Below are positions 1-34,753 of a stretch of 34,753 nt of DNA, in pieces; the stretch's first letter is position 1; every line of letters begins with the position of its first letter. The position numbers were made by a program, and so were the translations under genes. The DNA lies in assembly GCA_016838885.1 (NCBI GenBank), contig JAEKNW010000298.1, positions 1 to 34,753 on the forward strand. The letters are read 5' to 3'. Origin of the DNA: Candidatus Cloacimonadota bacterium. Lineage in GTDB: Bacteria > Cloacimonadota > Cloacimonadia > Cloacimonadales > JAFGVF01. The notes beneath the pieces were generated by a model. The model searched no databases and was not told the origin of the DNA. It worked only from the letters and a program-made list of their open reading frames with translations.

Positions 1-185
1 AATGCAGTAGATCTTTGAGAATAGCACTATATTCTTTTGCAAAAGTAACTTCCATAATTTTCATGAATATATATATTATATGCCTTCAAATTCTGTAAGC
101 TATTTTGCTAAAAGAATCTGTACTCTTCGCCTGTGATACGTAGCTTTAGCGAAGTATTACTAAAGCTCTACTGCACCATTCGGGT
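1..185. mobile_element. MITE-like palindromic element, copy A (longest form, left end cut by window)
   Basis: The sequence starts inside a terminal inverted repeat (AATGCAGTAG) and ends in the opposite copy (CTCTACTGCACCATTCGGG, 166-184). Between them lies the longest interior of the family: a palindromic ATTCTTTTGCAAAAG motif, an AT-rich centre (GAATATATATATTATATGCC) and a matching TTTTGCTAAAAG on the other side. About 30 bp near 128-160 (around CCTGTGATACGTAGC) are not seen in copy F, so this copy may carry a small insertion. It is followed by TTA at 186-188. There is no ORF inside, so it would be non-autonomous. The family assignment rests on comparison with the other copies in this window. 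Confidence 0.75.
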
Positions 186-207
186 TTAACCCAAATAATG
201 CAGTAGG
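186..207. repeat. Solo terminal repeat A' abutting copy A
   Basis: TTA (186-188) is followed by ACCCAAATAATGCAGTAG, which is one end of the MITE-like family without its partner. It lies back to back with the right end of copy A, giving the local palindrome GGGTTTAACCC. The sequence then runs into the A-tract of the argF terminator, so the rest of this copy is missing or was replaced. Confidence 0.65.
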
Positions 208-208
208 A

Positions 209-245
209 TAAAAAAAAAAAGGGTTATGAACTTAATCATAACCCT
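209..245 (-). terminator. Rho-independent terminator of argF
   Basis: Read on the minus strand, a perfect 9-bp stem GGGTTATGA/TCATAACCC with a 6-nt loop is followed by an uninterrupted run of 11 T. It lies 23 bp past the ornithine carbamoyltransferase stop codon. Confidence 0.9.
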
Positions 246-267
246 GACAAATTTATTGCTTTAGTAA

Positions 268-1269
268 TTAGTCACCTAAAGTAGCAACCATCACAGCTTT
301 AATAGTATGCATTCTGTTTTCAGCTTCATCAAAGACAACTGAGTTTTCAGATTCAAAAACTTCATTAGAAACTTCTTGAGAATCTATGCCATATTTTTCA
401 AAAACTTCTTTACCAACAGTAGTATTTAAGTCATGGAAAGCAGGTAAACAGTGCATAAAGATAGTTTCTTTTTTGCCTGTCATATCCATCATAGCTTTGT
501 TAACTTGGTAAGGTTTAAGAAGATTAATTCTTTGTTCCCAAACTTCAGCAGCTTCACCCATAGAAACCCAAACGTCTGTGTAGATTGCATCTGCATCCTT
601 AACACCGGCAGGGATATCTTCAGTAAGAGTAATTTTAGCTCCTGTTTCTTTAGCTATTTCCATACATTTAGCAACTAAGTCATCGGTTGGGAAGAGAGAT
701 TTAGGGGCAACAATTCTGAAGTCCATTCCCATCTTTGCAGCACCTATCATGAGTGAGTTACCCATGTTATTTCTACCATCGCCAACATAAGTGAACACAA
801 CTTCATTAAGAGGTTTTTTGATGTGTTCTTGGATGGTAAGTAAGTCAGCAAGAATTTGAGTTGGGTGATATTCAGTAGTAAGACCATTCCAAACAGGAAC
901 ACCTGCGTATTCAGCTAATTCTTCAACAACAGCTTGACCGAAACCTCTGTATTCAATACCATCATACATTCTGCCTAAAACACGAGCAGTATCTGCCATA
1001 GATTCTTTATGACCAATTTGAGAACCTGAAGGTCCTAAATAGGTAACATGAGCACCTTGGTCAAAGGCTGCAACCTCGAATGCACAACGTGTTCTGGTTG
1101 ATGCTTTTTCAAAGATAAGAGCAATGTTTTTACCTTTAAGTCTTGCTTGCTCTGTACCGGTATATTTAGCTCTCTTTAAATCTCTTGAAAGGTCTAACAA
1201 ATAATTGATTTCCTTTGGAGTGAAATCAAGTAATGTGAGGAAATGTCTGTTTCTTAAATTAAAAGCCAT
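268..1269 (-). CDS. argF: Ornithine carbamoyltransferase
   Basis: It catalyses carbamoyl phosphate + ornithine <-> citrulline + phosphate in the cytoplasm. The carbamoyl-phosphate site STRTR (57-61), HPTQ (135-138), the ornithine-binding loop SMG (236-238) and HCLP (273-276) are all intact. The 333-aa length is normal for the family. The start is supported by AAGGAG seven bases upstream of the ATG. The N-terminus (MAFNLRNR) and the overall sequence resemble catabolic ArcB-type enzymes more than short anabolic ArgF forms, so arcB is the likely alternative name; no arcA or arcC is in view to settle it. It is the last gene of a long minus-strand block, 105 bp after the preceding barrel gene, and has its own terminator. 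Confidence 0.96.
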
Positions 1270-1374
1270 AATTAACTCCTTAGATATATATTTTTCTAAT
1301 TACCAAAAAATAGTAAGCAATTTTTATAGCAAGGAAATTTTTAAGCTGAATGCATTATTGGCTTTAATTCGCTT

Positions 1375-3126
1375 CTAATTGAGGAAGTTCCAGGAGATTA
1401 AGACAGTGATAGATTGAGGGATAGTTCTATGTCCTGTAATGATTTGATTATCAAGAATATTCTTCCAATAAGCGTTTATTTCAAAGAGTTTTGTAATTTG
1501 GAAACCCAGATAAATATCGAGGAGAGAGCTTTGAGGATAGAGGACTTCAGCAGAATTTTCCCAAGCTAGATAGGCATCAAAATAGTGATGAGCTAATCCG
1601 GTTTTGATAAAGTTATTATGATTCACATCGCGTGAGATTTCTAATGAATTGGTAAGCATAGCCTTGGGGAGATAGTGGATGTCATAATTATCATAATCTT
1701 GATAGAATCTCATTAAGGAAGATAACTTGAAGGCATACTTGCCTAGAGAATAAAAAATATCACCGGCAAAGTGAGTTTTTATGGCTTGATAATCTTTAGC
1801 AAAGGGCGAATTTAGTAAATCTGTTTCAATATTTGCATTGCTGATAGCTGCTTCCAGGTTTATGTGGGAAGAAGAAAAGTGGAGATTTAGGCCGGTATTA
1901 TTCTTTTCATTAAGATAGAAGGGGGTATTTATAGGATTATCATCTGTGTCAGAAGTAAAGTCAGGAAAGAGATTTTCTTTTTTAAGAGTTTGTCGGAAAT
2001 GAGAAAATGCCCCAAATTTCCAGTTTTCAGTCAAGGTATAACTAAGTTCCGAATTAGTTAAAAGCTGGTAGGGGTAGGTTAGGACGATTCTATTGCTTAA
2101 GTTCAGATGGTCATAATCTGATGAAAGATAAAGATCTAAGACTTGGTCAAGATCAGATGATAAGGAGTTTAATTCCTGACTATAAAAATCTTCTTGGTGG
2201 AAGAAGTATTCATAGTTAATCTCACCATGCCAGTTCCTAGCATTAAAATCTTTATTTAAAAGGATTTGAAAATACTCTCTTTTTAGGGTTCTTGGGGTTA
2301 TTCTCTGATAATTTTCTGCAGAATATTTAAGACCAAACTTAAGTAAATTGTTGTTGTAGAAAGCTGAAAAAGATTGGCTATTCTCTTCAAATATTGTAGA
2401 GTTAAGCCTAAAAGCAGGAGAAAGACGATAATAGGGTCCTTCAAAAGAAACAGAGTTAAAAGCAATATCCAGGTAACTATTCTTAAAAGGAATAATTAGA
2501 TTACCAGTAGTATTAGAAGCTAGTTCACTCCCATTATAGAAATCAGCTTTAACGAAATTCATTCTGAAATCTAAATTATATCGATCGAAGAATTTGTTCT
2601 TTTTTAGGGCTACATAACCGGTGCCCAAATCATAATCTCCGGTAGAGGCAACTACTTCGATTGCTGTAACCGGTAAATCATAATATTCTTTATCTAAGTG
2701 GTAGAAATCTCCTGATAGGGTTTCTCTATAAAATCTATTATAATGTTGAAGTTTTAAATAGGTAGGGGAGAGTGAGTTAAGTTCTGTAAAGTTATCCTTG
2801 CGGATGAAGTAGTTATCAGTACTAAGTCCAAATAGATGTCCCTGAATTGACCAGAATAGTTTTTTGTTAGGGTCGCTTCGAAAACTTTCTCGACTTTCAC
2901 TCTTGTATTTTTCCACTCGTTCAAACAAGTTCAAATAGTCTGAATAATCAACTTCAGTACTAGTCTCATCTAAGGAATCAATAAGAGTTAGCATCCCCAA
3001 TGAATCAAGGCGGGCCTGATTAAAGAGGAGGGAATCACTAACAGTAGCCAGTGAATCGGATTGAGCATTACATAAAGTAACTGCTAGTAAGAAAGAGATT
3101 ATTGCACAATATATTTTTAATTTCAT
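1375..3126 (-). CDS. Predicted outer-membrane beta-barrel protein, family not recognised
   Basis: The 583-aa protein begins with a clear signal peptide (MKLKIYCAIISFLLAVTLCNAQ, cleavage expected after NAQ). After a short acidic linker and a predicted helical stretch (about 45-75), most of the protein alternates short polar turns with aromatic-rich amphipathic strands, as in outer-membrane barrels. The last 50 residues (LFEINAYWKNILDN...) resemble the final strands of TonB-receptor or porin barrels, but no TonB box or plug domain is seen. A ribosome site AAGGA precedes the ATG. It lies 69 bp downstream of the MlaF ATPase gene on the same strand, so it may belong to the lipid-transport operon. 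Substrate unknown; a porin or a structural barrel is equally possible. Confidence 0.65.
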   Translation of the reverse strand: MKLKIYCAIISFLLAVTLCNAQSDSLATVSDSLLFNQARLDSLGMLTLIDSLDETSTEVDYSDYLNLFERVEKYKSESRESFRSDPNKKLFWSIQGHLFGLSTDNYFIRKDNFTELNSLSPTYLKLQHYNRFYRETLSGDFYHLDKEYYDLPVTAIEVVASTGDYDLGTGYVALKKNKFFDRYNLDFRMNFVKADFYNGSELASNTTGNLIIPFKNSYLDIAFNSVSFEGPYYRLSPAFRLNSTIFEENSQSFSAFYNNNLLKFGLKYSAENYQRITPRTLKREYFQILLNKDFNARNWHGEINYEYFFHQEDFYSQELNSLSSDLDQVLDLYLSSDYDHLNLSNRIVLTYPYQLLTNSELSYTLTENWKFGAFSHFRQTLKKENLFPDFTSDTDDNPINTPFYLNEKNNTGLNLHFSSSHINLEAAISNANIETDLLNSPFAKDYQAIKTHFAGDIFYSLGKYAFKLSSLMRFYQDYDNYDIHYLPKAMLTNSLEISRDVNHNNFIKTGLAHHYFDAYLAWENSAEVLYPQSSLLDIYLGFQITKLFEINAYWKNILDNQIITGHRTIPQSITVLISWNFLN

Positions 3127-3195
3127 AAAAGAAATCCTTTTACATCTTATTTTTTACAATAAAATATAAAAGGATAAATTTAACAAGAAAAAAAA

Positions 3196-3939
3196 TTAGA
3201 AACTACCGATTTCGAAAAATTCTTCGACTTGGGGTATTCCTGATTTCTTCGCTTGGTCCAAAGTCCCAGCGAAGAGTAGTTTTCCTTTATGTAAGTAAAT
3301 GATTCTATCTGCAATTCTGTGGATTGAAGCTAATTCGTGGGTAACAATGACCATTGACATATTCAGTTGATTCTTAAGGTTTATTATCAGCTTATCCAGG
3401 TCAGCACTGGTAACAGGGTCAAGTCCGGCAGAAGGTTCATCACAAAAGAGGATTTCTGGTTCCAAAGCTAAAGCCCGAGCCAAGGCAGCTCTCTTTTTCA
3501 TACCTCCAGATAGTTCAGAGGGGGTAAGATAGACTGCATGATCCAAGTTAACAAGATGGAGCTTGGTCTTGATTATTCTGTCAATAATCTCACGAGTTAG
3601 ATTTGTATGTTGTTCTAAAGGAATAGCGACATTGTCATAGACAGTTATGGAGTTCAACAGAGCTCCATTCTGGAACAACATCCCAGTTCTTTTGAGTATT
3701 TCATTAAACTGATCATCGTCTAAATTTAAAACCTCTTCTCCAAAAATCTCAACTTTACCCGAGAAAGGTTGATACATACGGAGTATATTCTTGAGTAGGG
3801 TAGTCTTGCCACAACCACTAGTCCCGAGAATTACAGTAACTTCGCCCTTGTACATTTCTACAGAAATACCATCTAGAACAATGTTATCACCATATTTTGC
3901 CACAAGGTCAGTAGTTTTAATAATAATATCTTTTTTCAT
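3196..3939 (-). CDS. mlaF: Lipid-transport ABC ATPase, MlaF family
   Basis: This is the cytoplasmic ATPase that would drive the MCE lipid transporter. It shows Walker A GTSGCGKTT (39-47), a Q-loop at FQN (89-91), the signature LSGGMKKR (143-150), Walker B EILFCDEP (162-169) and the switch histidine H201. The LSGGMKKR form of the signature is typical of the MlaF/TTG2A/MKL group. Length (247 aa) is normal. It starts 2 bp after the stop of the permease gene, so the two are almost certainly translated together. The mlaF name is by family; the direction of lipid movement cannot be read from sequence. Confidence 0.93.
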   Translation of the reverse strand: MKKDIIIKTTDLVAKYGDNIVLDGISVEMYKGEVTVILGTSGCGKTTLLKNILRMYQPFSGKVEIFGEEVLNLDDDQFNEILKRTGMLFQNGALLNSITVYDNVAIPLEQHTNLTREIIDRIIKTKLHLVNLDHAVYLTPSELSGGMKKRAALARALALEPEILFCDEPSAGLDPVTSADLDKLIINLKNQLNMSMVIVTHELASIHRIADRIIYLHKGKLLFAGTLDQAKKSGIPQVEEFFEIGSF

Positions 3940-3941
3940 AA

Positions 3942-5018
3942 TTATAAGTAGATTAAGCTAAATGCTGCATCGGCTAAGATAACAGCAAAGATTGAAGTAA
4001 CAACAGAGCTGGTAGTTGCTTTACCAACACCTTCAGCTCCTCCGGTAACTTTCATCCCATAATAGGCACCAATGATGACTATTAACCAGCTGAAAGTGAT
4101 TGTTTTTATTAGGGTAATAATAATGTCTTTCACAGCCAAAATATTAATCGATCGAGAGATATAGACTTCTAAAGCTACATCTAAAAAACCAACAGAAATC
4201 AATAATCCTGCTCCCATACTAATCAGAATTGAGAAAGCTACAAGGATAGGCATAGTTAAGGTAATTGCATGAAATTTAGGAACGATGACATATTTGATCG
4301 GATTCAAAGCCATCATTTTCAAGGCATCAATCTCTTCGGTTACCTTCATCGTGGCTATCTCTGAGGCAATGGCTGAACCAGATCTACCTGCAATAATAAT
4401 AGCCGTGATTAAAGGCCCCATCTCTCTAACAATAGAGATACTTAAGAGATCAGCTATATAGACATTAGCTCCGAATTTTTGAAGTTGAAAGCCGGATTGC
4501 AAAGTTAGAATAAAGCCAATCACAAAAGATAATAAGGCTACAATAGGTAAGGCATCTAAACCGATAGCAATTGCTTGCTCTGTAACTGAACCTTTACGTC
4601 TGCCTTTTTTATTTACTATTCCGGTAATACTCCACCAAATAGTATCTGAAGCTAAATATAGACCATCAACAATTTGTTTGATAAAGGAAAGAAAATTATC
4701 TCCAGTTTTTACAAAAATATTATCAGGGACAGGTTTAACAGCAGATTCACCTTTGATAGTCTTGAAAATCTCTATAGTTTTCATAATGGTAGGGTTACCA
4801 TTCTCTAAAGATTCAGAGGTGAGTTTATTTCTGTCAAGAATAGTCTCGATAAAGGAAACTCCTGCTCCGTCAATCTCTTCTACATCTTTTAAATTGAGCT
4901 TGGAAATCTTTTCTTTGCCGAATTTATGGTCAAAGTCTTTTAGCAAGACTGTAATATTAGCAATCACAATTTTACCAGAAATATTCAAGGTTTGATCTTT
5001 TATACTAAGTTTACTCAT
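3942..5018 (-). CDS. mlaE: MlaE-family lipid ABC permease with N-terminal STAS domain
   Basis: This is the inner-membrane permease of the MCE system. Residues 1 to about 105 are soluble and look like a STAS domain (KLNLKDVEEIDGAGVSFIETIL pattern), the fold of MlaB, which in E. coli is a separate protein. Residues of about 145-358 carry the MlaE membrane domain with several hydrophobic segments and the conserved stretch ELGP-like REMGPLITAIIIAGRSGSAI followed by EIATMKVTEEIDAL, the coupling region that contacts the ATPase. The gene begins 6 bp after the stop of the lipoprotein-barrel gene and ends 2 bp before mlaF. STAS-MlaE fusions are known in several phyla, so the domain order itself is not new. 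Confidence 0.93.
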   Translation of the reverse strand: MSKLSIKDQTLNISGKIVIANITVLLKDFDHKFGKEKISKLNLKDVEEIDGAGVSFIETILDRNKLTSESLENGNPTIMKTIEIFKTIKGESAVKPVPDNIFVKTGDNFLSFIKQIVDGLYLASDTIWWSITGIVNKKGRRKGSVTEQAIAIGLDALPIVALLSFVIGFILTLQSGFQLQKFGANVYIADLLSISIVREMGPLITAIIIAGRSGSAIASEIATMKVTEEIDALKMMALNPIKYVIVPKFHAITLTMPILVAFSILISMGAGLLISVGFLDVALEVYISRSINILAVKDIIITLIKTITFSWLIVIIGAYYGMKVTGGAEGVGKATTSSVVTSIFAVILADAAFSLIYL

Positions 5019-5024
5019 AATATC

Positions 5025-7145
5025 TTAAAAGAAGTAGGATAAGCGGATGAATGAGCTAGTTTTATAAACAAAGTAGTCTCTGTAATTTTTATCATAATTA
5101 ACATCAAACCTGACGTCCCAAGAGACATTTCTAATTAACTTCAAATTAAAGACATTAATAAATTCGAAGGTGGGATCTCCATCTCCTTGTAGTGGTACTA
5201 ATAAATCAGCTGTTGATGACCACGATAATCTAATCTGCGGAATATTAAAATTACCAACAATTGAAGTTGCAATACCTCTTGTAGATGTATCAGGAATTTG
5301 TCTGTAAATATTGAATCCATTTGCATCTGTTCTATCAAAAACCAAGACCTCATTATTATAAGTTTGAAGCCAGCCCAAACCAGCTCTGAAATTAACATTT
5401 CCATATCTGTTCAAACCTACTCTCCAGTTTAAACCTATATCCTCTTTTAAAGTTAGAGGAAATAGAGGATCTTGCAGAGTTATGTCATCTTTGTTAAGTA
5501 AAGAATCAATCAAAGAGCCTTGTTGATTATATACAAGATAATCTGTCTCGGAATTGAAATATTGACGTTTCGGCAAGAAATGAGAATTTGCATCTAATCT
5601 TCCATAAAAACCAATGTTGTTCCAAATGTTATAAATCACTGTATTGTTAATTCTAAAATCATCAACGGAAATCTTTAAATCCTGATCAGATTCTTTATTG
5701 AATCCAAGCTCCCAGTTGACTCTTCCATCATAATTTAAGTTATCTTTTTCGTATTTAATTCTTGTGTCTAATTGACTGCTCAAGGTGATATTTTCATCGA
5801 ATGAGTCCTCTTCAGTTTCGTTATTAGCATTTATATTGAAGTTGAGGTGGAAGGCATTTTGAGTGTTCCAGTTAGATTCATTTAACAAAGCTTCAGTTTC
5901 TTGGGGGTGAATTCCTGCACCTAGAAGTTTCCCGTTAGTTCCATCAGGGTCAACAACCATTGTAAGATTATAGTGCTTTCCAGATTCTAAGGTGATTGTA
6001 GTAAAATCAATATAGGAAGAAAAAGAGGCACCATCAACAGTAATGAAATAGAGGTCAGGTTTCAATATCCACACTCGATTTTCTTCACCAACTTCGTCTG
6101 ATGCAGATAGATCATTTCCTACTGATTCATTTGAATTACCTTTAAAAATTTCGTATCTCATTCTGACATTAGTTTTCCCACTATCAATAATTTTTATAGT
6201 CAAAGAACTCCAGGTAGGTGTAACAATAGTTCTATACTTTGGTTTAACTTCAGTTGGGTGGATTATTTCCGTTTCTTGTCCTCGACCAAGATAGAGGGTA
6301 TATTTCCCTACCGGCAAGGTTATTACTTCTCCCATATCGATCTCATAATCTGATTCAGTTTCAGTACTTCTTATGAAAACCTTAGGAGCAGTAGTGCTTG
6401 TTGATAGATTTGGTACTAACAACTCACCTGTTGTCTCCTCATAGTCATCATCAGCAAGCTTTTCAAAGTCATCAATATTATCAAGCTTATCTGCATTTAG
6501 TTCAGGTATTAGATTTTTGCTTTCTATTCCATTAACAAAGTAATCTTTAGACTTCATTAAAAATTTGTCATACTCTTCAGAGATTATTACTGAGAAAGTT
6601 TGGACTATTGAACTCATATCACTATCTAATACGGGCTCAGTTCTATTTGATCTGTGAACAACAACTATATTCTGTTTAGCGTTCCTTAAATAAAAGTCCA
6701 TTTTAACATGAGCAGAAACTCTTTCATTAACATTAACTTGTTCAATACTAGCAACAAAGCTATCAATATAAAAATCAGGAAGAGTTGTAAAAAAGTCTCT
6801 TTGGGCATTATCAAAAAAGTTATATCTGTTAGCTTTTTGTAGCAGCAATTGGGGTATTGAATTATAGAGTTTATCTGCCCATACTGCTTCATTGGAATAT
6901 GAAATAGTATTTATTGAGTTTTTTGATACTATTTGATTTCTTTGATATGAACGGGGAATCTGAGATTCAGTAATCTCAACACTATAGGGGAAGGGAACAG
7001 TTTGTTTTAATTCTTCCTTATCTAAATGGGGGAAGTAATCTAAGATGTAGTATTTAACTTCAACTATATCTCTGTTGTTAGAACATGCGCTAAAAAAAGT
7101 TAACACCAAAAACAATATTATTATTAAAAAATATATTTTTTTCAT
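5025..7145 (-). CDS. Lipoprotein with ABC-transport auxiliary domain fused to a predicted outer-membrane barrel
   Basis: The start is moved from the track's GTG to the ATG at 7145, which has AGGAG five bases upstream; this gives 706 aa. A lipoprotein signal ends in FSAC (Cys21). Residues of about 30-205 resemble the PqiC/ABC_trans_aux lipoprotein domain (starts VKYYILDYF, then a SYSNEAVWADKL-type stretch). A Thr/Asp-rich linker (about 215-250) leads to a beta-rich middle region (about 255-410). From about 425 to the end there are repeated amphipathic strands with DxR/NxR patterns, ending RLSYFF, the C-terminal Phe typical of barrels recognised by the BAM complex. It lies between the MCE and permease genes. 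Each domain alone is familiar; I do not recall this combination. The barrel call is from strand patterns only. Confidence 0.72.
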   Translation of the reverse strand: MKKIYFLIIILFLVLTFFSACSNNRDIVEVKYYILDYFPHLDKEELKQTVPFPYSVEITESQIPRSYQRNQIVSKNSINTISYSNEAVWADKLYNSIPQLLLQKANRYNFFDNAQRDFFTTLPDFYIDSFVASIEQVNVNERVSAHVKMDFYLRNAKQNIVVVHRSNRTEPVLDSDMSSIVQTFSVIISEEYDKFLMKSKDYFVNGIESKNLIPELNADKLDNIDDFEKLADDDYEETTGELLVPNLSTSTTAPKVFIRSTETESDYEIDMGEVITLPVGKYTLYLGRGQETEIIHPTEVKPKYRTIVTPTWSSLTIKIIDSGKTNVRMRYEIFKGNSNESVGNDLSASDEVGEENRVWILKPDLYFITVDGASFSSYIDFTTITLESGKHYNLTMVVDPDGTNGKLLGAGIHPQETEALLNESNWNTQNAFHLNFNINANNETEEDSFDENITLSSQLDTRIKYEKDNLNYDGRVNWELGFNKESDQDLKISVDDFRINNTVIYNIWNNIGFYGRLDANSHFLPKRQYFNSETDYLVYNQQGSLIDSLLNKDDITLQDPLFPLTLKEDIGLNWRVGLNRYGNVNFRAGLGWLQTYNNEVLVFDRTDANGFNIYRQIPDTSTRGIATSIVGNFNIPQIRLSWSSTADLLVPLQGDGDPTFEFINVFNLKLIRNVSWDVRFDVNYDKNYRDYFVYKTSSFIRLSYFF

Positions 7146-7156
7146 AAGCACTCCTA

Positions 7157-8116
7157 TTAATCTCCTCTTAGAAGAATTGTGGGATTATCATTTATCTGCT
7201 TAGTGAAATCATTAAGATTTTCCATAGCTTCACGAGCAGAATCTAAAATGTCTAAGATATCTCTTCTTGATCTAATAACAGTATTATCAACATTAGTAAT
7301 CATTGACTCAAATCGAATCACAGAATTATTCAAACTGGTAACAAGCAAATTCAGATCAGCTTCAGCCAAATCTGTCGAAATCGTATCCAGGTTGGTAATA
7401 ATGTTGTTTATTGAACTGCTATTTAGGATGTTGTTCAAAGCTGTAATCGACTGAGTAGTAGCTGTAACTAATGTATCTAATTTCACTTCTAGAACATTGG
7501 TAAATTTAGCTACATCTCCTGAAATCAACTCCAAATTATGCATAGTCCCCTCTAGAGTGGAACGATTCTCTGTCAAAATGGCATCAAGATTTCCTATTAT
7601 AGAGGCAATATTATCAATGTTGTCTTGATCTGCAATTCTGTTTAGACTCTTGATTAGCTCATCTAATTGTTCTGTTATCGAGACAGCTTTATTGGTAATA
7701 GTCCCGAAGAGAGATTTCTCAACTTCTATATAGGAAGCTGGTGGTAAGAGCTTTGATTCATTGGTACCTCCCTTAATCTCGATAGCATGTAATCCCGTGA
7801 TCCCCACCGGAGATAGCGAAGCCTTGGCATCGTTTTTGATTGGTGTACCACCCCTAATACTTATTGTAACAATTATTGATGTTACATCCTCAGGAGATAT
7901 TATAATCTCATCAACCCTTCCAACTCCGATTCCTTGATAATTAACCTTACTACCAACATCTAATCCTCCCACTGATTCATTACGAAAATTGATGTAGTAG
8001 ATGTCACGCTTTTGGGATAAATTTGTCCCAGCTATGACAGCTATGGTAATAATTATTAAGGTAAAACCGGTTATTAAAAATACTCCAAGACGATATTTCT
8101 GAGCTTTATTCGCCAT
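7157..8116 (-). CDS. mlaD: MCE/MlaD-family lipid-binding protein
   Basis: This is the periplasmic substrate-binding subunit, held by one N-terminal membrane helix (about 9-29). The MCE domain follows (about 38-125), with the hallmark GGLDVGSKVNYQGIGVGRVDEI. The remainder (about 140-310) is a long, heptad-like helical region, as in MCE proteins that form extended needles or tunnels. The length (319 aa) exceeds E. coli MlaD (about 180 aa) because of this helical tail. The gene overlaps the end of the PhzF-like gene by 11 bp and is followed 11 bp later by the lipoprotein-barrel gene, so the set is one transcription unit. With no MlaC or MlaA present, the tail may bridge the periplasm to the lipoprotein-barrel; that is inference. 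Confidence 0.92.
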   Translation of the reverse strand: MANKAQKYRLGVFLITGFTLIIITIAVIAGTNLSQKRDIYYINFRNESVGGLDVGSKVNYQGIGVGRVDEIIISPEDVTSIIVTISIRGGTPIKNDAKASLSPVGITGLHAIEIKGGTNESKLLPPASYIEVEKSLFGTITNKAVSITEQLDELIKSLNRIADQDNIDNIASIIGNLDAILTENRSTLEGTMHNLELISGDVAKFTNVLEVKLDTLVTATTQSITALNNILNSSSINNIITNLDTISTDLAEADLNLLVTSLNNSVIRFESMITNVDNTVIRSRRDILDILDSAREAMENLNDFTKQINDNPTILLRGD

Positions 8117-8921
8117 AGTTACCTGCCATTAATGTTCCTTCTAAAATTATAGTTGCAAGCCCCAAAATTGAGACATACGCTTCTTCATTCCTAATTTCCA
8201 TTTTGCCTCCACGAGCAGACATTTGTTCTATTTCAATACTATCTTTATCTAATTTATTAAACCAATATTCTGATACTACCAAGCCTGCAGAACCTGTTAC
8301 CGGGTCTTCAGGAATACCTTCCCATGGATCAAAAAATCTCATTCTTACTAGTCCCGCGTGTTGATTACTTATCACCAACCCCCTAATTTCAGGAAGTATC
8401 TTACTTAGTTCTATAATTCCATGGCTTTCTATCATAAAAGAGGATATGTTAAGTTCATCTGCTACAAAAAGACACAAGTAGTGGTTTACTTCACTAAACA
8501 AAATATTCCTTTTAATCCCAAAAGCAAAGAATTCTTTGATTTCATCGTATTTATCAATTTGAATTAATCTGTCCTTAGGGAAAGTCATTTTTATCTTATC
8601 TCCTTCTTGAGAACAAACTAAGATACCATATTTTGTGATGAATTTCACAGAATTTAAGTTTGCTGCTAAAAATGTGAAAAAAACTTTGGCTGAAGCTAAG
8701 GTTGCATGACCACACAAAGAAACTTCTGTAGTAGGTGTGAACCATCTCAATCCGTATATATCTTTATCCTGCTTGATCAAAAAAGCAGTTTCTGAAAAGC
8801 CAATCTCTTGAGCAATTTTTTGCATTAAATTGTCAGACAATTCTTTATCTAGTAAAACTACTGCAGCAGGATTTCCTTTAAAAGGCTGATCTGTAAATGA
8901 ATCAATGTAATATATTTTCAT
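8106..8921 (-). CDS. PhzF-family isomerase/epimerase-like protein
   Basis: The family has a two-lobed DapF-like fold and includes isomerases of small metabolites; for most members the substrate is unknown. Seen here: DSFTDQPFKGNPAAVVLL near the N-terminus, the catalytic-glutamate region EIGFSETAF, the glycine/histidine motif CGHATLASA and the C-terminal DPVTGSAG. The track start is a TTG; I place the start at the ATG at 8921 (MKIYYIDSF), giving 271 aa, because the family begins there and a -10-like TATTAT lies over the earlier codons. It is first in the lipid-transport operon and overlaps the MCE gene by 11 bp. A link to lipid transport is not known. Confidence 0.9.
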   Translation of the reverse strand: MKIYYIDSFTDQPFKGNPAAVVLLDKELSDNLMQKIAQEIGFSETAFLIKQDKDIYGLRWFTPTTEVSLCGHATLASAKVFFTFLAANLNSVKFITKYGILVCSQEGDKIKMTFPKDRLIQIDKYDEIKEFFAFGIKRNILFSEVNHYLCLFVADELNISSFMIESHGIIELSKILPEIRGLVISNQHAGLVRMRFFDPWEGIPEDPVTGSAGLVVSEYWFNKLDKDSIEIEQMSARGGKMEIRNEEAYVSILGLATIILEGTLMAGNYGE

Positions 8922-8926
8922 AAAAC

Positions 8927-8956
8927 ATAATATATACAAGACAATAATTTAGTCAA
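8927..8956 (-). promoter_or_regulatory. Candidate promoter of the PhzF-MCE operon
   Basis: TTGACT (8951-8956), an 18-bp spacer and TATTAT (8927-8932) read on the minus strand. The -10 box sits only 5 bases before the ATG, so transcription would begin at or just inside the start codon and the message would be leaderless; no Shine-Dalgarno sequence is seen, which agrees. Confidence 0.4.
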
Positions 8957-9000
8957 GAAATAAGAATATTCACAAATGTGAAATTTCTAGAGAGTATATA

Positions 9001-9026
9001 GAACAGCCTCGCATGCAAGGCTGTTC
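9001..9026 (-). terminator. Strong hairpin downstream of the small secreted-protein gene
   Basis: GAACAGCCT and AGGCTGTTC form a perfect 9-bp stem whose loop contains a second palindrome, GCATGC. It lies about 55 bp past the stop of the 112-aa gene. There is no T-run on either strand, so intrinsic termination is doubtful; it may instead be an RNA-stabilising hairpin or a protein-binding site. Confidence 0.4.
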
Positions 9027-9081
9027 CTGGATAAATTTCAGCTATTGGTGTATTTAAGCTCTAGGAAAGATTAGCTTGGTC

Positions 9082-9420
9082 CTACTCAACTGTAATTTCA
9101 GCAGATTTCTTTCCTCGCTTACTGCATTCGGTAACTACCTTAACTTCATCGCCTTTTTTTAAATCAGGAATACGATAAATTAGTTGTCCACCATCAGCAG
9201 TTTCTTGCTTGGAAATAAGCTGAGTAATTATCTCTTTTTTATTTACTTCTATCTTCACTTCATAAATGAAATGATCACTTGCATCTCTTACTTTATGTTC
9301 AAATTCTACTTTTAGCAGTTTTGTTTCCATATCATAAGTAGCTGTAACTTCTTGAGCAGAATGTGCCAATAAACCTGATAGCATGATGCCAAAGAGGGAA
9401 ACTAGTATTAGTTTTTTCAT
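9082..9420 (-). CDS. Small exported beta-rich protein of unknown function
   Basis: The 112-aa product has a signal peptide (MKKLILVSLFGIMLSGLLAHS, cleavage near residue 20). The mature part of about 90 aa alternates beta strands (ATYDMETKLLKVEFEHKV, FIYEVKIEVNKKEI, KKGDEVKVVTECSKRGKKSAEITV) and looks like an Ig-like or desulfoferrodoxin-like sandwich. The pattern H-x-V-x-D-x(2)-x-H-F-I-Y followed by a single Cys near the end recalls small secreted proteins of anaerobes, but only a few of the metal ligands of superoxide reductase could be present, so I do not assign that activity. It lies 30 bp after the DUF4405-like gene on the same strand and is probably co-transcribed with it. Confidence 0.7.
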   Translation of the reverse strand: MKKLILVSLFGIMLSGLLAHSAQEVTATYDMETKLLKVEFEHKVRDASDHFIYEVKIEVNKKEIITQLISKQETADGGQLIYRIPDLKKGDEVKVVTECSKRGKKSAEITVE

Positions 9421-9450
9421 TTTCTTTTCTCCTTTTTTTAAAAAATAATT

Positions 9451-9684
9451 CTACTGCTTCTTTCTGGTTATAATCTGGGTTTTAATCCATTTCCAATTGA
9501 AGCTTATATGAATAATAGCAAAGATTGCAAAGATAATACCTGCACTTTCATGAATCTCTCCTACAAGTTCATCCCCATTAAGAGCTGAGGGGATAATAGC
9601 ATATAAGAGGGCACTTATAATAGTCGTAAGAAAGGCTATAAATAGCACGATATTAATTAAGATTAGAATTTTTCGTTTATTCAT
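9451..9684 (-). CDS. Small DUF4405-like membrane protein, possible haem binder
   Basis: The 77-aa protein has two hydrophobic helices (about 7-30 and 47-62) with an extracytoplasmic loop between them and a basic C-terminus. HESAG (H45) and AIIHISFNW (H59) match the pattern of DUF4405, a family proposed to bind haem through histidines at the membrane. The start is well supported by AAAGGAG seven bases upstream. It probably forms a two-gene unit with the small exported protein that follows. A role in membrane electron transfer is possible but is inference from family resemblance; such short proteins are easily misassigned. Confidence 0.65.
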   Translation of the reverse strand: MNKRKILILINIVLFIAFLTTIISALLYAIIPSALNGDELVGEIHESAGIIFAIFAIIHISFNWKWIKTQIITRKKQ

Positions 9685-9742
9685 TTAAGCTCCTTTATTC
9701 ATTTGTAATATAATAACTAATTTAGAATGCAAAGCAAATTTA

Positions 9743-9814
9743 ACCCGAATGATGCAGTAGAGCTTTAGAGAAGAATCTGCACTCTTCCCTAAAACTCTAC
9801 TGCATCATTCGGGA
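9743..9814. mobile_element. MITE-like element, copy B (short, complete)
   Basis: A 72-bp element bounded by perfect 19-bp inverted repeats (CCCGAATGATGCAGTAGAG, 9744-9762, and its complement, 9795-9813) and by TTA on both sides (9740-9742, 9815-9817). The repeats continue inward (CTTTAGAGAAGA against TCTTCCCTAAA), so the whole element can fold into one hairpin with an 8-nt loop. It lies between the hydrogenase terminator and the DUF4405-like gene, within about 60 bp of the latter's start codon. It lacks the AT-rich core of copies A and F. Confidence 0.85.
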
Positions 9815-9849
9815 TTATTTCCACCAGACTTTAACTTGAGCCTCTTTAT

Positions 9850-9888
9850 TTGGGAAAAGAAAAAGAGGCGAAACTAATTTCGCCTCTT
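9850..9888 (-). terminator. Rho-independent terminator of the hydrogenase operon
   Basis: On the minus strand a perfect 11-bp stem (AAGAGGCGAAA/TTTCGCCTCTT, 4-nt loop) is followed by TTTCTTTTCCC. It lies about 27 bp past the hydA stop and ends the operon before the repeat. Confidence 0.85.
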
Positions 9889-9914
9889 CTATATTAATTA
9901 TTAATTATCAATTA

Positions 9915-11702
9915 TTAATGATGTGAATCTAAGCCGGTAGTTTGTTTTTCAACTTGGCCTTTGAATTTATCTCTACCAAAGTAGTAAGTATGGAGTAATT
10001 CATGAGCCTTATGAGAACCTGGTTTTTCTAAGTAATCAGCATAGATTTTAGTAATTTCAGGGTTATGGTGTGAGCATCTGAAGTCCATGTTTGCATCTTC
10101 TTTATAGAGAGCTTCACCTCTTCTAGCACGTTGAGCAATACCGTTGCCGAATGGTTGTCCACCACCACCAACGCAACCACCTGGGCAAGCCATGATTTCA
10201 ACGAAGTGATATTCAGTAGAACCGGTTTCGTTAATTTGTTGTTGGATTTTATCCATAACTTTTCTAGCATTTCCTAAACCGTTAGCGACTGCAACTTTTA
10301 CATCTCCGAAACCAGGGATAGTGATAACAGCTTCTTTTACACCTTTAAGTCCACGAACAGCTTCAATATTAGGATTTTCTAAATCTTGGCCTGTTACTAA
10401 GAAGTAAGCTGAACGAATAGCTGCTTCCATCACACCACCGGTAGCACCAAAAATAGTACCTGCACCAGTATAGAAACTCATACCTTCATCAGGTTTAGCT
10501 TCTTTAATGTTTTGGAAATCAATACCAGCTTCGTGGATCATTCTAAGGAATTCACGGGTAGTAAGAACGATATCAGTATCAGGCACACCATCACGAGCTA
10601 ATTCAGGTCTTTGAGCTTCAAATTTCTTAGCAGTACAAGGCATGATTGCCACTGAAACTATGTCTTTCGGGTCTAAACCATGAACTTCAGGATAGTAAGT
10701 TTTGGATAAAGCACCAAACATTGACATAGGAGATTTAGCAGTTGATACATAAGGAGTTAAATCAGGATAATAAGTTTCCACAAATTTAACCCAACCAGGA
10801 GAACATGAAGTAATCACAGGTTTTCCTGTATGTTTCTTAAGATTCTCAACACACTCTGTACCTTCTTCCATAATGGTAAGATCGGCTGTGAAGTTGGTAT
10901 CCATAACTGAATCAAAACCAAGAGCTCTTAAAGCAGCATACATCTTACCTGGGGTAACTGTACCCATATCCATACCGAACTCATCACCTAAAGAGGCACG
11001 AATTGATGGAGCTTCTTGAACAACTACATGTTTAGTTGGATCTAAAAGAGCATCCCATACTTTATCAGTATCGTCTTTTTCTCTTAAAGCACCAGTTGGA
11101 CAATAAACAGTACATTGACCGCAGTTCACACAAGCACTGTTGCCAATACCCCAGCTCATTGCTGTATCAACATGAGCTTCAAATCCACGATCTGCAAAGG
11201 TTAAGGCATAAACAGTTTGGATATCGTTACAAACTGTGATACAACGTCCGCAATTTATACATTTATTAGTATCTCTAACGATAGAAGGGCTTGAATAATC
11301 GATTGGTTTCATTTCTAATAATTTAGGAACTTTTTCCATATCAATATCCATAGTGTACGCTAATTGTTGCAATTCACATTTGCCATTAGCCACACATGTA
11401 GGACACTTCACATCATGATTTGCAAGCACTAATTCTAAGATAGTCTTTCTTAATTCTCTTAATTCTCTACTATTAGTATTAACTTTCATTCCTTCAGTTA
11501 CAGGAGTAGCACATGCTCTTTTGGGAACGGGGTAACCTTCCACATCACATACACATATTCCACAAGCTGCTGTAGGAGCTAAGTCAGGATGCCAGCATAA
11601 TGAAGGGACTTTAAATCCGGCTTTTAAAGCAGCCTGAATCAAAGTTGTGCCTTCTGGAACTTCTACAGGAACATTATTGATTGTTAAGTTAATCATTTTC
11701 AT
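9915..11702 (-). CDS. hydA: [FeFe] hydrogenase catalytic subunit, NAD-linked trimeric type
   Basis: Reduces protons or oxidises H2 at the H-cluster. Domains in order: plant-type [2Fe-2S] ferredoxin (C36, C47, C50, C64); His-ligated [4Fe-4S] (H96, C100, C103, C109); two [4Fe-4S] sites (C148/151/154/158 and C191/194/197/201); then the H-cluster domain with TSCSPGW (298-304), MPCTAKKFE (354-362) and EIMACPGGCVGGGGQP (502-517), and the small-subunit tail. At 595 aa it has the usual HndD/HydA length without a C-terminal extra domain. The TSCSPGW form, with Ser where many enzymes have a second Cys, is, as I recall, common in this trimeric group. GGAG eight bases upstream supports the start. It is last in the operon, 23 bp after hydB. 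Maturases HydEFG are not in the window. Confidence 0.97.
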   Translation of the reverse strand: MKMINLTINNVPVEVPEGTTLIQAALKAGFKVPSLCWHPDLAPTAACGICVCDVEGYPVPKRACATPVTEGMKVNTNSRELRELRKTILELVLANHDVKCPTCVANGKCELQQLAYTMDIDMEKVPKLLEMKPIDYSSPSIVRDTNKCINCGRCITVCNDIQTVYALTFADRGFEAHVDTAMSWGIGNSACVNCGQCTVYCPTGALREKDDTDKVWDALLDPTKHVVVQEAPSIRASLGDEFGMDMGTVTPGKMYAALRALGFDSVMDTNFTADLTIMEEGTECVENLKKHTGKPVITSCSPGWVKFVETYYPDLTPYVSTAKSPMSMFGALSKTYYPEVHGLDPKDIVSVAIMPCTAKKFEAQRPELARDGVPDTDIVLTTREFLRMIHEAGIDFQNIKEAKPDEGMSFYTGAGTIFGATGGVMEAAIRSAYFLVTGQDLENPNIEAVRGLKGVKEAVITIPGFGDVKVAVANGLGNARKVMDKIQQQINETGSTEYHFVEIMACPGGCVGGGGQPFGNGIAQRARRGEALYKEDANMDFRCSHHNPEITKIYADYLEKPGSHKAHELLHTYYFGRDKFKGQVEKQTTGLDSHH

Positions 11703-11725
11703 CTTTACATCTCCAGATTCTATTT

Positions 11726-13285
11726 TTATTTAATTCTTTTTAAAAAATCATTTCTAAAGTTCAATATTGAACTCTTGATTGGCATATATGGTGATTGTCC
11801 GAGAGCACAGAATGAACTTTTAACCATTGCATCTGATAGCAATATCATACTCTCTAAATCTTCTTCTTTACCTTCGCCATCTCTAATTTTACAAATAATG
11901 TTATACAACTGTTGGGTTCCTAAACGGCATGGGAAACATTTTCCACAAGATTCATGACGGAAGAATCGAAGAATTGACCAAAGCATTTCGACCATATCTA
12001 CCTCTTCACCCATTACCATAATCGCACCTGAACCAAGCACAGCTGTGTACTCTTTCAAACTTTCATAATCCATTTTGACGTCAAGAAGTTTATCAGATAA
12101 GATTACTCCTGCAGCACCACCAACGAGTGCTCCCTTGAATTTCTTACCTCTTAACATTCCTCCACCATACTTATTAATAATATCTCTAAGGGTAATTCCC
12201 ATAGGCACTTCTGTAAGGCCTGGCATGGCAACATCACCCATCAAAGTGTAAACCTTTGTTCCAGTTGCTCCATTAACTCCAAGACTCTTATACCATTCAG
12301 CACCTTTATTAATGATAGTAGGAACATTAGCAATTGTCTCCACATTATTAACTACTGTTGGAGTTTGCCATAAACCTTTAACACCTGGGAATGGTGGTTT
12401 GAAACGAGGATTTCCTCTATTTCCTTCTAATGATTCGATTAAAGCAGTCTCCTCTCCACACACATAAGCACCGGCACCAACTTTGATATCAAAATCTAAG
12501 TTAAAGCCACTACCAAAGATATCTTGGCCAAGGATACCATAAGAACGACATTGATTGATGGCATGTTTTAATCTTTCGATACATAACTTATATTCACCTC
12601 TAATATAGATGAATCCTTTGTTAGCCCCGAAAGCACGACAAGCAATCATCATACCTTCGAGTAGTTTATGAGGATCCCCTTCCATGATTAATCTATCTTT
12701 AAAAGTACCTGGTTCACCTTCATCTGCATTAATAACAAGATGCTTTTCAGGTGAATCTATTGGGGCAGTAAAGCTCCATTTTAACCCGGTTGGGAAACCT
12801 GCTCCACCACGACCTCTAAGTCCTGATTCTTTTACTTCAGCAATAATCTCTTCAGGCTTCATTTTTAATAATGCTTTTTCCCAGGCTTCATAGCCACCCA
12901 CACCGATATATTCTTCAATATCTTCAGGGTCTATGATACCTGAGTTTTCTAAAACATTTCTCTCTTTATAATTAAAATCATAAGCTTCAACGCGAGTAGT
13001 TGTGGCTAATAATCTCTTTACCGGTCTTCCTTTGAGGAAGTGTTCTTCAACTAATTCAGGAATATCTTCTACAGTAACATTTTCGTATAAAACATTTTCC
13101 GGATATACTTTAAGGCAAACACCTTTGGCAAAAAAACCAAGTGGACCAGTCTCTAAAACATCAATCTCATCTTGTAAATTTCTTTTGGAAAGTTCAGATT
13201 TTAAAGCTAATTCGATCTTTTTGGCACCAGCTTCAATAGAAGTTTCACTCATACCTAATAGGATGTGGCTACGATAGAATTTCAT
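11726..13285 (-). CDS. hydB: NAD(H)-binding hydrogenase subunit HydB/HndC (NuoF-like), reduced cluster set
   Basis: This flavoprotein exchanges electrons with NAD(H). The NuoF core is intact: [16 protein letters not shown] (155-170) for NADH/FMN, the [22 protein letters not shown] loop (270-288), and one [4Fe-4S] site with C447, C450, C453 and C493 ([14 protein letters not shown]). The N-terminal thioredoxin-like domain (1-95) is retained but its usual four [2Fe-2S] cysteines are replaced (positions G11, S16, P48, F52 by alignment to the family pattern from memory). The protein stops at 519 aa, right after the NuoF core, so the C-terminal two-[4Fe-4S] ferredoxin domain of bifurcating HydB is absent. 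It overlaps the end of hydC by one base. Confidence 0.95.
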
Positions 13286-13740
13286 TACTTCTCTCCTTTG
13301 ATGTCTTTAATAATTTTGACAACTTTTTCTTCAGTAAGGTCACCATAAATATCGTTATTAATCATCATCACAGGAGCATTACCACATACTCCTAAGCAAG
13401 CACATAATTCTAAAGTAAACAATCCATCTTCTGTTGTTTCATTTTGTTTAATATTTAATTCTTCTTTTAGTTTTCTATAAATATTATCACAACCTTTAAG
13501 ATAACAAGGTGGTGATTCACATAGTCTGATAATGTTTTTTCCGCGAGCTTTCATTGAAAACATTCCGTAGAAAGTGATTACACCATAGATGTGATTTATA
13601 GGGACATTTAGATATTTTGATACAGATAAAACAGCCTCTTCGGTAATATATTGCTGAGGGTGATTATCCTGGATGTCATGTAAGATATAGATTAAATTAT
13701 CTTTAGTTGGTTCGTATTTTTTAAATATTTCCTGATACAT
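13285..13740 (-). CDS. hydC: Hydrogenase [2Fe-2S] subunit HydC/HndA (NuoE-like)
   Basis: A NuoE-family electron-transfer subunit of 151 aa. The helical N-terminus (about 10-60) is followed by a thioredoxin-fold domain with a [2Fe-2S] site. The four ligands fit C74 and C79 (LCESPPC) with C115 and C119 (CLGVC), keeping the C-x4-C...C-x3-C spacing of NuoE. It also contains LNVPINHIYGVITFYGMF, the conserved NuoE helix. This is the only thioredoxin-like subunit of the operon that keeps its cluster. It starts 16 bp after the HndB-like gene and its stop overlaps the hydB start by one base, so the two are translationally coupled. Confidence 0.95.
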   Translation of the reverse strand: MYQEIFKKYEPTKDNLIYILHDIQDNHPQQYITEEAVLSVSKYLNVPINHIYGVITFYGMFSMKARGKNIIRLCESPPCYLKGCDNIYRKLKEELNIKQNETTEDGLFTLELCACLGVCGNAPVMMINNDIYGDLTEEKVVKIIKDIKGEK

Positions 13741-13756
13741 AAAAAAATCCTTATGG

Positions 13757-14122
13757 TTATTTGTCAGTTGAAATTATGAAATCGTTAACAGGGTTGCCAT
13801 TAACAATATGTTCTGCAACAACTCTTTTTACTTTCTCGGCTGTCATGTTACCATAAGTAACACTATTTACACCATCAATTATAACATCAACTACAGGTTC
13901 CATTGATGATAGACCCTTTTCTCCAGTTTGAGTAACTAAAACATCGTGAAGCTGTCTGTTAGCAATTTCATCTAAAAAAGCTTTCATAACTTCACGAGCA
14001 CCCATTGCTATTCCGGATGTTCCCATCCCAACAACAACTTTCACTCTTGTTTCACTGTTTCTTAGTTTCATGTCGTTTTGAGCTTTCTCTCTAATTTTTC
14101 TTAAATCAGCTAGAGTTTTCAT
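13757..14122 (-). CDS. hndB: HndB-like thioredoxin-fold subunit lacking cluster cysteines
   Basis: The 121-aa product follows the HndB/[2Fe-2S]-ferredoxin-like pattern almost word for word (VGMGTSGIAMGAREVMKAF, VLVTQTGEKGLSSMEP, VNSVTYGNMTAEKVKRVVAEH). The family's ligand cysteines in GTCG, TGC and GLC are replaced by S36, E68 and S72, and the protein contains no cysteine at all, so it cannot hold a cysteine-ligated cluster. It probably has a structural role in the hydrogenase. It is the first gene of the operon, with a very strong ribosome site (AGGAGGTCGTATA before ATG) and a good promoter upstream. The changes are uniform substitutions in an otherwise conserved protein, not signs of a decayed gene. 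Confidence 0.9.
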   Translation of the reverse strand: MKTLADLRKIREKAQNDMKLRNSETRVKVVVGMGTSGIAMGAREVMKAFLDEIANRQLHDVLVTQTGEKGLSSMEPVVDVIIDGVNSVTYGNMTAEKVKRVVAEHIVNGNPVNDFIISTDK

Positions 14123-14184
14123 TATACGACCTCCTAATTTTTTATTTGTAACTTATAAATTCATCCCAAATTTTCTTAAAACCA

Positions 14185-14213
14185 AATTTATCTAAATTCG
14201 TCAAAACTGTCAA
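14185..14213 (-). promoter_or_regulatory. Promoter of the hydrogenase operon
   Basis: On the minus strand TTGACA (14208-14213), a 17-bp spacer and TAAATT (14185-14190). Transcription would begin near 14178, giving a leader of about 55 nt that carries the strong AGGAGGT ribosome site. Confidence 0.6.
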
Positions 14214-14393
14214 ATACTAAATTATCTATCTTTAAAAAAAATATTTGCCTGACTTCAAAATGCTTCTATTATGTCTACTAACTTGGTGAGTAACACCCTG
14301 TTTAGAGAAGAAAAAAAATATTTTTGTTACTAGTTGAATAACAAATTTGTTCAAATAATTCTTGATTTAGTTTAAGTATTTTTAAAAAAATAC

Positions 14394-14423
14394 TTGTCGT
14401 AATTGACAAGTTTTGATTATAAA
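14394..14423 (+). promoter_or_regulatory. Candidate promoter of the acyl-CoA ligase with overlapping palindromes
   Basis: TTGTCG (14394-14399), an 18-bp spacer and TATAAA (14418-14423). The -35 box lies inside the CTTGTC-6-GACAAG inverted repeat and next to the AAGTATTTTT palindrome. A TTGACA also occurs at 14403-14408, but has no well-spaced -10 box. Occupation of either palindrome would block this promoter. Confidence 0.4.
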
Positions 14424-14457
14424 TTTTAAGTGAAACAACTAAAAAATAGGTGAGAAT

Positions 14458-16146
14458 ATGAAAATAATGAAAAAGACAATAATTGATAACATTAACGATG
14501 CTATCGAGAGATTTCCCAATCATGACGCCCTAACTTGGCTTGATGAAAGTCCCCTGACATATCGTGAATTAGGTGAGAAGTATCAAGAAGTTGCAAATCT
14601 CTTAAAAGAGCAAGGTATCAGATATGGTGATAAGGTAGCCATTCTTAGCGAGAATTCTCCGAATTGGGGTATATCTTATTTAGCAATTGTTTCTATGGGT
14701 GCTATTGTAGTACCAATTCTTACTGAGTTTCAAGAAAATGAAATACATCATATCCTAAGGCATGCTGAAGCAAAGGCAATCTTCGTTTCTAATAAGCTTT
14801 TTCCTAAGTTCGAAACCCTCTTTGGAGCTGGTAAGGAAATAATAGCTATTGATATTGAAGATTACCATATTATTAATCCATCTTCATCTCTCTCCAAAAT
14901 CAAGGCAATGCTCTTGGATAGAAGAGATTCAATGTTAGACAAGACAGGGATAATAGGGGAGATTGCTGGTTTTAAAAATAAACAAATTGATGAAAATCAT
15001 ACAGCTGTCATAATTTATACTTCCGGGACTACCGGTCAATCTAAAGGGGTTATGCTTACTCACAAGAATTTGATAACTAATATTCAAGCATGCTATAAAG
15101 TACAACCCATGGATCATAAGGATAGATTGATCTCAATCTTACCCCTGCCTCATACTTACGAATGTACCCTAGGCTTCCTATTTCCCTTAATGCATAATAG
15201 TACAATAACTTATTTAAGACGTCCTCCTACTGCCAGTGTACTTTTACCTGCTTTGACTAAGGTACAACCTACCATTATGTTAACAGTCCCCCTCATTATG
15301 GAAAAAATCTTTAAGAATAAGATTCATCCAACCTTAACCTCTTCAACTATAATGCGATTTCTATATTCAATACCCACTATCCGGAAAGTTCTTCATAAGG
15401 TTGCTGGTAAGAAACTTTACAAATCTTTTGGTGGACACCTAAAATTCTATGGAATTGGTGGCGCAAAAATTGCTTCAGATGTGGAAAAATTTCTACAAGA
15501 CAGTAATTTTCCATATTCTATAGGTTATGGGCTGACAGAGACTTCCCCCTTAGTTGCCGGAGCACCACCCGCTACGACCCGCTTTCGTTCTACCGGGCCA
15601 GTAGTCTTCAATTTGCAATACAAATTGATTAATACTAATCCTAAAACTGGAGAAGGTGAGATTGTCGTAAAGGGTGATAGTGTGATGAAAGGTTATTATA
15701 AAGATGAGAATGCTACTAAAGCTGTATTCACCGAGGATGGCTATTTTAAAACAGGTGATCTTGGCCAACTTAAACGAGGTTATCTCTATATTAAAGGTAG
15801 ATTGAAGAATGTGATTGTGGGGTCTAGTGGAGAAAATATCTACCCTGAAGAGATTGAATCTATCATCAATGAAAATGAATTTGTGGTAGAGTCCTTAGTC
15901 TTAGAACAAGATAGCAAACTGCTTGCTAAGATCCATTTAAATTATGACTATATTGATCAAATCCATGGAGCACATTCATTGTCAGAAGCTAAGCTAAAAA
16001 GAGAAATCACAAAAATCCTCGATACTATAAAAAGCGATGTTAATTCAAAAGTATCAAGCTTCTCAAAAATATCTAAAGTACAGGAACAGATAGAACCTTT
16101 TGAAAAAACACCTACTATGAAGGTTAAAAGATATCTCTATAGATAA
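14458..16146 (+). CDS. AMP-forming long-chain acyl-CoA ligase (synthetase)
   Basis: Activates a carboxylic acid, probably a fatty acid, to acyl-AMP and then acyl-CoA. The ANL-family motifs are all present: the P-loop YTSGTTGQSKGVMLTHKNL (about 187-206), the A5 motif YGLTETSP, the A7 motif FKTGDLG, the hinge GRLKN, and the C-terminal lysine within EKTPTMKVKRYLY. The order and the 562-aa length fit FadD/FAA-type ligases of anaerobes. AGGTGAG just before the ATG supports this start. It is alone on its strand, divergent from the hydrogenase operon and 229 bp before smpB. Chain length of the substrate cannot be judged from the sequence. Confidence 0.92.
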   Translation: MKIMKKTIIDNINDAIERFPNHDALTWLDESPLTYRELGEKYQEVANLLKEQGIRYGDKVAILSENSPNWGISYLAIVSMGAIVVPILTEFQENEIHHILRHAEAKAIFVSNKLFPKFETLFGAGKEIIAIDIEDYHIINPSSSLSKIKAMLLDRRDSMLDKTGIIGEIAGFKNKQIDENHTAVIIYTSGTTGQSKGVMLTHKNLITNIQACYKVQPMDHKDRLISILPLPHTYECTLGFLFPLMHNSTITYLRRPPTASVLLPALTKVQPTIMLTVPLIMEKIFKNKIHPTLTSSTIMRFLYSIPTIRKVLHKVAGKKLYKSFGGHLKFYGIGGAKIASDVEKFLQDSNFPYSIGYGLTETSPLVAGAPPATTRFRSTGPVVFNLQYKLINTNPKTGEGEIVVKGDSVMKGYYKDENATKAVFTEDGYFKTGDLGQLKRGYLYIKGRLKNVIVGSSGENIYPEEIESIINENEFVVESLVLEQDSKLLAKIHLNYDYIDQIHGAHSLSEAKLKREITKILDTIKSDVNSKVSSFSKISKVQEQIEPFEKTPTMKVKRYLYR

Positions 16147-16264
16147 GTTATAACAATAATTCTCTACTAAATCACTAAGTGATTCAGAAAAGGATAGCTG
16201 CTGTCCGGCAGAAGATGCAATGTTATCGATTCAACAAATATATCATTACGGGTTTAAATATAAT

Positions 16265-16292
16265 TTGACAGTTTTCACTGATAACTGATAAT
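16265..16292 (+). promoter_or_regulatory. Promoter of the smpB-amidase-phosphoesterase unit
   Basis: A perfect TTGACA (16265-16270), a 16-bp spacer and GATAAT (16287-16292), with a leader of about 75 nt before smpB. Upstream, TCACTAAGTGA and CTGC-TGTCC-GGCAG (about 16170-16215) are small hairpins with no clear T-run. Apart from these I see nothing else in the 229-bp gap. Confidence 0.55.
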
Positions 16293-16375
16293 GGGATAAA
16301 AGATTCAAAGTAGGATTAAAACTGGACAAAGTGAAGTTATTAATACTATTTAAAATCGGAGAGATGGTATAAAAA

Positions 16376-16852
16376 ATGGCAACAAAAAACAATAATGATA
16401 GATTGCGTGAAATAAAAAATAGAAAGGCAAAACATGAATATTATTTCTTAGAGACTTATGAGGCTGGCATTGTCTTAAAAGGTACAGAAATAAAATCCAT
16501 AAGACAAGGGAAAGTTAGTTTCAAGGATAGTTTTGCGCGTGTTGATAAAGAGGGAGAGGTATGGTTACTTAACTTACACATCTCACCTTATGAGAAATCA
16601 ACATATTTTAATCATGAAGCAACACGACCTAGGAAATTATTACTTAACAGAAGGGAAATTAAGAAAATTAACACGAAAATAATTGAGGGTGGCATGACTT
16701 TAATCCCTGCTTCGATATATATCAATGAGAAGAGTATTTGTAAGGTAGAATTAGCCTTAGCTAAAGGTAAGAAGAACTATGATAAACGAGAAGTATTGCA
16801 GAAAAAAGATCAGCAACGTGATGTTGATAGAGCCAAGAAAATGACATTTTAG
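16376..16852 (+). CDS. smpB: SsrA-binding protein (trans-translation factor)
   Basis: Binds tmRNA and delivers it to stalled ribosomes. It shows the family core AKHEYYFLETYEAGIVLKGTEIKSIRQGKVSFKDSFARV (about 19-57), the HISPYEKSTYFNHEATRPRKLLLNRREI stretch and the basic tail (KGKKNYDKREVLQKKDQQRDVDRAKK), which in the ribosome enters the decoding site. The 158-aa length is normal. GGAGAG lies 12 bases upstream. The tmRNA gene ssrA, sometimes nearby, was not found in the window. The amidase gene begins 2 bp after its stop. Confidence 0.97.
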   Translation: MATKNNNDRLREIKNRKAKHEYYFLETYEAGIVLKGTEIKSIRQGKVSFKDSFARVDKEGEVWLLNLHISPYEKSTYFNHEATRPRKLLLNRREIKKINTKIIEGGMTLIPASIYINEKSICKVELALAKGKKNYDKREVLQKKDQQRDVDRAKKMTF

Positions 16853-16854
16853 GG

Positions 16855-18012
16855 ATGCAAATGCAGAATAAAAATTTATTCCTAATTTTAGCTTTGCTGC
16901 TTTGTGTCTCTTTCTTATCAGCACAAATAAAAGTTCAGTTTACTGATAGTGATGAATACTACTTGCTTGAGACTTTTGAGCATAAGAAACTAAACTATTT
17001 TAAGCTTGCAGATTTTAATGCCATAGTTAAAGGACAAATGAAAGAGATTCTTTTAGATGATCGTCTTCATTTCTATGTCTTTAAAAAGGAGATTTCTTTT
17101 TGTATAGAAAGTTCTTTTGCTCACGTAGCCAGTTACAATAATAAAACAGGTTTATTGGAGGATGAATACTATAACTTCTATTATCCAATAAGCTATATAA
17201 AAGGTGAGTATTCTCTCCCAGAACATTTTTTACTAGATGTATTTCCTCAAATATTCCCTAACTCTGTCTATTATGAAGATGGTTTTTTGTTATTGAATCA
17301 AAGAAATAATTCATCCATCAAAGTTATCGTTCTTGATCCGGGGCATGGGGGAAAGGATCCTGGAGCTGAAGGAGCTAATGGATTACAAGAAAAACATATA
17401 GTTCTAAATATTGCCAAGAAATTGAAAGTTAGAATTGAAGAAGAATTAGATGTTAGAGTCTTATTAACCAGAGAAGATGATTCTTTTGTATCATTGAAGG
17501 ATAGGACCTTATTCGCAAACGCTAATAATGCGGATCTTTTCATCTCAATTCATACAAATGCAGCAGAAAATAAAAAAGCTCATGGAATAGAGGTCTATTA
17601 TCTATCGGAAGCAAAAAATGATGAATCAAGAGCAGCTCAAGCTCTAGAGAATGCTGTTGTTATCGAATTTGAAGGGGAAGAAGCCTTACAGGAATATTCT
17701 CAAGCAGATTATGTGATTAGTGATTTAATCCAATCTGCCCAACTGATAGAGAGTATAAATTTAGCTTATAAGTTTCAAAATAATTTAGTTCTAGAAACTG
17801 AAGCTTCAGATCGAGGAGTTAAATCTGCTAATTTCTTTGTTTTGCGTGGAGCCTTTATGCCATCTATTCTCGTAGAGCTAGGCTTTATCTCAAACTTCGA
17901 AGAGGGGAAGAAGCTTAACAAAGAAAACTATCAAGATAATTTAGTGGAGAGTATGTTTTATGGTATAAAATCTTTCAAGCTTCATTATGACAGGAATAAC
18001 AGTTTAGAGTGA
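16855..18012 (+). CDS. N-acetylmuramoyl-L-alanine amidase (Amidase_3)
   Basis: A periplasmic zinc hydrolase that cuts the amide bond between MurNAc and the stem peptide. A signal peptide (about 1-23, ending FLSAQ) and an N-terminal domain of about 120 aa precede the catalytic domain (about 155-380). Zinc ligands and catalytic residues are visible: H in LDPGHGGKDPGAEG, E in LQEKHIVL, H in SIHTNA, and E in SILVELGFISN. It starts 2 bp after smpB and its TGA shares a base with the ATG of the next gene. It most likely serves cell division or wall turnover; AmiC-type is the nearest description, but no AMIN domain was recognised. Confidence 0.93.
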   Translation: MQMQNKNLFLILALLLCVSFLSAQIKVQFTDSDEYYLLETFEHKKLNYFKLADFNAIVKGQMKEILLDDRLHFYVFKKEISFCIESSFAHVASYNNKTGLLEDEYYNFYYPISYIKGEYSLPEHFLLDVFPQIFPNSVYYEDGFLLLNQRNNSSIKVIVLDPGHGGKDPGAEGANGLQEKHIVLNIAKKLKVRIEEELDVRVLLTREDDSFVSLKDRTLFANANNADLFISIHTNAAENKKAHGIEVYYLSEAKNDESRAAQALENAVVIEFEGEEALQEYSQADYVISDLIQSAQLIESINLAYKFQNNLVLETEASDRGVKSANFFVLRGAFMPSILVELGFISNFEEGKKLNKENYQDNLVESMFYGIKSFKLHYDRNNSLE

Positions 18013-18899
18013 TGAAAGAGATTCATCCCAAGCGACTAGTTCGTGAGAAAAGAATTAAAGACAGGTTAAAAGAAAAATCTCATATACATAAGAAAGCCCA
18101 CCCTTTTTCAAAGGTTGTTAAAGTTATTTTTGACACAATGGGTTTGACGGCTTTAGGATTCAGAAATACCCAAAGAATTGCATGTAAACATATTGAACTA
18201 TCTCATCCCAAGATTGGAAAAGAGTTTAATGATTTTAAGATTATGTTTATTTCAGATTTTCATCTTAATGGGAACCCATCTTTAATAAAACCAATAAAAA
18301 AGATTCTAAGAAAAGAGAGTGTTGATATTTATTTGTTGGGTGGCGATTATCAGGTGAATGCTTTTGGAAACTATACAGTCATAAAATCCCTCTATACTGA
18401 GCTCTTCAATGTTATCGATACTTCCAAAGTTTATGCTGTTTTGGGAAATCATGATGAATATAAAATTGCTGAGATTCTAAACGACTTAGGTGTTAATATG
18501 TTACTTAATGAGTTTATAACTATCAAAAGAGGTGATGAATCCATAATAATCACGGGTATCGATGATTCAGATCGTTATTATTCTCATGAATTTCCATCTT
18601 TACCAAAGAAAATTAATGATTATAAGATACTCTTGACTCATTCTCCCAATATCTATAAAGAAGCAGAAAAAGAAGGTTATGATCTTCTTCTTGCCGGTCA
18701 TACTCACTCAGGTCAAATCTGTTATCCGGGCGGGATTCCCATAGTTAGATTTACTAAATTTCCACACAAATACTCTTACTCTTTGTGGAAATACAAAACA
18801 ATGCAAGGATACACAACTGCCGGAGTTGGTAATACCTGGGTCAATGTCCGCTTCTTCTGTCCTCCGGAAATTGTGATTATTACACTTAAACCCAAATAA
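18012..18899 (+). CDS. Metallophosphoesterase (YkuE/calcineurin-like)
   Basis: The two-metal phosphoesterase motifs appear in order: SDFHL, GGDYQ, GNHDE, THSPN and GHTHSGQ. This matches the YkuE/UDP-diacylglucosamine-pyrophosphatase-like branch, but substrate cannot be assigned. I use the ATG at 18012, one codon after the track's GTG, because it overlaps the amidase stop as TGATG and gives 295 aa. A basic N-terminus (KRLVREKRIKDRLKEK) may associate with membrane lipids or nucleic acid; no membrane helix is obvious. The last codons (AAA CCC AAA TAA) are the beginning of MITE-like copy C, so the repeat provides the stop codon. Confidence 0.88.
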   Translation: MKEIHPKRLVREKRIKDRLKEKSHIHKKAHPFSKVVKVIFDTMGLTALGFRNTQRIACKHIELSHPKIGKEFNDFKIMFISDFHLNGNPSLIKPIKKILRKESVDIYLLGGDYQVNAFGNYTVIKSLYTELFNVIDTSKVYAVLGNHDEYKIAEILNDLGVNMLLNEFITIKRGDESIIITGIDDSDRYYSHEFPSLPKKINDYKILLTHSPNIYKEAEKEGYDLLLAGHTHSGQICYPGGIPIVRFTKFPHKYSYSLWKYKTMQGYTTAGVGNTWVNVRFFCPPEIVIITLKPK

Positions 18900-19001
18900 T
18901 GCAGTAGAATTTAGGGAAAAAGCGAATAGCACTATCTTCTTTTGCAAAAGTAAGCTACATAATTTCAGGAATATATATATTATATGCCTTAAACCCAAAT
19001 A
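18890..19001. mobile_element. MITE-like element, copy C (truncated, overlaps gene end)
   Basis: Begins with AACCCAAATAATGCAGTAG after a TAA flank, continues through the shared interior (GCGAATAGCACTATCTTCTTTTGCAAAAGTAAGC, then AGGAATATATATATTATATGCC) and stops halfway. It ends with a second CTTAAACCCAAATA in the same orientation; the 14-bp sequence occurs at 18885-18898 and 18988-19001. The right arm seen in copies A and F is absent. It covers the stop codon of the metallophosphoesterase gene and lies upstream of glgP. Confidence 0.75.
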
Positions 19002-19022
19002 AAAAAATTAACAATAAATTGC

Positions 19023-19050
19023 TTGCCTTTAAAACAGAAATTACTAGAAT
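19023..19050 (+). promoter_or_regulatory. Candidate promoter of glgP
   Basis: TTGCCT (19023-19028), a 16-bp spacer and TAGAAT (19045-19050), about 36 bp before the start codon and just downstream of MITE-like copy C. The -35 box is imperfect, so this is tentative. Confidence 0.35.
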
Positions 19051-19085
19051 GAAAAAGTAAAATAAGATTCAAAGGATATATTTAA

Positions 19086-21557
19086 ATGAATAGAGAAGAT
19101 TCAATATTTTTTTCAGATCAAATAGAACATAAACATAAAAGTTTGAGAGATAGGTTTTATTATCATTTGGAATACACAATGATCAAAGATAAAACAACTA
19201 TCAAAGCACGTGATATATATCAATCTTTAGCTTTAACCATCAAGGAAAATCTAATAGAAAAGTGGTTAAGAACAGATTATGAATATCATAAAAGTAACCG
19301 AAAAATGGTTAATTACTTATCCATGGAATTCTTGGTAGGCCGCTTAATGATAGACTCATTAAACAGTATGGGTATTTTGGAAGAGGTTCGTGAGTTAGTT
19401 AAAGAGCTAAACTATTCATTAAGTGATATTGAAGAGTTAGAACCGGATATGGGCTTGGGTTCAGGGGGATTAGGTAGATTAGCTGCTTGCTTCATGGATT
19501 CCTTAGCTACCCATAACTATCCTGCGATGGGTTATGGAATTAGATATGAGTTTGGTATTTTCAAGCAGTTAATTAGACAAGGTTATCAAGTTGAAGAACC
19601 TGATAACTGGCTACGAGCGGGAAATCCATGGGAGATTAGAAGACCTGAGATTACTTATAGAGTTAAATTTGGTGGTCGGGTTGAACATTACCAGCGGGAA
19701 GATGGCAAAATCTTATATTACTGGGTTGATACAGAAGATATCATGGCAGTTGCTTGGGATATTCCTGTCTTAGGCTATGAAACTAACAATGTGAATACCC
19801 TTAGATTATGGCAAGCTCAAGCTACAGATGATTTCGATTTTGATTACTTTAATACAGGTGATTATATAAAAGCGGTTGAAAAGAAAAACATTTCAGAGAA
19901 TATTTCAAAAGTTCTTTATCCTAATGATAACTTCCATCTAGGAAAAGTGTTAAGACTTAAACAAGAGTATTTCTTTGTCTCAGCAACACTTCAAGATATT
20001 TTTGCAAATTTCAAGAAGCATTGTCGTGATTTTAATCAAATCCCTGATAAAATTGCTATTCAATTAAATGATACTCATCCTGCTTTAGCAATACCTGAAC
20101 TGATGAGAATATTAATTGATCAAGAAAGATTAGAATGGGATAAAGCCTGGGAAATTACTAAAAAAACTATTGCTTATACTAATCATACTGTCTTACCTGA
20201 AGCCCTAGAAAAGTGGGGATATAACTTGCTTCAAGAGCTCCTTCCTCGTCATCTTCAGATTATCCAAGAAATTAATCTCAATCTTCTTAATAGAGTCAAT
20301 AAGCTCTATCCCGGTAATATGTATAAGCTAAAGACAATGTCAATTATTGAAGAAGGCCAGCAAAAACATGTTCGAATGGCTAACCTTTGTATTGAAGGAT
20401 CATTCTCTGTTAATGGTGTAGCTAAGCTACATTCTGAAATTATTAAAGAAAAGATATTCAAAGATTTCTATGAGTTATATCCTGAAAAATTCAATAATAA
20501 AACCAATGGCATCACCCAAAGGAGGTGGTTAGATTCCTGTAATAAGCATTTAGCAAGCTATATCACTTCTTTGATTGGAGATGCTTGGAAGAAAGATCTC
20601 TTTGAGTTAAAAAAACTTGAGGAATTTTATGATAATGATGATGTCCTAAATCATATTAGAGAGCATAAATTAATAAATAAAAAGCGGCTAACCAAAAGAA
20701 TATATAAACTAACCGGTGTCCGCGTTAACCCTAATTCACTTTTTGATGTTCAAGTCAAAAGAATGCATGAATATAAAAGACAATTGTTAAATATCTTACA
20801 TATTATTCATCTTTATAATAAGATTAAAGAGAATCCTGAAGCTGATTGGACCCCTAGAACTATTATTTTCTCAGGTAAAGCAGCGCCTAGTTACTATGTT
20901 GCCAAAAACATCATAAAGTTGATAAATGCTGTTGGAGTCAAAATCAACTCTGATCTCCAAATAAAAGACCTTCTCAAAGTTGTCTTTATTCCAAACTACT
21001 CAGTCTCTCTGGCTGAGATTATAATCCCAGCTGCAGACTTATCAGAACAAATTTCAACAGCCGGTTTCGAAGCCTCAGGTACCGGGAATATGAAATTCGC
21101 ACTCAACGGTGCTCTCACTGTTGGTACTCTCGACGGTGCTAATGTGGAGATGAAAGAGGAGTTCGGAGACGAAAATATTTATATTTTTGGCTTGAAAGCA
21201 GAGGATGTAGTCCGGATGAAACAAGAAGGCTATTATCCGGAAAATTACTATAACTCAGATGCTAGTTTAAAAAAAGTTCTTGATATGATTAAATACGATT
21301 ATTTTAATCAGACTGAACCCGGTATTTTTCAACCAATTTTAGATACACTTTTAAAGAATGGAGACTACTTTATGGTATTAGCTGATTTTCATTCTTACTG
21401 TGAGATGAATGATACTATTTCTAATGATTTTAAAGATACTAAATTATGGTATAACAAAGTTCTTCTGAATATCGCTAGGTCAGGAAAATTCTCTTCTGAT
21501 AGAACCATCCATGAATATGCCAAAGATATCTGGAATCTGCAGCCTTTAAAGGTCTGA
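19086..21557 (+). CDS. glgP: Glycogen/starch phosphorylase
   Basis: Releases glucose-1-phosphate from alpha-1,4-glucan using phosphate and pyridoxal phosphate. The 823-aa length is typical. Recognisable blocks are NYLSMEFLVGRLM, GLGSGGLGRLAACFMDS, YGIRYEFGIF, QLNDTHPALAIPELMR, GVAKLHSEIIK, FNNKTNGITQRRWL, DVQVKRMHEYKRQLLN and the PLP-lysine segment EASGTGNMKFALNGALTVGTLDGANVEM. The full catalytic set is present, so it should be active. AAAGGA about 10 bases upstream supports the start. It is a single gene between two repeat copies; no other glycogen gene is nearby. The cell therefore stores, or takes in, an alpha-glucan as a carbon reserve. Confidence 0.97.
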   Translation: MNREDSIFFSDQIEHKHKSLRDRFYYHLEYTMIKDKTTIKARDIYQSLALTIKENLIEKWLRTDYEYHKSNRKMVNYLSMEFLVGRLMIDSLNSMGILEEVRELVKELNYSLSDIEELEPDMGLGSGGLGRLAACFMDSLATHNYPAMGYGIRYEFGIFKQLIRQGYQVEEPDNWLRAGNPWEIRRPEITYRVKFGGRVEHYQREDGKILYYWVDTEDIMAVAWDIPVLGYETNNVNTLRLWQAQATDDFDFDYFNTGDYIKAVEKKNISENISKVLYPNDNFHLGKVLRLKQEYFFVSATLQDIFANFKKHCRDFNQIPDKIAIQLNDTHPALAIPELMRILIDQERLEWDKAWEITKKTIAYTNHTVLPEALEKWGYNLLQELLPRHLQIIQEINLNLLNRVNKLYPGNMYKLKTMSIIEEGQQKHVRMANLCIEGSFSVNGVAKLHSEIIKEKIFKDFYELYPEKFNNKTNGITQRRWLDSCNKHLASYITSLIGDAWKKDLFELKKLEEFYDNDDVLNHIREHKLINKKRLTKRIYKLTGVRVNPNSLFDVQVKRMHEYKRQLLNILHIIHLYNKIKENPEADWTPRTIIFSGKAAPSYYVAKNIIKLINAVGVKINSDLQIKDLLKVVFIPNYSVSLAEIIIPAADLSEQISTAGFEASGTGNMKFALNGALTVGTLDGANVEMKEEFGDENIYIFGLKAEDVVRMKQEGYYPENYYNSDASLKKVLDMIKYDYFNQTEPGIFQPILDTLLKNGDYFMVLADFHSYCEMNDTISNDFKDTKLWYNKVLLNIARSGKFSSDRTIHEYAKDIWNLQPLKV

Positions 21558-21571
21558 ACTTAGAAACATTG

Positions 21572-21592
21572 GGGCGTATCCACTATACGCCC
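21572..21592 (+). terminator. Hairpin after glgP
   Basis: GGGCGTAT and ATACGCCC form a perfect 8-bp GC-rich stem with a 5-nt loop, 14 bp past the glgP stop. Only a short TTA follows, so termination may be weak or depend on the hairpins in the repeats just behind it. Confidence 0.55.
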
Positions 21593-21593
21593 T

Positions 21594-21640
21594 TAAACCC
21601 AAATGGTGCAATAGGCCTTTGCGAATAGCACTCTTCATCA
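21594..21640. repeat. MITE-like fragment, copy D
   Basis: TAA-AACCCAAATGGTGCAATAGG, followed by CTTTGCGAATAGCACTCTTC, matches the left arm of the family with several changes. No right arm follows before copy E begins at 21686. It looks like an old, partly deleted copy; the right boundary is approximate. Confidence 0.55.
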
Positions 21641-21685
21641 AATATTCTTACCTTTATAGATTTCTTTCTTCTATCTCTTTGTTTA

Positions 21686-21779
21686 ACCCGAATGGTGCAG
21701 TAGAGCTTTAGAGAAGAGTGCAGATTCTTTTGCAAAAGAATATAGTGCTATTCTCAAAGATCTACTGCATTATTTGGGA
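21686..21779. mobile_element. MITE-like element, copy E (94 bp, complete)
   Basis: Bounded by ACCCGAATGGTGCAGTAGA and TCTACTGCATTATTTGGGA and by TTA on both sides (21683-21685, 21780-21782). The inner arms also match (CTTTAGAGAAGAGTGCA against TGCTATTCTCAAAGA), and the centre is the perfect palindrome ATTCTTTTGCAAAAGAAT. It equals the reverse complement of copy A without the AT-rich core of roughly 60 bp. It lies between the convergent glgP and receiver genes, where its hairpin could act on both transcripts. Confidence 0.85.
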
Positions 21780-21796
21780 TTAAATAAATGATTTTC

Positions 21797-22171
21797 TTAT
21801 TCAGTAGAAAGAATCATTTCCAGAGTCTCTAAGAGAGTATCCTGGGAGATAGGTTTAGTTAGATAGTAATCACAGCCAGCATTGAGAGCAATTATTTTTT
21901 CTTCAGGGTAAGCATAAGCTGTCAGGGCAATGATAGGCTTTTTATAATCTAATTTTCTTATTTCGCTAGTAGCTTCTATACCATCAATAAGAGGCATTTT
22001 TATATCCATCAAAATAGCATCAATTCTATCAGCTTCATGCTTGATAACTTCAATTGCCTCTGCTCCGTTTTCAGCGTGTATAATATCATAATGCCTAGAT
22101 ATGTAAGCTTGAACTAGGGTGAAGTTGTCCGGTTGATCTTCAGCAACCAAAATTAGTTTCTTATTTGTCAT
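21797..22171 (-). CDS. Stand-alone response-regulator receiver domain
   Basis: A single REC domain of 124 aa. It shows the acidic pair in VAEDQPDN (E11, D12), the phosphoacceptor D56 (AILMDIKMP), T84 in ALTAY and K106 in YYLTKPIS. No output domain follows, as in CheY- or Spo0F-like relay proteins. It is last in a three-gene set and overlaps the end of the 536-aa kinase by 11 bp, so it is most likely phosphorylated by these kinases. The target, such as a DNA-binding regulator, motor or enzyme, is not in the window. Confidence 0.92.
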   Translation of the reverse strand: MTNKKLILVAEDQPDNFTLVQAYISRHYDIIHAENGAEAIEVIKHEADRIDAILMDIKMPLIDGIEATSEIRKLDYKKPIIALTAYAYPEEKIIALNAGCDYYLTKPISQDTLLETLEMILSTE

Positions 22172-23771
22172 GTTTCTCTCCTTGAGTGATGTATGAATAG
22201 GGTAATTCTAGATAAAATGTTGTACCTTGATTTAGCGATGACTCAACAGTAATTCTACCGTTAAGCAGTTTGCATAATGCTTGGCATATTGAAAGTCCTA
22301 GGCCTGAACCTGCTTTTAATGAGTCCAATTTGTGAAAACGGTCAAAGATGATTTGCAGGTTTTCTTGGGCTATACCAATTCCTGTATCTTTCACGAACAA
22401 AGTAATCTTATCAGTATCATGGGAATGTATTCCAAAATCGATATAGCCTCTATTTGTGAATTTAAAGGCATTGGTTAATAAGTTTGAGATAATTTGAGAA
22501 AGTTTATTCTCATCGGTTTCAAGTGGAAGTGAAGAAATGTTTTGAGTTGATAATCTTAATGAAACTTTATCATTATCTATCTGTTTGAATTTTCTGAACG
22601 CATCATTTAAAAAACTAATCAAATCGATTTTGCAATAATTCAAAGTTAAACTCTTTGATTCTATCAAAGAGTAGATTAGGATATCATCTATGATATTAAG
22701 CAAAAAAACATTATTAGTTTGGATTATGTTAATATAATTATTGATTTGAGATTGGTCTTTAACATCTTTTAGAACAGAAGAGAAGCCTACGATAGCATTG
22801 AGGGGTGTTCTAATTTCATGACTTACATGAGCTAAGAAAGAAGATTTCAATTTATCACTCTCTTCAGCTTTTTCCTTAGCAATTTCTAACTCCATCATTT
22901 TATTTGAGAGAGTTTGATTGAGTACATTTAATTCTTGATTTTTCTTTGCTAGGGATTTTTGATACCTAATAATGCTTGTAATATCACTAATTATACATAC
23001 AACGCCAATAATGTTTCCATCACTGTCATAGTTTGGAGAATATACTTCGCGAGTAAAGCCACTCAAGTTGGTAATTGGATTGATGAACTCTACGGATTCC
23101 AAGATTACTACTTCACCTTGAAGAGCTCGCTTTAAACCATCTGTAACTTCAGAGTATGTCCCTTGATTAAATATTTCTGTAGTATGTTTGCCTATAACTT
23201 CACTAGCAGGGAGACCAGTTGTCTTTGCCATGAAGTTGTTCCAAACCGTATAACGTAAGTCTTTATCATAAACTATGATTCCTTCAGAAGCATTTTGAAT
23301 AAGGTTCTGATTAAATATTAAAGAGTCTTTCAGTTGTTTATTCACAATAGAATGTTCATTTTCTAATTCAATAAATTCGGTGTCATCGTAAATAACGGAA
23401 AAAAGATATAATTTGTTATTTAGGGTGATTTTACTACTATGAACTCTTACTGTCCTGATGGAATCATCTGCTAACTTATGATTAAAAATAAAGGAAAATC
23501 TGTTATTCTCTCTAACTTCGTTAAATCTTTTAACTATCTCTTCTCGTGAGAGAATATTAATCTCAAAGATTGTCATGCTTAAGAGAATATCCTTGGGATA
23601 CTTATAAAATTCAACAGCACTTTTGTTGGCATCAACAATTCTTCCGTTATCAGGATCCATTATAAGTATGATTGATAAGTTATCATCAAATAGGTGATTA
23701 CACTCTTGTCTTATGAGAGATAAATCATTGGGGCAATCAACAACTTGATTAGAATTGTTATTTTCCATCAT
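22161..23771 (-). CDS. Cytoplasmic PAS-PAS sensor histidine kinase
   Basis: A 536-aa kinase without membrane segments. Two PAS domains (about 28-140 and 155-272) precede a coiled coil (about 270-305), the HisKA domain with H318 ([19 protein letters not shown]) and the ATPase domain with [20 protein letters not shown] and [10 protein letters not shown]. The second PAS ([19 protein letters not shown]...) is typical of ligand- or redox-sensing PAS folds, but no cofactor motif is clear. The gene overlaps the upstream hybrid kinase by 14 bp and the downstream receiver by 11 bp. Unlike its neighbour it has no receiver of its own, so the following stand-alone receiver is a natural partner. Confidence 0.93.
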
Positions 23772-26700
23772 CTTGGTTCTCCAAATATTTCTTGAATATT
23801 TTTATAAGTTCTCTTTTTATAATTGGTTTAGATAAAAAATCATCCATTCCTGCAACTATGCATCTTTCTTTATCTTCTGTTACAACATTGGCTGTTAAAG
23901 CTATAATTGGTATTTTATGGTTAATGTCGATCTTTCTCATTAGCTCTGTAGCTGTAAGACCATCCATTTCAGGCATAGTTAAATCCATAAAAACTATATC
24001 AAACTCGTTTGCCAAAAATAAGTCGTAAGCAATTTTTCCATTTTCAGCTTTAAAGATAAGGGCATTGGGTATCAATCTATTGATGATAATAGTTATCAAC
24101 TTCATATTCAAATCATTATCTTCGGCAATAAGAATATTCAGCGGAGTCTCTACATTTATAGATTCAGTATTATGTTTGAGTTTCCCTTCAAGCTGTCTCT
24201 TTTGGAAATAGAGCCTATCTTCAGCCTTCATTAAGTATCTATATAACTCAGTTTGTTTCACAGGCTTAGATAATCTGAAGCTTAAGTCTAACTCCTCAGA
24301 AAGAGTCTTGATTAACTTATCATCTTCAGAGCTATAAAGAAGAATTATTGCTTGTTTTTCTTGAGTTAAGTTTAAATCGTCCCTGATGATTTTAATGGCA
24401 TCTAAACCAGTCATCTGAGGCATTAGATAATCAATAATAATCACATCATACTTTTTTCCTTCTTGTAATAGTTGGATAGCTTCTAATCCACTGTTGATAC
24501 AGGTTACCTCGATTTTCCAACTCTCCAATATACCCTTCAAGATTTGTAGATTATGTTGATTATCATCAACACATAGGATATTTTTTATACCTGCTATTTG
24601 CTCATGTTCAAATTTTGGTCCGTTTTCATATTCAACTTTAAATGAGAAGAAAAACTTTGAACCATTGTTAACTATACTAACAAATTCAATTTCTCCACCC
24701 ATCATCTTAACTAGATTATTGGAAATAATTAATCCTAAGCCGGTTCCACCAAATTTCCTAGTTGTAGAGGTATCTGCCTGAGAAAATGCTTGGAATAGTT
24801 TTGTTCTTTGCTCCTCTGATATTCCTATACCCGTATCACTAACTTCGAAGAATATTGTTCCTTGGTAATCGGTAAGTTTTTTGAAATCTACTTTGAGCTT
24901 AACTTCACCTTGAGAAGTAAATTTTACAGCATTAGAAAGAAGATTGATTATCACTTGTTTTAAGCGAATTGCATCAATTTCGACAAACCTGGGAATGGCG
25001 GGTGAAATCTCAACTAAAAATTCTAATCCCTTCTTGGCAGTGTTGTATTTTATAATATCTTCAGTTTGTTCTATCATCTCAACAATATCTGTCTTGAGGA
25101 TATCTAGCTCCAATTTACCTGCTTCAATCTTGGAAAAATCTAAAATATCATTGATGATATCTAACAAGGATTGAGCTGATGTCCTAGTATTTTCTGCATA
25201 TTCTTGCTGAATTTGTGAGAGATGAGTAGTCAATAACAACTCACTAAAACCAATAACTCCATTAAGAGGCGTTCTAATTTCATGACTCATATTGGCTAAG
25301 AACTGAGATTTAGCTTTACTGGCATAAAAAGCCTTTTCTGCATACTCCTCAGCTATCTTGGTTTTGTGAAGAAGTTGTTCGTTAGTTTTTTTGAGGTTTT
25401 TCTCACTTTCGATTCTGGCCATAATATTAACATAAATCTGAACAAAGAAATCTAAAAGTTCTTTATCCATCTCGGAAAATGTAGTATGTTTTCGAACAAA
25501 ATCAACTCCAACAAAACCTAAACATCTATCCCCTGAGAAAATAGGAGTTGTTATAATACTCAATATCCCTTGTGGTTCCAAGATCTCTCTTACTGATAAC
25601 TCATGATATGATGCAACATCTTCAATTGCTAGAGCTTGATTGTTTAGGTGAATATTTACCCAGTCTGTCGCAGCGGAAAAGGGAACATTTTGCAGATTGT
25701 CCAATTCGGGAGATATGCCTTCTCCGCACCACTCATAGGTGTTTGACATCTCCTTGTTAGCCAAATCATAATCAAAAATATAAGCTCTGTCCCCGTCAAA
25801 GAATTCTCCAATCTCTCCTAGAACTTTATTGATAGCATCAGCAATATCCACTGTGCATATTTTAATCAAATTGGTAGAAAAGTCTCTTAAAATACTCTGT
25901 AATTTATAGTAATATTGAAGTTTTTTCTGATACTTCTTTTGCTGGGTAATATCTATCATGAAAGTAAGATAATACTTTTCACCGCCAGTCTCGAAAATCT
26001 CTCCTGATAAAAGGCCATGGACAGGTTTTGAAACATGACTAGTAATGGTTATCTCAATATCCCTAATCATCCCATACTTGTCAATTAACTCTGCTATTGT
26101 GCCCTCTTCATTAAGGTAACTTATCTTTCTGTCTAAGAACTTATTATAATATCCAATAAAGTTTTCTTTGTTCATTTTAAATAGATTTAGAAAAGCAGAG
26201 TTAAGATCTACAAACTTCTTATCTTCATAAGAACTCAAAACAATCATGGTGAAATTGTTATTAAATAATCTGTTAAACTTTTCTAAATCAATTGTTTGTT
26301 GTTTTTCAAACTTAATTCTACGGGTGATATCACGAGCTGCTGCATAGATATGGTTATTTATTGTATTAGATCTCCACTCTATATAACGATAATCACCCTT
26401 AATTGTTCTGTAGCGATTAACAAACTGAGTAACTTCATCATCATATTTTAATCTTTCCATTGTCTCATAAGTAGCCTGTAAATCATCAGGATGAATGAAT
26501 TCAATAAATTTATGTGTTAAGAGATAGTCACGTGAATATCCCAAAGTGCTTTCCCAAGATTTATTAACTCTAATGAAATTTCCTTCAAGATCAGCAATAC
26601 AAAGTAAGTCTAAATTTATATCAAAAAAATTTGAGAGATCGATATTGGTATTACTAGATTCTAAAACAGGTTGAAATGTGATAACCAGGTATTCATCTTC

Positions 26701-27018
26701 AGGTGAATACACTGATAACAAGTAATTTATGCTTCTAATTTTTACAGTATACTCCATATTAATGCTAAGATTTTTACTCGTAAAATTAATAAATGAATCT
26801 AGGGTGGAATAATAATCATCAAAAATCCTTGGATAAATCACGGACCCCTGCTTATCAATTACTTGAGATAAAGAAAGATTAATAGTTTCTAGAAACTTTT
26901 GATTAACTTCTATGAAAACCAAGTCATTTTGTTTCTTAATATTATCTTTAATTACCTTATGTAATGCATACCCAAAGGGCGCTCTGTCTAAAATTTTCTG
27001 ATATGTCGGTAAGTGCAT
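23758..27018 (-). CDS. Hybrid histidine kinase: PAS repeats, GAF, kinase, two receivers
   Basis: A large soluble hybrid kinase of 1086 aa. Order: a degenerate PAS-like region (1-120), a good PAS (about 130-237, [22 protein letters not shown]), a third PAS (about 247-360), a GAF domain (about 375-540, [13 protein letters not shown]), a coiled coil, HisKA with H579 ([19 protein letters not shown]), ATPase ([24 protein letters not shown]), REC1 with D863 (IIIDYLMPQ) and REC2 with D1012 ([11 protein letters not shown]). No Hpt domain is present, so a relay would need an Hpt protein from elsewhere. There are no membrane helices, so it senses a cytoplasmic signal. The start has AGGAG seven bases upstream and a near-consensus promoter. 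Confidence 0.95.
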
Positions 27019-27046
27019 TAATATTCTCCTAATTTATATCAAACAA

Positions 27047-27074
27047 ATTATAAGTTGTTCTCAATAGGTGTCAA
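27047..27074 (-). promoter_or_regulatory. Near-consensus promoter of the kinase operon
   Basis: On the minus strand a perfect TTGACA (27069-27074), a 16-bp spacer and a perfect TATAAT (27047-27052). Transcription would begin near 27040 with a leader of about 20 nt containing AGGAG. Confidence 0.75.
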
Positions 27075-27132
27075 TATATTTTTTTAATTAAAATCATGAA
27101 TATCCCTAATTTTGAGATAACGAAAAACAAGG

Positions 27133-27165
27133 TTGACATGGATGATTAATGATTAAATTTATAAT
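27133..27165 (+). promoter_or_regulatory. Candidate promoter of the MutL-like/ovoA pair
   Basis: TTGACA (27133-27138) and TATAAT (27160-27165) are both perfect but 21 bp apart, longer than usual. With 17-bp spacing the -10 would be AATTTA. The unusual spacing could mean activator dependence, or that a less perfect box is used. Confidence 0.35.
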
Positions 27166-27209
27166 TAATAGAAATAATTGAATTTTATATTACTTAAATG
27201 GAGGAAAAG

Positions 27210-30059
27210 ATGTTGAATGATAGACTAATAATTACTGATATTGGGAGCACCACAACCAAAGCAATATATCTTAAGCGTGATCAAAATAACTATAAGCTTG
27301 AAAAATTAGCAAATGCGATAACCACTGTTGAAGCTCCTTTTGAAGATGTGAAAATTGGAGTTTATCAGTCCATTAAAGAACTCGAAAGACTAACTAATGA
27401 ATCTTTTCTTAGAGATACTGCTAAAGAGGATAATCTAGTTTTTAAGTCTGATGTATCCTACCTAACAACATCTTCGGCGGGGGGAGGACTCCAAATATTG
27501 GTAGTTGGTTTAACTCTGTTTGACTCTGCAAAAAGTGCTGAAAGAGCTGCTTACGGTGCTGGAGGGGTTCTGCTTAATACATTAGCGATTAATGACCATC
27601 GTACTACCTATGAACAAATACAACTTATAAATAATTCTCATCCTGATATTATTCTCTTTTCAGGAGGAACTGACGGGGGAGCATTTACAGGAGTTGTCAG
27701 GTTAGCAGAAATTCTTTCGCTTGGCGTTCCATCACCTAAATTTATTACTGATAAGAAGATTCCTCTTATTTATGCAGGTAATGTTAATGCTCAAGATTTT
27801 ATGAGAACATTATTTTCCACTCACTATGATCTTTCTCTACTTCCAAATATTCGACCAACTATGGAACATGAGGTTTTAGAACCAGTAACAGAGAAAATTC
27901 ATGAGTTGTTCTTAAATAGTGTTATGGAAGATGCTCCTGGTTATGCTAAACTTAAACAGCTGACTGAAAGTGATATTCTACCAACTCCACTCTCAGTATT
28001 AAAAGTCATGGATTTACTAAAATCACATAATCCTGCTTCAATCCTCAAAGTCGATATTGGAGGAGCAACTACAGATATTTTCTCAGTAATCAATGATAGA
28101 CTGTATAGAACAGTAAGTGCTAATTATGGTATGAGTTACAGTATTTCCAATGTTATTGCAAATGCCGGTTATGAAGAGCTAAAGAAACTTCTTCCTAATA
28201 GATTTGGTGAAAATTTCATTAGAGACTACATTGGCAATAAAATGCTTAATCCCGGTTTTGTTCCCGATAATGACAAGGAAATCGCCATTGAACAAGCTGT
28301 TGCAATCTTAGCACTAAGATTATCTTTAGAACAACATTATGAAATGCATTTAAATACTTCCAAAATTGGTTTCTTAGAGTATGTCAAATCAAGATTCCGT
28401 GACCCTTTCTATGATCAGATGTATCAAGAAAAAGTTGCAGAAAAGAGTCAATTTCATCACTCTGATATTAGTATTGTGATAGGAGCTGGCGGTGTGATAT
28501 CTCATGTTAAAAAACCTCTTCAAGCATTATATATAATTATGCAAGGATTCCAAGTAGAGGGCATTACTCAAATTTGGCGAGATAAATATTTCATTTCTCC
28601 TCATCTGGGTTCATTAATCAAACTTGATAAAGAACAAGCTTATTCGCTCTTGATGAAGGATTGTTATGAAAACTTAGGAACTGTTATTCATCCCTTTATT
28701 GTAACAAAGAATGTTAATAAATCAGTTATCACAATAGAGCTTGGAAGCAATATCTACCAGATGAAGATTAATGAAATCAAATATATGGAAATAAATGAAC
28801 CAACTAAAGTTACTATAAAACTTTCAAAATATGCCTTAATAAAAGATGTTGATGAGACTACAAGTTTTGAGACAGATAAAAATCTGTTAATATCAACCCA
28901 TCCTAATCGAGATACTAATAATACAGAGTTAATCAAAACATTAAATCTCTACACCTTTGATAACGAGAGTGTTTTTGATGAATTAGAGTCCCAAAAGGTC
29001 GTTGGACATATTCATAAATATATAAGAAAGGCTGGTAAGTTTAACACAGATCTTAAGCTTCCCTATGAGGGAGAAATTAAAGTATCTCCAGGAGAGAAAT
29101 TACAAGCGTCTTCAATCTATGGAACAAATAATCATGACTTTCCCAAGATTTATATTGTTAGTTTGGTTAAATTATTAGGTCGAAGGTATGACTCAATCGA
29201 TCTAAGAAGTAGTTTATTAATCAAAGTTGGAGATGTTATCAAGTATGATCAGAATTTAATCGATATAGCTCACTCTCCTGTTCGTGGAATAGTGAAAATG
29301 ATTAACTATGATACCGGAACCATTTTAGTTAGAGAACATCAAGATTATCATGAGAAGCCGATAAAAGTTCATGTTGCAAAAATTCTGAGAAAAAAACCTT
29401 CTAGTTTGCGAAGTTATCTGAGGGTTAATAAAGGTGATTTTGTTTTTGAAGATGAGAATATAGCCTCATTGACTCGCGGAGCGAAAACAATTATTAGAGC
29501 TCCCAATACAGGATATGTTACTGATATTGATTATGAGAAAGGCCAAGTTACTATTCAATATATTCGCAAACCTGTTAATTATCCTGTTCAACTAAATTGT
29601 CAAGTAGTAGATATTGAAGATAAAATTGGCATAAAAATTGAATATGAAGCAATTGAATATCAAGGTGTAATTGGCTTTGGAAAGTCTAATTTTGGCAACT
29701 TGCTCTATATGCAAGATGTCCGTGATAGTGTTCAGCTTCAAGAAAAAATAATTGTGTTGGATAACCATGTTTCAATTGCTGATTTAAAGTATTTAGAAAA
29801 ACAGATGATTTCTGGATTAATAATTGCAGGAATAGAGATGAGTGATGTAGTAGCCTATATTGGGAAAGAGATCGGAGTTGCATTAACCGGTAATGAGGAT
29901 GTTCCCTTTCCAATTATTGTTATGAATGGATTTGGTGAATTTACATTTTCTCCTGACTTTATTGTTGATGTTAAAAAGAATACCGGAAGAAATTGTTTGT
30001 TAAATCCTACTACACAAATAAGAGCTGGTGTTACACGTCCAAAGGTGATTATTAATTAA
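27210..30059 (+). CDS. MutL/GlmL-family ASKHA ATPase with long beta-rich C-terminal extension
   Basis: The N-terminal ~470 residues are of the MutL/GlmL family, ATPases tied to adenosylcobalamin-dependent amino mutases and thought to reactivate them. Seen: DIGSTTTKAIYL (10-21), SSAGGGLQILVVGLT, FSGGTDGG, IYAGNVNAQ, VDIGGATTD (281-289) and SIVIGAGGVISH. The remaining ~470 residues are extra: a predicted helical linker, then beta-rich segments (RGIVKMINYDTGTILVREH, NTGYVTDIDYEKGQVTIQYI) like barrel-sandwich or KOW-type folds, and a conserved-looking tail (IVMNGFGEF...TQIRAGVTRPKVIIN). I chose the ATG at 27210 (949 aa) because GGAGG lies inside the track's first codons. It is 14 bp before ovoA. 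No mutase gene is in the window. Confidence 0.8.
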   Translation: MLNDRLIITDIGSTTTKAIYLKRDQNNYKLEKLANAITTVEAPFEDVKIGVYQSIKELERLTNESFLRDTAKEDNLVFKSDVSYLTTSSAGGGLQILVVGLTLFDSAKSAERAAYGAGGVLLNTLAINDHRTTYEQIQLINNSHPDIILFSGGTDGGAFTGVVRLAEILSLGVPSPKFITDKKIPLIYAGNVNAQDFMRTLFSTHYDLSLLPNIRPTMEHEVLEPVTEKIHELFLNSVMEDAPGYAKLKQLTESDILPTPLSVLKVMDLLKSHNPASILKVDIGGATTDIFSVINDRLYRTVSANYGMSYSISNVIANAGYEELKKLLPNRFGENFIRDYIGNKMLNPGFVPDNDKEIAIEQAVAILALRLSLEQHYEMHLNTSKIGFLEYVKSRFRDPFYDQMYQEKVAEKSQFHHSDISIVIGAGGVISHVKKPLQALYIIMQGFQVEGITQIWRDKYFISPHLGSLIKLDKEQAYSLLMKDCYENLGTVIHPFIVTKNVNKSVITIELGSNIYQMKINEIKYMEINEPTKVTIKLSKYALIKDVDETTSFETDKNLLISTHPNRDTNNTELIKTLNLYTFDNESVFDELESQKVVGHIHKYIRKAGKFNTDLKLPYEGEIKVSPGEKLQASSIYGTNNHDFPKIYIVSLVKLLGRRYDSIDLRSSLLIKVGDVIKYDQNLIDIAHSPVRGIVKMINYDTGTILVREHQDYHEKPIKVHVAKILRKKPSSLRSYLRVNKGDFVFEDENIASLTRGAKTIIRAPNTGYVTDIDYEKGQVTIQYIRKPVNYPVQLNCQVVDIEDKIGIKIEYEAIEYQGVIGFGKSNFGNLLYMQDVRDSVQLQEKIIVLDNHVSIADLKYLEKQMISGLIIAGIEMSDVVAYIGKEIGVALTGNEDVPFPIIVMNGFGEFTFSPDFIVDVKKNTGRNCLLNPTTQIRAGVTRPKVIIN

Positions 30060-30073
30060 CTAAAGGTGATAAT

Positions 30074-32170
30074 ATGGAAAATTATAAAACATTAAACTTA
30101 AGAAAAACAGCTAGTATTCCCAAAAAAGAAGAGATAAAAAACTATTTTCTTAATACATATGGGGTAGAAGAAGAGTTATATAAGACATTAAAGAGAGATG
30201 AGTCCTTTTATTTAAGAGCAGACCCACTTCGTCATCCGATTATTTTCTATTATGGTCATACTTCTGCTTTTTATATGAATAAGTTAATCTTAGCAGGATT
30301 GATTAAAGAGAGAATTAATCCAAAGATAGAGTCAATGTGCGCTATCGGAGTTGATGAAATGTCTTGGGATGACTTAAATGAGGCCCATTACGATTGGCCT
30401 TCAGTCTCTGAAATTACACAATTTAGGCTTCAAGTAAAAGACTTGGTATCTAGTCTTATTGATACTCTTCCTTTAGAGCTTCCTATCGAATGGGATTCTC
30501 CTTGGTGGCCAATTATCATGGGTATTGAACACATGAGAATTCATATTGAAACTTCATCAGTCTTAATCAGACAGCTTCCTATCTCCGAAGTTACACCCAA
30601 TCCTATTTTTCCAACATGCAAGGATTATACTCAAGCTCCTAAAAATGAAATTATTAATGTTTTAGGTGATATCGTAACAATAGGGAAAGAAAGAGATGAT
30701 GAATTTTATGGTTGGGATAATGAGTATGGTATTCATCAAGCTGAAGTAGCAAATATGAAGGTCAGTAAATTTTTGGTATCTAATAGAGAATTTTTAAGCT
30801 TTGTAGAAGCAGACGGCTATTCTCATCAAGAGTATTGGACGGATGAGGGTTGGGGCTGGGTTACTTATACCCAAGCTAAATTTCCACGATTTTGGTCATT
30901 TAAAGAAGGAGAGTGGTATCAGCGCAACTTAACTGAGATTATTGAAATGCCTTGGAGTTGGCCAGTTGAAGTTAATTACTTAGAAGCAAAAGCTTTCTGT
31001 AATTGGAAGTCAAATATTGAGGGTAAACCTTATCGTTTACCAACTGAAGATGAATGGTATCAGATGTTCAAGATTTGTGAAGTACCCAGCTTTCAGCATG
31101 CTGAGGTTACACCGGCAAACATAAATCTTAATTATTGGGCTTCATCATGTCCTGTTAATAAGTTCAGATTTGGATCTTTATATGATATTATTGGAAATGT
31201 ATGGCAATGGACAGAAGTTCCGATTTATCCTTTTAAAGGGTTTAAGGTTCATCCTCTTTATGATGATTTTACTACTCCCACTTATGACGGACAACACAAC
31301 TTAATCAAGGGTGGTTCGTGGATGTCTTCAGGAAATCTGGCGATTCCTGAATCGCGTTATGCTTTTAGAAGGCATTTCTATCAACATGCCGGATTCAGAT
31401 ATATTCAAAGTGATGAGCCTGTAAAAACTTATAATACTATCTATGAGGAAGACCCAATCGTGGTTGAAGAGTGTGAAAGATCATGGGGAGAAGAGAAGTT
31501 TGGCATAAAAAACCTATCTACCCAACTAATCGAGAAAGCTCTTCCTAATCTAAAAAATCTTAACAAGGCTATGGTAATAGGCTGTGGAGCTGGTCGTACA
31601 GTCTTTGAACTAGCCAAGAAGTTTGATTTTGTTGAAGGTATAGATTTTTCAGCCAGAACCTTTAAATTAGCTGTTGAAATGCAACAAAAAGGACATAATC
31701 ATTATATTACTGTTGATGAAGGAAATAACACTCAGTATAATGAAAAATATTTGAGTAGTTTTGATTTAGCTGATACTGCAGAAAAAGTTGCTTTCTACCA
31801 AGGAGATGCTTCAAATTTATTAGAAAAATATAGTAATTACGATCTGATTATCTCTGAAGTTATGCTTCATAAAGCTTATGATCCAAGAAAGTTCCTAGAA
31901 ATGATTCATACTAGATTAACTAAGAATGGTCTGCTTCTTCTTGCTCACACAGCAGATTGGTCAGAAGAACACTCAACTCAAGATAAATGGTTGGGCGGTA
32001 TCAGAGGGGATGATGGGGAGATTGTTGACTCCCGTACGACTATTGAAAGAATCTTGGAAAATAAATTTAATAAAATTGGTGATTCGGATGAAATACCTTA
32101 TCTTATCTACAAGAATCGACATCGTATGCTGCTTAAAGTTGCTTGTGTAACTTTATGGCAGATAAGATAG
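30074..32170 (+). CDS. ovoA: 5-histidylcysteine sulfoxide synthase with methyltransferase domain (OvoA)
   Basis: First enzyme of ovothiol synthesis: a non-haem iron enzyme joins cysteine sulfur to histidine C5 using O2 in studied members, and a fused domain can methylate 4-mercaptohistidine. Domains: DinB-like (about 35-175), FGE/sulfatase-modifying-like (about 195-445), SAM methyltransferase (about 480-695). The iron triad fits H62 (YGHTSAFYMNKL), H153 and H157 (EHMRIHIETSSVLIRQLP). The catalytic segment SRYAFRRHFYQHAGFRY (428-444) and the SAM motif VIGCGAGR (501-508) are intact. Full-length (698 aa), so it looks functional. AAGGTGAT precedes the ATG and it follows the MutL-like gene closely. 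The PLP sulfoxide lyase OvoB is not in the window. Confidence 0.93.
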   Translation: MENYKTLNLRKTASIPKKEEIKNYFLNTYGVEEELYKTLKRDESFYLRADPLRHPIIFYYGHTSAFYMNKLILAGLIKERINPKIESMCAIGVDEMSWDDLNEAHYDWPSVSEITQFRLQVKDLVSSLIDTLPLELPIEWDSPWWPIIMGIEHMRIHIETSSVLIRQLPISEVTPNPIFPTCKDYTQAPKNEIINVLGDIVTIGKERDDEFYGWDNEYGIHQAEVANMKVSKFLVSNREFLSFVEADGYSHQEYWTDEGWGWVTYTQAKFPRFWSFKEGEWYQRNLTEIIEMPWSWPVEVNYLEAKAFCNWKSNIEGKPYRLPTEDEWYQMFKICEVPSFQHAEVTPANINLNYWASSCPVNKFRFGSLYDIIGNVWQWTEVPIYPFKGFKVHPLYDDFTTPTYDGQHNLIKGGSWMSSGNLAIPESRYAFRRHFYQHAGFRYIQSDEPVKTYNTIYEEDPIVVEECERSWGEEKFGIKNLSTQLIEKALPNLKNLNKAMVIGCGAGRTVFELAKKFDFVEGIDFSARTFKLAVEMQQKGHNHYITVDEGNNTQYNEKYLSSFDLADTAEKVAFYQGDASNLLEKYSNYDLIISEVMLHKAYDPRKFLEMIHTRLTKNGLLLLAHTADWSEEHSTQDKWLGGIRGDDGEIVDSRTTIERILENKFNKIGDSDEIPYLIYKNRHRMLLKVACVTLWQIR

Positions 32171-32174
32171 ATAT

Positions 32175-32202
32175 GAGGGGGAGTTAATACTCCCTCTTTT
32201 TT
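32175..32202 (+). terminator. Rho-independent terminator after ovoA
   Basis: GAGGGGGAGT-TAAT-ACTCCCTC (8-bp stem with one bulged G) is followed by TTTTTT, 4 bp past the ovoA stop. It ends the MutL-like/ovoA unit. Confidence 0.88.
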
Positions 32203-32317
32203 AGCTTAAAAAATTGGTAGTGGATTTAATTACAAAATGCTTTGACTGAACTGTAATTTTTAAAATCTTAAATACACAAGTTTAAAAAAAATAAACTCGA
32301 CCATAGGTATTATTTCT

Positions 32318-32346
32318 TTGACAAAATTATAGTCTTAATAATTATG
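32318..32346 (+). promoter_or_regulatory. Candidate promoter of the TetR-like gene
   Basis: A perfect TTGACA (32318-32323) is followed after 16-17 bp by AATTATG. The track's start codon (ATG at 32344) lies within this -10 region, which supports a later start at 32383. Confidence 0.45.
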
Positions 32347-32382
32347 GTAATTAATAGAAATATCAATAAGGTAAAAATATAT

Positions 32383-33036
32383 ATGAATGATTTTAGAAAT
32401 AAAAGAAAAGAATTAGAATATCAACTTAGAAGAGAATTTATTATTGAGGTAGCTCAAAAATTGTTTTATAAAGATGGCTATGAAAATGTTACTCTTAACG
32501 AAGTAGCAAAAAAGGCAGATTATACTAAAGCAACTCTTTATTCCTACATCAAGAGTAAAGAAGATTTATACATGGAAGTATATTGTGTTGGATTACAACA
32601 ACGTTATGAATATTTAAAAAAAGAGATGAATAAAGCTAAAACAGGATTAGCAAAAATTGAAGCTTTTGGCAAAGCTTACTATGAGTTTTATAAAAACAAT
32701 TCTGAAATCCTCTACCACCAACAATATTTAGATTATCGTCCCATAAATCCTGAAAAAATAGACCCTGCTTTAATGGAGAGATTTCAAGAGATCAATGTTG
32801 ATGGCTATATGATTGTTGTTGATGCAATTAAAGAAGGAATTGCTGATAATACAATTAAAGAAGATTTAGATCCAAATTATCTCTATTCTCAAATTATTTA
32901 TGCACTTAGGGCTGTTGCTTCTGCAGCTGTTTATCGCCGGAAATCTGTTCTTGATGAAGAAAATACTGAAGAGATTAATCGTAATTGGTATTACTCCTTT
33001 TTAGAACTACTAATGAATGCTATAACTAAGAAATAA
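32383..33036 (+). CDS. TetR/AcrR-family transcriptional regulator
   Basis: A one-component repressor type. The N-terminal helix-turn-helix is clear: REFIIEVAQKLFYKDGYENVTLNEVAKKADYTKATLYSYIKSKEDLY (about 16-62). The C-terminal helical domain (about 65-217) would bind an effector and dimerise; it ends with LYSQIIYALRAVASAAVYRR. I take the ATG at 32383 (217 aa) rather than the track start at 32344: the first 13 codons overlap the likely -10 box and are not part of the family, while AAGG lies 11 bases upstream of the later ATG. It may regulate itself or the nuclease gene that follows 15 bp later; no clear operator was found. Confidence 0.9.
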   Translation: MNDFRNKRKELEYQLRREFIIEVAQKLFYKDGYENVTLNEVAKKADYTKATLYSYIKSKEDLYMEVYCVGLQQRYEYLKKEMNKAKTGLAKIEAFGKAYYEFYKNNSEILYHQQYLDYRPINPEKIDPALMERFQEINVDGYMIVVDAIKEGIADNTIKEDLDPNYLYSQIIYALRAVASAAVYRRKSVLDEENTEEINRNWYYSFLELLMNAITKK

Positions 33037-33051
33037 ACTATTTTTAAATAA

Positions 33052-33945
33052 ATGAAAACCTATCCTAATTATAGTTTCACTTCAATTTTAGGATGGTCAG
33101 TCAGCAGATATGAAACATTTAAAAACTGCAAGAGAGCATATTACTATAATTACTATGGGAAATATGATGAGCAGGTTCCTGTAGATGTTATTAATGATTT
33201 AAAGAAATTAACCTCTATTCCTCTTGAAAAAGGTAATATTACTCACGATATAATTAGAGATATTTTAATTAGATATACTAAAACTTCAGCTAACATTGAT
33301 AGGGTGAAACTCTTTACTTATATCCATAAAATGATAAAAAGTTATTGCAATAAGAAAGTATTTTCTGAAGTATATTATAAACAGATTACTAAAATAGATC
33401 TTGAAGAGATATTCAATGAGGTTAAACAAGCAGTAATAAATTTGTTTAACAGTAATAGATTTAAGTGGCTAATCTCCAAAGCTATGGAGTCCAAGCAGGA
33501 ATGGATTATTGAACCTGGAGGTTTTGGAGAGACAAGGTTTAATGACTTAAAAGCTTATTGCAAAGTTGATTATTTTTTCCCCTTAGGGGATGAATACTAC
33601 ATTTTAGATTGGAAGACAGGTCATTATGCTCCTGAAAAACACAGAAAACAGATGTTAGCTTATGCACTTTGGGCTAAGGATACTTATCAGCTGACTTCCG
33701 AACAGATAAATCCAATTCTTGCCTTTCTTCTTCCAAATTATCTTGAAATAGGAGAACCTTTTACCTTAGAAGAGTTAACTCAATTCAACCAAGTGATTCA
33801 TAAGGAAACTCAAGAGATGCACTCTTTTTGTGCTAACATTGAAGATAACATCCCTCTGGTAAAAGATAATTTTCCTCAGACTGATAAGTATATAATATGT
33901 TCCTTCTGTAACTTTAGAAAACTCTGCAATCTCTCTAATCTATAA
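33052..33945 (+). CDS. PD-(D/E)XK nuclease with Cas4/AddB-type iron-sulfur cysteines
   Basis: A 297-aa stand-alone RecB-family nuclease. Family motifs fit H65 (GNITHD), D173 (CKVDYFF), D186 and K188 (ILDWKTG) and Q200-x3-Y204 (KQMLAYALW). Four cysteines, C26 (ETFKNCKRAYYY), C283, C286 and C292 (ICSFCNFRKLC), match the arrangement that clamps the domain with a [4Fe-4S] cluster in Cas4 and AddB. There is no helicase domain, and no cas genes or CRISPR repeats are in the window, so this is a solo nuclease and its role, such as DNA repair or defence, is open. It follows the TetR-like gene by 15 bp and its stop abuts that of the convergent gene. Confidence 0.82.
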   Translation: MKTYPNYSFTSILGWSVSRYETFKNCKRAYYYNYYGKYDEQVPVDVINDLKKLTSIPLEKGNITHDIIRDILIRYTKTSANIDRVKLFTYIHKMIKSYCNKKVFSEVYYKQITKIDLEEIFNEVKQAVINLFNSNRFKWLISKAMESKQEWIIEPGGFGETRFNDLKAYCKVDYFFPLGDEYYILDWKTGHYAPEKHRKQMLAYALWAKDTYQLTSEQINPILAFLLPNYLEIGEPFTLEELTQFNQVIHKETQEMHSFCANIEDNIPLVKDNFPQTDKYIICSFCNFRKLCNLSNL

Positions 33946-34560
33946 CTAAAAAATCGGAAATTGAGTCGGGATTATTGCGTAAGTTTTTAAGATGTTTATT
34001 AAAAGAATAAGGCAATAAGTTACGATAAACATAGTAACATCACGTAAATCTTTATAAAAAACTTTTGGTTTCACAGTGTACTCTTTGGGTTGAGTGAACA
34101 AGCTAAACTTTGGGAAAAAACGCGGAACTCTTTTGATATAATTTTGATAATCATCACCTAGGATTGAAGCTAATTTTCTCTCCTCACCTACGATCACAAA
34201 TGGATAATAAATAGCAAACCCGATTATTATAAATGAAAGGACTGCTAAAGAGTGAGTTACTAAACCAATCCCTATTGCTCCTATTAAGCTGAATAAATAC
34301 AAAGGATTCCTAGTTATTGAATAGGGACCGTCTGTTACTACTTTCTTATTCTTAAACCCAGAGATGTAGAAACCACACCACACTCTCCCCAGTGTCCCAA
34401 CTGTTACTAGTAGTAGAGCCACTATATCGACTATGCCTGAACCTAGACCACTTAAATAATATCTCTGCTCTCCAAAGATAAAGGCTATGATAACTAACAC
34501 AGCTAATACTTTTGATAATCTTGTTCTAATCTTTTTAATCTTTTGAAATCTGTTTTCCAT
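33946..34560 (-). CDS. Isoprenylcysteine carboxyl methyltransferase-like membrane protein
   Basis: An integral membrane protein of 204 aa with four or five hydrophobic helices. The ICMT/PEMT-type signature is visible: VVTDGPYSITRNPLYLFSLIGAIGIGL (about 73-100) and GEERKLASILGDDYQNYIKRVPRFFP (about 125-150), the SAM-binding tail. Bacterial members are often called protein-S-isoprenylcysteine or phospholipid methyltransferases, but real substrates are mostly unknown. An additional C-terminal helix (about 175-198) is present. AGGAG lies upstream of the ATG. It is a single gene, convergent with the nuclease gene with no gap. Confidence 0.85.
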   Translation of the reverse strand: MENRFQKIKKIRTRLSKVLAVLVIIAFIFGEQRYYLSGLGSGIVDIVALLLVTVGTLGRVWCGFYISGFKNKKVVTDGPYSITRNPLYLFSLIGAIGIGLVTHSLAVLSFIIIGFAIYYPFVIVGEERKLASILGDDYQNYIKRVPRFFPKFSLFTQPKEYTVKPKVFYKDLRDVTMFIVTYCLILLINILKTYAIIPTQFPIF

Positions 34561-34591
34561 ATCTTATTTCTCCTAATGATTCCTTTTTTAT

Positions 34592-34612
34592 TTGCCATAA
34601 ATTTATTGGCAA
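34592..34612. promoter_or_regulatory. Inverted repeat upstream of the ICMT-like gene
   Basis: TTGCCA-N9-TGGCAA, about 32 bp before the start codon. On the minus strand TTGCCA could also serve as a -35 box with TAAAAA 16 bp later, so a regulator bound here would overlap the promoter. Confidence 0.3.
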
Positions 34613-34627
34613 GAATTAATTTTTTTA

Positions 34628-34753
34628 ACCCGAATGATGCAGTAGAATTTTAGGGAAGAGTGCAGATTCTTTTAGCAAAATAGCTTACAGAATTTGAAGG
34701 CATATAATATATATATTCCTGAAAATTATGGAAGTTACTTTTGCAAAAGAATA
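34628..34753. mobile_element. MITE-like element, copy F (right end cut by window)
   Basis: Starts with ACCCGAATGATGCAGTAG after TTA (34625-34627) and is nearly identical, in reverse complement, to copy A up to the window edge (TTACTTTTGCAAAAGAATA). It includes the AT-rich core (GGCATATAATATATATATTCC) and the TTTTAGCAAAA and TTTTGCAAAAG motifs. The missing part would be about 45-50 bp of right arm. Confidence 0.8.

Follow-up and report, generated by a model that had tools for sequence, protein, structure and literature searches.

Intergenic hairpin repeats in a Cloacimonadota genome, very probably a MITE family of IS1380 insertion sequences

The IS1380 family of insertion sequences (NF033539; PF13701), e.g., ISEcp1 and an annotated element of Aliarcobacter cibarius, is marked by ends starting with CCC and a 5-bp AT-rich target-site duplication (TSD). 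The IS1380 elements such as ISEcp1 are movers of resistance genes, and the TTAA-CCC layout is similar to that of the eukaryotic piggyBac. The IS1380 transposases serve as an outgroup for piggyBac (PMC10813416), and 5-bp direct repeats at AT-rich targets have been described for ISEcp1 (PMC7527135). The repeats described here are short, hairpin-forming and intergenic with ends common to an IS family, likewise the Correia elements, MITEPye1 and MITEAba12. An autonomous partner in the same genome is not demanded by most definitions of a MITE. The partner family is IS1380 for the present MITE, whereas MITEPye1 is ascribed to IS1182, with 1-3 copies per chromosome (PMC11578231). In the part of the MITE literature covered by our search, no MITE derived from IS1380 was named.

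The window, i.e., the whole stretch of 34,753 nucleotides that was analysed, is contig C298 of a source genome of 3.34 Mb (350 contigs, 99.3% complete). The 17-bp end CCCRAATRRTGCAGTAG was found at 10 positions of the window with up to 3 mismatches, against 0.29 expected from shuffles, and none of the 100 shuffles of the window attained 10 matches. The match at 9451-9467 contained 3 mismatches and is probably due to chance. The copies and their parts were found at the following positions.

1..184, + strand: copy A, 161-bp type, model positions 8-161 (nhmmer E 7e-44), with the A end cut by the contig start
168-184, + strand: B end of copy A, end match
190..206, + strand: copy A', an isolated A end with an exact 17-bp match, a remnant
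9739..9743, + strand: 5-bp target flank TTTAA on the left of copy B
9744..9813, + strand: copy B, the finding under study, 70 bp, internally deleted, with two B-type ends, a near-perfect palindrome
18891..18991, + strand: copy D, A end, model positions 1-94 (nhmmer E 2e-21), with the far half gone
21598..21634, + strand: degenerate A-type end fragment, 1 mismatch (nhmmer 1-37)
21687..21778, - strand: copy E, 92 bp, internally deleted, with a B end and an A end, flanked by TTTAA and ATTAA
34629..34753, - strand: copy F, 125 bp of a full-type element with its B end (nhmmer 161-38, E 6e-37)

Copy A was found to contain a nested insert of ~30 bp with CGTAGCTTTAGCGAAG and was separated from copy A' by TTTAA. 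Copy B falls inside the interval 9740-9817 given by an earlier note on this DNA, and its right flank at 9814-9818 contained ATTAT, so its duplication is inexact. Copy D and the fragment at 21598 are remnants, and the first 9 bases of copy D (CCCAAATAA) were found to be the source of the stop codon for the ORF 18009-18899. The ORFs 19086-21557 (+) and 21797-22171 (-) converge on copy E, which lies between them. Copies A and F are incomplete because of the contig ends and not because of biology. No known RNA family was matched in an Rfam search of the window.

The full element was found to be 161 bp in length with inverted ends of 17 bp, which differed slightly from each other. The A end (CCCAAATAATGCAGTAG) starts with CCCAAATAATG whereas the B end (CCCGAATGRTGCAGTAG) starts with CCCGAATGRTG. 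The copies were analysed in detail in ~1.11 Mb of the 3.34 Mb genome, where 74 facing end pairs were found with a modal size of 161-162 bp, and an A end was joined to a B end in 61 of them. The 161-bp consensus was folded end to end as a single imperfect hairpin (-29 kcal/mol as DNA, z -7.5). The internally deleted forms of ~50-110 bp kept both ends and had lost the middle, with a recurrent class of 80 bp, and the forms longer than 161 bp contained nested palindromic inserts. The modal 161 bp and the derivatives from about 50 bp are within the size range of a MITE, a noncoding element of about 50-500 bp with terminal inverted repeats.

The nested palindromic insert of ~30 bp with the core CGTAGCTTTAGCGAAG was found inside several copies (window 1-184, L103:17438-17627, L063:10047-10237 and L105:17343-17622), and 26 matches to the core were present in 1.11 Mb. 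Further palindromes nested in the copies were CCCCCTGTGTCCCCCTC and GGATTGCGGGCTTCCAGCCCG. One element at L107:8514-9174 was found to contain an insert of ~500 bp near the central palindrome, with the insert ends GGCCCTATCTCAAGTAGAGTGG and CCACTCTACTTGAAAGAGAGCCC, which is possibly another non-autonomous element.

In the complete 3.34 Mb, the end was found 345 + 328 = 673 times with up to 2 mismatches, while the reversed pattern gave 0 and 1 matches, and the family comprised about 340 copies. The repeat family with shared inverted ends proposed in the earlier note is thus real, both in the window and in the genome-wide search that it had recommended. Its statement that no copy encodes a protein also held, as long ORFs were absent from all the copies and no ORF of at least 100 aa was found inside a copy.

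The TSD was found to be 5 bp in length with the consensus TTWAA, directly abutting the CCC...GGG of the element. Among 64 clean-ended pairs, identical 5-bp flanks were found in 30, against 9.9 expected from random re-pairing of the left and right flanks, and none of the 5000 re-pairing shuffles attained 30 exact 5-mers. The variable positions of the 5-mer (1, 3 and 5) agreed beyond expectation, and the same 64 pairs contained no excess of duplications of 2, 3, 4 or 6-10 bp. The exact TSD was absent in about half of the copies, and at most one mismatch was present in 33 of the 42 scored. The earlier note had described inverted ends of ~19 bp with TTA/TAA flanks and a duplication of 3 bp (TTA) or 2 bp (TA), and had regarded the lack of a consistent short duplication as evidence against transposition. 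The inverted ends were retained, at 17 bp, and the duplication was constant at 5 bp, whereas the flank reading and both proposed lengths were abandoned. The TTA that adjoins copies B and E on both sides belongs to the AT-rich target, viewed in a shifted register (TTTAA/ATTAT in B and TTTAA/ATTAA in E). If the MITE came from a family with TA or TTA duplications (IS630/Tc1-mariner or an IS5 group), the TTA close to both ends of these copies would be accounted for, and TA-duplicating MITEs are common in bacteria (PMC4133298); however, the agreement was specific to 5 bp and these ends were carried by IS1380 elements, and such an origin is extremely improbable.

A filled and an empty site could be compared for the copy at L111:14059-14219. 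The adjoining tandem array contained ATTCTTCTTATCGATTCAACAACTCAACAA, whereas the filled site was CGATTAAA-element-TTAAACAACTCAACAA. The near-identical site without the element contained a single TTCAA/TTAAA, against two 5-mers when filled, with a difference of one base. This is a single case in low-complexity sequence, and the only usable one from a search for joined flanks within the genome, where most of the hits were self-hits or of low complexity.

The same 17-bp end retrieved two elements that encode a transposase, one from a Cloacimonadota genome (L126) and one from a Balneolia genome (L133). The L126 element was found to be 1618 bp in length, with a protein of 469 aa and the TSD GTAAA/GTAAA, and the L133 element contained a protein of 484 aa, with ATAAA and TTAAA as flanks. 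All 17 bases of the A end were common to the right ends of both elements. The best models for both proteins were those of IS1380, with NF033539 (E 5e-48 for L126 and 2e-56 for L133) and PF13701 (E 5e-24 and 1e-26, respectively); against the curated cut-off of 180 bits for NF033539, L133 scored above and L126 (163.8 bits) slightly below. The independently annotated IS1380 element on a plasmid of Aliarcobacter cibarius (NZ_CP043858 near 44.3-45.8 kb) was found to contain the ends CCCGCATTATGCAATAG and CCCAGATTATGCAATAG, flanked by the exact TSD ATAAT/ATAAT. Its right end agreed with the A end at 14 of 17 bases, and its protein was only 30% identical. The IS1380-type inverted ends were thus found in three gene-bearing elements, one of them annotated.

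The repeats therefore form, very probably, a MITE family of IS1380 insertion sequences on which a transposase would act in trans. In comparison with the IS1380 elements of ~1.6 kb, the MITE is at most 161 bp in length, contains no transposase, is wholly palindromic and has two diverged ends, A and B. The 161-bp interior did not match any of the gene-bearing insertion sequences found, and the link to IS1380 is given by the ends and the TSD. Judged from these sequence features, the element is filed as an IS1380 derivative and not as an autonomous member, because 161 bp leaves no room for a transposase gene. The family that the earlier note did not recognise can now be named by this match of end and TSD, and the insertion sequences with matching ends for which it had advised a search were found in other genomes.

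A multicopy element of 346 bp with the same 17-bp ends was found in the related Cloacimonadota genome G050 (JARRCD, isolate DJKA110_ANT-KO_bin.50). It aligned to three stretches of the L126 element, i.e., approximately the first 243 bases, 1236-1299 and the last 49 bases, with 81-89% identity, and retained pieces equivalent to the transposase residues 2-47 and 377-397. It is an IS1380 element decayed to a MITE. This element is non-autonomous and multicopy like the 161-bp family, and its interior consists of three joined IS1380 pieces whereas the interior of the 161-bp family contains no recognisable IS. A pair of ends spaced as in the ~160-bp element was found in L128 with the flanks TTAAA/TTAAA.

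Several matches to the end were not used. The end in L166 (G031:C30) lies within a broken IS1380 gene, which is a relic with a truncation or an internal deletion, and this match was not counted as evidence. The full-length IS1380 genes of G032, G051 and G054 were found without these ends within the stretches examined. Many exact 17-mer matches in other phyla fall by chance inside coding sequence and were discarded; several of these lie in a gene that is presumably uvrB, reading NNAVEYFVSYYDYYQPEAY.

The repeats are short, hairpin-forming and intergenic with hundreds of copies, as are the REP/BIME-type palindromes moved by RAYT (Y1, TnpA-REP) through single-strand excision and insertion without target duplication, and one Y1 transposase gene was found in the genome (L308, G000:C151:58379-58726). 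RAYT-type elements are not known to make target duplications, whereas a 5-bp TSD abuts the present ends. The flanks of the Y1 gene were found to contain a different palindrome, ATCCCTGAAAGGGATT, along with a poor relic of the present ends with 4 mismatches. The RAYT origin was rejected on these two grounds and is very improbable. The ATCCCTGAAAGGGATT palindromes around the RAYT-like gene are apparently its own REP family.

A pattern of flank plus end was matched in 32 of the 125 genomes of the phylum, the source genome included. It was found 613 times in the source genome followed by 61 times in G099, and it was absent from the same-family genomes G001 and G002 (83% and 72% complete). The relatives sharing the ends were mostly labelled Candidatus Cloacimonadota. 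An element of ~160 bp with the 161-bp interior was found in G099 and G049, of another family of the order, with 68-74% identity, and the short interior matches of G017, G045 and G092 were left out. In another phylum, repeats with the CCCAAATAATGCAGTAG end and another interior (GCATTATTTGCCCGTAGGG) were found near contig ends in L131 and L158 (Candidatus Omnitrophota isolate RS_11_35), and they form one more family of elements that end in this way.

By simple ORF calls, 68 of the 75 loci were intergenic, 6 partial and 1 mainly coding. The copies were found between convergent genes in 13 of the 45 scored, against 18 of the 156 intergenic regions of at least 60 bp, lengths being unmatched, and this excess is suggestive at most. 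Together with the end-to-end fold, the lack of a transposase in the genome and the ~160-bp form in another family of the order, it would suit a long-resident immobile repeat with a host role, e.g., a bidirectional terminator or a stabiliser of mRNA 3' ends. However, hundreds of copies here, none in the two same-family genomes and no more than 61 ends in any other genome searched argue for a lineage-specific amplification, and the best copies were 96-98% identical to the 161-bp consensus. Such a role is unlikely as the explanation of the repeats, and it is compatible with their origin by transposition. The non-autonomous MITE proposed in the earlier note was borne out by the inverted ends, the constant TSD, the many and mostly intergenic copies, the absence of a gene and the absence from G001 and G002. 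The kind of element is ordinary, and its burst here is large and lineage-specific.

The source genome (G000; 350 contigs, 99.3% complete) contained no match to PF13701, NF033539, PF01609 or the two-sequence profile A1, and the control search with PF01609 was positive in 9 of the 14 control genomes. As no IS1380 or other PF01609/PF13701 transposase was detected, the family is either orphaned there or has a partner that the bin lacks. Contigs as short as about 1 kb were present in the bin, so an IS contig would not be excluded by its size alone, and the loss of a repeat of odd coverage in binning can be a route to the absence of the partner from the assembly. The anatomy, the TSD and the kinship of the ends are direct evidence; the mobilisation in trans, by an IS1380 transposase absent from the assembly, is what we infer. 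An IS1380-family transposase would bind the ends of the short elements in trans and would insert them at TTWAA targets by 5-bp staggered cuts. Internal deletion would have produced the forms of 50-92 bp, of which at least the recurrent one of 80 bp may have been mobile in its own right. As for the partner transposase, it would have been lost from the source genome or be missing from the assembly. It is also conceivable, though rather doubtful, that the ~160-bp MITE lineage persists across Cloacimonadota families without a resident transposase and has attained about 340 copies in a genome devoid of PF01609/PF13701 transposases, either with visiting IS1380 transposases that it borrows or through a host role acquired by the hairpin.

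With the family and its partner named, Cloacimonadota genomes can be annotated for these repeats and masked accordingly. Non-autonomous ends are available here in a large natural set together with their TTWAA targets, and they show clearly what the transposase recognises. The repeats break Cloacimonadota assemblies: 19 of the 102 contig ends examined fall in a copy, against 1.3 expected, and both ends of the window do likewise.

Other repeats were also observed. Short tandem arrays of the CAACTCAA/CAATTCAA type were scattered in the genome (L111:13974-14059, L107:3515-3613 and L112:15118-15195). Another intergenic repeat family was found to contain TAGGGTAATAAA...GTGTGCACTAATT...TTTGAACAGTCTC (L100:216-301, L105:14354-14251 and L269:14930-15100), and its last 13 bases were matched 31 times with at most 1 mismatch in 1.11 Mb.
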